Below, piece after piece: positions 1-64,000 of a DNA stretch of 64,000 nt. The translations under genes were made by a program, and so were the position numbers. Within the stretch, counting starts at the first letter, position 1. Each line of letters starts with the position of its first letter. Source of the stretch: Sphingomicrobium aestuariivivum (GTDB taxonomy: Bacteria > Pseudomonadota > Alphaproteobacteria > Sphingomonadales > Sphingomonadaceae); NCBI RefSeq assembly GCF_024721585.1, contig NZ_CP102629.1, forward strand, positions 868,001 to 932,000, read 5' to 3'. The notes beneath the pieces are model-generated. The model ran no database searches, was not told where the DNA came from, and saw only the letters and a program-made list of their open reading frames with translations.

Positions 1-206
1 TGGCCGCCCGGCGGCATGAACAGGTTCCACAGCCCCGCCTCACGGGCGAGCGGCTTCAGCTCCTCGATCACCGGCAGCGGCTGCCAGCGGTCACCCTCGG
101 CGATCTGCGAATGATAATCCCCGACTCGCGGGCGGACGTGCTCGTCGATGAACGCCTTCACGCGATCGCGGAAAAAGGCCTGCCTTTCCGTAAGGTCAAA
201 GTCCAT
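1..206 (-). CDS. Acyl-CoA dehydrogenase family protein (N-terminal part, runs off the window)
   Basis: Only the first 68 codons are inside the window. The ATG is at 206-204 and the reading frame continues past base 1 without a stop. The peptide begins MDFDLTERQAFFRDRVKAF and has the helical N-terminal layout of acyl-CoA dehydrogenases, including a late 'AGLWNLFMPP' stretch. That stretch is typical of the ACAD10/11-like subgroup, flavoenzymes that oxidise acyl-CoA to enoyl-CoA. The gene is divergent from two more acyl-CoA dehydrogenase genes starting at 287, across an 80-bp spacer with inverted repeats. Which acyl chain it uses cannot be told from this fragment. Confidence 0.8.
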   Translation of the reverse strand, partial: MDFDLTERQAFFRDRVKAFIDEHVRPRVGDYHSQIAEGDRWQPLPVIEELKPLAREAGLWNLFMPPGG

Positions 207-286
207 CCGAGCTCTCTCCCCTGTTGCCAACGCTTCGGTAGCGTTCCAAAACGGAGCTACTTGCCGTTTTCGTAAAGGACAAGGCC
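207..286. promoter_or_regulatory. Divergent promoter region with two inverted repeats between acyl-CoA dehydrogenase genes
   Basis: The 80 bp between two divergent starts holds a perfect 6-bp inverted repeat, AACGCT-TCGGT-AGCGTT, at 229-245. A second repeat, AAAACG-N11-CGTTTT, lies at 248-270. A ribosome binding site, AAAGGA, lies at 274-279 before the ATG at 287. Operator-sized dyads in a short divergent spacer suggest a shared repressor, but no regulator gene is adjacent and the assignment is inference. Confidence 0.4.
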
Positions 287-1444
287 ATGGCCGATCTGGA
301 GACATTCAAACGCGACGTGCGGAGTTGGCTGGAGGCCAATGTGCCCGCCTCCATGCGCACCCCGATGAAGTCCGAAAAGGACATTTGCTGGGGCGGTCGC
401 GATTTCGTCTTCCAGTCGGACGACCAGAAGACATGGCTCGAGAAAGCGGGGGAACGCGGCTGGACCGTGCCCGACTGGCCGAAGGAATATGGCGGCGGCG
501 GCCTTTCCCCCGAGGAATCGAAGATCCTCAAGGCCGAGATGAAGAAGATGGGCGTGCGCACCCCGCTCACCAGCTTCGGCATCTCGATGCTCGGCCCCGC
601 GCTGTTGAAATTCGGCACCGAGGAGCAGAAAAAGCGCTTCCTCCCCGAGATCGCGCGCGGCGAGATCCGCTGGTGCCAGGGCTATTCGGAACCCGGCGCG
701 GGCAGCGACCTCGCGGGGCTTCGCACTAGCGCCGACGATGCGGGCGACCATTATGTCGTCAACGGCCAGAAGGTGTGGACCAGCTACGCCGATCAGGCCG
801 ACTGGATCTTCTGCCTCGTGCGCACCTCGAAAGAGAGCAAGCACGGCGGCATCAGCTTCCTCCTCTTCGACATGGCGTCGGAGGGCGTGTCGACCAAGCC
901 GATCAAGCTGATCAGCGGCTACAGCCCCTTCTGCGAGACCTTCTTCGATGATGTGAAGGTCCCCAAGGACCAGCTCGTCCACAAGGAAAACGAGGGCTGG
1001 ACCGTCGCCAAATATCTCCTCGGCCACGAACGCGAGATGATCTCGGGCATGGGCCTTGGCGGCGAGCGCGGCTCCTCGCTCCTCAGCGAAGCGATCCCCG
1101 AGGCCGACGCCATCCTCGCCGCCGACCTTGCCCGCTTCGACGTCGACGCCCTCGCCTTCCAGGCGATGAGCGAGGCCTTCATCGACCGGCTGAAGGCGGG
1201 CGAAGCGCATCCCGCCGAGCCCAGCATGATGAAATATGCCGGCACCGAGCTGAACAAGCGCCGCCACGAGCTGATCATGCAGGGCGGCGGCAGCGACGCG
1301 CTCGAATGGGAAAGCGACCGCTCGAAGGGCGGTGCCAAGCCCCGCGACTGGCTCCGCACGAAGGCGAACTCCATCGAGGGCGGCACCTCCGAAATCCAGC
1401 TCGGCATCATCGCCAAGCATATCCTCCAGCTCCCGGGAGCCTGA
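287..1444 (+). CDS. Acyl-CoA dehydrogenase family protein
   Basis: The 385-residue protein has the full acyl-CoA dehydrogenase layout. There is a helical N-terminal domain, then the flavin/substrate signature 'CQGYSEPGAGSDLAGL' at about residue 128. The helical C-terminus ends in the 'EGGTSEIQLGIIAKHIL' motif. The enzyme is predicted to oxidise an acyl-CoA with FAD and pass electrons to ETF. The ATG at 287 follows AAAGGA. The next gene, a shorter acyl-CoA dehydrogenase, starts 7 bases after the stop, so the two are probably co-translated and may form a heteromer as in steroid side-chain FadE pairs. The substrate is unknown. Confidence 0.93.
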   Translation: MADLETFKRDVRSWLEANVPASMRTPMKSEKDICWGGRDFVFQSDDQKTWLEKAGERGWTVPDWPKEYGGGGLSPEESKILKAEMKKMGVRTPLTSFGISMLGPALLKFGTEEQKKRFLPEIARGEIRWCQGYSEPGAGSDLAGLRTSADDAGDHYVVNGQKVWTSYADQADWIFCLVRTSKESKHGGISFLLFDMASEGVSTKPIKLISGYSPFCETFFDDVKVPKDQLVHKENEGWTVAKYLLGHEREMISGMGLGGERGSSLLSEAIPEADAILAADLARFDVDALAFQAMSEAFIDRLKAGEAHPAEPSMMKYAGTELNKRRHELIMQGGGSDALEWESDRSKGGAKPRDWLRTKANSIEGGTSEIQLGIIAKHILQLPGA

Positions 1445-1451
1445 TCCAGCC

Positions 1452-2573
1452 ATGATGAAACTCAACGACGACCAGGTCATGCTCCAGGACACCGTCCGCC
1501 CCTTCATGGCGGAGGAAGGGAAGATCGAAACCCAGCTCAGGCACTGGCGCGACATCGGTTGCAAGGACGGCTTCGGCCATGGCCTGTGGAAGCAGTTCGC
1601 CGAACTCGGCCTCACCGGTATCCTCATCCCCGAGGAAGAGGGCGGTTCGGGCCTCGGCCAGGTCGAGGCGAACATCGTGCTCGAGGAAGTGGGCCGCAAC
1701 CTCACCCCCTCGCCCTTCCTGACCACTGCGGTCGCCACTGTCCGCGCGCTGGAAGGCACGGCCCACGCCAGCCGCTGGTTCCCGACCATCCTGTCGGGCG
1801 AGACCGTCGCCGCGCTCGCGGTCGATGAGGGCGCGCATCATGCGCCCGCCAACACCGCGCTCGAAGCCACCCGCTCGGGCAATGGCTTCACCCTCTCGGG
1901 CGAGAAACAGTTCGTCGTCCATGGCGCCAGCGCCGACCTCATCCTCGTTGCCGCCCGCACCGCGGGCAGCGCGGGCGAGAAGGACGGCATCACGCTCTTC
2001 GCGCTGGAGAAGGAGGCGAAAGGCCTCGAGATCGAGAATGTCGCTCTGGCCGATGCCTCGAAGGCCGCACGCCTGACGCTGGACAAGGTCGAGGTCGATG
2101 CCGATGCGGTGGTCGGCGAGGTCGATGGCGGCTGGGCGCCGCTTGACCGTGCGCTCGCCGCGGGCAGCGCGGGTGCCGCCTCCGAACTCACCGGCGTCGC
2201 TGCCGGTGCCTTCGGCATGACCAACGACTATCTGAAGGAGCGCAAGCAGTTCGGCGTGCCGATCGGCAGCTTCCAGGCGCTCCAGCACCGCGCCGCGCAC
2301 CTGTGGGGCGAGATCGAGATTGCGCGCGCCGCCACCCTGAAGGCCGCGCAGCTGATGGACGAGGGCGGGCCCCGCGCCGACCTCATGGTCTCGGTCGCCA
2401 AGGCCAAGGCGGGTAGCGTCAGCCGCCTCGCCGTCCAGGAGGCCGTGCAGATGTTCGGCGGCATCGGCATGACCGACGAACATGACATCGGCTTCTACAT
2501 GAAGCGGCAGGCAGTGGTGGACGAGCTGTTCGGCAGCCCCAATTACCACGCGCTCAAGGTGGCGGGGCGCTAG
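1452..2573 (+). CDS. Acyl-CoA dehydrogenase family protein, second subunit-like
   Basis: This is a 373-residue acyl-CoA dehydrogenase starting at ATGATG (1452), just after the preceding gene's stop. A longer upstream reading with an alternative start would overlap the neighbour heavily and is not used. The N-terminal helices ('KLNDDQVMLQDTVRPF'), the middle beta domain ('GFTLSGEKQFVVHGASADL') and the C-terminal helices ('AVQMFGGIGMTDEHDIGFY') are recognisable. The C-terminal motif carries GGIGMT rather than the EGGTSEIQ form of its partner. This fits pairs in which only one subunit supplies the catalytic base, but that is inference. Confidence 0.92.
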   Translation: MMKLNDDQVMLQDTVRPFMAEEGKIETQLRHWRDIGCKDGFGHGLWKQFAELGLTGILIPEEEGGSGLGQVEANIVLEEVGRNLTPSPFLTTAVATVRALEGTAHASRWFPTILSGETVAALAVDEGAHHAPANTALEATRSGNGFTLSGEKQFVVHGASADLILVAARTAGSAGEKDGITLFALEKEAKGLEIENVALADASKAARLTLDKVEVDADAVVGEVDGGWAPLDRALAAGSAGAASELTGVAAGAFGMTNDYLKERKQFGVPIGSFQALQHRAAHLWGEIEIARAATLKAAQLMDEGGPRADLMVSVAKAKAGSVSRLAVQEAVQMFGGIGMTDEHDIGFYMKRQAVVDELFGSPNYHALKVAGR

Positions 2574-2583
2574 TCCCCGCCGC

Positions 2584-2985
2584 TCAGGCGTCGCGCTCGA
2601 GGAGCACGTTCATCCGCGCGCTCGCGATCGGCGTGTCGCGGTCGTCCTGCCACGCGAAGGCGTCGATGTTCGCCAGCCGCCGCCCGAGCCGCTCGATCAC
2701 CGCTTCGGCCTGCGTCTCGCGCGGGCGCCCGCCGCGCATGTAATCGACCGTCACCGTGACCGGCTTGATCCGCACGGCATCGTCCGTGCCGAGCCGGTCG
2801 CGCAGCGTCGCATAAGCGGCGAATTCCAGGAGCGCGGCGATCGCCCCGCCATGCAGGAAACCGGGGCGCCCCGTCACATCGTCATGGAAGGGCATGCGAA
2901 AACGCACGCGCCCGTCGATCTTCTCGACCGACAGGCGAAGCAGTTGCGCATAAGGCGGAAGGTCGGGGTGCGGCGCCATGTCCAT
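2584..2985 (-). CDS. PaaI-family hotdog-fold thioesterase
   Basis: The 133-residue protein has the hotdog thioesterase core. The signature 'GRPGFLHGGAIAALLEFAAY' contains the HGG-N-(L)E pattern of the PaaI/4HBT clan. It is followed by 'TVTVDYMRGG', the central strand with the dimer-interface turn. It is predicted to hydrolyse an acyl-CoA thioester in the cytoplasm. It is convergent with the acyl-CoA dehydrogenase pair (10 bp between stops), consistent with acyl-CoA metabolism. The substrate is not predictable. Confidence 0.85.
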   Translation of the reverse strand: MDMAPHPDLPPYAQLLRLSVEKIDGRVRFRMPFHDDVTGRPGFLHGGAIAALLEFAAYATLRDRLGTDDAVRIKPVTVTVDYMRGGRPRETQAEAVIERLGRRLANIDAFAWQDDRDTPIASARMNVLLERDA

Positions 2986-3016
2986 GCGCGCCCGCTACCC
3001 CATCAAAGGACCGAAG

Positions 3017-3169
3017 TCAGCCCTTGGTCTTGTAGCCCGCGAGGATGCCGAGCACGAAGGAGGCGAAAAGCGCCCACTGCACGCGGCCGTGCGGATCGCT
3101 CCAGCCGAAATATTCGGCACCCCAGCCGAACAATGCAACGAACATCACAGATGACAATCCGACGATCAT
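3017..3169 (-). CDS. Small membrane protein of unknown function (50 aa)
   Basis: A 50-codon frame starts at ATG 3169-3167 and follows the purine-rich GGGAGAGAGAC ribosome binding site. The peptide has a hydrophobic stretch (residues about 2-14), a polar centre with 'WSDPHG', and a second hydrophobic helix ('WALFASFVLGILAGY') ending in KTKG. It looks like a two-helix inner-membrane miniprotein. A longer in-frame reading to 3538 overlaps purS and is not credible. It lies divergent from purS. No family was recognised. Confidence 0.6.
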   Translation of the reverse strand: MIVGLSSVMFVALFGWGAEYFGWSDPHGRVQWALFASFVLGILAGYKTKG

Positions 3170-3344
3170 CGTCTCTCTCTCCCAAATGCCCCACAGGCGA
3201 ACCCCGGGTGCCCCGATGGCCCCCGACTCCTGTCCGCGATTGAGACAATGTGAGCGAATAAGGTTAGCAAAGCGTAAAGCTTGGCCTCGGCCCCGCTTTG
3301 CGCTAGCGGGCGGGGAAACCATCTGACCAGCATCGAGGACTGCC

Positions 3345-3575
3345 ATGAAAGCGCGCGTGACCATCACCCTCAAACCCGGTGTTCTCGATCCGCAGGGCAA
3401 GGCCATCCACCATGCCCTCGGCGGCCTCGGTTTCGAGGGTGTCGAGGATGTCCGCGCGGGCAAGGTCATCATGCTCGACCTTGCCGACGGCACGTCCGAA
3501 GAGACCATCAACAAGATGTGCGAACAGCTGCTCGCCAATACGGTGATCGAGAATTACGCGGTGGAAGTGCTGTGA
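3345..3575 (+). CDS. purS: Phosphoribosylformylglycinamidine synthase subunit PurS
   Basis: A 76-residue protein with the PurS fold: '[20 protein letters not shown]' at the start, '[18 protein letters not shown]' in the middle and '[17 protein letters not shown]' at the end. PurS bridges PurL and PurQ in the three-subunit FGAM synthase of purine biosynthesis. Its stop overlaps the purQ start (GTGA at 3572-3575), a translationally coupled pair. purL is not next door, unlike in many genomes. Confidence 0.95.
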
Positions 3576-4237
3576 CCGCCGCCGTCATCGTCTTCCCCGG
3601 GTCCAACTGCGACCGCGACCTTGCCGTCGCCTTCGAGGGCGTGACCGGCAAGAAGCCCAACATGGTCTGGCATGCCGAGACCGAATTGCCCGCCGGCACC
3701 GACCTCATCGGCCTGCCCGGCGGTTTCTCCTATGGCGATTACCTGCGCTCTGGCGCGATGGCCGCGGTCAGCCCCGTCATGAAGGCGGTCGCCGCCGCCG
3801 CCGACAGGGGCGTGCCCACCATCGGCATCTGCAACGGCTTCCAGCTCCTTACCGAGGCGCGGCTGCTGCCGGGCGCGCTGATGCGCAACGCCACGCTGCA
3901 TTTCATCTGCCGCGATGCCCGTCTCAAGGTCGGCACCAGCGACAGCCCTTTCCTTCGTGGCTATGCGGAGGGCGAGGAGATCACCATTCCCGTCGCCCAT
4001 CATGACGGCAACTACCAGGCCGATGCGGAAACGCTCGACCGGCTCGAGGGCGAGGGCCGCGTCGCCTTCCGCTATGTCGAGAACCCCAACGGCTCGGCCC
4101 GCGACATTGCCGGCATCCTGTCGGAAAAGCGCAACGTGCTGGGCATGATGCCCCACCCCGAGCGCGCCTTCGAGGCCGCCCACGGCAATACTGACGGCAG
4201 GCGGCTGTTCGAAGCGCTGGTCAACCAGATCGCCTGA
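3572..4237 (+). CDS. purQ: Phosphoribosylformylglycinamidine synthase subunit PurQ (glutaminase)
   Basis: A 221-residue class I glutamine amidotransferase. It supplies ammonia to PurL for FGAM synthesis. Visible features are '[12 protein letters not shown]' at the start, '[15 protein letters not shown]' near residue 48, the nucleophile Cys87 in '[10 protein letters not shown]', and the His-Glu pair in '[11 protein letters not shown]' near the end. The start is GTG 3572, sharing four bases with the purS stop. An upstream in-frame extension would run through purS and is rejected. Confidence 0.96.
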
Positions 4238-4289
4238 CGCGCGATTGCCGGTTCGCAAATCGAGGGAAAATCGCTAACCCGATTCCCGG

Positions 4290-4366
4290 GCGCCCGTAGC
4301 TCAGTTGGATAGAGCACGAGACTTCTAATCTTGAGGCCGGTGGTTCGAATCCACCCGGGCGCACCA
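4290..4366 (+). tRNA. tRNA-Arg (anticodon UCU), CCA encoded
   Basis: A full cloverleaf can be folded by eye. The acceptor stem is GCGCCCG/CGGGCGC, the D-arm GCTC...GAGC and the anticodon arm CGAGA-CTTCTAA-TCTTG. The loop places TCT at 34-36, and the T-arm is GGTGG-TTCGAAT-CCACC. Discriminator A and a genomic CCA end at 4366. It decodes AGA, a rare codon in such a GC-rich genome. Confidence 0.95.
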
Positions 4367-4444
4367 TTCCCTGCTCAGGCTATCGATCACGCCACGATTT
4401 TTTTCCGTCGCCCCACCCGCCCGATCTGGGCTAGGGCCCCGTGC

Positions 4445-5125
4445 ATGTTACCTCGCAAGACCCTTGCCACCGCGCAGATTCCCGGCGGCGATACCCTGAC
4501 GCTGGTCAGCCATGGGCGCGATTTCGTCGTCAAGCTCGGCGCCGACGAGCTGATGGGCACCCGCATGCAATTTTCGGAGGAGCAGCTGGCGGTGCTGACG
4601 CTCCGGCAGCTCAAGGCGAAGGCGCCCCGCATCCTCATTGGCGGCTACGGCCTCGGCTTTACCTACCGCGCCGCGCTCGCCGCCCTTGCCGAGGGCGGGC
4701 ACGTGACCGTGGCGGAAGTCGTGCCCGAGATCCTCGACTGGGCGCGCGGGCCGCTCGCGCATCTCACCGGGGACAGTCTCGACGATAAGCGGGGCGAGGT
4801 GGTCATCGCCGACGTCGCGGCGCTGATCGACGATGCCGCCGAAGGCAGCACTCCCCGCTGGGACGCCATCCTCCTCGATGTCGACAACGGGCCCGACGGC
4901 ATCGTGCGCGACGACAATGACCGGCTCTATACGCGCGACGGGCTCGACAGGGCACGCGACGCGCTCAATCCGGGAGGCATCCTCGCCATCTGGTCGGCGG
5001 CCCCCGACCCCGCCTTCACCCGCCGCTTGAAGAATAGCGGGATGCTGGTGGAAACGCGCACCGTGCGCGCCCGCCCGAACAACAAGGGCCCGCAGCACAC
5101 CATCTGGTTCGCGCGCAAGCGCTAG
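4445..5125 (+). CDS. Spermidine-synthase-like protein (SAM-dependent fold)
   Basis: The 226-residue protein resembles the catalytic half of spermidine synthase. It has a glycine-rich nucleotide loop, 'ILIGGYGLGFTYRAAL', an acidic strand end, 'VTVAEVVPEILDWARG', then 'WDAILLDVDNGPDG' and 'LNPGGILAIWSA'. These match the SpeE-type Rossmann fold. The short N-terminus and variant active-site region mean polyamine synthesis is not assured; many such proteins are uncharacterised. ATG 4445 was chosen because the in-frame extension would overlap the tRNA. Its last 23 bases are tandemly duplicated just past the stop. Confidence 0.75.
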   Translation: MLPRKTLATAQIPGGDTLTLVSHGRDFVVKLGADELMGTRMQFSEEQLAVLTLRQLKAKAPRILIGGYGLGFTYRAALAALAEGGHVTVAEVVPEILDWARGPLAHLTGDSLDDKRGEVVIADVAALIDDAAEGSTPRWDAILLDVDNGPDGIVRDDNDRLYTRDGLDRARDALNPGGILAIWSAAPDPAFTRRLKNSGMLVETRTVRARPNNKGPQHTIWFARKR

Positions 5126-5149
5126 GCTGGTTCGCTCTCAAGCGCTAGG
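5104..5149. repeat. 23-bp imperfect tandem duplication spanning a stop codon
   Basis: The units at 5104-5126 and 5127-5149 differ at two positions and both begin CTGGTTCGC and end CAAGCGCTAGG. The first unit encodes the C-terminal FARKR and stop of the spermidine-synthase-like gene. The second is an untranslated copy. Confidence 0.85.
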
Positions 5150-5303
5150 CGCCGCGGTCCATCTCCGACGAAGCCGGCAGCAGCGCATCGTCCCCGGGCG
5201 TCTTCGCTCGCGCTGACGCGAACCCCTATGGCCCCGACGCCGGCTTCTGATAGGCTGGGCGCATCTGGTCCGGCCGTGATGGCCGTCGGGGGAGTTGCGT
5301 CCA

Positions 5304-5951
5304 ATGCCAAAAGCCCTGCCGCTCGACCCGGTCGCGGTATTCGAGCATGACTTTTCGCCCGGCTCGCCGCTCCGCTCCTATCCCCCTGTCCCCGCCGAGA
5401 CGATCCATCAGGGCGAGGCGATGGCGCTTCGCGCCTTCGGTTCGATCCTCAAGGACATCCGCTCGCCGCGGCACCCCTATTTCGCCAGCTGGCGCGATCC
5501 CGACCCCAAGTCGGGGCTCGACAAGGAGCGGGCCGAACCGCCGACCGCCATCATCTTCGTCGCCAGCTTCGGCGAGGCTACGTATGAAACCTCGACCTCG
5601 CTTGTCGAAATGGCGGAGATGCACAACCGTCTCGACCGCGCCATGTTGCGCCTCGACCTCAAGCGCGGCGAGGATGGCGGGTTCGCCGTCACCTCGCTGA
5701 CCCTCGAAATCAATGACGGGGCTTCGGGCACGGGGCGCCACTTCCGCTCCTGCTGGGACGGCAGCGAACTGGCGGCACGCGATATCTCGATCCAGTTTCA
5801 CGCCCCCGCCACCCGTAGCGACGCCTTCCGCTTCCATGTCGCAGGTCGCCTGCCGCGCCGCTACAACCATGGCGCGAAGATCGAGGAGGAGATGGTGAGC
5901 TTCACCGCCTCGGGCGGGGCGATGCCCGTGCCGCCCTGGGTGAATTACTGA
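5304..5951 (+). CDS. Hypothetical protein (215 aa)
   Basis: The frame opens at ATG 5304, about seven bases after the GGGGGAG ribosome binding site, and encodes 215 residues. No signal peptide or membrane helix is visible. The protein is mixed alpha/beta. It has aromatic-rich 'RSPRHPYFASWRDPD' near residue 53, a conserved-looking 'TAIIFVASFGEATYETSTSLVEMAEMHN' region in the middle, and ends 'PVPPWVNY'. No family was recognised. It stands between the spermidine-synthase-like gene and DUF2254, both on the same strand. Confidence 0.7.
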   Translation: MPKALPLDPVAVFEHDFSPGSPLRSYPPVPAETIHQGEAMALRAFGSILKDIRSPRHPYFASWRDPDPKSGLDKERAEPPTAIIFVASFGEATYETSTSLVEMAEMHNRLDRAMLRLDLKRGEDGGFAVTSLTLEINDGASGTGRHFRSCWDGSELAARDISIQFHAPATRSDAFRFHVAGRLPRRYNHGAKIEEEMVSFTASGGAMPVPPWVNY

Positions 5952-6031
5952 GGGCTTCCGGCCAGTCTCCGCTGCCCCCCCCTTTGGTCTAGCCCTCGGA
6001 ACACCCCCGCAAATCCGCGCGTCCTTCTCCC

Positions 6032-7345
6032 ATGACGCATCACGCGCTGCACGAACCCGACGCGATTTCGCGCACGCTTGCCCCCTTGGCGCGGCTGTGG
6101 CGGAGCTACTGGATCGTGCCCGCGCTCCTCATGCTCCTTATCCTCGGCATCACTATCGGGCTGCGCTGGGCCGATGCACTAGGGCTGTCGGGCTGGCTTC
6201 ATGACCATGGCCTGTCGCTCGTCCGCGACGGCGATGCGATGACCGACTGGGCGACCGCCATCACCGGCGCCAATGCCGCCATCGCCACCCTCTATGTCTC
6301 GATCACGCTCATCGTCCTGACGCTCGCGGCCGGCAATCTCGGCGTGCGGCTGATCGATCGCTGGACGGGGCGCGCCTTCATCCGTGCCACCCTCGGCATC
6401 TTCCTCGGCGCGCTTGCCGCCAGTGCCTTCTTCCTCGCCAGCCTCGATGCTGACGCGCCGCCCGCCACCCTTCCCCATGCCAGCTTCGGCTTCATCGCCA
6501 TCCTCTTCCTCTTCTCGCTCGCCTGGCTCGCGGGGGCATTGAACGACCTCGCCGACGCGGTCTTCGTCGACCGCACCATCGCGCGCATTGCCAAGGACGT
6601 CATCGCCAAGCCCCCGCCCGACTTCGAGCGCATTCTTGCCCCCGACTGGCCGGACGCCACGCCCGTCCGCGCGCCAGGCGACGGCTATATCGTCACCTGC
6701 GACATCGCCCGCCTGTCGGAGATCGCGCGCGATTGCGGCACCTTCATCCGCCTCGACCGATCCTCGGGCGACCACCTCATCGAGGGACAGGCTTATGTGG
6801 TGGTGCGCGATGCGGTCGACGAGGACTGTATCGAGGCGATCCACCGCTGCCTCACCCTCGGCCAGACACGCAGCGACCAGAACGGCATCGCCTATCGCAT
6901 CCGCCTCCTCGTCGAGATCGCCGCCCGCGCCCTGTCGCCCGGCATCAACGACTTCTACACCGCGCGCTGCGTGGTCGATGCGCTCGCCTCGATCATGCTC
7001 CACCAGCGCGGGCGGCTCACCCGCGAGGGCCAGCTACTGGTCGAGGTACCGCAGGTCATCTGCCCCACCGCCAGCTTCGCCGCCATCTTCGATGCGCCGG
7101 TGAAAGCGCTGCGCCAGTCGGCCGCAGCCTATCCCGCCATCACGGTGCGCGCGATCGAGCGCTTCGGCAGCGCCGCCGCCATCGCCGACGATACGGACTT
7201 CACCGCCGTCATGCGCGCCTATGCCGCCGACATTGCCGCCCATGGCAGCGCCCGCGCGGAGACGGAAAGCGACTGCGACGACATCGCCGCCGCGCTCGCT
7301 ACAGCCTTTGGCCCTAAGCCCGCCGGGTTGCGCGTCGCGGGCTGA
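6032..7345 (+). CDS. DUF2254-type membrane protein
   Basis: The 437-residue protein begins with about four membrane helices within the first 180 residues, around 'SYWIVPALLMLLILGITIGL', 'ATLYVSITLIVLTLA' and 'FGFIAILFLFSLAWLAGAL'. A large soluble region follows. The mix of helices plus 'SPGINDFYTARCVVDALASI' matches the DUF2254 family of predicted inner-membrane proteins. The biochemical role of the family is not known. The start is ATG 6032. There is no evident operon partner. Confidence 0.8.
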   Translation: MTHHALHEPDAISRTLAPLARLWRSYWIVPALLMLLILGITIGLRWADALGLSGWLHDHGLSLVRDGDAMTDWATAITGANAAIATLYVSITLIVLTLAAGNLGVRLIDRWTGRAFIRATLGIFLGALAASAFFLASLDADAPPATLPHASFGFIAILFLFSLAWLAGALNDLADAVFVDRTIARIAKDVIAKPPPDFERILAPDWPDATPVRAPGDGYIVTCDIARLSEIARDCGTFIRLDRSSGDHLIEGQAYVVVRDAVDEDCIEAIHRCLTLGQTRSDQNGIAYRIRLLVEIAARALSPGINDFYTARCVVDALASIMLHQRGRLTREGQLLVEVPQVICPTASFAAIFDAPVKALRQSAAAYPAITVRAIERFGSAAAIADDTDFTAVMRAYAADIAAHGSARAETESDCDDIAAALATAFGPKPAGLRVAG

Positions 7346-7404
7346 CGACGGGCCGCGCCAAAGCCGCGCCTTGGCGAGCAACAGCCGCCCCTCGCGACCC
7401 GTTC

Positions 7405-7428
7405 TTTTTCCGAACGCATTTCGAAAAA
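7405..7428. promoter_or_regulatory. Inverted repeat upstream of succinate-semialdehyde dehydrogenase gene
   Basis: TTTTTCCGAA and TTTCGAAAAA, separated by four bases, form an imperfect dyad 13 bp before the ATG at 7442. It could be an operator or the remains of a terminator of the upstream gene. Its overlap with the expected ribosome-binding region favours regulation, but this is a weak call. Confidence 0.3.
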
Positions 7429-7441
7429 GGACGCCCCGCGC

Positions 7442-8824
7442 ATGAGCGACAGCATCACCACCATCAACCCTGCCACCGAGCAGGAAATCGACACCTTCAA
7501 GCTCATTTCAAACGAGGACGCCGAGGCCGCGATCCAGCGCTGCCACGACGCCTTCATCCTCTGGTCGCAGCGCCCCGCGGAGGAGCGCGCCGAGATCATC
7601 GGATCGATCGGCGAGACGCTGGCGAAGAACAAGGAAGCGCTCGCCACCAAGATGACCGAGGAGGTCGGCAAGCTGATCGGCGATGCCCGCGACGAGGTCG
7701 ACCTGTGCGCCGCCATCTGCAAGTTCACCGCTGAGAACGGCCCCGAGCAGCTGAAGGAAGAGGAGCGCTCGCTATTCGCCGGTGACGGCCGCGGCGTCGT
7801 CGCGCACCGCCCGATCGGGGTCATCTACGGCATCCAACCGTGGAATTTCCCTTCCTACCAGGTCATCCGCTACTCGATCGCCAACCTCATGGCGGGCAAC
7901 GGCTGCCTGCTCAAACATGCCTCCAACTGCACCGGCACGGGCATCATGCTGCGCCACCTCTACGAGGAAGCGGGCCTGCCCGAGGACCTGTTCACCGTCC
8001 TCGTCGTCGACCATGACCAGTCCAATGCGGTGATCGACAACGACCTCGTGCGCGGGGTCACGCTGACCGGCTCCGATGCCGCGGGCCACAAGATCGGCGA
8101 GCGCGCGGGCGCGGCGCTCAAGAAGACCGTGCTCGAGCTGGGCTCGAACGATGCCTATCTCGTGCTCGAGGACGCCGATGTCGAACAGGCGGTCAAGCTG
8201 TCGGTCGAGGGGCGCCTCTACAATAATGCCCAGACGTGCATCAACGCCAAGCGCTTCATCGCCACCGAGCCCGTTTATGAGGAGTTCCTCGAGCGCTTCA
8301 CCGCCGCGATGAAGGACGTGAAGATCGGCGACCCGATGGACGAGGCGAGCGAGCTCGGACCGATGGCGCGCCACGATTTGCGCGAAAAGCTCATCGGGCA
8401 GATGGAGGAAAGCGTCGACAAGGGCGCGAGGATCGAGACCGGCGGCAACAAGCTCGACCGCACCGGCTATTATTTCGAGCCGACTGTCCTGTCGGGCGTC
8501 GCGCCCGGCATGCCGGCCTATGAGGACGAATTCTTCGGCCCCGTCGCCAGCGTCATCAAGGCGGTCGACACGGTCGATGCCGTGCGCATCGCCAACGAGA
8601 GCCGCTACGGCCTCGGCGGCGGCATCTTCAGCCGCGACGAGGAAAAGGCCAAGCGCATCGCCATCGACCATTTCGACACGGGCATGGTGTTCATCAACAG
8701 CTTCGGGCTGGCCGATCCCAACATGCCCTTCGGGGGCGTGAAGGATTCGGGCTTCGGCCGCGAACATGGCGGCTTCGGCATGAAGGAATTCACCAACGCC
8801 AAGGCGGTTTTCCTCGGCGCCTAG
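7442..8824 (+). CDS. NAD(P)-dependent succinate-semialdehyde dehydrogenase (Sad/GabD type)
   Basis: A 460-residue aldehyde dehydrogenase of the length of E. coli Sad. Key residues are visible: the cofactor loop 'VTLTGSDAAG', catalytic base Glu232 in 'LELGSND' and nucleophile Cys266 in 'NAQTCINAK'. The C-terminal 'NMPFGGVKDSGFGREHG' is typical of the SSADH subgroup. It is predicted to oxidise succinic semialdehyde to succinate in GABA/4-hydroxybutyrate catabolism. It is convergent with a GlcD-type oxidoreductase and the two share a CTAG stop overlap (8821-8824). Confidence 0.88.
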   Translation: MSDSITTINPATEQEIDTFKLISNEDAEAAIQRCHDAFILWSQRPAEERAEIIGSIGETLAKNKEALATKMTEEVGKLIGDARDEVDLCAAICKFTAENGPEQLKEEERSLFAGDGRGVVAHRPIGVIYGIQPWNFPSYQVIRYSIANLMAGNGCLLKHASNCTGTGIMLRHLYEEAGLPEDLFTVLVVDHDQSNAVIDNDLVRGVTLTGSDAAGHKIGERAGAALKKTVLELGSNDAYLVLEDADVEQAVKLSVEGRLYNNAQTCINAKRFIATEPVYEEFLERFTAAMKDVKIGDPMDEASELGPMARHDLREKLIGQMEESVDKGARIETGGNKLDRTGYYFEPTVLSGVAPGMPAYEDEFFGPVASVIKAVDTVDAVRIANESRYGLGGGIFSRDEEKAKRIAIDHFDTGMVFINSFGLADPNMPFGGVKDSGFGREHGGFGMKEFTNAKAVFLGA

Positions 8825-10227
8825 ACGATCAGCTTTCCGGGATTGAAAATGCCCTCGGGGTCCAGCGCGGCCTTGAGGGCTTTCAACATCTGCAAGCGAC
8901 CCGGCTCGCCGAGCCGCCGCATCTCCGACAGCTTCATCTGGCCGATGCCATGTTCGGCGCTGATCGAGCCGCCATGCGCGACGACCATGTCATGCACTCG
9001 TCGTTCGATCGCCTCGCCCTCGGTCTCGCGCCACTCGCCGCTCGCCCGCTCCATCGCGCGCACATGAAGGTGGATGTTGCCGTCGCCGAGATGGCCATAG
9101 CCCGACACGCTGACGCCGGGCCATTCGGCCTCGACGGCTTTCGTCACCTCGGCGAGGAAGCCGGGCATGGCATCGACCGGCACCGAGATGTCGTGGCTGT
9201 TGGCCATGCCATAATGTTTCTTCTCGCCCTCCGAGAGCGAATGGCGGATGTGCCAGAAGGCCTCCGCCTGCGCCTCCGAGCGGGCGACGACCGCATCGGA
9301 GGCCAGCCCTTGCTCGAGCGCCTCGGCCAGCAGGCTTTCCAATTCGCCCGACAGGGTGCCGGGCGACGTGTCCCCCTTGGCCTCTACAAGCACGTTCCAT
9401 GGCGCTCCCTCGACCGGCGGCGTCACGCCCATCACGGCGACCGCCGCGTCGAGCACGTCCGCGGGGATGATCTCGAAGCCTTCCACCGCATCGCAGCGTG
9501 CCTCGGCAAGGCGCAGCAGCTCGAGCGCCTGTGCGGGATCCTTGACCGCCACCCAGGCCGTCGCGCGGTCGGTCGGCGCCGCGACCAGCTGGAGCCGGAG
9601 CGCGGTGATGATGCCAAACTGCCCCTCCCCGCCGACCAGCAGCCGGTCGACGCGGGGACCGCGATTGTCCTTCTTCAGGGGCGAGAGCGTATCGAGGATC
9701 TCGCCCCCCGACAGCACCGCCTCGAGCCCCACTACCATCGCCCCCATCGTGCCGTGGCGCAGCACCTCGGTACCGCCCGCATTGGTGCTGGCGAGCCCGC
9801 CGACCGTCGCCGATCCGCGCGCGCCGAGATCGAGCGGCAGCCGCAGCCCCTCCGACCCGAGCCGCTCCTGCAGGCTGGCGAGGATCATACCCGCCTCGAC
9901 AACCACCTGCCGCATCTTGTGATCGACAGTCCGTACCGCGTTCATCCGCCGGAGCGACAGGATCATCGCGCGGCCGCTGTCGTCGGGGGTTGCCCCGCCG
10001 ACCATCGAGCTGTTCCCGCCCTGCGGCACCAGCGGCACCTGATGCCGTTCCGCCGCGCGCACGATCGCCTGCACCTCGGCCAGCGAGGCGGGTTCGAGCA
10101 GCGCCGCCGCCTTGCCCGTCCAGCGCCCGCGCCAGTCGGACGTCCAGCCCTCGACATCGACCGCATCGGTTACCACCGACCGCGGCCCCAACGCCGCGCG
10201 CAATTCCTCGATCATCGCCTCGCTCAT
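8821..10227 (-). CDS. FAD-binding oxidoreductase, GlcD / D-2-hydroxyglutarate dehydrogenase family
   Basis: This 468-residue flavoprotein has a PCMH FAD-binding domain, with 'VPLVPQGGNSSMVGGATPD' at about residue 65 and 'LGARGSATVGGLASTNAGG' at about 135. The FAD-oxidase C-terminal domain carries 'SGYGHLGDGNIHLHVR' and 'AEHGIGQMK'. Relatives oxidise D-2-hydroxyacids (D-lactate, glycolate, D-2-hydroxyglutarate). The length and the 'GYGHLGDGNIHLHV' form favour D-lactate/D-2-hydroxyglutarate. Start ATG 10227; only 41 bp separate it from divergent folA. Confidence 0.88.
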   Translation of the reverse strand: MSEAMIEELRAALGPRSVVTDAVDVEGWTSDWRGRWTGKAAALLEPASLAEVQAIVRAAERHQVPLVPQGGNSSMVGGATPDDSGRAMILSLRRMNAVRTVDHKMRQVVVEAGMILASLQERLGSEGLRLPLDLGARGSATVGGLASTNAGGTEVLRHGTMGAMVVGLEAVLSGGEILDTLSPLKKDNRGPRVDRLLVGGEGQFGIITALRLQLVAAPTDRATAWVAVKDPAQALELLRLAEARCDAVEGFEIIPADVLDAAVAVMGVTPPVEGAPWNVLVEAKGDTSPGTLSGELESLLAEALEQGLASDAVVARSEAQAEAFWHIRHSLSEGEKKHYGMANSHDISVPVDAMPGFLAEVTKAVEAEWPGVSVSGYGHLGDGNIHLHVRAMERASGEWRETEGEAIERRVHDMVVAHGGSISAEHGIGQMKLSEMRRLGEPGRLQMLKALKAALDPEGIFNPGKLIV

Positions 10228-10268
10228 GCCGACCGCCTTAGCCCTTCCCTCGCCCGTGCAAAAGCCGC

Positions 10269-10775
10269 ATGAAAGCGCCCATGACGACGAACCCGCGCAT
10301 CAACATGATCATCGCCCGCGCCGAAAATGGCGTCATCGGCATGGACGGCGGCATGCCGTGGCACCTGCCCGCCGATTTGAAGCGCTTCAAGAAGCTGACG
10401 ATGGGCGGCGCCATGATCATGGGCCGCAAGACCTTCGAGAGCCTGCCCGGCCGCCTCCCCGGCCGCCGTCATATCGTGCTGACGCGCGGCAGCTACTGGA
10501 AGGCCGACGGCGCCGACGTGGTGCATGACGTGGAGAGCGCGCTCGCACTCGCGGGCGAGGATCCCGTCTGGGTCATCGGCGGAGCGGAGATCTTCAAGCT
10601 GTTCCTGCCACATGCGCATCGCATCGAGCTCACCGAGCTGGCGATCAGCCCCGACGGCGACACCTCCCTCCCCGACCCGCGCGAGGAGGCCGGCTGGTCG
10701 GTCACGGCGACCGCGGAGCATCCGTCCGAGGAAGGACGTCCCGCCTATCGTTTCGTGACGCTCGAGCGCGACTAG
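10269..10775 (+). CDS. folA: Dihydrofolate reductase
   Basis: A 168-residue DHFR that reduces dihydrofolate to tetrahydrofolate with NADPH. Visible landmarks are 'INMIIARAENGVIGMDGGMPWHLPADLKRF' (substrate pocket with the acidic Asp after WHLPA), 'GGAMIMGRKTFESLPGRLPGR' (NADPH site) and 'WVIGGAEIFKLFLPHA'. The first ATG is at 10269; an internal ATG four codons later is also possible. thyA, its common partner, is absent. The stop overlaps a convergent gene's stop through CTAG at 10772-10775. Confidence 0.96.
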   Translation: MKAPMTTNPRINMIIARAENGVIGMDGGMPWHLPADLKRFKKLTMGGAMIMGRKTFESLPGRLPGRRHIVLTRGSYWKADGADVVHDVESALALAGEDPVWVIGGAEIFKLFLPHAHRIELTELAISPDGDTSLPDPREEAGWSVTATAEHPSEEGRPAYRFVTLERD

Positions 10776-11305
10776 CGGCGCGGCATGGCGGCGGCGGCGG
10801 CGCGGAAGCGCATCGCCTGTTCGCCAAGCACGCTGTCGACCGCGGCGGACCAGGTCTCGGCATCGCTCTCGGCAAAGCCGGTGACCTTGTAGTCGATGGT
10901 CAGGATCGCGCCGGTGCCGCCGTCCTCGAGCTTCCAGATCATCGTGCCGCTGGCAGGCGCGTAGCGCAGCGGCCCCAGCCCGCCTTCCATCACGATCTCC
11001 TTGCCGCGGGTCAGGCCCACGACCTCGAGATGCTTGACGAAATTGCCGTCCCACTGCTCGCAGAAACAGCCGCCGGGCTTCAACTCGAGGCGCATGTTCG
11101 CCGCATCGCCCGAATAGCTGTGCGCCCCATTCCACCAGTCGCCCGGACGGGCGAGCAGGTCGAAGGCGCGCTCGGCGCTCACCACCAGCGGCACCTCGTG
11201 CCGGATGTGGAAGGCGTTGGTGGTCGTGTTGACGACGTCCGCCGGCGCCGGCCCCGACAAGGCAAGCGCGGCGGCAGCAGTGGCAAGGATCGGTGTCAGG
11301 CGCAT
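10772..11305 (-). CDS. Secreted SRPBCC-fold (START/Bet v1-like) protein
   Basis: The 177-residue product starts at ATG 11305 behind a GAGGGGAG site. A TTG seven codons further up is the only alternative. Residues 1-23 form a signal peptide ending near 'GPAPA'. The mature part has the polyketide-cyclase/SRPBCC pattern: 'EVPLVVSAERAFDLLARPGDWWNGAHSYSG' at the start and 'MIWKLEDGGTGAILTIDYKVTGF' later. This fold binds hydrophobic ligands; the ligand is unknown. It occupies the place downstream of adk where rpsM is usually found. Confidence 0.78.
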   Translation of the reverse strand: MRLTPILATAAAALALSGPAPADVVNTTTNAFHIRHEVPLVVSAERAFDLLARPGDWWNGAHSYSGDAANMRLELKPGGCFCEQWDGNFVKHLEVVGLTRGKEIVMEGGLGPLRYAPASGTMIWKLEDGGTGAILTIDYKVTGFAESDAETWSAAVDSVLGEQAMRFRAAAAAMPRR

Positions 11306-11352
11306 CGGCAGGCTCCCCTCGAACAAGGTCCCCAGCCTATACGGCGACGGCC

Positions 11353-11994
11353 CTAGCTGTCGAGGATCGCGTCGATCGCGGCGGCAACCTCTTCGACGCT
11401 GCCCATGCCATCCACTTCGCGGACGAGGCCCTGGCGTTCGTAGAAGGGCAGGATCGGCGCGGTCTTGGCGCGATATTCGGCCATGCGGTTGCGCACCGTT
11501 TCCTCATTGTCGTCGGGACGGCGCTTGAACTCGTGGCTCCCGCAGACATCACAGGTGCCCTCGACCTTCGGAGGCTTGGCCGTGTCGTGGTAGAGCGCGC
11601 CGCAATTGGCGCAGCTGAAACGGCCACAGATCCGCTCGACCAGCGCATCCTCGTCGACCTTGAGCTCGATGACATGCGCCAGCTTGCGCCCGCGGTCGGC
11701 GAGCAGCATCTCGAGCGCTTCGGCCTGGTGCTGGGTGCGCGGATAACCGTCGAAGATGGCGCCGTTGCTCGCATCCTCGAGATGCTCGCCAATCAGCGCC
11801 GAGACGATGGCGTCCGAGACGAGCTCGCCGCGGTCCATGACGGCCTTGGCCTGCTTGCCGACCTCGGTGCCGGCAGCGATCGCGCTGCGCAGCATGTCGC
11901 CGGTCGACAGCTGTTTCATGCCGCGCCCGGCTTCGAGCCGATGCGCCTGCGTCCCCTTGCCTGCCCCCGGGGGGCCGAGAAGGATGATATCCAT
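11353..11994 (-). CDS. adk: Adenylate kinase
   Basis: A 213-residue long-form adenylate kinase that interconverts ATP, ADP and AMP. The P-loop 'GPPGAGKGTQA' lies at residues 7-17. A full LID zinc finger is present, with four cysteines in 'CANC' and 'CDVC' flanking 'GALYHDTAKPPK'. 'FDGYPRTQHQAE' is the AMP-site motif. It lies 51 bp behind secY as in other alphaproteobacteria. Confidence 0.97.
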   Translation of the reverse strand: MDIILLGPPGAGKGTQAHRLEAGRGMKQLSTGDMLRSAIAAGTEVGKQAKAVMDRGELVSDAIVSALIGEHLEDASNGAIFDGYPRTQHQAEALEMLLADRGRKLAHVIELKVDEDALVERICGRFSCANCGALYHDTAKPPKVEGTCDVCGSHEFKRRPDDNEETVRNRMAEYRAKTAPILPFYERQGLVREVDGMGSVEEVAAAIDAILDS

Positions 11995-12045
11995 GTGAGG
12001 CGTCCCCTCGCTCGAATCGTTACCCGTTGGTGACAGGGCTAGCCG

Positions 12046-13419
<1,374 letters not shown>

Positions 13420-13483
13420 GTCTCGTTCCCTTAACTGTTCAAGCCGGGCGACACGTGGCCACCCCCCCGGAGGCTCGATATAG

Positions 13484-13511
13484 GAAGGGGTGGGACGATG
13501 CCCACCCCTTC
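13484..13511 (-). terminator. Perfect 11-bp stem-loop between rplO and secY (attenuator-like, no U tract)
   Basis: GAAGGGGTGGG and CCCACCCCTTC are perfect complements around a six-base loop, in the transcript between rplO and secY. No run of T follows, so it is unlikely to be an efficient intrinsic terminator. A processing or mRNA-stabilising role is possible. Confidence 0.55.
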
Positions 13512-13521
13512 ACACCAACTT

Positions 13522-14016
13522 TTAGGCGTCGGCCTTTTCGTCGGCCTTCTTCGGCGCGGTCACTTCGACCTTGCCACCGGCCTTTTCGACCGCCTCGATG
13601 GCGCCCTTCGAGGCACCGGCGACCTTGAAGGTCAGCTTCGACTTGATCTCGCCCTTGGCGAGGAGGCGGACGCCGTCCTTGCCGCCACGGGTCAGGCCGA
13701 TCGCGTCGAGCGCTTCCTGGTCGATGACCTTCTTGGCGTCGAGCTTCTTCTCGTCCACGGCCTTCTGGACCATGCCGATGTTGACGATCGCATAGTCCTT
13801 GCCGAACGGGTTGTTGAAGCCGCGCTTCGGCAGGCGCATGTGGAGCGGCATCTGGCCGCCTTCGAAACCGTTGATCGAGACGCCCGAACGGCTCTTCTGG
13901 CCCTTCTGGCCGCGACCGCCGGTCTTGCCCTTGCCCGAACCGATGCCACGGCCGATGCGCATGCGGCCCTTGCGGGCGCCGTCGTTGTCCTTGAGGTCGT
14001 TGATCTTGATGGTCAT
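13522..14016 (-). CDS. rplO: 50S ribosomal protein L15
   Basis: A 164-residue L15 of the large subunit. The N-terminus has the Gly/Arg-rich '[20 protein letters not shown]' characteristic of L15, followed by '[21 protein letters not shown]'. ATG 14016 is used; a GTG three codons upstream is in frame but gives a non-standard leader. It is flanked on both sides by gaps carrying stem-loops, unlike the tightly packed genes before it. The C-terminal end is rich in Ala and Lys. Confidence 0.97.
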
Positions 14017-14131
14017 GTCTTGCACTCGCTTTCGCTTTTCATCGCGCTTGATTGGAAAAGGGAGGCCTTCCAGCGACTTGAGTTGAAGGCTCCCGGCGCG
14101 CTGCCTTTAGGGCAGGTCGCCTGAACGGGCA

Positions 14132-14163
14132 AGAGGGGCCGGCACTTCGGTGCTGACCCCTCT
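14132..14163 (-). ncRNA. Stem-loop in the 188-nt rpmD-rplO gap
   Basis: In the mRNA, AGAGGGG pairs with CCCCTCT, and a nested GCAC-CGAA-GTGC hairpin sits inside. A smaller CTGCC-CTAAA-GGCAG hairpin follows at about 14101-14115. Neither is followed by a T run. The gap (14017-14204) has no credible ORF, so it is best read as structured untranslated RNA between rpmD and rplO. Confidence 0.5.
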
Positions 14164-14204
14164 CCCCTTTGCCGCCCGCCCCTAAGGCCGGGCAGCCAAT
14201 GCTT

Positions 14205-14402
14205 TTACGCCTCTTCGACGGTGACGAGGTGCTGGACCTTCTTCACCGCGCCGAGGACTTCCGGGGTCGCCTTCTTCTCGACGGTCCGGTGCATCTTGTT
14301 GAGACCAAGGCCCACCAGCGTCTCGCGCTGGCCCTTCTCGCGACGGATCGGCGAGCCGGTCTGGGTGATCTTGATCGTCTTGACGTCGTTCTTCTTGGCC
14401 AT
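14205..14402 (-). CDS. rpmD: 50S ribosomal protein L30
   Basis: A 65-residue L30 with the usual 'IKITQTGSPIRREKGQRETLVGLGL' region and 'NKMHRTVEKKATPEVLGAVKKVQHLV'. It starts at ATG 14402, five bases after the rpsE stop. It lies in the expected spc order (rpsE-rpmD-rplO), but a 188-nt gap follows before rplO. Confidence 0.96.
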   Translation of the reverse strand: MAKKNDVKTIKITQTGSPIRREKGQRETLVGLGLNKMHRTVEKKATPEVLGAVKKVQHLVTVEEA

Positions 14403-14407
14403 GTGAC

Positions 14408-15205
14408 TTACTCCGTGACCGCGTCGGCGGTCGCTTCGGCCTCGGCCTTGTCCATGCCACCACGGCCAAGGAGGTCGGCGACCTTCTTGCCGCGACGCTG
14501 GGCGACGCTGCGCGGGCTGGTCTGATCCTTGAGCGCCTCGAAGGTGGCGCGGATCATGTTGAACGGGTTGGCGGTGCCGTTCGACTTGGTCACGACGTCA
14601 GCGACGCCGAGCGCTTCGAACACGGCACGCATCGGACCGCCGGCGATGATGCCGGTACCCGGAGGCGCGGTGCGAACCACGACCTTGCCGGCGCCGAAGT
14701 GGCCCTTGCCGTCGTGATGGAGGGTGCGACCTTCCTTCAGCGGCACGCGGACCATCGCCTTCTTGGCAGCGGCGGTCGCCTTGTTGATCGCTTCCGGCAC
14801 TTCGCGGGCCTTGCCCGAGCCGAAGCCCGCGCGGCCCTTGCCGTCACCGACCACGACGAGCGCGGCGAAACCGAAGCGCTTACCGCCCTTCACGGTCTTC
14901 GAGACGCGGTTGATGTGGACGAGCTTTTCGATCAGCTCCTCGCCATCTTCCTCGTTGCGGCGGTTGTCACGACCACCGCGACCGCGGCCACGGCCACCAT
15001 CGCGACCGCCACGGCCGCCGTCACGGCCACCGCCGCGACCACCGCGGCCACCGCGGGGCTTGTCTTCACCGGCGACGCCGGCAGCGGCCTGGGCAGCGGC
15101 AACCTCGGGGGTTTCCGCAACGCCGGGAGCCTGTTCGCCGTGGGCCGTTTCGGTCGCGGGCGTTTCGGTCGCCTGCACTTCTTCGGTCTTCTTGTCGTCA
15201 GCCAT
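14408..15205 (-). CDS. rpsE: 30S ribosomal protein S5 with long RGG-rich N-terminal extension
   Basis: The 265-residue protein is about 100 residues longer than E. coli S5. The conserved S5 part starts near residue 88 ('[20 protein letters not shown]') and contains '[10 protein letters not shown]'-like '[20 protein letters not shown]' and '[18 protein letters not shown]'. Residues 1-50 are acidic and Ala/Glu/Thr-rich. Residues 51-80 consist almost only of Arg, Gly and Asp in RGG-type repeats. ATG 15205 is immediately after the rplR stop. S5 controls translational accuracy and helicase activity at the mRNA entry channel, so an RNA-binding RGG tail there is notable. Confidence 0.96.
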
Positions 15206-15206
15206 A

Positions 15207-15560
15207 TTAGAACTCCAGCCCTTCTTCACGGGCGGCTTCGGCCAGCGCCTTGACGCGGCCATGGAAGAGGAACCCGCCACGGTCGAACACGACCGTGCTC
15301 ACGCCGGCCTTCTTGGCCTTGGCGGCGACGGTCTTGCCGACGGTGGTCGCGGCATCGACATTCGCGCCCGACTTGACCTTGACGTCCTTGTCGAGGGTCG
15401 AGGCCGAAGCGATCGTCTTGCCGGCGGCATCGTCGATGACCTGGGCGTAGATGTGCTTGCCCGAACGGTGCACCGACAGGCGGGGCTTACCGGAGGAGCG
15501 CGCCTTGAGCGCCGAGCGGACCCGGCGACGGCGGCGGTCGAAGAGGGACAGTTTAGCCAT
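15207..15560 (-). CDS. rplR: 50S ribosomal protein L18
   Basis: A 117-residue L18, the 5S rRNA-binding protein. The N-terminus is basic ('[16 protein letters not shown]'), followed by '[21 protein letters not shown]' and the C-terminal '[28 protein letters not shown]' that is near-universal in the family. It lies one base after the rplF stop. Confidence 0.97.
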
Positions 15561-15561
15561 C

Positions 15562-16098
15562 TTACTTCTTCTTGCCTTCCTTGCGGAAAATATATTCCCC
15601 GCGATATTTGATGCCCTTGCCCTTATAGGGTTCGGGCTTGCGCCACTTGCGGATTTCGGCCGCGAAGTGCCCGACGAGCTGCTTGTCGATGCCCGAGACT
15701 TCCACCGTGGTGTTGTCGGGGGTCTTCACCTCGATGCCTTCCGGCACGTCGAGGTCGACGTCGTGGCTGTAGCCAAGCTGGAGCTTGAGCTTCTTGCCCT
15801 GCGCCTGCGCACGGTAGCCGACGCCGTTGATCTCGAGGACCTTCTGGTAGCCCTCGGTGACGCCGTCGACGAGGTTCTGCACGAGGGTACGCTGCATGCC
15901 CCAGACCTGGCGGCTACGCTGCGACATGTTGTGCGGCGTGACCTTGATCTCGCCTTCCTCGATGTCGAACTTGATGAGGTCGTCCATCATCTCCATCGCA
16001 AGGGTGCCCTTGGGCCCCTTGACGGAGAGGGTCTTGCCTTCCGTGCTGGCGGTGACGCCAGCAGGCAGCGCGACCGGTTTCTTACCGATACGGCTCAT
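15562..16098 (-). CDS. rplF: 50S ribosomal protein L6
   Basis: A 178-residue L6 with its two repeated domains. '[15 protein letters not shown]' opens the protein, and 'VKGPKGTL' closes the first strand set. The signature '[24 protein letters not shown]' ends it. The first base of its ATG is the last base of the rpsH stop, so translation is coupled. Confidence 0.97.
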
Positions 16099-16493
16099 TA
16101 GAACACCTCCGCCAGCACTTCGCCGCCGACATTGTTCTCGCGCGCTTCGGCGTCCGAGAGGACACCGCGCGGGGTCGACACGATGGTGATGCCAAGGCCG
16201 TTGCGCACGCGGGGCAGTTCCTGCGAACCCGAGTAGACGCGGCGGCCGGGCTTGGAGACGCGGGCCAGGTGCTTGATCGCCGGCTGGCCTTCGAAATATT
16301 TCAGTTCGATCCGCAGGCCGGCCTTGCCCGCAAGCTCTTCTTCCGAATAGCCGCGGATGAAGCCTTCACGCTGCAGCACGTCGAGAACGCGCGCACGCAG
16401 CTTGGACGCCGGCGACAGGATCGAGTCCTTGCGCGCCTGCTGGCCGTTGCGGATGCGGGTGAGCATATCACCCAGGGGGTCGGTCATCGCCAT
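16098..16493 (-). CDS. rpsH: 30S ribosomal protein S8
   Basis: A 131-residue S8 that binds helix 21 of 16S rRNA and, in E. coli, represses spc translation at rplE. The N-terminus '[18 protein letters not shown]' and the C-terminal '[33 protein letters not shown]' are canonical. It starts ten bases after the rpsN stop. Confidence 0.97.
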
Positions 16494-16503
16494 GCCAGAT
16501 TCC

Positions 16504-16809
16504 TTACCAGCTCGACTTGGTGAAGCCCGGGATCAGGCCCTTGTTGCCCAATTCACGGATCATGATGCGCGAAAGACGGAACTTGCGGTAGTAACCGCGG
16601 CTCCGGCCGGTCAGCTCGCAGCGGTTGCGGATCCGGGTCGGATTCGCGTTGCGCGGCAGTTCGGCCATCTTCAGGCGGGCGATCAGGCGCTCGGTTTCAT
16701 CGAGCGACTTGTCGTTCGCCTGTTCCTTCAACTTCGCGTACTTGGGCGCATACTGCTTGGCCAGCTTCTTGCGCTTCTCGTTCTTGTTCACGGAACTCAG
16801 TTTCGCCAT
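16504..16809 (-). CDS. rpsN: 30S ribosomal protein S14 (zinc-independent form)
   Basis: A 101-residue S14 of the long form, without the CxxC-CxxC zinc ribbon. Conserved '[41 protein letters not shown]' makes up the C-terminal half. It follows rplE by 48 bp. Confidence 0.97.
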
Positions 16810-16857
16810 GACTTAAGTTCTCTCTTTCCTGTCTGAGGGATCGAGAGACCGCGTGAT

Positions 16858-17436
16858 TTACGCGGCCTCCTCTTCCTTCTTTTCCGCGGGGAACGGGAAG
16901 TTGAAGAGACGCAGCAGTTCGCGCGCTTCCTCGTCCGTCTTCGCGGTGGTGGTCACGATGATGTCCATGCCCCGGACCTTGTCGACATTGTCGTACGAGA
17001 TTTCGGGGAAGACGATCTGTTCCTTCATGCCCATCGCATAGTTGCCGCGGCCGTCGAACGACTTGGGGTTGAGGCCCCGGAAGTCGCGCACGCGCGGCAG
17101 CGCGATGGTCACGAGACGGTCGATGAATTCGTACATGCGCTCGCGGCGGAGGGTGACCTTCGCGCCGATCGGCATGCCTTCACGCAGCTTGAACTGCGCG
17201 ATCGACTTCTTCGCCTTGGTGATCACGGGCTTCTGGCCGGCGATCGCTTCCATCTCGGCAGCCGCCGTCTGGACCTTCTTCTTGTCCTGGGTGGCTTCGC
17301 CGACGCCCATGTTGATGACGACCTTCTCGAGCTTGGGAACCTCCATGTGGTTCTTGTAGCCGAACTTTTCGGTCATCGCCTTCACGATGCGCTCGTCATA
17401 GTCCTTCTTCAGGCGCGGAACGTAGTTCTCAGCCAT
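16858..17436 (-). CDS. rplE: 50S ribosomal protein L5
   Basis: A 192-residue L5 binding 5S rRNA. ATG 17436 lies inside the end of rplX (eight-base overlap), the usual coupling. '[24 protein letters not shown]' begins the protein. '[18 protein letters not shown]', '[13 protein letters not shown]' and '[20 protein letters not shown]' follow. The C-terminal tail is glutamate-rich (KKEEEAA). A longer in-frame reading is discarded because it overlaps the whole of rplX. Confidence 0.97.
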
Positions 17437-17749
17437 CGATCTTCTCCCCGGAACGCGTCGCGACGCGAACCTTCTTGCCGTCGACCGTTTCGAACCGGAC
17501 GCGGGTCGCCTTGCCGTCCTTGGGATCGGCGAGGGCCACCTTCGAGGCGAAAAGCGGGGCTTCGCGCTTCTCGAGACCGCCATTGGGGTCCATCTGGGTC
17601 GGCTTCTTGTGACGGGTGATGATGTTCACACCCTCGACGACGAGCTTGCCTTCCTTGGGGAGGACCTTGGTGACCGTACCGGTCTTGCCCTTGTCCTTAC
17701 CCGACAGGATGACGACGCTGTCGCCCTTCTTGATCTTCGCGGCGGCCAT
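17429..17749 (-). CDS. rplX: 50S ribosomal protein L24
   Basis: A 106-residue L24 with the KOW motif '[27 protein letters not shown]' at the N-terminus and '[27 protein letters not shown]' behind it. It is an assembly initiator of the 50S subunit. It overlaps the stop of rplN by one base and the start of rplE by eight. Confidence 0.97.
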
Positions 17750-18117
17750 TACAGCACCTCCGGAGCCAGGCTGATGATCTTCATGTGCTTCTTGGCGCGC
17801 AGTTCGCGCACCACCGGGCCGAAGATACGAGTGCCGATGGGCTCTTCATTCTTGTTGACGAGGACCGCGGCGTTGCCGTCGAAACGGATCACCGTCCCGT
17901 CGGGGCGGCGGATGTCCTTGGCGGTGCGGACGATGACGGCACGATGGACGTCACCCTTCTTCACCTTGCCACGGGGCGCGGCTTCCTTGACCGACACCAC
18001 GATGGTGTCGCCGACGGTGGCAAACCGACGCTTGGACCCGCCCAGTACCTTAATGCACTGGACGCGCTTGGCGCCGCTGTTGTCTGCAACGTCGAGGTTC
18101 GATTGCATCTGGATCAT
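17749..18117 (-). CDS. rplN: 50S ribosomal protein L14
   Basis: A 122-residue L14. '[27 protein letters not shown]' and the C-terminal '[26 protein letters not shown]' are typical. It lies at the subunit interface. It opens the spc half of the cluster, 32 bp after rpsQ. Confidence 0.97.
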
Positions 18118-18149
18118 GGTTGACCCTTCCTACCTTTCCCTAACGCTGC

Positions 18150-18425
18150 TCAGCCTTCGACCGGAGTGTCGAGGTCGGCCGGATTGGCCGCCGCGACGCG
18201 ATCGAGAACTTTCCAGCTCTTGGTCTTCGAAATCGGCTTGCATTCCTCGATGCGCACCGTCTCGCCCATCGAGATCTCGTTGTTCTCGTCATGGGCGTGA
18301 TACTTTTTCGACAGCTTGATGATCTTGCCGTACAACGGGTGCTTCACCCGACGCTCGACACGGACCACCACCGTCTTGTCTCCCTTGTCGGAGACGACCG
18401 TTCCCTGAAGGATACGTTTCGGCAT
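18150..18425 (-). CDS. rpsQ: 30S ribosomal protein S17
   Basis: A 91-residue S17 with the OB-fold sequence '[36 protein letters not shown]' and '[24 protein letters not shown]'. It closes the S10 half of the cluster. Confidence 0.97.
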
Positions 18426-18440
18426 TCTTCGTCTCCTACC

Positions 18441-18647
18441 TTACGCCTTGGCCGCTTCGGCCTGGCGCTGGTTCTGCAGCGTCATGATCTGCGCAATCGA
18501 GCGGCGCACTTCACGAACTCGGGCGGGCTTTTCCAACTGACCGGTCGCGGCCTGGAAGCGCAGGTTGAACTGCTCCTTCTTGAGCTGCGACAGCTCGTCG
18601 GCGAGCTGGTCGTCGGTCTTGGCTTTCAGATCGTCGATCTTGGCCAT
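18441..18647 (-). CDS. rpmC: 50S ribosomal protein L29
   Basis: A 68-residue two-helix L29: '[42 protein letters not shown]'. It sits by the exit tunnel near L23. Its start shares one base with the rplP stop. Confidence 0.97.
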
Positions 18648-19081
18648 TACTTCTTCTCCTCGATCAGGCTCTCGCCGAGGCGGGCCACGACCTTGGTCTT
18701 GATCGGCAGCTTCTCCGCGGCACGCTCGAAAGCGGCCTTGGCGAGCGGACCCGAGACCCCGTCCAGTTCGAACAGGATGCGGCCGGGCTTGACGCGGGCG
18801 GCCCAGAATTCGGGGCTACCCTTACCTTTACCCATGCGGACTTCCGCCGGCTTCTTCGAGACCGGAAGGTCCGGGAAGATGCGGATCCACAGGCGACCCT
18901 GACGGCGCATGTGGCGGGTGATCGCACGGCGGGCGGCTTCGATCTGGCGCGCGGTGATGCGCTCCGGCTCGAGGGCCTTGAGGCCGTAAGCGCCGAAGTT
19001 CAGCTCGGTGCCACCCTTGGCGTTGCCGTGGATGCGGCCCTTGAAGGCCTTACGGAATTTGGTGCGCTTCGGTTGCAGCAT
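18647..19081 (-). CDS. rplP: 50S ribosomal protein L16
   Basis: A 144-residue L16. '[23 protein letters not shown]' at the N-terminus, '[32 protein letters not shown]' in the centre and '[10 protein letters not shown]' nearby are family hallmarks. L16 organises the A-site finger. Confidence 0.97.
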
Positions 19082-19093
19082 CTTTTAATTCCT

Positions 19094-19798
19094 CTATCGA
19101 CGGTCGCGCGCCGGGCGAACGCCCGAGGTCTGCGCATCCATCATCAGCTTTTCCTGCGCCAGCGGGTCGTGGCCGAGAATCTCGCCCTTGAAGACCCAGC
19201 ACTTGATGCCGCACACGCCATAGGCGGTGTGGGCCTGCGCTTCGGCATAGTCGACGTTACCGCGCAGCGTATGCAGCGGGACGCGACCTTCGCGATACCA
19301 TTCGGTACGGGCGATTTCGGCGCCGCCGAGACGACCCGAGCAGGTGATGCGGATGCCTTCGGCACCAAGACGCAGCGCCGACTGGACGGCACGCTTCATG
19401 GCACGACGGAACGCCACACGACGCTCGAGCTGGTCGGCCACACCCTGCGCCACGAGGCGCGCGTCGATTTCCGGCTTGCGGATCTCGACGATGTTGAGGC
19501 TGACCTCGCTGTCGGTCATCTTCTTCAGCTTCGTCTTGAGCTTCTCGATGTCCGCACCCTTCTTGCCGATGATGACACCGGGACGGGCAGCGTAGATCGA
19601 GATGCGGCACAGCTTGGCCGGACGCTCGATGACGACCTTCGAAATCGCCGCCTGCGGCAGCTCTTCCATGATGAAACGACGGATCTTGAGATCCTCGAGG
19701 AGCTGCTGGCCATAGTCCTGGCCTTCAGCGAACCAACGCGAGTCCCAGGTCCGGTTGATCTGGAGGCGCAGGCCGATGGGGGAGCTTTTGTGACCCAT
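19094..19798 (-). CDS. rpsC: 30S ribosomal protein S3
   Basis: A 234-residue S3 with the KH domain '[21 protein letters not shown]' and the C-terminal S3 domain '[31 protein letters not shown]'. With S4 and S5 it lines the mRNA entry channel, where this organism's S5 carries an RGG tail. It overlaps the rplV stop by one base. Confidence 0.97.
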
Positions 19799-20175
19799 TA
19801 GGCTTCTTCCTGCTCGCGAACGACGACACGCAGACGGCTGAACGGCTTTTCGATACGGGTCGAACGGCCGCGCGCACGGGTCGCGAAACGCTTCATGGTG
19901 AGCGACTTGCCGACCGAGGCTTCCGCCACGATGAGGCTGTCGACGTCGAGGTTGTGGTTGTTTTCCGCATTGGCCACGGCGCTGGCGAGCACCTTGTAGG
20001 CGTCCTCGGCCATCCCCTTGTTCGAGAACTTGAGGATGTTGAGGGCTTCCTCGACCTTGCGGCCACGGATGAGGCCCGCGACGAGGTTGAGCTTGCGGCT
20101 CGACCCACGGATCATGGAGCCGACCGCGAGCGCCTCGTTATCGGCGACCTTGCGGGGGGATTTCGCTTTCGACAT
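19798..20175 (-). CDS. rplV: 50S ribosomal protein L22
   Basis: A 125-residue L22. '[27 protein letters not shown]' and the exit-tunnel hairpin with '[24 protein letters not shown]' are visible. It has one-base overlaps with both rpsS and rpsC. Confidence 0.97.
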
Positions 20176-20450
20176 TAGCGCTTACCCTTCTTGTCGGCGG
20201 CGTGGCCCGGGAAGCTGCGCGTCGGCGCGAACTCGCCAAGCTTCATGCCGACCATCTCTTCCGAGACGGCGACCGGCACGAATTTCTTGCCGTTGTAGAC
20301 GTTGAACGTGAGGCCCACGAACTGCGGCAGGATCGTCGAGCGGCGCGACCAGGTCTTGATCGGCTTGGCGTTCGACTGTTCCTGCGCCGCTTCCGCCTTC
20401 TTCAGAAGCGACAGTTCGACAAAGGGACCTTTCCAGATGGAACGAGCCAT
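20175..20450 (-). CDS. rpsS: 30S ribosomal protein S19
   Basis: A 91-residue S19 beginning '[19 protein letters not shown]' and containing '[25 protein letters not shown]' and '[24 protein letters not shown]'. It forms a complex with S13 in the head of the 30S; the S13 gene is not in this window. Confidence 0.97.
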
Positions 20451-20456
20451 GTTCGT

Positions 20457-21290
20457 TTAGCCCTTCTTCTTGGCGTGACGCGAACGGATGATGAACTTAT
20501 CCGTCTGCTTGTTCTTGCGGGTACGCGCGCCCTTGGTCGGCTTGCCCCACGGGGTGACCGGGTGACGGCCGCCCGAGGTGCGGCCTTCACCACCGCCGTG
20601 CGGGTGGTCGACCGGGTTCTTGGCGACACCGCGGGTGAGCGGACGCTTGCCCATCCAGCGGGTACGACCCGCCTTGGCCAGCGTCTGGTTCGAATTGTCC
20701 GGGTTCGAGACCGCGCCGACCGAAGCCATGCAGTCCGAGCGGATGTAACGCTGCTCGCCCGAGTTCATGCGAACGATGACCATGCCCTTGTCGCGGCCGA
20801 CGACCTGGCAATAGGTGCCAGCGGCGCGCGCGATCTGACCGCCCTTGCCGGGCTTCAGCTCGATGTTGTGGACGATGGTACCGACCGGCATCTGGCCGAT
20901 CTTCATCGCATTGCCCGGCTTCACGTCGACCTTCTCGCCAGCGACGACCTTGTCACCCGGCGCGAGGCGCTGCGGAGCCAGGATGTAGCTCTGCTTGCCA
21001 TCGGCATAGGTGATGAGGGCGATGAACGCCGAGCGGTTGGGATCATATTCCAGACGCTCGACGGTCGCTTCGCCTTCGGTGCGACGCTTGAAGTCGATGA
21101 TGCGGTACTTCTGCTTGTGACCGCCACCGATGCCGCGCGAGGTCACGTGACCCTTGTTGTTGCGACCACCGGTCTTGGTCTTGCCTTCGACCAGCGCCTT
21201 GACGGGCTTGCCCTTGTGGAGCGCCGAGCGGTCCACGAGGATGAGGCCACGGCGTGCCGGGCTCGTCGGTTTATATGCCTTGAGTGCCAT
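20457..21290 (-). CDS. rplB: 50S ribosomal protein L2
   Basis: A 277-residue L2 needed for peptidyl-transferase function. Typical sequences are '[14 protein letters not shown]', '[22 protein letters not shown]' and the functional histidine-containing '[17 protein letters not shown]' near the end. It starts six bases after rplW. Confidence 0.98.
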
Positions 21291-21296
21291 TAGTCC

Positions 21297-21611
21297 TTAC
21301 ACCCCGCTCGTATAGTCGATCATCTGCCCGTCCTTGAGCGTGATGATCGCCTTCTTCTCGTCGGTGCGCTTGTAGGGCTTGCCCTTCCAGCGCTTGGTCT
21401 TGCCCTTGACGTTGATGGTGTTCACCTTGGTGACTTCCACCCCGTAAAGCGCTTCGACCGCTGCCTTGATCTGCGGCTTGGTCGCGTCGCCCGCGACCTT
21501 GAACACCACCGCATTGTGCTCGGCGGCCATGGTCGCCTTCTCGGTGATGTGCGGCGCGCGGATCACGTCATAGTGACGGTTCTCGACCGCTTTCTTTTCT
21601 GCCTTAGCCAT
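21297..21611 (-). CDS. rplW: 50S ribosomal protein L23
   Basis: A 104-residue L23 starting at ATG 21611 within the last eight bases of rplD. '[52 protein letters not shown]' is canonical, and L23 docks trigger factor and SRP. The longer in-frame reading through rplD is rejected. Confidence 0.97.
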
Positions 21612-22233
21612 TGAAACGGGCCTCCAGCTTTTCGATGCCGGCCTTGGTGAGGACCAGCGTGTCGTGACGCAGGATGTCGTAGACGTTGGCACCGACGGCC
21701 GGCAGCAGGTTGATGCCGGGGATGTTGGCGCTGGCGCGGGCGAAGCCCACGTTCACCGCATCGCCGTCGACAACGAGGTTGGTCTTGCCGAAGCCGAGCT
21801 TGTCGAGCTTGGCGACCAGAGCCTTGGTCTTGGCGTCACCGTTCATGTCGAGATTGTCGATCACGATCAGCTTGCCGTCCTTGGCCTTGGCCGAAAGAGC
21901 CATCTTCAGGCCGAGGGCGCGAACCTTCTTGTTGAGGCTCGAGCTGAACGTGCGGGCACGGGCACCGTGGGCCTTGCCGCCGCCGATGAAGATCGGCGCC
22001 TTGCGATCGCCGTGACGGGCGGTACCGCCGCCCTTCTGGCGACCGTACTTCTTGCCGGTGCGCGCGACATCCGAGCGCTCGCGGGTCGCACGCGCCGGGG
22101 CGCGGCGGTTGACGAGCTGCCAGGTGACGACGCGGTGCAGGATGTCTTCGCGCGGCTCGACACCGAAGATGGTGTCGTCGAGCTGCACGTCGCCGCCTGC
22201 TTTCGCATCGAGGGTCTGAACCTTGACCTTCAT
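21604..22233 (-). CDS. rplD: 50S ribosomal protein L4
   Basis: A 209-residue L4. '[43 protein letters not shown]' is the extended tunnel loop, and '[49 protein letters not shown]'-type sequence ends it. In E. coli L4 represses the S10 operon through its mRNA leader, which matters for the structured RNA upstream of rplC here. Confidence 0.97.
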
Positions 22234-22236
22234 GGC

Positions 22237-22989
22237 TTAGCCTTCCTTGCTTTCGTCGGCCGCGACCGCCGCATCGGCAGTCTGGTCGGCGCCAGCTTCA
22301 TTGTTCGACTTCGCGTCGCTCTTGAGCGCGGCCGGATAGGGCGCGTCCGAGTGGCGCGGAAGCTTGACCGCGTCCGAGACCATCAGCCAGCCACCCTTCG
22401 AGCCGGGCACCGAGCCCTTGACGAAGAGGAGACCGCGCTCGGCGTCGGTGCGGACGATTTCGAGATTCTGCTGCGTGCGGGTGCGGGCACCCATGTGACC
22501 GGCCATCTTCTTGTTCTTGAAGACGCGGCCCGGATCCTGGCGGTTACCCGTCGAACCGTGCGCACGGTGGCTGATCGACACACCGTGCGAGGCGCGCATA
22601 CCACCGAAGCCCCAGCGCTTCATGGCGCCGGCGAAGCCCTTACCCTGGGTCACGCCCTGGATGTCGACCTTCTGGCCCGGAACGAAATGCTCGGCCGAGA
22701 TCTCGGCGCCGATGTCGAGGAGCGCGTCCTCGTCGACGCGGAATTCCGCGACCTGCATCTTGGGTTCGACTTCGGCCTTGCCGAAAGCTTCGCGCTGCGG
22801 CTTGTTGACGTTCTTCGCCTTCGCCTTGCCGGCGCCGAGCGCCACAGCGGTGTAACCGTCTTTGTCTTTTTCGCGACGACCGACGACCTGGACGCCGTCG
22901 AGGTGAAGGACGGTAACCGGCACGTGCCGACCGTCCGCCTCGAACAGGCGGGTCATCCCCATCTTCTTCGCGATCACGCCAGTGCGCAT
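22237..22989 (-). CDS. rplC: 50S ribosomal protein L3
   Basis: A 250-residue L3 that starts '[20 protein letters not shown]'. ATG 22989 is chosen over the in-frame ATG 22995 because the GGGAG site then has a nine-base spacing instead of three. '[63 protein letters not shown]' is the family core. The C-terminus carries an Ala/Asp-rich tail of about 30 residues beyond the E. coli protein. Confidence 0.97.
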
Positions 22990-23276
22990 GATCATATGCT
23001 CCCATCAGAGGCCCGCGCCGGTTCATTCCGACGAGGGCGTGCGACCCGTTGCTATGTGCGAAACCCCCGCTTGGGTCGTTCCTGCCGATGGGGCAGGAGG
23101 CGGGGGACGCATGACCACGGCATTGCCGTGCGGTATCCCTAGTGCCTCGAAGGCGCCGGCGGACCGGCACCTTGGAAACTCAGCAGCTTGGAGGGCTGCA
23201 AATCCTTGTTTTTGCTGGCTCCCGGCAACAACCGGGCGACTCACAAACCCTTCCCTCGGGAAGGCCTGCGCGCCCT
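22990..23276 (-). ncRNA. Structured 287-nt intergenic RNA between rpsJ and rplC
   Basis: No convincing ORF fills this gap, which is far larger than those between its neighbours. Read in transcript order it holds five stem-loops. They are CCTTCCC/GGGAAGG (23249-23264), CCCGG-N6-CCGGG (23221-23236) and GGTGCCGG-TCCG-CCGGCGCC with a UNCG-type loop (23152-23171). Then come CACGGC-AAT-GCCGTG (23116-23130) and a compound stem CCCCCGC/GCGGGGG enclosing CCTGCC/GGCAGG (23064-23106). The rplC ribosome site follows. The position and density of helices suggest a cis-regulatory leader for rplC and downstream genes. This is inference. Confidence 0.5.
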
Positions 23277-23588
23277 TTAGGCCAGTTTGATCTCGACGTC
23301 CACCCCTGCGGCGAGGTCGAGCTTCATCAGCGCGTCGACCGTCTGCGGGGTCGGCTGCACGATGTCGAGGAGGCGCTTGTAGGTGCGGACCTCGAACTGC
23401 TCGCGCGACTTCTTGTCGATGTGCGGACCGCGGTTCACGGTGAACTTCTCGATGCGCGTCGGCAGCGGGATAGGACCGCGAATAAGAGCGCCCGTGCGGC
23501 GCGCCGTGTCGGCGATGTCACCAGTCGCCTGATCGAGGACCCTGTGGTCGAAGGCCTTCAGACGAATACGAATATTCTGCGTTTCCAT
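23277..23588 (-). CDS. rpsJ: 30S ribosomal protein S10
   Basis: A 103-residue S10 beginning '[20 protein letters not shown]' with '[46 protein letters not shown]'. ATG 23588 is preferred to the in-frame GTG two codons up. S10 is also the NusE antitermination factor. Its mRNA is separated from tuf by a terminator-like hairpin and from rplC by a structured gap. Confidence 0.97.
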
Positions 23589-23757
23589 ATCCACTCACCG
23601 ATGCGAAAGAGCCAGGCCCTGGTGGCAGCCGCCAGTCGGGCCAAACATTGTTCAAACCAAAAAATCGAAGACCCTGTTCTTCTAGTTGCGTTTTATAAAG
23701 CAACCAAACTGAACGGGGCCTGAAACTTGTACTCGAGCTCCGGAAAAGACCGGGGCT

Positions 23758-23800
23758 CAAAACAATCGCGGGGGTCGATGACGAATCACCGACCCCCGCG
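23758..23800 (-). terminator. Rho-independent terminator after tuf
   Basis: CGCGGGGGTCG and CGACCCCCGCG form an 11-bp perfect stem, extended by a G-T pair and TGA/TCA to a TTCG loop. ATTGTTTT follows in the transcript. It lies 17 bp behind the tuf stop. The U tract is interrupted, so some read-through into rpsJ is possible. Confidence 0.75.
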
Positions 23801-23816
23801 GCTGTGTGGGCCTATA

Positions 23817-25007
23817 TTAGGCTTTGATCGAGCCGACAACCCCCGCGCCGACGGTACGACCGCCTTCACGGATGGCGAAGCGCAGGCCCTGGTCCATCGC
23901 GATCGGCGCGATGAGCTTGACGCCCAGCTTCACGTTGTCGCCCGGCATGACCATCTCGGTGCCTTCCGGCAGCGTGACTTCACCGGTGACGTCGGTGGTG
24001 CGGAAGTAGAACTGCGGACGGTAGTTCGCAAAGAACGGCGTGTGACGGCCGCCCTCGTCCTTCGACAGGACGTAGACTTCAGCGTCGAACTCGGTGTGCG
24101 GGGTGATCGAACCCGGCTTGGCGAGAACCTGGCCACGCTCGACTTCTTCACGACCGACACCACGGATCAGCGCGCCGATGTTGTCGCCGGCCTGGCCCTG
24201 GTCGAGCAGCTTGCGGAACATTTCGACACCGGTGACGGTGGTCTTGGTGGTGTCCTTGATGCCGACGATTTCGACTTCGTCACCAACGTTGACGATGCCG
24301 GTTTCGACACGGCCGGTCACGACGGTGCCGCGGCCCGAGATCGAGAACACGTCTTCGATCGGCATGAGGAAGTCCTTGTCGAGGGGACGTTCCGGCTCGG
24401 GGATCCACTCGTCGACGGCGGCCATGAGCTTCATGATCGCATCCTGGCCGATTTCACGGTTGCTGTCTTCGAGGGCAGCAAGCGCCGAACCGGCAATGAT
24501 CGGAATGTTGTCGCCGTCGAAGTCGCGCTTCGAGAGTTCTTCGCGGATTTCGAGCTCGACGAGTTCGAGCAGCTCGGGATCGTCGACCTGGTCGACCTTG
24601 TTGAGCCACACGACCATGGTCGGAACGCCGACCTGCTTGGCGAGCAGGATGTGCTCCTTGGTCTGCGGCATGGGGCCGTCAGCGGCCGACACGACGAGGA
24701 TCGCGCCGTCCATCTGGGCGGCACCGGTGATCATGTTCTTCACATAGTCGGCGTGACCCGGGCAGTCGACGTGCGCATAGTGACGGTTTTCGGTTTCATA
24801 CTCGACGTGGGCGGTCGAGATGGTGATGCCGCGCTCGCGCTCTTCCGGAGCCTTGTCGATGTTCGCGAAATCGACGGCTTCCGAGGTACCCGCTTCCGCG
24901 AGCGTCTTGGTGATCGCCGCGGTGAGCGAGGTCTTGCCGTGGTCGACGTGACCGATGGTGCCGATGTTGACGTGCGGTTTGTTCCGCTCGAATTTTGCCT
25001 TCGCCAT
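23817..25007 (-). CDS. tuf: Elongation factor Tu
   Basis: A 396-residue EF-Tu that delivers aminoacyl-tRNA to the ribosome. G1 '[11 protein letters not shown]', G3 '[13 protein letters not shown]' and G4 'NKVDQVDD' motifs are present, and the C-terminus ends '[16 protein letters not shown]'. Only one copy is in this window; a second copy elsewhere is common in proteobacteria. Confidence 0.98.
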
Positions 25008-25107
25008 TATACGCCTCTTTTCAGTGTTCGTATGTCTTCAGATTCTGTGGGCGGGCGCCCTAAGACGCGCCGCCCATAACGACTTATTTAAGGTTACGCT
25101 AGCCCCG

Positions 25108-27195
<2,088 letters not shown>

Positions 27196-27263
27196 GGGAT
27201 CAGTCTCCGAAGGTCATGGGGTGGCCGCTATCAAGCGACCCCCCGTTACAATTTAAATGCGGA

Positions 27264-27734
27264 CTACCAGCGATAATGGCTGAAGGCGCGGTTCGCTTCC
27301 GCCATGCGGTGCGTATCCTCGCGCTTCTTGACCGCGTTACCGCGATTCTGGCTCGCGTCCATCAGCTCGCCCGACAGGCGGGCGGCCATGGTCTTCTCGG
27401 GACGCGAACGCGCGGCACCGATGAGCCAGCGGATGGCGAGCGCCTGGGCGCGGTCCGGACGGACCTCGACGGGCACCTGGTAGGTGGCACCACCGACGCG
27501 GCGCGAACGCACTTCGACGGCCGGCTTGATGTTGTTGAGGGCGTCGTGGAAGACGGCCAGCGGGTCGTTCTTCATGCGCGCTTCGACATTGTCGAGGGCA
27601 CCGTAGACGATACGCTCGGCGACCGACTTCTTGCCGTCGAGCATGACCGAATTCATGAACTTCGACAGGACCAGATCACCGAACTTGGGATCGGGAAGGA
27701 TGACGCGCTTCTCAGGGCGACGACGACGGGACAT
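27264..27734 (-). CDS. rpsG: 30S ribosomal protein S7
   Basis: A 156-residue S7, head organiser and autorepressor of the str operon in E. coli. '[36 protein letters not shown]' and '[49 protein letters not shown]' are canonical. It follows rpsL across a 117-bp spacer, the site of S7 control in enterobacteria. Confidence 0.97.
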
Positions 27735-27851
27735 AGGAAATTCCTTTTCTGTTCCACCGGCCCGCGGCCCGACCCCTGTCGGACCATCGTTGCGAGCGGC
27801 GGACGATCAACCTGGTTCCGGACGGGCGATGCCGGCCGGACGCTGGAGCGC

Positions 27852-28223
27852 TTACTTGGGACGCTTGGCGCCGTACTTCGAACGGCTCTGACGGCGGTCC
27901 TTGACGCCCTGCGTGTCGAGCACGCCGCGCAGCACGTGGTAGCGCACGCCCGGAAGGTCGCGCACACGGCCGCCGCGGATCAGCACGACGCTGTGCTCCT
28001 GCAGGTTGTGGCCTTCACCCGGGATGTAGCTGATGACTTCGCGGCTGTTGGTCAGGCGGACCTTGGCCACTTTACGAAGCGCCGAGTTCGGCTTCTTCGG
28101 GGTCGTCGTGTAGACGCGGGTGCAGACGCCGCGCTTCTGCGGGTTCTGTTCCATCGCAGGGACCTTCGACTTGGCCTTCTGGATGGTGCGACCCTTGCGG
28201 ATCAACTGGTTAATCGTGGGCAT
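27852..28223 (-). CDS. rpsL: 30S ribosomal protein S12
   Basis: A 123-residue S12. '[12 protein letters not shown]', '[20 protein letters not shown]' (with the Lys-42 equivalent linked to streptomycin sensitivity) and '[34 protein letters not shown]' are visible. Lysine is present at both classical resistance positions, so the sequence is the sensitive type. It starts at ATG 28223 after AAAGGTGAAG. In-frame readings further upstream cross its own promoter. Confidence 0.98.
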
Positions 28224-28401
28224 GAAGCCTTCACCTTTCAATTTGCCGGGCAGTCCCCGGCGGTTACTTTGCCCCAACAGGCATAAGCGGAGCGCCCACC
28301 CCGTCTGGCGGGGAGGCCTCCGCAACACTTGTCGAGAGCAATGTTCAGCTCTGTCCGATCGGGCCGACGACAAGAATCGCCATCCGCCCCGGACGAGCGC
28401 G

Positions 28402-28430
28402 CCTTTAGAGGAGCCTGTGCCCAGCGTCAA
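28402..28430 (-). promoter_or_regulatory. Predicted housekeeping promoter of the str operon
   Basis: On the minus strand TTGACG (28430-28425) and TAAAGG (28407-28402) are separated by exactly 17 bases. They stand about 180 bp upstream of rpsL. The leader in between has a GCCGGG-N5-CCCGGC hairpin just before the ribosome binding site. The -10 match is moderate. The promoter overlaps the end of the upstream hypothetical gene. Confidence 0.55.
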
Positions 28431-28810
28431 TGCCGCGAGCGGTGGACCGTGTCCTCCCCGAGCGGGACCTCCGCGCCGCCTCCAAGCAGCGGGCCGGGTC
28501 CGTACGGGCGCACCGGTCCGGGTGCCAGCCCACGCCCCTTCGCGCCTCGCCCACGCCGTGCTTCGAGGTCGGCGACCAGCGCGCGCAGCCGGCGATGCAC
28601 CATCTCGCCGCGACGGCCATAGCCCTCGCCCGCCGTGCGCATCAGGCCGCGGATGGCCTGCATCCGCTCGACATCCTTGGTAGAGAGCTGTCCCATCGCC
28701 TGCAGGTGGCGCATCAGGTCCAGCGCATGCTCGCACAGGGCGGCATCCGCCCTCGCGAAAACGGTCGCGATCAGCGTCTCGCGCTCGGGGTCGCCGAGAG
28801 GAGGTGACAT
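28427..28810 (-). CDS. Hypothetical protein upstream of rpsL
   Basis: The frame from ATG 28810 gives 127 residues; an in-frame ATG at 28837 would add nine. The first 80 residues form amphipathic helices ('[30 protein letters not shown]' and following) and look like a real folded domain. The last 45 are Gly/Pro/Arg-rich and low in complexity. No family was recognised. A similar-length frame exists on the other strand, so the call is moderate. Confidence 0.5.
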
Positions 28811-28892
28811 GCCGGCAAGGTCATGGCGCGGGAACATGCCCCTTCGCTAGCATGGACGCCGGCACGCCCCGATCACTGTTCGACGAACGGGC

Positions 28893-29237
28893 CTATTGCT
28901 TCTGGCAGGTGGTTTCCTCGCCGCTGGTGCCGCGCCACATGGCTTCATCGCCATTGTCCCAGAAGATCTCGCCATCGGGACCGACATAGCGCGCGCCCGA
29001 GGCGGTCGCCTCGCGGGTCAACTGCTCGACTTCGGAAGTGCCGCGCCCGCGTTCCTCGACCGTCACCGAGGTGCTGCCGTCGAAATCGACGAACAGCGTC
29101 CGGCCGTTGTCGCAGATATAATAGACGCGCCCGTCGGGCGCATCGACACCGCTGTCATAGATGCCGTCGTCGCCATCGGAGGCGCAGGCGGTGATGAGGA
29201 GGGCAAGGGGAACTGCAGCCACGAACGAGATCTTCAT
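28893..29237 (-). CDS. MliC-type lipoprotein (inhibitor of c-type lysozyme)
   Basis: A 114-residue lipoprotein. The signal peptide ends in lipobox ITAC with Cys18, so the protein should be anchored to a membrane. The mature part matches the MliC/PliC layout: 'YYICDNGRTLFVDFDG' with the first conserved Cys, then 'ATASGARYVGPDGEIFWDNGDEAMW' containing the SGARY and FW-GDEA motifs. A closing Cys lies near the end. This family blocks host or bacterial c-type lysozymes. The gene is alone, divergent from a small hypothetical gene. Confidence 0.82.
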   Translation of the reverse strand: MKISFVAAVPLALLITACASDGDDGIYDSGVDAPDGRVYYICDNGRTLFVDFDGSTSVTVEERGRGTSEVEQLTREATASGARYVGPDGEIFWDNGDEAMWRGTSGEETTCQKQ

Positions 29238-29401
29238 GCATTCTCTCCCGTCAGAAATTGATGCATATCATTAGCGCCTGTTGCATCGGCGCGGCAATCG
29301 CCGCACCATCGTCAAATCGCGGTTTTCGGACGTTTCGACGCCTTTCAAGGCAGCGGCGCGGCGCGGGAACGGTGGCCAGCCGTCATGCGTCCTGCCCCGT
29401 G

Positions 29402-29656
29402 ATGACGCTTTACCTCGTCCTCCTGCCCGACGGTGTCACGGTCGATTTCGCCGCTGATGCGCACCCGCTCGGCCCCGACATCTGGCTCGTGCGCACGGGC
29501 CGCGACCGCTCGCGCCTCTTCCACGACCTGCGCGACCAGTTCGCCCGCGGCCTCCCCCTGATGGTCGCCCCGCTAGAGGACAGCCGCGAGGGCTGGCCAA
29601 AGTTCAAGCATCTCGCCCCCGGCGCGCTGGCATGGCTGCGCGAGGAAAAGGGCTGA
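29402..29656 (+). CDS. Small conserved-looking hypothetical protein (84 aa)
   Basis: The frame starts at ATG 29402 (a GTG immediately upstream is an alternative) and encodes 84 residues. The sequence reads as a compact alpha/beta domain: 'TLYLVLLPDGVTVDFAADAHPLGPDIWLVRTGRDRSRLFHDLRDQF'. It ends with 'FKHLAPGALAWLREEKG'. No membrane segment or known family was recognised. It is convergent with the amidohydrolase gene ending at 29666. Confidence 0.6.
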   Translation: MTLYLVLLPDGVTVDFAADAHPLGPDIWLVRTGRDRSRLFHDLRDQFARGLPLMVAPLEDSREGWPKFKHLAPGALAWLREEKG

Positions 29657-29665
29657 GCGCCCGCC

Positions 29666-30985
29666 TCAGTCCTTCGGCTCGAGCGCCCAGGGCACCATCC
29701 GGTCGACCGGCTCGCCGCCCTTGATGACACCCTCGACCGCCTCGAGGACGGTGACATCGACAAGCGGATCGCCCGCCACCGCAACCATGTCGGCATAGCG
29801 CCCGACGGCGATCGCGCCGACGTCATCCTCGCGCCCGAGCGCCTGTGCGGCATTCCATGTCGCCGCGCGGATCGCCTCCAGCGGGGTCATGCCATAGTCG
29901 ACCATTACCGCGAACTGGCCGGGCACCCAGTTGGGCGGCATCACGCCGACATCGCTGCCGAACACCATCCCCACGCCCGCCTCGTGCGCGGCGCGGAAAT
30001 TGTCGCGCTGCGCCTGCGCGATCTCGCGATCCTTGCGCAAATTCTCGGGTAGCGTGCCCGTGCTGGTGCCCATCGCCTGCGTGTAATCGGTATTGCGGAT
30101 ATCCATCGAGAACCAGACGGGGCGATCGCGCTCGACGGCCATGCGGATGCCCTCGGCATCGACGAGGCTGGCATGTTCGATCGTGTCGATGCCCGCCGCG
30201 ATGGCGCGCTTGATGCCCTCGGCACCATGGGCGTGGGCGGCGGCCTGCAGGCCCCACTGGTGCGCCTCATCGGCGATCGCCTTGAGCTCCTCGACCGACA
30301 GCTGGGGCTGCCCCGGTTCGGTGTTGAGCGAGAAGACCCCGCCGGTGGCGCACACCTTGATGACCTCGGCGCCATATTTGCGCTGGTGCCGGACCTGGAA
30401 TTTCAACTCGTCCGGCGTGTCGCCGATGCCCTCGGCCTTCTCGTCCCCGGCAAGGCTCGGCGGCAGGAAGGAGCTGTCGCAATGCCCTCCGGTGGCGCCG
30501 AGCGAATAGCCCGCGGGCACGATACGCGGGCCGATCACATAGCCATCCTCGATCGCCTGCTTGAGGCCCACCCCGATGCGGTCGCGGCTGCCGACCATGC
30601 GCACGGTGGTGAAGCCGAGCTCGAGCATCGCCTGCGCGGTCGGCACGCTGGTCACCGCCCAGAAGCTGTCGGTCTTCTGGTAGCGCCGGTAGCCGCGGAT
30701 GTCGGCGGGCGCGGCGAAATGGACGTGCATGTCGATGAGGCCCGGCAGCAGCGTCTTGCCCGGATAGGTCCAGACCGTATCGCCCGCCCGCGCGGTGAGC
30801 GCCTCGCCTTCCTCGAGCCGGTCGATCGAGACGATGCGCCCGTCCTCGCCGACGCGGATCACCGGATTGTCGACATAGCGCCCCGCCTCGACATCGAGGT
30901 AGCGTTCGGCGGTGATGTAGGTGTCGGCATGAGCAGCCTGCGGCAGCACGAAGGCGGCGGCCGCGGCGAGGATGGCAAGGCGCAT
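29666..30985 (-). CDS. Secreted metal-dependent amidohydrolase (imidazolonepropionase/prolidase-like)
   Basis: The 439-residue enzyme has a cleavable signal peptide of about 20 residues ending in AAHA. Metal ligands of the amidohydrolase TIM barrel are visible. These are HxH in 'LPGLIDMHVHFAAP', the bridging Lys in 'YGAEVIKVCATGG', His in 'AAHAHGAEGIKRAI', His in 'IDTIEHASLVD' and Asp in 'FGSDVGVMPP'. Related periplasmic proteins hydrolyse dipeptides such as Xaa-Pro or cyclic imides. The substrate is not determined here. Confidence 0.87.
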   Translation of the reverse strand: MRLAILAAAAAFVLPQAAHADTYITAERYLDVEAGRYVDNPVIRVGEDGRIVSIDRLEEGEALTARAGDTVWTYPGKTLLPGLIDMHVHFAAPADIRGYRRYQKTDSFWAVTSVPTAQAMLELGFTTVRMVGSRDRIGVGLKQAIEDGYVIGPRIVPAGYSLGATGGHCDSSFLPPSLAGDEKAEGIGDTPDELKFQVRHQRKYGAEVIKVCATGGVFSLNTEPGQPQLSVEELKAIADEAHQWGLQAAAHAHGAEGIKRAIAAGIDTIEHASLVDAEGIRMAVERDRPVWFSMDIRNTDYTQAMGTSTGTLPENLRKDREIAQAQRDNFRAAHEAGVGMVFGSDVGVMPPNWVPGQFAVMVDYGMTPLEAIRAATWNAAQALGREDDVGAIAVGRYADMVAVAGDPLVDVTVLEAVEGVIKGGEPVDRMVPWALEPKD

Positions 30986-31036
30986 GGATGGTCCCCTTTC
31001 GCCACCGACCCTAGCGGCGCGCCGCGCGCCCGCAAG

Positions 31037-31378
31037 TCAATCCTTCAGCGGATCGTGCCCCCAGTTCATGAGGCTGTAGCGCCAGTCCGAATGCTTGACA
31101 TCGCTGTCGGGCCCCTGCGCGCAGTGGCGATGCACATAGCCGATAACCTTTTCCATATGATCGTGATCGGCATCGGTGAGTTCATCGACATTCTTGCGCC
31201 TGATCTCGACAATCCGCCGCCCCGAGCGATGCCCCGTGCTCTCGCCGCTGCCATTGTCGCCGACCGATTTCGATTCCTCGGTGTCGAGCCATTCCTCGAG
31301 CTCGGACGGGCTCATGTTGACGACGTCGCGAAATTCCTTGCGGATCTCGACGCGATCCTTCTCGTCACTGTCACTCAT
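31037..31378 (-). CDS. DUF3140 domain protein
   Basis: A 113-residue soluble protein. 'EIRKEFRDVVNMSPSELEEWLDTEESKSVG' followed by 'SGRRIVEIRRKN' and 'HMEKVIGYVHRHCAQGP' matches the layout of DUF3140 proteins, whose function is unknown. The protein is highly charged with no signal sequence. It follows a coiled-coil membrane protein on the same strand. Confidence 0.8.
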   Translation of the reverse strand: MSDSDEKDRVEIRKEFRDVVNMSPSELEEWLDTEESKSVGDNGSGESTGHRSGRRIVEIRRKNVDELTDADHDHMEKVIGYVHRHCAQGPDSDVKHSDWRYSLMNWGHDPLKD

Positions 31379-31423
31379 GCACGCTCTCCTTCGCCCCTCG
31401 AACGGACGAAGGCAGGCCGGGGT

Positions 31424-31846
31424 TCAGGCGGACTTCCGGCCGAAGCGCATCGCCCGCTCGATCTCCGGCGCGCGCACTGCCGCGACCACCGCTGCGGGCG
31501 CCGCCACGACAGGCTCCGCCTCGCGAACGGCCTCCGCATCCTGCCGGGCCGCTGCGGCCTTTTGCCGCTCCTTCTTGTAGCGCTCGATTGCCTCGTCGGC
31601 CTCATAGTCGACGAAAGTCTTCTTCGCCTCGCCGTCGGCATCGTCGCTGAACAGCCTGGCGGTCTCGCTGCCGAGGTCGATCAGCGTCGGGAGTGCCAGC
31701 AGCAGCAGGGCGCCGCCCAACGCGGCAATGATCGCGCGCATGTTACCGACGACGCCCTCGTCGCTGCCGAGGAAGATGAGCCCGACCGCGCCAAGCATGG
31801 CGATGCCGGTCACGGTGCGAATGGGGGTAAGGCTGTTCCGGTCCAT
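31424..31846 (-). CDS. Hypothetical membrane protein with charged helical tail
   Basis: A 140-residue protein. Two hydrophobic helices lie at about residues 13-30 ('VTGIAMLGAVGLIFLG') and 37-58 ('AIIAALGGALLLLALPTLIDLG'). A long charged helix ('DEAIERYKKERQKAAAARQDAEAV') likely to form a coiled coil follows, and an Ala-rich end. The cytoplasmic tail suggests a membrane-anchored scaffold, but no family was recognised. Confidence 0.6.
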   Translation of the reverse strand: MDRNSLTPIRTVTGIAMLGAVGLIFLGSDEGVVGNMRAIIAALGGALLLLALPTLIDLGSETARLFSDDADGEAKKTFVDYEADEAIERYKKERQKAAAARQDAEAVREAEPVVAAPAAVVAAVRAPEIERAMRFGRKSA

Positions 31847-31906
31847 GACCCTGCGTTAAACCGCCGCCGCCCTACCGTTGGGTAACCGTGCAGCGTTAAG
31901 CGCATA

Positions 31907-32608
31907 TTAGTCTTGTCGAGCAGCGCCCTCGTTGCCCGTGCCGGAGGCCTCCTGCGCCTCCGCCTCCGCCTTGGCCTTCGCCGCGATCGCCGCCGCCTCG
32001 GCCGCGGCCTGGCTGTTGACCGTGACGAGCTTGGGCCGCGCGCCCGTCTCGGGCACGACCAGCCACAAGGCGCCAAGGTCGAAGAAAGCGCCCTTGTCGG
32101 GGATCACCGTCATCTCCTCGAGCGCGAGGCTGCGCATCCGCTCGAGCGTGCGTTCGGTGAACACTTCCTCGAAAGCCTCCTCGAGCGCCTTTGCCTCGGT
32201 CAGTTCGCGCGTCGTGCCGTCCTCGGTGATGAACAGGAGCGGGATGCCGGCTTCGGCCAGCGTCGCCGCGCGGTCGCCGCTGGTCGCGGCATCGCGCAAC
32301 GCCTTCAGCGTCTTCTCGAACTGCGAGGCGCTGGTGGCGGTGGCGCAGCTGATCGCCCCGCCCTCGGCCTCGTCATGGTCGCGATCGTAGGTGCGCTCGT
32401 CATCGCCGCCGAAATCGCCCGCCGCCTCGCGCGCTTCCCAGATGAAGAGGAGGCAGTCCTCGGCGGCCGAAGAGCCGGGGGCGACCTTCTCGCCGTCGAC
32501 CTGCGCTTCATCGAGTGCCTGCATGGCGGGGCTCTCGGCCTCCTGGCAGGCGCCGAGTGACAGGAGCGCTGCGATGCACAGCCATTCAGCTCTCACGCGG
32601 ATCACCAT
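31907..32608 (-). CDS. Hypothetical lipoprotein (233 aa)
   Basis: The N-terminus is a lipoprotein signal with lipobox SLGAC and Cys21. The mature protein is acidic. It has two extra cysteines ('EDCLLF' and 'AISCAT') that could pair in the periplasm, a region 'TERTLERMRSLALEEMTVIPDKGAFFDLGALWLVV' that looks structured, and an Ala/Glu/Lys-rich tail. No family was recognised. Its start lies 23 bases inside the end of the lysozyme gene, so the two are likely co-translated. Confidence 0.65.
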   Translation of the reverse strand: MVIRVRAEWLCIAALLSLGACQEAESPAMQALDEAQVDGEKVAPGSSAAEDCLLFIWEAREAAGDFGGDDERTYDRDHDEAEGGAISCATATSASQFEKTLKALRDAATSGDRAATLAEAGIPLLFITEDGTTRELTEAKALEEAFEEVFTERTLERMRSLALEEMTVIPDKGAFFDLGALWLVVPETGARPKLVTVNSQAAAEAAAIAAKAKAEAEAQEASGTGNEGAARQD

Positions 32609-33218
32609 AATCGCCTTTCTCGAAAATGCGCCGCCGGCGCTCGGAGCGGTTGACCAGCCCGCCCGCCCGCTTGCCGTCGCGTGCCTTTGTATAATTCAGT
32701 TCGCGCGCCGCCGCCGCATAGTCGCGTCGCGCCAGCGCATCGTTGAGCCGCGGGCTCTTGGTCGGCGAGACATTGCCCGGCCCGACATTGTAGGTGAGGT
32801 CGACCAGCGCATCGAATTCATTCTGGCTGAGCGGGGTATCCTTCGCGATGCGCCGCACCCCCTCCTCGGCCTCCTCGAGGTCTTTCTTGAGGAAATCGCG
32901 CATCTGCGCCTCGGTGATGCGGTCACCCACCCGCAGCCCGTCCTCGGGCCGCACGAGATGCCCCGCGCCGACCGTCGGCAGGCCGGTGATGTCGCGATAG
33001 ACGACCAGCACCTTGCCCTCTTCCGCCTGGATCGCGTCGATAAGCTCGTCGGACACCTCGAGTTCCTCGGCAAGGAAGCGCTCGACCTCGTCGATCACCT
33101 CCTCGATTTCCTCGTCGACATCCTCCTCCAGCTCCTGGAGATTCTCGACAGGCGTCTCGCTGGCCGCGAAGAAGGCGACGAAGGGAGCGAGCAATTGCGA
33201 CCGGCCGAGAAAGGGCAT
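32586..33218 (-). CDS. Glycoside hydrolase family 24 lysozyme with acidic coiled-coil N-terminus
   Basis: The 210-residue protein has a T4-type lysozyme domain (about 58-205). The GH24 catalytic triad spacing E-8x-D-5x-T is exact at Glu67, Asp76 and Thr82. 'LSQNEFDALVDLTYNVGPGNV' and 'RSERRRRIFEKGDY' are typical of endolysins. Residues 1-20 are hydrophobic and could be a signal or signal-arrest segment. Residues 21-60 are a strongly acidic helix. No phage structural genes are nearby, so it may be a domesticated endolysin that remodels peptidoglycan. Confidence 0.85.
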   Translation of the reverse strand: MPFLGRSQLLAPFVAFFAASETPVENLQELEEDVDEEIEEVIDEVERFLAEELEVSDELIDAIQAEEGKVLVVYRDITGLPTVGAGHLVRPEDGLRVGDRITEAQMRDFLKKDLEEAEEGVRRIAKDTPLSQNEFDALVDLTYNVGPGNVSPTKSPRLNDALARRDYAAAARELNYTKARDGKRAGGLVNRSERRRRIFEKGDYGDPRES

Positions 33219-33299
33219 GAGGTCCTGGCGTGCAGTGGGAGATGCGGGGACTACGCACCGGCGACCGCGCCCGTTCCGACCGCTACCTGGCCGTAGCGA

Positions 33300-34712
33300 T
33301 CAGATGTGCAGCACACGCCCCTCGGCCGAGAGCACCGACTCATGCATCATCTCGCTCAGCGTCGGATGCGCGAAGACCGTATTGATGAAGTCGGTCTCCA
33401 CGAGCTCAGCGGTCTTGCCGATGGTATAGCCCTGGATGAGCTCGGTCACCTCGGCGCCGATCATGTGCGCGCCGAGGAGCTCGCCCGTCTCGGCGTCGAA
33501 CACGGTCTTGATGAAGCCCTGCGTCTCGCCGAGCGCGATCGCCTTGCCGTTGCCGATGAAGGGGAATTTGCCGACCTTTACCTTGTGGCCGGCTTCCTTG
33601 GCCTTGGCCTCGGTCATGCCGACGGAGGCGACCTGCGGGTGGCAATAGGTGCAGCCCGGGATGTTGCGCACGTCCATCGCATGGGGATGCACGTCCTTGT
33701 TGCCCATTTCCTTGGCGATGGCCTCGACCGCGATGATGCCCTCGTGGCTGGCCTTGTGCGCGAGCCACGGCGGCGCGGTAACGTCGCCGATCGCCCAGAT
33801 GCCCTTCACGTTGGTGCGGCACATTTCGTCGGTGTCGATATGGCCCTTGGTGGTCTTCACCTTGAGCTTCTCGAGCCCGATATTCTCGGTGTTGGGGACG
33901 ATGCCGATGGCGACGATGCAGTGCGAGAACTGCTTCTTCTCGGTCTTGCCCTTGTCGTCCTTGATCTCGGCGGTGACGCCATTCTTGTCGGCCTTGAGGC
34001 TGTTGACGCCCGCCTTGGGCATGATCGTCATGCCCTGCTTCTTGAGCTGCTTCAAAAGTTCGGCCGAGATATCCTCGTCCTCGACGGGCACGATGCGGTC
34101 CATCATCTCGACCACGGTCACATTGGCGCCCATGTCGTTATAGAAGCTCGCGAACTCGATGCCGATCGCGCCCGAACCGATGACCAGCAGGTCCTTGGGC
34201 ATGGCGGGCGGGGTCATGGCGGTGCGATAGGTCCAGATCTTGTCGCCATCGGCGGGCGCGAAGGGCAGGTCGCGCGCGCGGGCACCGGTCGCCACGATGA
34301 TATGCTTGGCGCTGAGCTGCGTCTTCTTGCCGTCCTTCTCGACGGTGAGCTTGCCGGGCGCATCGATCGAGCCATTGCCCATGTGCACGTCGATCTTGTT
34401 CTTCTTCATCAGGCCGGTGACGCCCTGGTTGAGCTGTTTGGCCACCGCGCGGCTGCGTGCCACCACCTTTTCGAGGTCCATCGAGACGCCATCGGCCTTC
34501 AGCCCGAAGCTCTCGGCATGCTTCATGTGATGGAAGATCTCTCCCGAACGCAGCAGCGCCTTCGTGGGAATGCAGCCCCAGTTCAAACAGATGCCGCCCA
34601 GATTCTCGCGCTCGACGATCGCGGTCTTGAGGCCCAGCTGCGATGCCCGGATCGCCGCGACATAGCCGCCGGGGCCGCTTCCAAGGACGATGAGGTCGTA
34701 ATTGTTGGACAC
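33300..34712 (-). CDS. lpdA: Dihydrolipoyl dehydrogenase (E3)
   Basis: A 470-residue flavoprotein disulfide reductase that reoxidises dihydrolipoamide of 2-oxoacid dehydrogenases. 'YDLIVLGSGPGGYVAAIRASQLG' binds FAD, and 'GGICLNWGCIPTKALL' carries the redox-active cysteine pair. 'VIGSGAIGIEFASFYNDMG' is the NAD site, and the C-terminal 'HPTLSEMMHESV' holds the catalytic His-Glu. It lies downstream of pdhC on the same strand, separated by small membrane-protein genes. Confidence 0.95.
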   Translation of the reverse strand: MSNNYDLIVLGSGPGGYVAAIRASQLGLKTAIVERENLGGICLNWGCIPTKALLRSGEIFHHMKHAESFGLKADGVSMDLEKVVARSRAVAKQLNQGVTGLMKKNKIDVHMGNGSIDAPGKLTVEKDGKKTQLSAKHIIVATGARARDLPFAPADGDKIWTYRTAMTPPAMPKDLLVIGSGAIGIEFASFYNDMGANVTVVEMMDRIVPVEDEDISAELLKQLKKQGMTIMPKAGVNSLKADKNGVTAEIKDDKGKTEKKQFSHCIVAIGIVPNTENIGLEKLKVKTTKGHIDTDEMCRTNVKGIWAIGDVTAPPWLAHKASHEGIIAVEAIAKEMGNKDVHPHAMDVRNIPGCTYCHPQVASVGMTEAKAKEAGHKVKVGKFPFIGNGKAIALGETQGFIKTVFDAETGELLGAHMIGAEVTELIQGYTIGKTAELVETDFINTVFAHPTLSEMMHESVLSAEGRVLHI

Positions 34713-34779
34713 GGGGGCTGCTCCTTCGAAAAATGCTTGAGGTGCCGGTTAGCTGCCCAGCCGTGGAGCGACAAGTCCC

Positions 34780-35574
34780 CTACAGGCCAAGCACCGTCAG
34801 CCCGGCATAGAGAAGGCCGAAGAACAGGCCGGTCACGCCGAGAAAGCCGATGCTCCAGAAGAATTTGCTCCATTCGTCCATCTTCACCTTGAAGATCAGC
34901 GCCCAGATGGTCAGCAGCGCGCGCGGCACGATCAGCCAGATGGTCATGCCGACCATCCCGCCGATCGGATATTTGAGCCACGGGCTGTCGGGCAGGATGC
35001 CGGCAGCGAACCCCGTCTCGATCGGCACGAAGCCGAGCGCGAGGAAGAAGGCCATGAATGTGCCGATCATGAAGGCCCGCGCGCCATTGCCGCTGCGCCC
35101 CTGCGCCCCCAGCGCCGCGAAGGGGGTGGCCAGCAGGATCGGCTTGATGAACATGCCGATGTCGCCCGCGGGCGGGTCGGCCAGCGCGATGGCCCAGCAG
35201 GCCATGGCGGTGAGATAGCCCGACGCGCCCGTCATCATGAGCTTGGTGCAACCGTCCATCCCCCCTTCCGAATGGCGGAAGGCGAGGATCGACCAGGCGA
35301 GCCCGACCGCCGCCCCGATCGCCCAGCCCGCCAGCGGCAGCGGAATGGCCAGCAGCACCGGCAGGAAGAAGAGCGAAACGAAGGCGGCAAGCCCCGCGGG
35401 GATGCCGATAAGGATGATGGTGCCGACCAGCGCCTCGTGCACGCTGTTCATCGAGAAGGCTTTCTTCCCGACCAGCGCGCCGATCCCGTAGATGAGCATA
35501 TAGGCGGCGATCACGGTTGCCAGCGCGCTGCCCGCGATCTGCGGGACGATCTCGCCCATCTCGAGGCCGCTCAC
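34780..35574 (-). CDS. Hypothetical polytopic membrane protein
   Basis: The frame encodes about seven hydrophobic helices, e.g. 'SALATVIAAYMLIYGIGALVG', 'GTIILIGIPAGLAAFVSLFFLPVLLAI' and 'GFLGVTGLFFGLLYAGLTVLGL'. No family was recognised. The GTG start at 35574 shares GTGA with the stop of the upstream gene. An ATG five codons later (35559) is the alternative; neither has a strong ribosome site. Coupling with the upstream membrane gene suggests the two work together. Confidence 0.68.
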   Translation of the reverse strand: MSGLEMGEIVPQIAGSALATVIAAYMLIYGIGALVGKKAFSMNSVHEALVGTIILIGIPAGLAAFVSLFFLPVLLAIPLPLAGWAIGAAVGLAWSILAFRHSEGGMDGCTKLMMTGASGYLTAMACWAIALADPPAGDIGMFIKPILLATPFAALGAQGRSGNGARAFMIGTFMAFFLALGFVPIETGFAAGILPDSPWLKYPIGGMVGMTIWLIVPRALLTIWALIFKVKMDEWSKFFWSIGFLGVTGLFFGLLYAGLTVLGL

Positions 35575-35999
35575 GCGCGAACCAGCCCCGTCTTGCGCGC
35601 CAGCCATTCGGTACTGCGCCAGACCAGCCCCCAGATCGCGCCGAGCACGGCCCAGACGCTCATCGCCCCCCAGAACATCGAGCCATGTTGGGCAATGTTA
35701 CGCGCCAGCGTCCCCAGGCTGTCGGTCCAGGCACCGATGACGAGGACGCTGATGATCGACAGGCTCGCGCCCAAAAGCGGCACGACGACATTCTTGAGCG
35801 CCGGCGCGCCCAGCCGGTCGAGCAGCATCTCGGCGGGAACGAACAGGACGAGCGCACCCACGATCGCGGGGATCGCGCCGATGAACGGAAAGATGAGGAT
35901 CATCGCATCCTCGGGCGTGCTGCTGGCCGCGATATAGAGAAAGAAGGGTGCGCAGAAGATGCCGAAGCTCACCACGACCCGCGCCAGTGTCAGACCCAA
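35571..35999 (-). CDS. Hypothetical membrane protein (TTG start)
   Basis: Four hydrophobic helices are visible, including 'LARVVVSFGIFCAPFFLYIAAS' and 'LIFPFIGAIPAIVGALVLFVPAEML'. TTG 35999 is chosen because GGGGGGAG stands seven bases before it. The in-frame ATGATG at 36044 has no ribosome site and would add a Gly-rich leader. The stop overlaps the next gene by four bases. No family was recognised. Confidence 0.62.
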   Translation of the reverse strand: MGLTLARVVVSFGIFCAPFFLYIAASSTPEDAMILIFPFIGAIPAIVGALVLFVPAEMLLDRLGAPALKNVVVPLLGASLSIISVLVIGAWTDSLGTLARNIAQHGSMFWGAMSVWAVLGAIWGLVWRSTEWLARKTGLVRA

Positions 36000-36083
36000 T
36001 ACGCCACTCCCCCCATGCTCCGCCCCCCGGAGCCCCGCCATCATGGCGGGACCGGCGGGCAGGTCAAGCGCGGGGCATGCGCC

Positions 36084-36293
36084 TCAGCTATGCCAGGCGA
36101 ACAGGCTCTTCAGCCCGAAGGCGGTGAGCGCCATCACCGGCGCGGAGAAGAGGAGGCCCGGCGAACTGGCAAGCGGCTGGATCGTGCCGATGCTCGCCAC
36201 GCTTCTCATCCACACGCCCTGCGGCCCGCCGAAGAACATCGGCAGCGCGACCCCGAGGACCGCCCCGATTAAGATGCAAGTGGTTAATTTCAT
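36084..36293 (-). CDS. Small membrane protein (69 aa)
   Basis: Two hydrophobic segments, 'TTCILIGAVLGVALPMFFGG' and 'LLFSAPVMALTAFGLKSLFAW', flank a short polar loop. It starts at ATG 36293 after a GGGACGG site. No family was recognised. It is one of several miniproteins in the pdhC-lpdA interval. Confidence 0.6.
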   Translation of the reverse strand: MKLTTCILIGAVLGVALPMFFGGPQGVWMRSVASIGTIQPLASSPGLLFSAPVMALTAFGLKSLFAWHS

Positions 36294-36361
36294 TACCGTC
36301 CCCTTTGTCTCCCTGCGCGGAAAAATGCGGTCGGAACGGTAAAGAAAGGATGAAGCGGGCC

Positions 36362-36730
36362 TCAGCCGCGCACCGGCCGCTTCCTGTTGTCGGCAGTGGT
36401 CGCGACGAAGGTGAAGGTGCCGCTGGCGACGTCGAATTCGCGCTCGCCGTCACGCTCGCGCCCCTTGGCAACGGCGCGGATGGTCATCGAGGTCGTGCCT
36501 TCCTCGAGGAGCTCGGCAAAGACCGACAGCTCGTCTCCGACCTCCATCGCCCCCGGAAAAGCGAGCTCGTTGGCGGCCACGACCACCGCCTTGCCCTTCG
36601 AATGCCGCGAGGCGAGCGAGCCCGCCGCCAGCGCCATCTGGCTCATCAGCCAGCCGCCGAAGATCCCGCCATAGGGATTGGTGTCGGCCGGCATGGCAGT
36701 GACGCGGATAAGGGGGACATCATCGGTCAT
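36362..36730 (-). CDS. Acyl-CoA thioesterase, YciA-like hotdog fold
   Basis: A 122-residue protein. 'LIRVTAMPADTNPYGGIFGGWLMSQMALAAGSLA' is the hotdog helix with the N-x-G-x-FGGWLM pattern of the YciA/BFIT acyl-CoA hydrolases. 'FPGAMEVGDELSVFAELLEEGTTSMTIRAVAKG' is the following strand pair. It should cleave acyl-CoA to free CoA. The first 11 bases overlap the end of the upstream membrane-protein gene. CoA chemistry next to pyruvate dehydrogenase genes makes metabolic sense. Confidence 0.85.
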   Translation of the reverse strand: MTDDVPLIRVTAMPADTNPYGGIFGGWLMSQMALAAGSLASRHSKGKAVVVAANELAFPGAMEVGDELSVFAELLEEGTTSMTIRAVAKGRERDGEREFDVASGTFTFVATTADNRKRPVRG

Positions 36731-37250
36731 TCTTCAACTTTCGATAAAAGGCATGGCGCCACATCTTCGTGCCCCAGCGCCCGGCAAGCAAGCCGAGCCA
36801 GATCGAAAAGGCGATCCGGCTCGCCGCATTCCAGTTGCCCGGGATAAGGTCGCGCGTCGGCTCCAGCCAGGGCAGCGGCATGCCGAAGGCCCAGCCTGCG
36901 GTGAGGGCGGCTGCCAGCATGCCCGACAGCCAGCCGTGCGTCCGCCTCGGCCAGCGTCGCCCCGTCCATTCGAGCAGGAGGAAGGGGATCTGGCTCAGGG
37001 GCACGATGACGAAGGCGATGCCGAACACCGCCCAGATATGGAAACCGCCGAAACCTGCCAGCGCCAAGCCCACGAAGGGCGCGATCAGCGCTTCGCGAAG
37101 ATTATCGCTCAGGAGCACAAGCTCCACTATGTAGGTCGCCAGCCCCAGCACCACCCCGATGCCGAGCGACGGCAATCCGAAGGCAGTGATGAAGCGCGTG
37201 AGCCAGTTCAACGGCCCGCGCCCCTCGGCCAGCGTGTCGAGGACCCCCAT
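36720..37250 (-). CDS. Hypothetical integral membrane protein
   Basis: A 176-residue protein with four to five hydrophobic helices ('LPSLGIGVVLGLATYIVELVLLS', 'ALIAPFVGLALAGFGGFHIWAVFGIAFVIVPLSQIPFLLLEW' and later 'GWLSGMLAAALTAGWAFGMPL'). ATG 37250 is used; an in-frame GTG five codons upstream is possible. Its end overlaps the thioesterase start by 11 bases. No family was recognised. Confidence 0.65.
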   Translation of the reverse strand: MGVLDTLAEGRGPLNWLTRFITAFGLPSLGIGVVLGLATYIVELVLLSDNLREALIAPFVGLALAGFGGFHIWAVFGIAFVIVPLSQIPFLLLEWTGRRWPRRTHGWLSGMLAAALTAGWAFGMPLPWLEPTRDLIPGNWNAASRIAFSIWLGLLAGRWGTKMWRHAFYRKLKNDR

Positions 37251-37342
37251 CGATAAGGAGACCACACCCCGCCCTTGGGAAAGGACTTCACGATTTTATA
37301 GACCGGATCCTTGCCGACCTTGGGTACGGTGGGACGCGGCAT
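37208..37342 (-). CDS. Possible small basic protein (44 aa)
   Basis: A frame of 44 codons starts at ATG 37342, with AGGGA ten bases upstream, and ends at TGA 37210-37208. The peptide starts MPRPTVPKVGKDPVYKIVKS and continues through FPKGGVWSPYRW. It is basic and has protein-like composition in its first 32 residues. It overlaps the first 43 bases of the next gene in another frame. No family was recognised. It fills an otherwise empty 145-bp gap between hypothetical genes. Confidence 0.3.
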   Translation of the reverse strand: MPRPTVPKVGKDPVYKIVKSFPKGGVWSPYRWGSSTRWPRGAGR

Positions 37343-37395
37343 CGGCTAACGCATCCCTGTCGGCCGATCCGCGCGGGCGGGCGCGAACTGCCGGC

Positions 37396-37992
37396 TCATT
37401 TCGTCACCTTGAATTCGGGCCCCTTGAGGCGCTTGCCCGTCGCTTCGCGGATATTCGCGCACAACGCATCGGCGTGCCGTCGCGTGGTCAGGTAGACGAA
37501 GTCGAAGATGCGCTCGAACGGCAACTCGACTTCGACGCGTGCGATCGTGTCGGACAGGTCCGACGGCTTTCGATAGACGAACGTGTCGAGATGGGGTTCG
37601 CCGACCACGCTGTCGCCGCGCAGGTGGAAAGAGTCGTTCCCCACGGCCGAATAGGTCCATTCAATCCAGTCGATGCCGTAGATTTCGGCACCGTCCTGCG
37701 GTGGTCCGCCTTGCTTGAACGAGCCCTTCGCCTCCTCGCCCTCCAGTCGACACTTCCCCTCGCCCGCGAGAATCGCGGCGGCAAGAAAGTCGTGCGGCAG
37801 GGCCACGCTGGTACTGCCGAAATGTACCATCTCGACGTTGCAGCCGATGCGAATATCTCGTGGGGCGGAGGCCTTGCCGTCCCTGATAGAAACTATCGTT
37901 CCAGGCACTCGATCATTGGCAATCTGGCTGAACCCGGTCGCGAGGAAGCGGAACGCTTCCCCCAGCAGCCTCGCATCGTCCCTCGCCCCCAC
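37396..37992 (-). CDS. Hypothetical protein (198 aa)
   Basis: GTG 37992 is taken as the start because GAAGGGG lies five to six bases before it. The 198-residue product is soluble and mixed alpha/beta. Conspicuous stretches are 'IVSIRDGKASAPRDIRIGCNVEMVHFGSTSVALPHDFLAAAIL', 'WIEWTYSAVGNDSFHLRGDS' and 'VELPFERIFDFVYLTTRRHADAL'. No catalytic motif or family was recognised. Its base composition is slightly less GC-rich than its neighbours, a weak hint of separate origin. Confidence 0.6.
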   Translation of the reverse strand: MGARDDARLLGEAFRFLATGFSQIANDRVPGTIVSIRDGKASAPRDIRIGCNVEMVHFGSTSVALPHDFLAAAILAGEGKCRLEGEEAKGSFKQGGPPQDGAEIYGIDWIEWTYSAVGNDSFHLRGDSVVGEPHLDTFVYRKPSDLSDTIARVEVELPFERIFDFVYLTTRRHADALCANIREATGKRLKGPEFKVTK

Positions 37993-38064
37993 GACATCCC
38001 CTTCATCACGCTACAAGCCGTCTCCCGCATCCTAGCCAGTCGCGGATGCGGCCGCCAGCCGCGA

Positions 38065-38334
38065 TCAGATGCTGCCGAGGTGGGGCACGATGAAGATCAC
38101 CGGGACGAGCAGGAGCAGCCCGACCGCCATTCGCCGCTTCGTCGGTCGAAACAGCAGCATGAGCCCGAGGACGACCGAGGCCACGCCGCCGCTTCCCAGC
38201 GCCCCCGTCAGCGCGAGGACGGACGGGTCCATCGCCGCGAGGTAGGACAGGAAACCGAAGGCCACGAAGCCCGCGAAATAGGCCATCGACCCGAGCAGCA
38301 GCAAAAGCCCCTGCAGCGCCCCGATCGCCCGCAT
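38065..38334 (-). CDS. Small three-helix membrane protein (89 aa)
   Basis: It starts six bases after the pdhC stop, so it is almost certainly on the same mRNA. Three hydrophobic helices fill most of it: 'ALQGLLLLLGSMAYFAGFVAFGFLSYLAAM', 'ALTGALGSGGVASVVLGLMLLF' and, after a basic turn PTKRR, 'MAVGLLLLVPVIFIVPHL'. No family was recognised. Confidence 0.65.
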   Translation of the reverse strand: MRAIGALQGLLLLLGSMAYFAGFVAFGFLSYLAAMDPSVLALTGALGSGGVASVVLGLMLLFRPTKRRMAVGLLLLVPVIFIVPHLGSI

Positions 38335-38340
38335 GGGGCC

Positions 38341-39633
38341 TTACGCCACCAGCGCCATCGGATTCTCGACCAGCTTCTTGAACGCAGCCATGAACTTCGC
38401 CCCGTCCGCACCGTCGATGGCGCGGTGGTCGAAGCTGCCGGTGGCGCTCATGACGGTCGCGATCTGGACGCTGTCGTCGATGATATAGGGGCGCTTCTCG
38501 CCCGCGCCGACCGCGAGGATCATCGCCTGCGGCGGGTTGATCACCGCGTCGAACGACTTGATGCCGAACATGCCCATGTTGGAGATGGACGCCGTGCCGC
38601 CCTGATACTGGTGCGGCTGGAGCTTACCTTCCTTGGCGAGGCCCGCGAGCTCCTTCATGCCGGTCGAAATCGACGACAGCGAACGCTCGTTGGCATTCTC
38701 GATGATCGGGGTGATGAGCCCGCCGTCGATCGAAACGGCGACCGAGATGTCGGCGCGGCTGTACTTGATCAGGTTCGACCCAGCGAAGCTGACGTTGCAC
38801 TCGGGCACTTCGAGCAATGCCAGCGCCTGCGCCTTGATCAGCATGTCGTTGACGCTGAGCTTGACGCCGCGATCCTCGAGGCTCTTGTTGAGCTGGCTAC
38901 GCAGCTTCAGCAGCGCATCGAGCTGGATGTCGACGGTGAGGTAGATGTGCGGGATCTGCTGCTTCGCCTCGGTCAGGCGGCGCGCGATCGTCTTGCGCAT
39001 GTTCGACAGCTTCTCGACCTCGTGCGGAATATCGAGCGGTTCGACCTCGGCCGGCGCGGCGGCGGGCGCGGGCGCGCTCGCGGCGGGCGCGGCGGCAGCG
39101 GCCTTGGCGCCGCCCTTGCCCGCGGCGGCATCCACGTCGGCGCGCACGATGCGGCCGTTGGGGCCCGAGCCGGTCAGCGTCGACAGATCGATGCCCTGCG
39201 CTTCGGCGAGACGACGCGCCAGCGGGCTCGCCTTGATGCGGCTGCCGTCCGACTTGGGCGCGGCAGGCGCCACGGCCTTGCTCTCGGGCGCGGGCGCGCT
39301 GTCGCGGCCATAGCCCTTGTCGGGCGTGGGCGCGGCTTCGGGGGCCGACTTGGCTTCGGGCGCAGCGCTGGAGACATCGCCCACTTCCTCGCCCTCTTCG
39401 CCGATCATCGCGATGACGGTGCCGACCGCGACCCCGTCCGTGCCTTCCTCGACGAGGATCTTGAGGAGCGTGCCTTCATCGACCGCCTCGAATTCCATCG
39501 TCGCCTTGTCGGTTTCGATCTCGGCGAGGATATCGCCCGAACTGATCGCATCACCCTCTTTCACGAGCCATTTGGCCAGCGTGCCTTCTTCCATCGTCGG
39601 CGACAGGGCGGGCATCTTCAGTTCGGTCGGCAT
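38341..39633 (-). CDS. pdhC: Pyruvate dehydrogenase E2, dihydrolipoamide acetyltransferase
   Basis: A 430-residue E2 core subunit that transfers acetyl groups from lipoyl-lysine to CoA. The lipoyl domain (1-80) has its modified Lys in '[11 protein letters not shown]'. An Ala/Pro-rich linker and a peripheral-subunit-binding domain ('[20 protein letters not shown]', about 143-180) follow. The second linker leads to the catalytic domain ending in '[16 protein letters not shown]', with the HxxxDG motif. ATG 39633 fits the conserved [14 protein letters not shown] start. pdhA and pdhB are outside the window. Confidence 0.95.
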
Positions 39634-39658
39634 TGGGGTCTCCTTGGGTGTTGAAGCG

Positions 39659-39687
39659 CTCAAAGCGAACCACCCGTTCCCCGTCAA
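39659..39687 (-). promoter_or_regulatory. Possible promoter of the pdhC operon
   Basis: TTGACG (39687-39682) and TTTGAG (39664-39659) are spaced by 17 bases, 26 bp upstream of the pdhC ATG. The -35 is good and the -10 poor, as is common in GC-rich alphaproteobacteria. Confidence 0.35.
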
Positions 39688-39737
39688 GCCTTGCATGGCG
39701 GCTCCAATTGGGTCAGCACTCTTTTTCGGAGGGGAAA

Positions 39738-40196
39738 ATGGACCAGCATTATCTCGTGATCGTCAACGAGAGCGACGAAGCCAAGGTCGCCCTGCGCTTT
39801 GCTGCCAAGCGTGCGCGCAACACCGATCGCGGTGTCGAGGTGCTCGCCATCGTCGAGCCGCAGGAGTTCGTCTCCTGGGGCGGCGTGCAGGCCGCGATCG
39901 AGGAAGAGGACATGCACCGCGTCGAGGCGGCCATCGCCGTCACCGTCGGCGAGATCGTCGAGGCGAGCGGCATCAAGCCCACCATCACCATCAGGCAAGG
40001 CGACCCCGTGAAGGTGATCAAGGAGATCATCGGCGAGCGCGATGACATCGCCGCGCTGGTGCTGGGTGCAGCGCCCGGCAAGAATCCCGGGCCCATCGTC
40101 AAGCATTTCACCGGCGAAGGCGCCGGCGACCTTCCCTGCCCCGTCCTCCTCGTGCCCGGCGGGATGGACGATGAACGGATCGAACTGCTCGCCTAG
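39738..40196 (+). CDS. Universal stress protein (UspA family)
   Basis: A 152-residue single Usp domain. '[25 protein letters not shown]' is the first strand and helix. '[21 protein letters not shown]' near the C-terminus holds a G-x2-G-type phosphate loop, so nucleotide binding is plausible. ATG 39738 follows GGAGGGGAAA. It is divergent from pdhC. A repeat unit begins 16 bp after its stop. Confidence 0.87.
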
Positions 40197-40211
40197 ACGC
40201 GCCCCCCCATC

Positions 40212-40296
40212 CGTCATCCCAGCGAAGGCTGGGATCCATGCCAACCCGCTGCGAAAACCTGTCCTTACATGGGCCCCAGCCTTCGCTGGGGCGACG
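40212..40296. repeat. Composite inverted repeat, copy 1 (REP/BIME-like)
   Basis: The left half CGTCATCCCAGCGAAGGCTG continues with GGATCCATG. After a spacer of about 30 bases comes the right half CATGGGCCCCAGCCTTCGCT followed by GGGGCGACG. Each half is itself a short palindrome, and the two halves are in opposite orientation. A second copy with the same plan lies at 41030-41109. Such GTCATCCC...GGGATCC elements are dispersed in many alphaproteobacterial genomes. Confidence 0.85.
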
Positions 40297-40371
40297 AGAT
40301 GAATTGCGGTGAGGGTTAGGCGCGGATCGTGACGCTACGCCGGCTCGTTCTTCCGTCAAAGGAGAATAAGC

Positions 40372-40530
40372 ATGACCAAGCGTACGATTCCGATGTCGCA
40401 GCTGCGCGAGCAGAAGGAACTCAACGACACCGGCGAAGGCATGCCGCTCAGCCTCGGCAGCGGCGGCTATGGCGGCACCGCCGAGACCGTCGAACCCGAT
40501 GTGGAGGATGTGAACGAGGAAGAGGAGTAA
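40372..40530 (+). CDS. Small acidic protein (52 aa)
   Basis: A 52-codon frame with an excellent ribosome binding site (AAAGGAGAA, six bases before ATG 40372). The peptide has a basic start (MTKRTIPMSQLREQKELND), a Gly/Ser-rich centre (LGSGGYGG) and a strongly acidic end (EPDVEDVNEEEE). There is no signal peptide, cysteine or membrane helix. It is bracketed by the two composite repeats together with msrC. No family was recognised. The leader/core shape recalls modified-peptide precursors, but no maturation enzyme is nearby. Confidence 0.7.
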   Translation: MTKRTIPMSQLREQKELNDTGEGMPLSLGSGGYGGTAETVEPDVEDVNEEEE

Positions 40531-40534
40531 GCGC

Positions 40535-41014
40535 CTAGAGCGCCGCTTCCAGCGCCCGCACCAGCTTCTCGCAGCCTGCCTCGTCCTCGGCGTCGAACCG
40601 CGCCGGGCTCGGGCTGTCGAGGTCGAGCACGCCGAACAGCTCGCCGTCCTTCATGATCGGCACCACCAGCTCCGAGCGGCTCGCCGCGTCGCAGGCGATA
40701 TGGCCGGGAAAGGCGTGCACGTCCTCGACCCGCTGCGTCTCGCGGCTCTCGGCCGCCGCGCCGCACACGCCCTTGCCGAAGGGAATGCGGATGCAGGCCG
40801 CGCGCCCCTGGAAGGGCCCCAGCACCAGCGTGCCCTCGACGTTGCGATAGAAGCCTGCCCAATTGAGATCGCCGAGCTGCTCCATGATGAGCGCGGCGGC
40901 ATTGGCCATGTTGGCGACCTGGTCGGGCTCGCCCGCGACGAGGCTTTCGAGCGCCTTGGCCAGTTCGTCATAGAAAGCGGCCTTGGTCCCCGCCTCGATC
41001 TTGAAGTCGTACAT
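40535..41014 (-). CDS. msrC: Free methionine-(R)-sulfoxide reductase (GAF domain)
   Basis: The 159-residue GAF protein has three cysteines, Cys74, Cys84 and Cys108. Their spacing (10 and 24) equals that of the catalytic cysteines of E. coli fRMsr (84, 94, 118). 'GPFQGRAACIRIPFGKGVCGAAAES' and 'VEDVHAFPGHIACDAASRSELVVPI' are the signature regions. It reduces free Met-(R)-sulfoxide with thioredoxin electrons. ATG 41014 is used because an in-frame extension would run into a repeat element. It is convergent with the 52-residue protein. Confidence 0.93.
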   Translation of the reverse strand: MYDFKIEAGTKAAFYDELAKALESLVAGEPDQVANMANAAALIMEQLGDLNWAGFYRNVEGTLVLGPFQGRAACIRIPFGKGVCGAAAESRETQRVEDVHAFPGHIACDAASRSELVVPIMKDGELFGVLDLDSPSPARFDAEDEAGCEKLVRALEAAL

Positions 41015-41029
41015 TTTCGTCCTCTTTCC

Positions 41030-41109
41030 CGTCATCCCGGCGGAGGCCGGGATCCATGTCCCCGAGAATCGTCTCCACGGCATGGGCCCCAGCCTGCGCT
41101 GGGGCGACG
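41030..41109. repeat. Composite inverted repeat, copy 2 (REP/BIME-like)
   Basis: It has the same plan as the copy at 40212-40296. A left half CGTCATCCCGGCGGAGGCCG with GGATCCATG and a right half CATGGGCCCCAGCCTGCGCT with GGGGCGACG are separated by about 24 bases. Base changes in one arm are compensated in the partner arm (CAGCGAAGGCTG against CGGCGGAGGCCG), so the hairpins are kept. Confidence 0.85.
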
Positions 41110-41112
41110 TCC

Positions 41113-41523
41113 TTAATAATCCACTTTCCCGCGCATCTTCTTCACCGCGCCGCGCTTGACCTTGCTGTCGGTGCGCCGCGCCTTGGCGGCGCGGCTCGGC
41201 TTGGTCTTCCTGCGCCGCTTGGGCTCGACATGGGCCTTGGCGATCATCTCGGCAAGACGGCTACGCGCCTCGCGCCGATTGTCCTCGCGGCTGCGCGAGC
41301 CCTTGGCGGTGATGACGAGGGCGGCGCGATCCTTGGTGACCTTCGATCCGGCGATGTGGCGGAGCCGGTTGAGCACCCGCCCGCTGAGGCCCAGCGCATA
41401 GAGGTCGACCCGCATCTGCACGCCCGTCTCGGTCGTATTGGCATGCTGCCCGCCGGGGCCGGAGGCGGCGAGATAGCTTTCCTCCAGCGCCTCTTCGGGG
41501 ATCGATACGTCCTCGGGCTTCAT
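41113..41523 (-). CDS. arfB: Peptidyl-tRNA hydrolase ArfB (ribosome rescue)
   Basis: A 136-residue RF-1-like protein with the GGQ motif (residues 24-26) in 'ASGPGGQHANTTETGVQMRV' and no codon-recognition domain. The C-terminal 40 residues are Lys/Arg-rich ('KRRRKTKPSRAAKARRTDSKVKRGAVKKMRGK'), the tail that probes the empty mRNA channel. It releases peptides from stalled ribosomes. ATG 41523 shares its A with the stop of the upstream pseudouridine synthase, so the pair is coupled. A long in-frame upstream reading is antisense noise in that gene. Confidence 0.93.
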   Translation of the reverse strand: MKPEDVSIPEEALEESYLAASGPGGQHANTTETGVQMRVDLYALGLSGRVLNRLRHIAGSKVTKDRAALVITAKGSRSREDNRREARSRLAEMIAKAHVEPKRRRKTKPSRAAKARRTDSKVKRGAVKKMRGKVDY

Positions 41524-42185
41524 CAGCTCGACACGCCCGCAAAGGCGGCCCATTCGCCGAAATGCTCGGGCAGCGGCGCTTCCAGCTTGATCGTCTTGCC
41601 CTTGGGGCGCGGCACTTCGAGGCGGTGCGCGTGGAGCAGCATCGGCCCGCCCGGGAAGCCATAGACACGGTCGCCGACGATCCCAGCGCCCAGCCCCTCG
41701 CGCGCATGCACGCGGATCTGGTGGGTGCGCCCTGTCGCGGGGACGAATTCGACCAGCGTGCGGCCGCCCTCCTCGTGCAGCTTCTTCCAGTTGGTCACCG
41801 CGGGCTTGCCCTTGGGATCGGCGACCATGCGCCAGCCCGCTTCCTCGCTCGACACTTTCGAAAGCGGCAGGTCGATGACGCCCGCATCGCCCTCGACCGG
41901 TCCGCCGAGCACGGCGACATAGCGCTTGCGCACTTCGTGGCGCTCGAAGGCGGCCTGCACCCATTTGCGCGCCGGCGGGTTGCGCGCGAGCAGCAGGCAG
42001 CCCGACGTGTCCTGGTCCAACCGGTGCATGATCGCGGGCAGGCGCTTGTAGCCCTGTTGCAGCTCGCGCAGCCGCCGCTCGACCGAATCACCCCCGCGGC
42101 GGGGGGTGTCGACGGGCAAACCGGCGGGTTTGTCGATGGCGACGACGGCAGCGTCGATAAAAATGATGCGCGATTCCAGGTCCAT
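41523..42185 (-). CDS. RluA-family pseudouridine synthase
   Basis: A 220-residue pseudouridylate synthase. The catalytic motif 'IMHRLDQDTSGCLLLARN' contains the essential Asp. 'GKPAVTNWKKL', 'GRTHQIRVHARE' and 'LLHAHRLEVPRPKGK' are family features. It lacks an S4 domain, as RluA itself does, and may modify 23S rRNA or tRNA. Which uridine is not predictable. It is coupled to arfB. Confidence 0.88.
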   Translation of the reverse strand: MDLESRIIFIDAAVVAIDKPAGLPVDTPRRGGDSVERRLRELQQGYKRLPAIMHRLDQDTSGCLLLARNPPARKWVQAAFERHEVRKRYVAVLGGPVEGDAGVIDLPLSKVSSEEAGWRMVADPKGKPAVTNWKKLHEEGGRTLVEFVPATGRTHQIRVHAREGLGAGIVGDRVYGFPGGPMLLHAHRLEVPRPKGKTIKLEAPLPEHFGEWAAFAGVSS

Positions 42186-42241
42186 GGCGCCCCCGTATCG
42201 ACCCGCGGCTCCCTAGGGAAGAGGCGGGCTTCCTCCATTAT

Positions 42242-42400
42242 GAGTCTTTTTCGCCACAGGACGGATCGTAAATGGCTCGCGTTAACCTTTATGACTTTGT
42301 TAACTTTTCCGAGTCAGATACGGAATGGTTAATGGACGCTTAGACGACGTTAAGCGCCGGTTACTTTTAGGTTTGGTAAACGCCCTTAACGACGGACTAA
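42242..42400 (+). promoter_or_regulatory. ctrA upstream region with GANTC sites and three CtrA-like boxes
   Basis: GANTC sites (GAGTC) lie at 42242-42246 and 42311-42315. Three near-consensus CtrA sites follow: TTAA-N7-TTAG (42329-42343), TTAA-N7-TTAC (42350-42364) and TTAA-N7-CTAA (42386-42400). The region is AT-richer than its surroundings. In Caulobacter, CtrA binds TTAA-N7-TTAA and CcrM methylates GANTC at ctrA P1. The motifs are seen; the regulation is inference. A GGGGGA ribosome site precedes ATG 42416. Confidence 0.6.
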
Positions 42401-42415
42401 TCGGGGGAATTACTT

Positions 42416-43123
42416 ATGCGAGTACTGCTGATCGAGGATGACGCCACCATCGCCAAGAGCATCGAGATGATGCTCTCGACGGAAGGCTTCAACACCTATG
42501 TCACCGATCTTGGCGAAGAAGGCCTCGATCTTGGCAAGCTCTATGATTACGATATCATCCTTCTCGACCTCAACCTGCCGGACATGCACGGCTATGACGT
42601 CCTGAAGAAGCTGCGCACCGCCAAGGTGCAGACCCCGGTCCTGATCCTGTCGGGCATCGGCGAGATGGACTCGAAGGTCCGTGCCCTCGGCTTCGGCGCC
42701 GACGATTATGTCACCAAGCCCTTCCACCGCGACGAGCTGGTGGCGCGCATCCACGCCATCGTCCGCCGCTCGAAGGGTCATTCGCAGTCGGTCATCCGCA
42801 CCGGCAAGCTGGCGGTGAACCTCGATGCCAAGACGGTCGAAGTGGACGGCAACCGCGTCCACCTCACCGGCAAGGAATATGCGATGCTCGAGCTGCTTTC
42901 CCTCCGGAAAGGCACGACGCTCACCAAGGAAATGTTCCTCAACCACCTTTATGGCGGGATGGACGAGCCCGAGCTCAAGATCATCGACGTCTTCATCTGC
43001 AAGCTGCGCAAGAAGCTGTCGCTGGCCTGTGGCGGCGAGAATTACATCGAGACCGTCTGGGGCCGCGGCTACGTGCTGCGCGATGCCGAGGAAGACAAGG
43101 CGGCCGGCGAAGCCGCCGCGTAA
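42416..43123 (+). CDS. ctrA: Cell-cycle response regulator CtrA
   Basis: The 235-residue OmpR-type regulator has a receiver domain (1-118). Phospho-acceptor Asp51 is in '[18 protein letters not shown]', with '[32 protein letters not shown]' behind it. The winged-helix DNA-binding domain ends '[16 protein letters not shown]'. The sequence is the highly conserved CtrA type, the alphaproteobacterial regulator of division, motility and replication. The C-terminus ends in Ala residues, as needed for ClpXP turnover in Caulobacter (there AA). A terminator follows. Confidence 0.96.
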
Positions 43124-43165
43124 CAAGAGATACCATCCCGCTTTTCAGAGCGAGCGGGCAAGAGA

Positions 43166-43201
43166 GGGCGACGGTGCTTGGGAGGGCGCCGCCGCCCTTT
43201 T
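43166..43201 (+). terminator. Rho-independent terminator after ctrA
   Basis: GGGCGACGGTGC pairs with GGCGCCGCCGCCC (one mismatch, one bulge) and is followed by TTTTCT. It lies 43 bp after the ctrA stop, between convergent genes. Confidence 0.7.
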
Positions 43202-43208
43202 CTCGTTC

Positions 43209-43676
43209 CTAAAGCGTGCAGGTCATCGCGAAGCGGCGGAAGCTTTCATCGGCGATGGTCACTTCCTCCTCCGCCGTTACCGCGAACCCGCAGGCCGCAA
43301 ACGCCGGCTGCGCCATCAGGCTGGCGTGCACGCTGATCTGCTCCATCCCCTGCGCGCGGCCTCTCTCGAGGATGCGCTCGAGCATCTGGCGGAACAGCCC
43401 CGTGCCCTGCGCCTTGGGGCGGATATAGGCGAAGTCGAGATAGGCGGTGTCGCGCTCGAGGCTCATGAAGCCCAGCACCTCGCCCGCCTCCTCGGCGATG
43501 ACGATATCCTGCTTGGCGAGCCGTTCGCTCCATGCCGCCCCTTTGCGCGGCTCGGGCACCCAGGCGGCGCGCTGCTTTTCGGAATAGTGGCTGCGCCCGT
43601 TGCGCACCGCATCGTACATCACTTCGCCCAGCGTCTCGTCGTCTGCGGGCGTCGCCCGGCGAAAAGCGCGGCCCAT
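43209..43676 (-). CDS. GNAT-family N-acetyltransferase
   Basis: A 155-residue acetyltransferase. 'FRRATPADDETLGEVMYDAVR' opens the fold, and 'IVIAEEAGEVLGFMSLERDTAYLDFAYIRPKAQGTGLFRQMLERI' contains motif A with the acetyl-CoA loop (Q/R-x-x-G-x-G form KAQGTG). The acceptor is unknown. The start is ATG 43676 behind GGGAGGGGG. Confidence 0.82.
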   Translation of the reverse strand: MGRAFRRATPADDETLGEVMYDAVRNGRSHYSEKQRAAWVPEPRKGAAWSERLAKQDIVIAEEAGEVLGFMSLERDTAYLDFAYIRPKAQGTGLFRQMLERILERGRAQGMEQISVHASLMAQPAFAACGFAVTAEEEVTIADESFRRFAMTCTL

Positions 43677-43735
43677 GGCCCCCTCCCTCTATTGATTTCG
43701 AAAGGGCGCGCCTCTGTCCGAGCCGGTTCGACCCG

Positions 43736-45004
43736 TCAAGCAAGGATGCTGCGAAGCGCCTCGAAACAGTCGCCATCGACCGCCGTGCCGACCTCGCGCT
43801 CCATGATCGCCAGCGCCTCATCGGGCGCCAGCGCGGCCCGATAGGGCCGGTCGGCGGTCAACGCGTCATAGAAGTCGCAGGCCGTGATGATCCGCGTCTC
43901 CATGCCGATCTCGCTGGCACCGAGCCCGAGCGGATAGCCGCTGCCGTCGAGCCGTTCGTGATGCGCCGCGGCGATCTCCGCCATGTCGGCCATGCAGCCG
44001 ACCCGCGACAGGATCGCATGGGTCTGCGCGGCATGGGCGCGCATCTCGGTCCATTCCTCCTCGCCCAGCCGGCCGGGCTTCTCCAGCACGCGGCTCGACA
44101 CGCCGAGCTTGCCGACATCGTGCAAGAGCGCGGCGCGGTGCAGCCAGCGGCGCTGCGCCGGGGCCATGCCCATCGCTTCGGCCATCGTACCAGCAAAGCC
44201 CGCGACGCGCCCCGAATGGCCGCCCGTATAGGGGCTCTTGGCGTCGACCACCGCGCCGAAGGCCGCCGCGATATCGTCGAGATAATCCTCGTCGACCGCC
44301 ACCGCCTCCTCGGGCGGTGCCAGTGCGGCGACCTGCACCGCGACCTGCGGGCTTTCATAATCGCGCCAGAAAGACAGTTCGCCCGCGATCATCTGGAAAC
44401 AGGCGGCGAGCCGCGGGTCGAGCCAACTGCCCGCGCGCCTGGCGACTTCGGCCCGCGCTGCCTCGCGGCCGCCCCGGGCGTGGAAGACGTCGACGACCTG
44501 GCACAGGAGCGCGATCCGCGCCTCGAGCGGGATGTCGTCGCCGGAAAGCCCCTCGGGCCGCCCCGAGCCGTCCCAATGTTCATCGAGGCTGAAGATGCCC
44601 GCCGCCACGCCCTCGTCGAAGCGCAGCCGGCGCGCGATGTCGGCGCCGCGGGTGCAGCGCGTCTCGATCATCTCCTGCGCGATCGCATCGCCGTTCCTGA
44701 GGATGTTGGCGATCTTGGCGACCCGCGTGCGCAGTCCCGCTCCCGCGCCCGTCCGCGCAAAGACGAAGCGCAGCGTGGCGGGCAGCCCCTCCGGCACCGT
44801 CTTCCAGCGCGCCTTGAAGTCGCGATCGTCGGTCGCGTAGAGCTCGGCAATCCGAGCCGCATTGCTCGAACAGCCAAGATCCTTGAGCAGCACCGCATAA
44901 TGGAGCCGGTGACGCTCGGCCGCCGACAGCCCCAGCGCGCGCGCTATCCACCCCGCCGCATAGGCGCAGCGCAGGCTGTGTCCCGCCGGCTGCCCCTCGG
45001 TCAT
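43736..45004 (-). CDS. HD-GYP domain phosphodiesterase-like protein (start uncertain)
   Basis: From ATG 45004 the protein has 422 residues. The C-terminal half is an HD-GYP domain: 'HSGRVAGFAGTMAEAMG', 'LLHDVGKLGVSSRVLEKPG' (the HD pair) and 'HHERLDGSGYPLG' (the GYP motif). Such domains cleave cyclic di-GMP. The N-terminal half is a second, degenerate HD domain ('LLKDLGCSSNAARI'). The frame upstream of 45004 still encodes family-like sequence (SLAELLGAFSHALD before MTEGQPAGHSLRC). It holds no ATG, GTG or TTG. AUU 45088 behind GGGAGG is a candidate true start. Confidence 0.88.
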   Translation of the reverse strand: MTEGQPAGHSLRCAYAAGWIARALGLSAAERHRLHYAVLLKDLGCSSNAARIAELYATDDRDFKARWKTVPEGLPATLRFVFARTGAGAGLRTRVAKIANILRNGDAIAQEMIETRCTRGADIARRLRFDEGVAAGIFSLDEHWDGSGRPEGLSGDDIPLEARIALLCQVVDVFHARGGREAARAEVARRAGSWLDPRLAACFQMIAGELSFWRDYESPQVAVQVAALAPPEEAVAVDEDYLDDIAAAFGAVVDAKSPYTGGHSGRVAGFAGTMAEAMGMAPAQRRWLHRAALLHDVGKLGVSSRVLEKPGRLGEEEWTEMRAHAAQTHAILSRVGCMADMAEIAAAHHERLDGSGYPLGLGASEIGMETRIITACDFYDALTADRPYRAALAPDEALAIMEREVGTAVDGDCFEALRSILA

Positions 45005-45151
45005 GTCGAGCGCATGGCTGAACGCGCCGAGCAGCTCGGCAAGGCTGGTGGTGGCCGGCGTGCCGGCGGATAATGGGTCGTGGCGAATAGGACGCCTCCC
45101 TCGAGATCGTTACGCTGGTTAGATGATCGAGGTTAAGGTCGGCCTAACGGG

Positions 45152-45967
45152 CTATTTGACCGGCAGCACCTTGTCCGAGCGGTTGCGCTGCGGCAGCGGC
45201 TTGGAGCGGTCGGCATAGTCGACGGTGAGGCTTTCCTCCATCGGCCGCCAGCCATCGCGCCCCAGCCGTTCCATCGGCTTGAAGCGCGTCTTGTAGTTCA
45301 TCCGGTCCGAGCCCTCGACCCAATAGCCGAGATAGACGTAGGGAAGCCCCGCCCGCTTGGCGCGGGTGATATGGTCGAGGATGATATAGGTGCCGAGCCC
45401 CTTGCGCGCCTCCGCCGAAGTATCGAAGAAGCTGTAGATCATGCTGAGGCCGTCCGACTGCTGGTCCGACAGGCAGGCACCGACAAGCTTGCCGGGGCGG
45501 CCATATTCATCGGCCGGCTCACGATATTCGATCACATAAGTGCGCACCGGCGTCTGCTCGACCATGTCGGCATAGTCCTGCTCGTCCATCTCGGCCATGC
45601 CGCCACCGGGGTGACGGTCGGCGAGATAGCGGCTGAGCAGCTCATATTGCTCGGCGGTGGTCCACGGCTTGCAGGCAGTGACGTCGAGGTCGGCATGGGC
45701 GCGCATCAGGCGGCGATGCGTCCGGCTCGGCTGGAAGTCCTCGGTGCGCACGCGCACCGACACGCAGGCCGAGCAGTCGGTGCAGCTCGGGCGATAGGCG
45801 ACCGATTGCGAACGACGAAAGCCGATCCGGCCCAATGCCTCGTTCAACTCCGCGGCATTGCGGCCCGACAGTTCGGTGAACACCTTCCGCTCCACCTTGC
45901 CCGGCAGATAGGGGCAGGGCGCGGGATTGGTCACGAAAAACTTGGGAAAGCGAAATGGTGCGCTCAC
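45152..45967 (-). CDS. bpt: Aspartate/glutamate leucyltransferase (arginyltransferase family)
   Basis: A 271-residue L/F-type transferase of the Bpt/ATE family, which adds Leu to N-terminal Asp or Glu and feeds the N-degron pathway via ClpS. The N-terminus has '[21 protein letters not shown]' and the Cys-rich '[17 protein letters not shown]'-like segment. The C-terminus has '[33 protein letters not shown]'. Bacterial homologues of this length are mostly Bpt; the aminoacyl specificity is inferred from that. Confidence 0.9.
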
Positions 45968-46131
45968 CCCGGGCCTCCTGTCTTTCTTCCTTACCCAAAA
46001 GCTGTGGAAGGAAGTTAACAGTTCTGCAACGAATTTGCACTCGGCTCGGTGCCCGATCCTGAGTCAATTTGTGCCGCTACGAAACGTTTCTTGGTTAACC
46101 GCCATTTTTGACGGTCCGCAACTTGGCCGCC

Positions 46132-47349
46132 CTAGACAATCGCCTCGCGCCGCACCTTGAACCCGCACTCGGTCAGCTTGTCGATCAGCCCGTCGATCGC
46201 GGCGGCATCGCGCGCCTCGCACTCGACCTCGATCAGCGTGTCCTTGGCGGGCAGCGCGGTGAAGACGCGGTGGTGGTTGGTCTCGATGATGTTGACCCCG
46301 CACTCGTGGAACGCCTTGGTGATCGCGGCGAGCGCGCCGGGGCGATCCTCCGCCTCGATCTTCAATCGCGCGATCCGGCCCGCGCGCACCAGCTCGCGCA
46401 CCAGCACGTTGGACAGGAGATGCGGGTCGATATTGCCGCCGCACAGGACGGTGCCGACCTTCTTGCCCGCATATTTGCCGGGCTCGGCGAGGAGATGCGC
46501 GAGGCCCGCGGCGCCAGCGCCTTCCACGACCGTCTTCTCGATGCCGACGAGCAGCGCGACCGCATGTTCGATCGCCGCTTCCTCGACCAGCTCGATGCGG
46601 TCGACGAGATCGCCGATGATGGCGCGGGTAATCTTGCCCGGCTCCTTGACCGCGATGCCCTCGGCCAGCGTGTCGCCGCCCATCACGCTCTTCTTGCCCT
46701 CGATGATATTCTTCATCGCGGGGAACATGGCGGCTTCCACGCCGACGATCTCGATATCGGGATTGTGCGCCTTGGCGGCGATCGCGATGCCGCTCATCAG
46801 CCCGCCGCCGCCGATCGGCACGACCAGCACGTCGAGATCGGGCACCTTGGCGAGCATCTCGAGCCCGACCGTGCCCGCCCCCGCGATGATGTCGGCATCA
46901 TCGAACGGGTGGACGAAGACATAGCCCTTCTCCTCGGCGAGCTTCTGCGCATGGGCATAGGCATCGTCGAAAACGCGCCCCTCGAGCACGACATTGGCGC
47001 CATGCCCCTCGGTATGCTCGACCTTGATGGTCGGCGTGGGTCTCGGCATCACGATGGTGACGGGAATGCCCAATCGCGCGCCATGATAGGCGACCGCCTG
47101 TGCATGGTTGCCCGCCGAGGCCGCGATCACGCCGCGCTTCTTCTCGGCGTCGTCCAGCTGGCACAGTTTGTTCAGCGCGCCGCGCTCCTTGTAGGCGGCG
47201 GTGAACTGGTAATTCTCGAACTTGAGCCAGACATCGGTCCCGATGATCTCGCTCAAGGTGCGCGACTTGGCCATCGGCGTTTTCACGACATGGCCCTCGA
47301 TCCGCGCGGCAGCGGCGCGGACGTCCTCGACAGTAATTTCCCTCTCCAT
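46132..47349 (-). CDS. ilvA: Threonine ammonia-lyase with ACT domain
   Basis: A 405-residue PLP enzyme that deaminates threonine to 2-oxobutyrate for isoleucine synthesis. PLP-binding Lys54 is in 'QFTAAYKERGALNKL', and the phosphate loop is 'VPIGGGGLMSGIAI'. A single C-terminal ACT domain ('LKIEAEDRPGALAAITKAFHECGVNIIETNHHR', about 330-400) can bind an effector. The length fits the short, single-ACT form rather than the 514-residue E. coli IlvA. It stands divergent from the amidohydrolase gene. Confidence 0.93.
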   Translation of the reverse strand: MEREITVEDVRAAAARIEGHVVKTPMAKSRTLSEIIGTDVWLKFENYQFTAAYKERGALNKLCQLDDAEKKRGVIAASAGNHAQAVAYHGARLGIPVTIVMPRPTPTIKVEHTEGHGANVVLEGRVFDDAYAHAQKLAEEKGYVFVHPFDDADIIAGAGTVGLEMLAKVPDLDVLVVPIGGGGLMSGIAIAAKAHNPDIEIVGVEAAMFPAMKNIIEGKKSVMGGDTLAEGIAVKEPGKITRAIIGDLVDRIELVEEAAIEHAVALLVGIEKTVVEGAGAAGLAHLLAEPGKYAGKKVGTVLCGGNIDPHLLSNVLVRELVRAGRIARLKIEAEDRPGALAAITKAFHECGVNIIETNHHRVFTALPAKDTLIEVECEARDAAAIDGLIDKLTECGFKVRREAIV

Positions 47350-47402
47350 AGGATCGCCGCCTAGACCTTTCGCCTGCGCCAGACAATGCTATGCGGGAGG
47401 CC

Positions 47403-49055
47403 ATGATCAACAAACGCCTTCTCGCGGCCTGCGCCGCCCTCGCCCTCGCCGCCCCCGCGGCGGCCGATACGCTCTACACCGGCATGAACGGCCTGCAGGC
47501 GAGCGAGGACGGCAGCCTCACCCGCTTCTCGGCCATGCTGGTGGGCGATGACGGCCGCATCCTGCGCATGGTCGGTGCCGACGAGATGGTCGATCTCGCG
47601 CCCGCCGCCGACAAGGTCGTCGACATGGAGGGCGCGCATGTCCTGCCCGGGCTCATCGACGGGCACGGCCATGTCATCGGCCTCGGCATGGCGGTGCTCC
47701 AGCTCGACGTCACCGGCACGGCCTCGATCGAGGAGCTGAAAGAGCGCCTCGCCACCTATGCCGCCGCCAACCCCGACCTGCCCTGGATCACCGGCCGCGG
47801 CTGGAACCAGGAGATGTTCGCCGACAAGCGCTTCCCGACCGCTGCCGATCTGGACGCGGTGGTCGCCGACCGCCCCGTCTGGCTCGGCCGCGTCGACGGC
47901 CATGCCTCGGTCGGCAACAGCGCCGCGCTCCGCATCGCCGGCATCACCGCCGCCACTGAGGCGCCCGAGGGCGGCGCGATCGAGCGCCTCGCCGACGGCA
48001 GCCCCGCAGGCGTCTTCGTCGACACGGCCGAACAGCTCGTGGCGCAGCACATCCCCGCCCCCGATGCCGCGATGCTCGACCGCGCGCTTTCCGCCGCGCA
48101 GGTCTTCATGCTGTCGAACGGCCTTACCGCGGTCGCCGACATGGGGACCAGCGGCCCCGACTGGCTCGCCATGCGCCGCGCCGGCGACAATGGCCGCCTC
48201 AACGTGCGGATCATGAGCTATTCGGGCGGCACCGAACCCGCCGCGACGATCGCGGGCACGGGTCCCACCCCGTGGCTCTACGACGACCGCCTGCGCATGG
48301 GCGGGGTGAAGCTTTATTCGGACGGCGCGCTCGGCTCGCGCGGCGCACTCCTCAAGGAGGATTATGCCGACAGCCACGGCCATCGCGGCCTGCCCGTCAT
48401 GTCGGCCGCGGAGCTCCGCGAGGCCGCGCGCTGGTCCAATGACCATGGCTTCCAGCTCGCCATCCACGCCATCGGCGATGCCGCCAATGCGGAGGTCGTC
48501 TCGATCTTCGAGGAGCTCGGCAATGGCGCCGCCGCGCGCCACCGCATCGAACATGTCCAGATTCTCGATGTCGCCGACCTGCCGCGCCTTGCCGCGGGCG
48601 ACATCATCGCCTCGATGCAGCCGGTGCACCAGAGCTCGGACTGGCAGATGGCCGAAAAGCGCCTCGGGCCCGGCCGCCTCGGCGGTGCCTATGCGTGGAA
48701 GAGCCTGCTCGACACCGGCACCCGCCTCGCCTTCGGCTCCGACTTTCCCGTCGAGCATCCCAACCCCTTCACGGGGCTCAAGGTCGCGGTGACGCGCGAG
48801 GACGCCAATAACGCCCCCGAGGGCGGCTGGCGCGAGGACGAAGCGCTCGAACTCGGCGAGGCGCTCGCGGGCTTCACCCGCTGGGCCGCTTATGCGGGCG
48901 AGGCCGAAGGCCGGTTCGGCGCGCTCGAGGTCGGGCAACATGCCGACTTCATCGTCGTCGACCGCGATCTCGAGCGCATCGACCCGCGCGACATCGCGGC
49001 CACGCGCATCCTCGCCACCTTCGTCGGCGGCGAGCAGGTCTGGGCGGCCGACTAG
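47403..49055 (+). CDS. Secreted amidohydrolase, YtcJ-like
   Basis: A 550-residue metal-dependent hydrolase with a signal peptide (1-22, ending in PAAADT). Metal ligands are visible: 'VLPGLIDGHGHVIGLG' (HxH), 'FQLAIHAIGDAANAEV', 'HRIEHVQILD' and 'FGSDFPVEHPNPFTGLK'. A long insert 'DLPWITGRGWNQEMFADKRFP' is typical of the YtcJ/NfdA (N-substituted formamide deformylase-like) group. The substrate is unknown. ATG 47403 is chosen over an earlier in-frame start at 47391 because it begins the signal peptide. Confidence 0.85.
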   Translation: MINKRLLAACAALALAAPAAADTLYTGMNGLQASEDGSLTRFSAMLVGDDGRILRMVGADEMVDLAPAADKVVDMEGAHVLPGLIDGHGHVIGLGMAVLQLDVTGTASIEELKERLATYAAANPDLPWITGRGWNQEMFADKRFPTAADLDAVVADRPVWLGRVDGHASVGNSAALRIAGITAATEAPEGGAIERLADGSPAGVFVDTAEQLVAQHIPAPDAAMLDRALSAAQVFMLSNGLTAVADMGTSGPDWLAMRRAGDNGRLNVRIMSYSGGTEPAATIAGTGPTPWLYDDRLRMGGVKLYSDGALGSRGALLKEDYADSHGHRGLPVMSAAELREAARWSNDHGFQLAIHAIGDAANAEVVSIFEELGNGAAARHRIEHVQILDVADLPRLAAGDIIASMQPVHQSSDWQMAEKRLGPGRLGGAYAWKSLLDTGTRLAFGSDFPVEHPNPFTGLKVAVTREDANNAPEGGWREDEALELGEALAGFTRWAAYAGEAEGRFGALEVGQHADFIVVDRDLERIDPRDIAATRILATFVGGEQVWAAD

Positions 49056-49063
49056 GCGGCAGG

Positions 49064-49969
49064 TCAGGCGACAGGCTGGGGCGCGGGATCGGGCGCGACG
49101 CCTGCCGCGCCCCCGTCCCTATTCTCCGCAAGGAAGGGCAGCGCCCGCGCGGCCTTCACCGCCAGCACGGCAAGCAGCCCGCCGACGATGCCGTCCACCG
49201 CATAATGCCAGCCCGAGGATACCGAGATCATGAAGATGATCAGCGCATAGGCCGCGGCGGCGGGCGAGCGGAACAGCATCAGCCCCCACACCACCGAGGC
49301 GATGTGCATCGAGGGCATGGCGCTGATGCCCGCGCCGAATTCCACGTCATTGGCGACATAGGCGTCCCACAGGTAATCGACGAACATCCCAGTGGTGGAC
49401 GGGTCGATGCCGGCAAAGCGGTCGCCGAGCCCGAGCTTTTCATAGAAGACCGGCCCGCCCGCGGGCACGAGCCACTGCACCAGCGGCGCGAGCAGCCCCC
49501 ACATGATGAACCAGCCGCCGATGAACGCGCCGTCATGGCGCGCCCGCACCAGCGCGGCGGCGATGAACAGCAGCCACGTCCAGTGGTAGATCACCGCGAG
49601 ATGCGCGCCCGTCAGGAAGTCGAGATAGCGCCACGGATCGCCGAAGAAGAGGAGCGCGTCCAAGTCGGCCAGCATCTCGTCGGCACCGAAGCCGAAGCGG
49701 TTGAGCCACATCTTGACTGAGCTGTAGATCGCCATGCCGAGCCCCGCCGTCACCGCGAGGAGAAGCGTTGCGGGCACGTCCCCCAGCCCCTTGCCGCGCA
49801 CCAGCTGCACCACCGCGAAGACCGCTACCGATACCCCTGCGACAATTCCCCACAGCGCCAGCGACTTGAGATGGAAATAGTCCCACCCCAGCAACAGCGA
49901 GGGCAGGAGGCAGGCCAACGCGAAGGGAAACCAGCGCGGCACCATGGCGAGGAGGCGATCCTTTTTCAT
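49064..49969 (-). CDS. PAP2-family membrane phosphatase / phosphotransferase (Aur1-like)
   Basis: The 301-residue protein has about six to eight membrane helices. The PAP2 active site is present as 'GAGISAMPSMHIAS' (SxxH motif C2) and 'SSGWHYAVDGIVGG' (C3 with the nucleophilic-relay His). The long N-terminal helical part and the loop pattern resemble the PAP2_3/Aur1 subgroup, which transfers phospho-headgroups to ceramide or diacylglycerol. Sphingomonads make sphingolipids, so such a role is possible but unproven. It is convergent with the YtcJ-like gene (8 bp apart). Confidence 0.78.
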   Translation of the reverse strand: MKKDRLLAMVPRWFPFALACLLPSLLLGWDYFHLKSLALWGIVAGVSVAVFAVVQLVRGKGLGDVPATLLLAVTAGLGMAIYSSVKMWLNRFGFGADEMLADLDALLFFGDPWRYLDFLTGAHLAVIYHWTWLLFIAAALVRARHDGAFIGGWFIMWGLLAPLVQWLVPAGGPVFYEKLGLGDRFAGIDPSTTGMFVDYLWDAYVANDVEFGAGISAMPSMHIASVVWGLMLFRSPAAAAYALIIFMISVSSGWHYAVDGIVGGLLAVLAVKAARALPFLAENRDGGAAGVAPDPAPQPVA

Positions 49970-50005
49970 CGGCTACATCGCTAGCCCAACAGGGTAAACA
50001 GCCCC

Positions 50006-52009
50006 TTAAGAACCTTGCGCTTCCGTCGCCGCATTCGCGCGCTGCACCAGCATCGAGGGGGTCAGGATCTGCGGCAGTTCCTCAGGGCTGCCCTCGCCCG
50101 CCGGATACCAGAGGTAGACCGGCACCGCCGCACGCCCGCGCTCCTCGAGGAAGCGGGTGATGACGTCATTGCCATCGGTCCAGTCGGCGACGAACACTGC
50201 CACGTCCGCCGCATCGAAGGCCGCGCGCACTTCCTCGCGGTCGATCGCGATCTTCTCGTTGGCCTTGCAGGTGAGGCACCAGTCGGCGGTGAAATAGACG
50301 AAGACGGGACGCCCGCCGCCCTGCGCCGCGGCGACCCGCGCGGGGCTCCAGGTCGATGCCCCCGCCACCGCTGCCTCGCGCTCGACCGGTTCGGAAGGCA
50401 GGACGGCCAGCCCCGCCACCGCCACGACCGCCGCCGTGCCGACCGCATAGCGCAACATGCCGATGCGCCGCCCGAGCAGGCCGAAGATGCCGACCAGCAC
50501 GCCGACCGCGACCAACCCGCTGGTCAGCCCGATCGGCCCCGCGAGGCGCCACAGGAGCCACAGGCAGGCGACCACCGTGGCCGCCATCGGGATGGCGAGA
50601 TAGCGCTTCAAGCTCTTCATCCACGGCCCCGGCCGCGGCAGCCGGTCGCGCAGCGCGGGCACGAAACCGATGGCAAGAAATGGCAGCGCCAACCCCAGCC
50701 CGAGCATCGCGAAGATGCCGAGCGCGGCGAGGCCGGGCAGGATCAGCGCGGTCCCGAGCGCGGTGCCGAGGAAGGGCCCCGCGCAGGGCGTGGCGACGAA
50801 CGCGGCGAGCGCGCCCGTCGCGATCGACCCCTTGGCCTCGACCTGTCCGCCCACGACCGGCAGCTCGAACAGGCCGACGAGGTTGAGCGTGATCGCGGAG
50901 GCCAGCAGGAGGAGGAGGAAGATCGTTCGCGGGTCCTGCAGCTGGAAGGCCCAGCCGACCGCATCGCCGCCCGCGCGCAGGAGGAGGAGCGCCACCCCGA
51001 GGCTCGCCGTCCCCGCGACCGCGCCCAGCGTATACCCCAGCGCATCGCGCCGCGCCCGCGCCTCGCTCGACCCGCTATGGGCAAGGTGCAGCGCCTTCAT
51101 CGTCAGCACGGGAAAGACGCAGGGCATCAGGTTGAGCAGTAGCCCGCCGACCAGCGCACCGAGCATCGCGCCGGCAATCGCCGCCATGCTGGTATCGCCG
51201 AGCGGCGTGCCCCCCGTCGGTACCGGCCCCTCGACCGCCTCGAATTCCAGCCCCTGCCCCGTGCCGAGCTTGACGATCCCGCCGATCGTGTCGGGCAGCT
51301 TCTCGGGATCGGCGCGCGGATGCAGCGCCAGTTCGGCAATCAGCTTGTCGCCCTCGCGCCGGAAGACGGGTTCGACGCTCGTGTCGATGACGCGGTTTTC
51401 GGCGATGAAGATGTCGGGCTTGCCGAGCGCGAGTCCGGCAGGCACCGGCACCGCTACCCCGAGCCGCTCGCGGCTGGCGGCATACTGCGCCTCCCCTGCC
51501 AGCGGTCGCGGCAGCGCGGCGCGCCAGCCTGCGAAATCCTCGCGCGGCGCGCCCGCCTCGTCGGCGCGGCGCACGACCGTCGCAAACTCGCCGCGCTCGG
51601 GCACGCATACCTTGTCGGTGCAGGCCAGCCAGGTCGCCGAGCCGCGAATGGTGAAGCTTTGCGGCGCGCTGTCATCGGCGCGCACCTCGGTCAGCATCGC
51701 ATGCTGCCCGCGATAGACGTAACTCGTCAGCCCCGCCGCCTTGTAGCGCATCGGGGTGGGAAAGCGGATCGGCCCCATCTCGACACCGTCGGGAAGGTCC
51801 CACTCCACAGCGAGCGGCAGCCCCGCATCGCCGGGGTTTTTCCAATAGCCGTGCCAGCCGGGCTTGGCCTCGAAGACGATGGCGGCATCGATCGTGCCAT
51901 CGACCACCGGCCCATCGACCTCGAGCCGCGGGGTGAGATTGGTCGTCTGCGCGCTCGCCGGAAGGGCGAGGAACAGCATGGCGAAGGCAAGGAGAAAGCG
52001 CTGGATCAC
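50006..52009 (-). CDS. DsbD/ScsB-like thiol-disulfide reductase
   Basis: The 667-residue protein starts at GTG 52009, ten bases after the metH stop. It has a signal peptide and an N-terminal DsbD-alpha-like domain (with 'SATWLACTDKVCVPERG'). The central eight-helix CcdA/DsbD domain carries its redox cysteines in 'NLMPCVFPVLTMKAL' and 'VATPCAGPFLGTAL'. A C-terminal thioredoxin domain has 'ADWCLTCKANEK' (CxxC). It moves electrons from cytoplasmic thioredoxin to the periplasm. A longer in-frame reading covers metH in antisense frame and is rejected. Confidence 0.9.
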   Translation of the reverse strand: MIQRFLLAFAMLFLALPASAQTTNLTPRLEVDGPVVDGTIDAAIVFEAKPGWHGYWKNPGDAGLPLAVEWDLPDGVEMGPIRFPTPMRYKAAGLTSYVYRGQHAMLTEVRADDSAPQSFTIRGSATWLACTDKVCVPERGEFATVVRRADEAGAPREDFAGWRAALPRPLAGEAQYAASRERLGVAVPVPAGLALGKPDIFIAENRVIDTSVEPVFRREGDKLIAELALHPRADPEKLPDTIGGIVKLGTGQGLEFEAVEGPVPTGGTPLGDTSMAAIAGAMLGALVGGLLLNLMPCVFPVLTMKALHLAHSGSSEARARRDALGYTLGAVAGTASLGVALLLLRAGGDAVGWAFQLQDPRTIFLLLLLASAITLNLVGLFELPVVGGQVEAKGSIATGALAAFVATPCAGPFLGTALGTALILPGLAALGIFAMLGLGLALPFLAIGFVPALRDRLPRPGPWMKSLKRYLAIPMAATVVACLWLLWRLAGPIGLTSGLVAVGVLVGIFGLLGRRIGMLRYAVGTAAVVAVAGLAVLPSEPVEREAAVAGASTWSPARVAAAQGGGRPVFVYFTADWCLTCKANEKIAIDREEVRAAFDAADVAVFVADWTDGNDVITRFLEERGRAAVPVYLWYPAGEGSPEELPQILTPSMLVQRANAATEAQGS

Positions 52010-52019
52010 GGTTCCCGCC

Positions 52020-54610
<2,591 letters not shown>

Positions 54611-54614
<4 letters not shown>

Positions 54615-55654
54615 GCGCGCACCTCGAGCGTCTCGAGCCCCGCGAGGAGCATGGCATCGGGCGGCCCGGGAAGGACGCGCGGCCGCGCACCCTCCACCGC
54701 TGCCGCGATGCGGGCGATATGCGCGGGCGTCGTCCCGCAGCAGCCGCCGACGATGTTGACCAGCCCCTCGTCCAGCCAGTCGGCGACCTGCCGCGCGGTC
54801 TCGCCCGGCCCCTCGTCATATTGGCCGAGGTCGTTGGGAAGCCCCGCATTGGGATAGGCCATGACGAGGCAGTCGGCCTCGCGGCTCAGCTCCTTGAGAT
54901 GCGGCCGAAGCGCCTCGGCCCCGAAGGAGCAGTTGAGGCCGATGCTCAAGGGCGCGGCATGGCGTACGCTGGCCCAGAAGGCCTCGACCGTATGCCCCGA
55001 CAGGTTGCGCCCCGAAAGGTCGGTCAGCGTCATCGACAGCATGACCGGCAAGTCGCGATCCAGTTCGCGCTCGACGTTCTTCACCGCCATGATCCCCGCC
55101 TTGGCGTTCAGCGTATCGAACACCGTCTCAATCAGGATGAAATCCACCCCGCCCTCGGCGAGCGCACGCACCTGGCCTTCATAGACGGCGACCACCTCGT
55201 CGAAGCCGACTTCGCGAAAACCCGGGTCGGCGACATCGGGCGACAGCGACAGCGTCTTGTTGGTCGGCCCCACCGCGCCCGCCACGAAGCGCGGTGCCCC
55301 GGGCGTAGCGAAGCGGTCGGTCACCGCGCGCACGATCCGCGCGCCCTCGACATTGATGTCGTGGACGAGATGCGCGGCGGCATAGTCGGCCTGGCTGATC
55401 GCATTGGCGTTGAAGCTGTTGGTCGCCAGCACATGGGCGCCGGCCTCGGCATAGGCCGTGCAGATCGCCTCCACCGCCTGCGGCTGCGTGAGGTTGAGAA
55501 GGTCGTTATTGCCGCGCTGCTCGCGCTCCAGCGCGACCGCCCCGCGAAACTGCGCCTCGCCCAGCCCCAGCGCCTGGATCGCGGTGCCATAGGCGCCGTC
55601 CTTGACCAGCACTTGGCGCGCCGCGAGCGCCTTCAGCTCCCCGGCGCGGCTCAT
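54611..55654 (-). CDS. metH: Homocysteine S-methyltransferase subunit (MetH N-terminal part)
   Basis: A 347-residue homocysteine-binding TIM barrel. '[14 protein letters not shown]' begins it. Zinc-ligand cysteines are in '[15 protein letters not shown]' and the '[12 protein letters not shown]' GGCCG motif. In most bacteria it is fused to the folate/B12 part; here the two are separate but overlapping genes. ATG 55654 overlaps the metF stop (55651) by four bases. The longer in-frame reading overlaps metF. Confidence 0.93.
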
Positions 55655-56553
55655 GCGATCGGCCCCGGCTGGATACCGAGCAGGCGGCAGATGGCGTAGG
55701 AGAGATTGGCGCGATTGAGCGTGTAGAAATGGAAATGCCGCACCCCGCCCGCATAGAGCTGGCCGCACAGCTCGGCGGCGATGGTCGCGGCGACCAGCTC
55801 GCGCGCCTTGGGATTGTCATCGAGCCCCTCGAAACGCGCTTCCATCCATGCGGGGATCTGCGCTCCGCACAGCCCCGCGAACTTCTTCGTCTGCGCGACA
55901 TTCGACACCGGCAGGATGCCCGGCACCAGTTCCACCTCGCGCCCCCGCGCCGCCAGCGCATCGCGCAGGCGGAAGAAGGGCGCGGGGTCGAAGAAGAACT
56001 GGCTGATCGCGCGGCTCGCCCCCGCGTCGATCTTGCGGAGCAGGTGATCGAGATCGGCCTCGAAAGAGAGCGCCTCGGGATGGCATTCGGGATAGGCGGC
56101 GACCGAAATATCGAAGTCGGCCACTTGCTTCAGCCCCGCCACCAGCTCGGCGGCATTGGCATAGCCTTGCGGATGCGGCGCAAAGCGCTCGCCCTCGGGC
56201 GGGTCGCCGCGCAGCGCGACGATATGCCGCACGCCCGCCTCCCAATAGTCGCGCGCAATGTCCTGCACCTCGTCGCGGCTGGCCCCGACACAGGTGAGGT
56301 GCGCCGCCGGCGTCAGCCCCGTCTCCTCGACGATCCTCCTGACCGTCGCGTGGGTCCGCTCGCGGGTCGAACCGCCCGCGCCATAGGTCACCGACACGAA
56401 GCGCGGATGCAGCGGTTCGAGCTTCTCGATCGAGGCCCACAGCTTCTCGTTCATCCTTTCCGTCTTGGGCGGGAAGAATTCGAAGCTCACGTCGACATCG
56501 CCATCGGGCCGCGCGAACAGCGGCGGCGGGGCATCGGCGGTGGTATCGGTCAC
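55651..56553 (-). CDS. metF: 5,10-Methylenetetrahydrofolate reductase
   Basis: A 300-residue FAD enzyme that makes the methyl-THF used by MetH. 'VSFEFFPPKTERMNEKLW' holds the catalytic Glu, 'FVSVTYGAGGSTRERTHATVRRI' the folate loop, and 'IVALRGDPP' and 'ISQFFFDPAPFFRLRDAL' are standard. GTG 56553 shares GTGA with the stop of the ArsR-methyltransferase gene, so the two are coupled. Confidence 0.95.
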   Translation of the reverse strand: MTDTTADAPPPLFARPDGDVDVSFEFFPPKTERMNEKLWASIEKLEPLHPRFVSVTYGAGGSTRERTHATVRRIVEETGLTPAAHLTCVGASRDEVQDIARDYWEAGVRHIVALRGDPPEGERFAPHPQGYANAAELVAGLKQVADFDISVAAYPECHPEALSFEADLDHLLRKIDAGASRAISQFFFDPAPFFRLRDALAARGREVELVPGILPVSNVAQTKKFAGLCGAQIPAWMEARFEGLDDNPKARELVAATIAAELCGQLYAGGVRHFHFYTLNRANLSYAICRLLGIQPGPIA

Positions 56554-57509
56554 GCGGCCCTCCTCTTGCGCGGCGCCGGACGGTCGGCGCTCCACACGGT
56601 AACGGTGAGCTCGCCTCCCTCGACCCGCTGCGGCGGGCGCGGGGCCAGCCCCGCCAGTTTCAGCATCTGCTCCACCGCCCCGTCGGCAAAGCCGAGGCGC
56701 TGGTGCCCGTGAAGGCGGCGCAGTTCCTCGCGGCCGTGGGCCTCGAAATCGACCAGCACCAGCCGTCCGCCCGCCCCCAGCACCCGCGCCGCCTCGTCAA
56801 TCGCGGCGCGCGGCTGGTGCGCGAAATGCAGCACCTGGTGGAGGATGACCGTATCGGCAAAAGCATCGGCAAGCGGCAGCGCGAACATGTCGCCCTGCCG
56901 CAGGCTCGCCTGCACCGCCTCGCCCGCCGCCTCGAGGCGTACGCGCGCGATGCGCAGCATGTCGGGCGAGCGGTCGATGCCGATCGCCGCATCCGACCCC
57001 GGCGCGAACAGTTCGAGCATCCGCCCCGTCCCGGTGCCGACATCGACCAGCGTGCCGAGCGGGCGGCCCGCCAGCGCGCTAGCGATCGCCGCCTCGATAT
57101 CTTCCTCGGGCGCGTGGAGCTGGCGGAGCATGTCCCATTGCTGGCTACGCGCATTGAACCAGCGGCTCGCCGTCTCGGCGCGCTCGATGCGGATCGCCTC
57201 GAGCCGCTTGGCGTCGGCCGCCACCGCGCGCGCGGTCTCGCCCGACACCTTGCGCATCAGCGCGCGCACGGGACTGTCGTCGGGCAGGAGCAGCGTCACG
57301 AAGGTCCACGCCCCTTCCTTGCGCCGCGCGACGATTCCGGCCTCGTCGAGGATTCGCAAATGGCGCGACACGCGCGGCTGCGACTGCCCCAGCGCCTGCG
57401 CGATCTCGCCGACGGTGAGCTCCATTTCGCTTGCGAGGAAGCAGATGCGCAGGCGCGTCTCGTCAGACAGCGCGCCGAAAAGTGCCAGAATGTCCATGGC
57501 TTGTTTCAT
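56550..57509 (-). CDS. ArsR-type regulator fused to a SAM-dependent methyltransferase domain
   Basis: A 319-residue fusion. Residues 1-95 are a winged-helix ArsR domain ('GALSDETRLRICFLASEMELTVGEIAQALGQSQPRVSRHLRIL') without visible metal-binding cysteines in the recognition helix. Residues 150-300 are a class I methyltransferase with the SAM loop 'LVDVGTGTGRMLELF', 'AIGIDRSPDMLRIAR' and 'DTVILHQVLHFAHQPRAAIDEAARVLGAGGRLVLVDF'. It heads the metF-metH operon and most likely senses SAM or S-adenosylhomocysteine, as SahR-type regulators do. Whether it methylates anything is unknown. Confidence 0.9.
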   Translation of the reverse strand: MKQAMDILALFGALSDETRLRICFLASEMELTVGEIAQALGQSQPRVSRHLRILDEAGIVARRKEGAWTFVTLLLPDDSPVRALMRKVSGETARAVAADAKRLEAIRIERAETASRWFNARSQQWDMLRQLHAPEEDIEAAIASALAGRPLGTLVDVGTGTGRMLELFAPGSDAAIGIDRSPDMLRIARVRLEAAGEAVQASLRQGDMFALPLADAFADTVILHQVLHFAHQPRAAIDEAARVLGAGGRLVLVDFEAHGREELRRLHGHQRLGFADGAVEQMLKLAGLAPRPPQRVEGGELTVTVWSADRPAPRKRRAA

Positions 57510-57516
57510 CGCTTAA

Positions 57517-57540
57517 AGACATAAAGAAACCCTTATGTCT
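57517..57540. promoter_or_regulatory. Operator-like palindrome before the ArsR-methyltransferase/metF/metH operon
   Basis: AGACATAA and TTATGTCT form a perfect 8-bp inverted repeat with an 8-bp spacer, ending eight bases before the ATG at 57509. It overlaps the likely ribosome-binding or promoter region, as expected for ArsR-family autorepression. The binding protein is inferred from position only. Confidence 0.6.
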
Positions 57541-57707
57541 CGCAAGTGAGAAATTCACCGGGCCCGCGGATCCCCAATTGTGAAAAGATCGTTGCACCGC
57601 TGACAACAACCATTTAAATCATCTCGCAGGCCCGCCCCTAGCGATAGGAGTGGGTCGTGCCTTGTGCGCGCGACGAGCGGGCACGCTAACAAGGAATGGA
57701 ATACATT

Positions 57708-57953
57708 ATGAAGAAGGTTGCTCTGACTGCTGCCGTCCTGGCCCTCGGCCTCGCGGCTTGCGAAGCCCAGACCGACGAAACCGTCGAAACCAACGTCGAA
57801 GAAACCGGCGAAGCCATGGAAGCGGACGCTGAAGCCGCTGGCGAAGCCACTGAAGCTGCCGTTGAAGAAATGGCTGCCGAAGCTGACGAAGCTGCGACCG
57901 AAGTCGAAGCCGAAGTCGAAGGCGAAACCGAAGCCGAAGCCGCTGCTGACTAA
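57708..57953 (+). CDS. Small Glu/Ala-rich lipoprotein (81 aa)
   Basis: The signal peptide ends in lipobox GLAAC with Cys18. The mature 63 residues contain only a few residue types (Glu, Ala, Thr, Val, Asp, Gly, Met) and form a highly acidic, probably helical or disordered rod. ATG 57708 is chosen because it begins the MKKVALTAAV signal. A strong terminator follows, so it is monocistronic. Short acidic lipoproteins of this kind are abundant in sphingomonads; the function is unknown. Confidence 0.75.
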   Translation: MKKVALTAAVLALGLAACEAQTDETVETNVEETGEAMEADAEAAGEATEAAVEEMAAEADEAATEVEAEVEGETEAEAAAD

Positions 57954-57981
57954 GCCAGCGCTTCACCTTCGGGTAAGATCA

Positions 57982-58016
57982 GGGTCGTCCGGTTCGCCGG
58001 GCGGCCCTTTTCTTTT
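57982..58016 (+). terminator. Rho-independent terminator after the acidic lipoprotein
   Basis: GGGTCGTCCGG and CCGGGCGGCCC form an 11-bp stem (two G-U pairs) around a TTCG loop, followed by TTTTCTTTT. It lies 28 bp after the stop at 57953. A textbook structure. Confidence 0.9.
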
Positions 58017-58104
58017 GTCAGCAAGGCGGCCGGCGGCAGCGCCAGCTGCCTGCCGGACTCGCCGTCCCGCCGGCCGACGGACAGGCACAGCCTGATCCGA
58101 TCGA

Positions 58105-58128
58105 CGGGATCAGGCCGCCCTGATCCCG
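58105..58128. repeat. 10-bp perfect inverted repeat
   Basis: CGGGATCAGG-CCGC-CCTGATCCCG. It lies in the 148-bp stretch between the terminator at 58016 and the lipoprotein start at 58165, which otherwise shows only GC-rich simple sequence. No T run follows, so it is not a clear terminator. Confidence 0.6.
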
Positions 58129-58164
58129 CTGGCTCTCAGGACTGACTTGCGGCATCATTCGGCC

Positions 58165-58386
58165 ATGACCCGCGCCCTCCTCCCCCTCGCCCTGCTCGCC
58201 CTCGCCGCCTGCGCGAAGAAGGACGAGACCCCCGAGCGCCCCGACGAGCAGGCCAGCGCCCGCCTCGCCACCATCGAGGAGCGGCTCGACGCCGCCGAGG
58301 CCGCCGACCCCACGCTGCCTGCGGCCACGCAGGAAGGGCCGGAAGCACAGGCTCCCGACCCCTCTTCCGATGGTGGTGCCGACTAG
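58165..58386 (+). CDS. Small lipoprotein (73 aa)
   Basis: The signal peptide ends in LALAAC with Cys16. The mature part has a charged start (AKKDETPERPDEQ), a short helix ('SARLATIEERLDAAEAAD') and a Pro/Gln/Ala-rich end. ATG 58165 begins the signal sequence; a TTG six codons upstream is disregarded. Its stop overlaps the convergent tautomerase stop through CTAG. No family was recognised. Confidence 0.65.
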   Translation: MTRALLPLALLALAACAKKDETPERPDEQASARLATIEERLDAAEAADPTLPAATQEGPEAQAPDPSSDGGAD

Positions 58387-58607
58387 GCGGCCTTGGCGTC
58401 GCGCAACTGGTGGACGTCGCTCGCCCCCAGCATCTTGCCGCCGATCGCCCAGTCACCCTGTTCGACCTCGACGATGCGGACCCAGGTCACGGGGCGCATG
58501 CCCTCGCCTTCGACCCGGACCATCGCCTCGGTGACTTCATGGATGAGTTGCGCCTTCTGTTCGGCGGTGAAAACGTCCTTGATGACATCGATGGTGGTAA
58601 GCGGCAT
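58383..58607 (-). CDS. Tautomerase family protein (4-oxalocrotonate tautomerase-like)
   Basis: A 74-residue protein with the catalytic Pro directly after the initiator Met (MPLTTIDVIKDVFTAEQKAQ), 'LIHEVTEAMVRVEGEGMRPVTWVRIVEV' and a short end. This is the small-subunit 4-OT fold, which moves double bonds in oxo-acids or dehalogenates. ATG 58607 follows AGAGAAGA. It is divergent from an HxlR regulator, which may control it. Confidence 0.85.
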   Translation of the reverse strand: MPLTTIDVIKDVFTAEQKAQLIHEVTEAMVRVEGEGMRPVTWVRIVEVEQGDWAIGGKMLGASDVHQLRDAKAA

Positions 58608-58760
58608 TTCTCTTCTCCCTTTTATGTTCGGCCGGGCCATCCCGGCGACAGGGACAGTTTTGCCACCCTCCTTGCCCCGCGTTGAGAACGGCGATTGTAG
58701 GAGCGCGCTACAGAATCTGGAGAAAGCTGCTACAATGGCGCGATCTTCGGGAGAGCCGTC

Positions 58761-59474
58761 ATGCAATATGGCCAATTCTGCCCCATCGCGAAGGCGACCG
58801 AGATCCTCGGCGAACGCTGGACCATCCTCGTCGTCCGCGAGTTGCTGATGGGCGCCCGCCGCTTCAACGAGTTGCAGCGCGGCCTCGGCGACATCTCGCC
58901 CACGCTCCTGACCAGCCGACTGCGCGACCTCGAAGCGCACGGCCTCGTTGCCAAGCGTCCGATCCCGGGCCAGCGCGGCAAGGAATATCACGCCACCCCC
59001 GCCTGCAAGGCGCTGCTCCCCGCCATCGTGGCGCTCGGGGAATGGGGCATGGTCTGGGCGCGCGACCAGGTGCTCGACGCCGACCTCGATATCGAGCTCC
59101 TCATGCTTTACCTCGAGCGCAGCGTTGATCCCGACCAGATGGTCGGTGACAGTCACATCCTGCGCTTCCACTTCGACGACCTGGTCGATCAACAGGACTA
59201 TTGGCTGCTCATCCGCGAGGGCAAGGTCGACATGTGCCTCACCGATCCCGGTCAGGACGTCGACGTCTATTTCTACTCCACGCTGCGCGCGCTTCACGAC
59301 GTGTGGATGGGCGACCGCAGCTGGCGCGAGGCGATCGCCGCCGAGGACCTGCGCCTCGAGGGAGACCCGCAGCTCACCCGCCGCATCTCCAAATGGCTCC
59401 GGCCCAGCGTCTTCGCCGAGGCTCCCCGCGCCGAGCGCACCGACCTGCCCGAGGTGCGTCCGACCCTTCAATAG
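58761..59474 (+). CDS. HxlR-family transcriptional regulator with C-terminal sterol-carrier-like domain
   Basis: A 237-residue protein. Residues 1-105 are a HxlR winged helix ('FCPIAKATEILGERWTILVVRELLMGARRFNELQRGLGDISPTLLTSRLRDLEAHGLV') with the typical N-terminal Cys7 that can act as a redox or aldehyde sensor. The rest ('HILRFHFDDLVDQQDYWLLIREGKVDMCLTDPGQDVDVYFYSTLRAL') resembles the SCP2-like ligand pocket of extended HxlR proteins. It is divergent from the tautomerase gene, with 153 bp between the starts. Confidence 0.85.
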   Translation: MQYGQFCPIAKATEILGERWTILVVRELLMGARRFNELQRGLGDISPTLLTSRLRDLEAHGLVAKRPIPGQRGKEYHATPACKALLPAIVALGEWGMVWARDQVLDADLDIELLMLYLERSVDPDQMVGDSHILRFHFDDLVDQQDYWLLIREGKVDMCLTDPGQDVDVYFYSTLRALHDVWMGDRSWREAIAAEDLRLEGDPQLTRRISKWLRPSVFAEAPRAERTDLPEVRPTLQ

Positions 59475-59481
59475 CGCAAAG

Positions 59482-59512
59482 AAAAAGGGCCGGACACCGA
59501 AGTGCCCGACCC
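59482..59512 (-). terminator. Rho-independent terminator of groES-groEL
   Basis: In the minus-strand transcript GGGTCGGGCAC pairs with GTGTCCGGCCC around a TTCG loop (11 bp with two G-U pairs), followed by TTTTTCTTT. It lies 35 bp after the groEL stop and 8 bp past the convergent HxlR gene. Confidence 0.9.
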
Positions 59513-59546
59513 CAATTCAACCGACTGAACGGTGGGTGCGCAGGAC

Positions 59547-61229
<1,683 letters not shown>

Positions 61230-61253
61230 TTAGGAGGTTTGGGAAGCGATGGC

Positions 61254-61541
61254 TCAGGCGAGGATGCCGAGGATGTCGCTTTCCTTCATGATGATCAGGT
61301 CTTCGCCGTCGAGCTTGACCTCGGTGCCCGACCACTTGCCGAACAGGATCTTGTCGCCCGCCTTGACGTCGAGCGGGGTGACCTTGCCGTCTTCGGCCTT
61401 CAGGCCCGAACCGACGGCGACGACTTCGCCTTCCTGCGGCTTTTCCTTGGCGCTGTCGGGGATGATGATCCCGCCGGCGGTCTTTTCATCGGCCTCGACA
61501 CGGCGGACGAGGACACGGTCGTGAAGCGGTTTGAAACCCAT
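61254..61541 (-). CDS. groS: Co-chaperonin GroES
   Basis: A 95-residue GroES. '[42 protein letters not shown]' contains the mobile loop, and '[31 protein letters not shown]' ends it. The start is ATG 61541 after GAGAGGAAACC. Confidence 0.98.
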
Positions 61542-61579
61542 GGTTTCCTCTCACTTTCTTCGTTGTTGATCTTTCGCGA

Positions 61580-61606
61580 CTGGCACTCGGACTTGGAGAG
61601 TGCCAG
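61580..61606. promoter_or_regulatory. CIRCE element (HrcA operator) before groES
   Basis: CTGGCACTC-N9-GAGTGCCAG, a perfect 9-bp inverted repeat with the 9-base spacer of CIRCE (consensus TTAGCACTC-N9-GAGTGCTAA), with outer bases shifted to GC. It stands 39 bp upstream of groES. HrcA should repress the operon here; hrcA is not in the window. Confidence 0.92.
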
Positions 61607-61617
61607 CGTCGAGAGCG

Positions 61618-61646
61618 CATTTGGGATGCGCATTCCTACTAGTCAA
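61618..61646 (-). promoter_or_regulatory. Possible groES-groEL promoter (RpoH- or housekeeping-like)
   Basis: On the minus strand TTGACT (61646-61641) is followed 15 bases later by CCCAAATG (61625-61618). The -10 resembles the CCCCAT-type box of heat-shock sigma factors. It lies directly upstream of CIRCE, the normal arrangement. Confidence 0.4.
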
Positions 61647-61670
61647 CAGGTGAGGCCCGAGATTTTTTGC

Positions 61671-63071
61671 TCAGTCCGCCGCGCCGCGCGCAGGGTCCGT
61701 CAGGCCGAGCGCCTCGCGGCGCATCCAGCGCTGGAGCATCAGCACCGCCACGATCGCCAGCCCGATCGCCAGCCCCGTCCAGATGCCCTCGCCTTCCCAG
61801 CCCGCGCCAAAGGCGAGCCAGGCGCCGGCACCAAGCCCGATGACCCAATAGCCGATGAAGGTATAGACCATCGGCACGCGCGTATCGTGGAGGCCCCGAA
61901 GCACGCCCGCGCCAACCACCTGCGCGCCGTCGACGATCTGGAAGATGGCGGCGATGAGGAGGAAGCTCACGCCCAGCGCCAGCACCTCGGCATTCTCCGG
62001 TGTGTCGGCGAGGAAGACGCCGATCAGCTCGGCGGGGAAGAGGAAGAGGAATATCGCCATGAAGCTCATGAAGCCGACGCCGAGGATCCACGCGGTCCAG
62101 CCGGCGCGTGCGATGCCGTCCCTGTCGCCGCGCCCGAGCATGATGCCGACCCGCACCGTCGAGGCTTGCGCGATACCCCACGGCACCATGAAGGAGAGCG
62201 CGGCGATCTGCAGCGCGATGGCATGCGCCGCCAGCGCCTTTTCGCCGACGAGCCCCATGAGGTAGGCCGCCGCCGAGAAGATGCCGCCCTCGAAGCCCAT
62301 CGCCAGCCCGATCGGCAGCCCCAGCTTCCACATCCGCGCATAGCGCGCCCAGTCGGGCCGCCAGAAACGCGAGAACAGGCTGAAGCGGCGGAACTGGCGG
62401 TCGAGCTGCACCACCGTGATCAGCGCCGCACACAGGAGCGCCCAGGTGATCGTGCTCGCCAGCCCCGCCCCGAACAGCCCCAGCTCGGGAAAACCGAACT
62501 CGCCGAAGATCAGCGCATAGTCGAGAAAGCTGTTGATCGGGATCGAGCAGGCCGAGATCATCAGCACCCAGCCCGGCCGCTCGAGCGCGGCGAGGAAATG
62601 CCTGAGCGTGTTGAACAGGAGGAACAGCAGCGTCGACCAGAGATAGCCCCAAAGGAAGACCTGCGCGTCCTGCGCCAGCCGCGGCTCCTGCCCGAGCCAG
62701 CCGATCACCGTGTCGGCGTTCATCAGCACCGCCCAGATGGGGATGGTGATGCTCACCGCCAGCCACACCGACTGGCGGAAGCTGCGGCGCACGTCCTTGA
62801 CCCGTCCCTTCGCCTTGCCGAGCGCGGTCGCCATCATCGGGCTTGCCGCCGTGATGATGCCAAGCGCCACGAGGTTGAGCGCGAAAGTGAGGTTCAATGC
62901 CAGCGCCGCCGAGGCCAGTTCGCTCGTCCCGTAGCGCCCGAGGAAGAAGGTATCGATCGCCTGCACCGAGGCCATCGTCAGGTTCGACAGGATCAGCGGC
63001 CAGGCGAGCTTCAGCGTCGTCTGGAATTCGTGGCGCCAGGGATGCGCGGTCAGGCTCGCCGATCGGGACAT
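61671..63071 (-). CDS. MATE-family efflux transporter
   Basis: A 466-residue transporter with twelve membrane helices in two similar halves, e.g. 'LAWPLILSNLTMASVQAIDTFFLGRYG' in the first and 'LGLPIGLAMGFEGGIFSAAAYLMGL' in the second. These openings of each MATE half share the P-x-x-x-x/F-L-G pattern. It should export cationic compounds using a Na+ or H+ gradient (NorM/DinF-like). The gene is monocistronic and divergent from sppA. Confidence 0.92.
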   Translation of the reverse strand: MSRSASLTAHPWRHEFQTTLKLAWPLILSNLTMASVQAIDTFFLGRYGTSELASAALALNLTFALNLVALGIITAASPMMATALGKAKGRVKDVRRSFRQSVWLAVSITIPIWAVLMNADTVIGWLGQEPRLAQDAQVFLWGYLWSTLLFLLFNTLRHFLAALERPGWVLMISACSIPINSFLDYALIFGEFGFPELGLFGAGLASTITWALLCAALITVVQLDRQFRRFSLFSRFWRPDWARYARMWKLGLPIGLAMGFEGGIFSAAAYLMGLVGEKALAAHAIALQIAALSFMVPWGIAQASTVRVGIMLGRGDRDGIARAGWTAWILGVGFMSFMAIFLFLFPAELIGVFLADTPENAEVLALGVSFLLIAAIFQIVDGAQVVGAGVLRGLHDTRVPMVYTFIGYWVIGLGAGAWLAFGAGWEGEGIWTGLAIGLAIVAVLMLQRWMRREALGLTDPARGAAD

Positions 63072-63177
63072 GGCCTTGCGGCTAGCTTCCCCCCGCTTGT
63101 CCGTCCAGCGAATAAGGGTGGAGGCGCGCGCCGCCTCGTCCTAGGGTAGTTCACAAGCCCCGAAGGAGGACAATGAC

Positions 63178-64000
63178 GTGAGTTTCGCCCGTTCGCTGTG
63201 GAAACTGCTGGTCGGCATCAAGGACCTGCTTGTCCTCATCTTCATGCTGCTCTTCTTCGGCCTCCTCTTCGCCGTGCTGCGCGGCACCCCCGACCCCGTG
63301 CTCGGCGACGGCGTCCTCGTCGTCGACTTGGACGGCGTGGTGGTCGAGGAAGCGCAGGCCCCCGATCCCTTCGCCGCGCTGGCGGGCCAGCCGGTGATGA
63401 AGGAATGGTCGCTCCCCGACCTGCTCGCCGCGCTCGATGCGGCCAAGGATGATGACCGCGTCTCGGCCGTCGCGCTCGACCTCGACGGCTTTCTCGGCGG
63501 CGGCCAGCCCGCGATGGAGGAAATCGGCGAGGCGCTCGATGCCATCCGCGCGACAGGCAAGACCGTCAGTGCCTATGCCACCGGCTATGTCGGCGACAGC
63601 TACCAGCTCGCCGCCCATGCCGACGAGATCCACCTCAACCCGCTCGGCGCGGTTGCGCTCGCCGGCCCCGGCGGTAGCCAGCTCTATTACGCCGACCTCC
63701 TCGACCGCCTCGGCGTGACCGCCAATGTCTACCGCGTCGGCACCTACAAGGCCGCGGTCGAGCCCTTCACCCGCTCCTCCATGTCCGACGAGGCGCGCGA
63801 GAATATGCGCGCGCTCGCCGAGACCATCGGCGAACAGTGGCGCGAGGACGTCACCAAGGCCCGCCCCGATGCACAGATCGCGCTCGCGCTCGACAATCCG
63901 GTCGAGGCCTTCGGCGGCTCGACCGACCTTGCCGCCCGTGCCCGCGAGCTCGGCCTCGTCGATGCCCTCACCAGCCGCCACGGCTGGCACGACCGTCTCG
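63178..64000 (+). CDS. sppA: Signal peptide peptidase SppA (partial, runs off the window)
   Basis: GTG 63178 follows GAAGGAGGA by seven bases; the ATG five bases earlier hits a stop at once. The 274 codons present encode a membrane anchor (about residues 10-34) and the N-terminal half of a 67-kDa-type SppA. The general-base Lys191 is in 'YRVGTYKAAVEPFTRSSMSD', matching Lys209 of E. coli. The serine-bearing second half lies beyond base 64000. The enzyme digests cleaved signal peptides in the inner membrane. Confidence 0.92.
   Translation, partial: MSFARSLWKLLVGIKDLLVLIFMLLFFGLLFAVLRGTPDPVLGDGVLVVDLDGVVVEEAQAPDPFAALAGQPVMKEWSLPDLLAALDAAKDDDRVSAVALDLDGFLGGGQPAMEEIGEALDAIRATGKTVSAYATGYVGDSYQLAAHADEIHLNPLGAVALAGPGGSQLYYADLLDRLGVTANVYRVGTYKAAVEPFTRSSMSDEARENMRALAETIGEQWREDVTKARPDAQIALALDNPVEAFGGSTDLAARARELGLVDALTSRHGWHDRL

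Follow-up and report, generated by a model that had tools for sequence, protein, structure and literature searches.

In Escherichia coli, the leader of the S10 operon lies upstream of rpsJ, binds ribosomal protein L4 and acts by attenuation as well as by translational control. According to the available text of the 2020 survey by Eckert and Weinberg, a candidate ribosomal protein leader (r-leader) for L2 precedes rplB in Alphaproteobacteria, and an L4 r-leader candidate, rated borderline by its authors, is located upstream of rplC-rplD in Archaeoglobi (PMC7247131). The same text gives the intrinsic terminator as a usual expression platform of r-leaders, and a known r-leader ligand in the operon as the best published predictor of the ligand of a new leader (PMC7247131). 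In Peptostreptococcaceae, an rpsJ motif came from a survey of 50 genomes (PMC11109978). For the boxA element, the NusB/S10 site with the gammaproteobacterial consensus GYTCTTTAANA, regulation has been shown at suhB, and sites have been predicted ahead of rpsJ in three genera of Gammaproteobacteria (PMC5725501). Here, we analysed the gap between rpsJ and rplC in a window of 64,000 nucleotides, the whole stretch of DNA under study, from Sphingomicrobium aestuariivivum, and in its relatives. The 3' half of this gap is, judging from sequence comparison, quite probably an intercistronic r-leader for rplC and the genes that follow it, and not for rpsJ.

The S10 cluster of the window is on the minus strand, as are all features described below. 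The gene rpsJ (S10/NusE; 23277-23588) is upstream of the putative leader and rplC (L3; 22237-22989, with its ATG start at 22989) is the first gene downstream, followed closely by rplD, rplW, rplB, rpsS, rplV, rpsC, rplP, rpmC and rpsQ. From rplC to rpsQ, the ORF coordinates place neighbouring genes so that they overlap or are at most about 15 nt apart (6 nt between rplW and rplB); the end of rpsJ and the start of rplC are separated by 287 nt. These coordinates agree with the sequence-only reading, an earlier inspection of the bare sequence, which had pointed out both the long gap and the tight spacing of the other genes, and had seen no convincing ORF in the gap. We likewise found no conserved ORF or encoded protein there. 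A coding reading is ruled out because base pairs covary and because the gap, which measures 154-385 nt among 104 distinct sequences of Sphingomonadaceae, and the core described below, with 124-201 nt across relatives, change in length in steps that are not multiples of three.

Folded as a single sequence, the gap has an energy of -133.2 kcal/mol with z = -2.17, and 5 of 200 shuffled sequences folded equally well. On the opposite strand z is -1.82, and an RNA from that strand was rejected, as its fold is no better and it would have no meaning for rplC. The gap had been called helix-dense, with at least five GC-rich stem-loops. A conserved fold is indeed present in the 3' half, but the folding exceeds chance only mildly by this z score, and therefore it is the comparative evidence, and not the stem-loops alone, that is convincing. 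The 5' half (23142-23276), with its GC-rich stem-loops, is kept only in the two nearest relatives; the nearest named one, Sphingomicrobium astaxanthinifaciens, has an L3 with 97% identity. The UCCG-capped stem (about 23150-23173), which had been taken as part of the leader, is in this 5' half and is not kept beyond close relatives, whereas the 3' half is.

The conserved core of the structured RNA (23004-23141) was matched by our covariance model with 97.9 bits in its own genome, and the runner-up in that whole genome scored 16.2 bits, so no second copy was found there. Sequences compared side by side share one order of elements from 5' to 3'. GGGAUACC is followed by a hairpin, GCGUCCCC and a stem that carries a hairpin; next come the first strand of the pseudoknot, the closing side of the stem and the second strand of the pseudoknot, and then a hairpin with GCCUCUG at its end, the Shine-Dalgarno (SD) sequence and the start of rplC. 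Domain P0 (23104-23139) is formed by covarying pairs between GGGA (23136-23139) and UCCC (23104-23107), which become GAGA:UCUC and GGAA:UUCC in relatives, and it encloses the invariant GAUACC and a variable hairpin. The P1x/P1 stem (23057-23111) pairs UGCG (23108-23111) with CGCA (23057-23060) and CCGC (23100-23103) with GCGG (23067-23070), and P1x crosses P0. Inside P1 there is the P2 hairpin (23081-23097; CCUGC/GCAGG), which is variable in sequence and covaries. The pseudoknot (23043-23077) connects GACCC (23073-23077) to GGGUC (23043-23047), and relatives have AGCCC/GGGCU, GGCCC/GGGCC or AACCC/GGGUU. The 3' hairpin, PS (23006-23041), has the form CA-N-GC...GC-CUC-UG with a conserved 1x3 internal loop, and is followed by GGGAG (22999-23003), the SD sequence of rplC, which was compared in the window and in relatives. 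The unpaired GAUACC and GCGU of the core are invariant in an alignment of 43 sequences. A conserved RNA in the gap had thus been rightly suspected from the sequence alone, but only the 3' half is conserved, and the pseudoknot that it contains, probably one of two, had been missed. An Rfam search, which had also been proposed, assigned no family to the gap: with Rfam 15 at the gathering score, only a tRNA was found in the whole window, and relaxed thresholds gave weak unrelated matches and nothing credible for the gap.

The 43-sequence alignment was made with MAFFT without structural information, and it supports P0 and its inner hairpin, P1, P1x, P2, the five-pair pseudoknot and the 3' hairpin. 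In this alignment, 90.0% of the base-pair cells are paired, against 35-54% when the partners were slid, and both partners have changed in 236 cells, compared with 94 after shuffling. RNAalifold independently recovered P0, both strands of the pseudoknot and the 3' hairpin; it also placed CA:UG pairs around the conserved internal loop, in which one base is opposite CUC. The covariance model, built without the pseudoknot and without P1x, matched all 100 loci searched, in each case within the rpsJ-rplC gap, and was used to make a 100-sequence alignment. Across these Sphingomonadaceae loci, 91.9% of the cells of the named base pairs are paired (30-53% when slid by 1-3 columns), and both-side changes number 630, against 233 in shuffles. 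The five-pair pseudoknot is formed in 99.8% of its cells, in A-U, G-C and G-U forms with repeated A-U/G-C exchange. On the tree, its two variable pairs have 13+9 and 8+15 changes (left+right) with 92/93 and 93/93 rows paired, and P0 pair 4-80, paired in 84/84 rows, has 3 concerted changes. Support for P1x is weaker than for P0, its outermost pair being formed in 72 of 91 rows. Since P0 and P1x cross and each has its own covariation, the two helices may coexist as a second pseudoknot, which we consider probable, or may be alternative states of the RNA. The covariance test that the sequence-only reading had put forward thus gave many compensatory changes, in both alignments and on the tree; the gap is conserved in Sphingomonadaceae and encodes no protein.

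The 104 loci, which comprise the named relatives with both genes readable and the loci of a genus search, all have the long gap. In a nucleotide search, the rplC-proximal part is kept genus-wide at about 74%, and the 5' part is common only to the nearest relatives. Of 163 sampled Sphingomonadaceae genomes, 153 have a single match to the covariance model, and loci fetched from strong matches in the order and family searches likewise have a long rpsJ-rplC gap. No match was among those listed for 83 sampled genomes of other families of Sphingomonadales, and credible matches among 289 class-wide genomes were found only in Sphingomonadaceae; two class-level matches (G560 and G567, E = 0.017 and 0.041) were discarded as weak and not beside rpsJ-rplC. 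Outgroup gaps are from -1 to 40 nt long (20 loci) and contain neither GCCUCUG nor the core. Conservation of the gap across relatives, which the sequence-only reading had called for, therefore holds across Sphingomonadaceae.

Ten family genomes have no model match; no rplC was obtained from two of them, and gap lengths in the remaining eight are 37-99 nt. In these eight, GCCUCUG is kept before the SD sequence and the pseudoknot core is absent, and in seven of the eight GCCUCUG is the closing strand of a hairpin. The 3' hairpin PS hence occurs without the rest of the leader in family members that branch early. In a quick tree of the rplC and rpsJ proteins, the short-gap members branch outside a clade (SH-aLRT 99) to which all loci with a full leader belong, and two state changes are enough to explain the leader distribution. 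A stepwise origin is suggested, in which the pseudoknot core was added to an already existing SD-proximal hairpin, and the 3' hairpin beside the SD sequence appears to be the oldest part of the leader. The gaps of three early-branching members (L153, L154 and L155) share a further small stem, CAAATACGCGGAGCGA(C/A)TTTG, to which the word ACGCGGAGCGA in the gap of L157 is related, and the 99-nt gap of L156 has the hairpin-CUCUG-AGGA module in two tandem copies. A GCCUCUG-SD module before another gene, for a small exported-like protein, was dismissed as a chance match with no clear matching hairpin.

An intrinsic terminator is found directly after the pseudoknot in about 20 of the 104 loci, 53-71 nt before rplC; the tree implies about ten switches between its presence and absence, with doubt over a few of the calls. 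The copy in the window has no terminator. In terminator-bearing loci, for example L097 and L104, the sequence after the T-run is conserved as TTTTTCGTTGG(A/C)(T/C)ACGC. The idea of anti-terminator pairing between a pseudoknot strand and the post-terminator sequence, considered on visual inspection of Sphingobium-type loci, was abandoned as other loci do not keep this pairing. Predicted sequestration of the SD sequence by the conserved CCUC is modest, above 0.5 in 27 of 104 loci and below 0.2 in 54. Promoter-like sites in the 5' half of the gap are weak (5 of 104 loci against 1.7 expected), and none was found in the window; in L086, L099 and L110, TGGACA-N17-TAAAGG, which resembles a promoter, is located in the 5' half of the gap, ahead of the leader. 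In a search for rRNA mimicry, the rRNA operon was masked over most of its stretch, and its readable remainder contained none of GATACCGC, CTGCGTCC and GCCTCTG.

The r-leader reading is favoured because of the position, the single copy, the fixed partnership with rplC, the deep covariation, the invariant unpaired bases and the lineage-specific terminators. The structure is conserved and covarying, it lies consistently upstream of r-protein genes, and we place it among r-leaders by structure and position, with an r-protein as a candidate ligand. We infer that the gap and rplC are in one mRNA and that a protein binds it, as well as the direction of regulation and the ligand. The nascent mRNA would fold into the P0 hairpin domain, the long stem and the pseudoknot, and then into the CUC-internal-loop hairpin adjoining the SD sequence of rplC. 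An r-protein from the downstream genes, when in excess over free rRNA, would bind this fold and translation of rplC would be blocked; where a lineage has a terminator behind the pseudoknot, the bound leader would end transcription instead. Through coupling, the whole rplC-rplD-rplW-rplB block and the genes beyond would be lowered and rpsJ would be spared. L4 is our tentative choice of ligand, because it regulates the S10 operon of E. coli and because a prior ligand is the best predictor named in the available survey text. L3, the next candidate, is unlikely, another r-protein of the operon is unlikely to the same degree, and a ligand that is not an r-protein is slightly less likely still.

A riboswitch or other sensor, in which the double-pseudoknot core would bind a small molecule, an ion or an alarmone and so tune ribosome synthesis, is improbable. 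The compact pseudoknotted core and the invariant unpaired GAUACC and GCGU would suit it, and surveys of r-leaders concede that not every cis-regulator of r-protein genes need bind an r-protein (PMC7247131). The element, however, is always before rplC and never before metabolic genes, it matches no Rfam riboswitch, and restriction to one family in front of an r-protein operon is typical of r-leaders. We consider it even less probable that the fold serves processing, stability or insulation, by protecting the rplC mRNA once the transcript has been cut behind rpsJ or by helping translation to re-initiate, with no feedback. Such a role would be in keeping with the intercistronic location and with the apparent age of the SD-adjoining hairpin, but fits poorly with a pseudoknot maintained through many compensatory changes, with invariant unpaired bases and with repeated gain or loss of terminators.

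The terminator within the gap in some lineages and the few promoter-like sites in the 5' half could also point to a separate trans-acting small RNA, derived from the rpsJ 3'UTR or transcribed from its own promoter. This is very unlikely, as the conservation extends across the hairpin next to the SD sequence, and a terminator is absent from most loci and from the window, which also has no promoter-like site. Chance GC-rich folding with no function, for which the single-sequence z of merely -2.2 might speak, has a negligible probability and is refuted by the covariation and the family-wide conservation.

With an r-leader before rplC as the preferred reading, the region upstream of rpsJ has its own conserved site. 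The boxA-like GCUCUUUCGCAUCGGU (23597-23612), just upstream of rpsJ, is conserved 21-40 nt before the rpsJ start. GCUCUUU is present at most 45 nt before this start in 95 of 101 family loci, usually as GGCUCUUUCGCAUCGGU, and is absent upstream of rpsJ in 20 outgroup loci. Its likeness to the gammaproteobacterial consensus suggests autoregulation of S10/NusE through Nus factors. A strong terminator-like hairpin is located between tuf and rpsJ (23767-23800), and rpsJ may therefore begin its own transcript. In some Sphingomonadaceae (L012, L027, L053, L058, L063, L071, L078, L110 and others), tuf and rpsJ are several hundred to 1900 nt apart, and therefore something is inserted there. If both the boxA-like site and the rplC leader act, S10 would be controlled separately from the rest of the operon, as the sequence-only reading had guessed. 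Control of the S10 operon in Sphingomonadaceae could then be split, with rpsJ under the boxA-like site near its ribosome-binding site, and L3, L4 and the rest under a pseudoknot leader that was built stepwise, from the CUCUG hairpin to the core, with terminators that come and go and intermediates visible in living genomes; this wider picture is speculative, and we hold it to be possible but rather doubtful.

A literature search found no published description of this rplC leader, and in the available text of the 2020 survey none of the 20 new r-leaders is before rplC in Sphingomonadaceae (PMC7247131). The leader appears to be a family-wide regulatory RNA, not described before, in an operon that is among the most conserved in bacteria. 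It most likely allows a large set of r-proteins to be throttled separately from S10, and makes it testable whether S10, which is also the transcription factor NusE, has escaped the feedback control of its operon. Early-branching relatives seem to keep intermediates, so that it can be asked how an r-leader arises from nothing. As with the S10 leader of E. coli, the RNA is in the same operon ahead of the L3-L4 genes, and in some Sphingomonadaceae a terminator directly follows the structured region. Unlike that leader, it sits after rpsJ and not upstream of it, leaving rpsJ outside, it is pseudoknotted, it is confined to Sphingomonadaceae in our searches and it has no Rfam match. The Alphaproteobacteria L2 candidate, as given in the available text, is also an r-leader candidate within the S10 operon of Alphaproteobacteria, and is set apart by its position before rplB, whereas our RNA precedes rplC (PMC7247131). 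The Archaeoglobi L4 candidate, compared by its description in that text only, shares the position before rplC-rplD but belongs to an archaeal lineage (PMC7247131). The Peptostreptococcaceae rpsJ motif is likewise an RNA control of the S10 operon, but acts upstream of rpsJ (PMC11109978). For the gammaproteobacterial rpsJ boxA, again an RNA control of this operon, the counterpart in Sphingomonadaceae is not the rplC leader but the boxA-like site upstream of rpsJ (PMC5725501).
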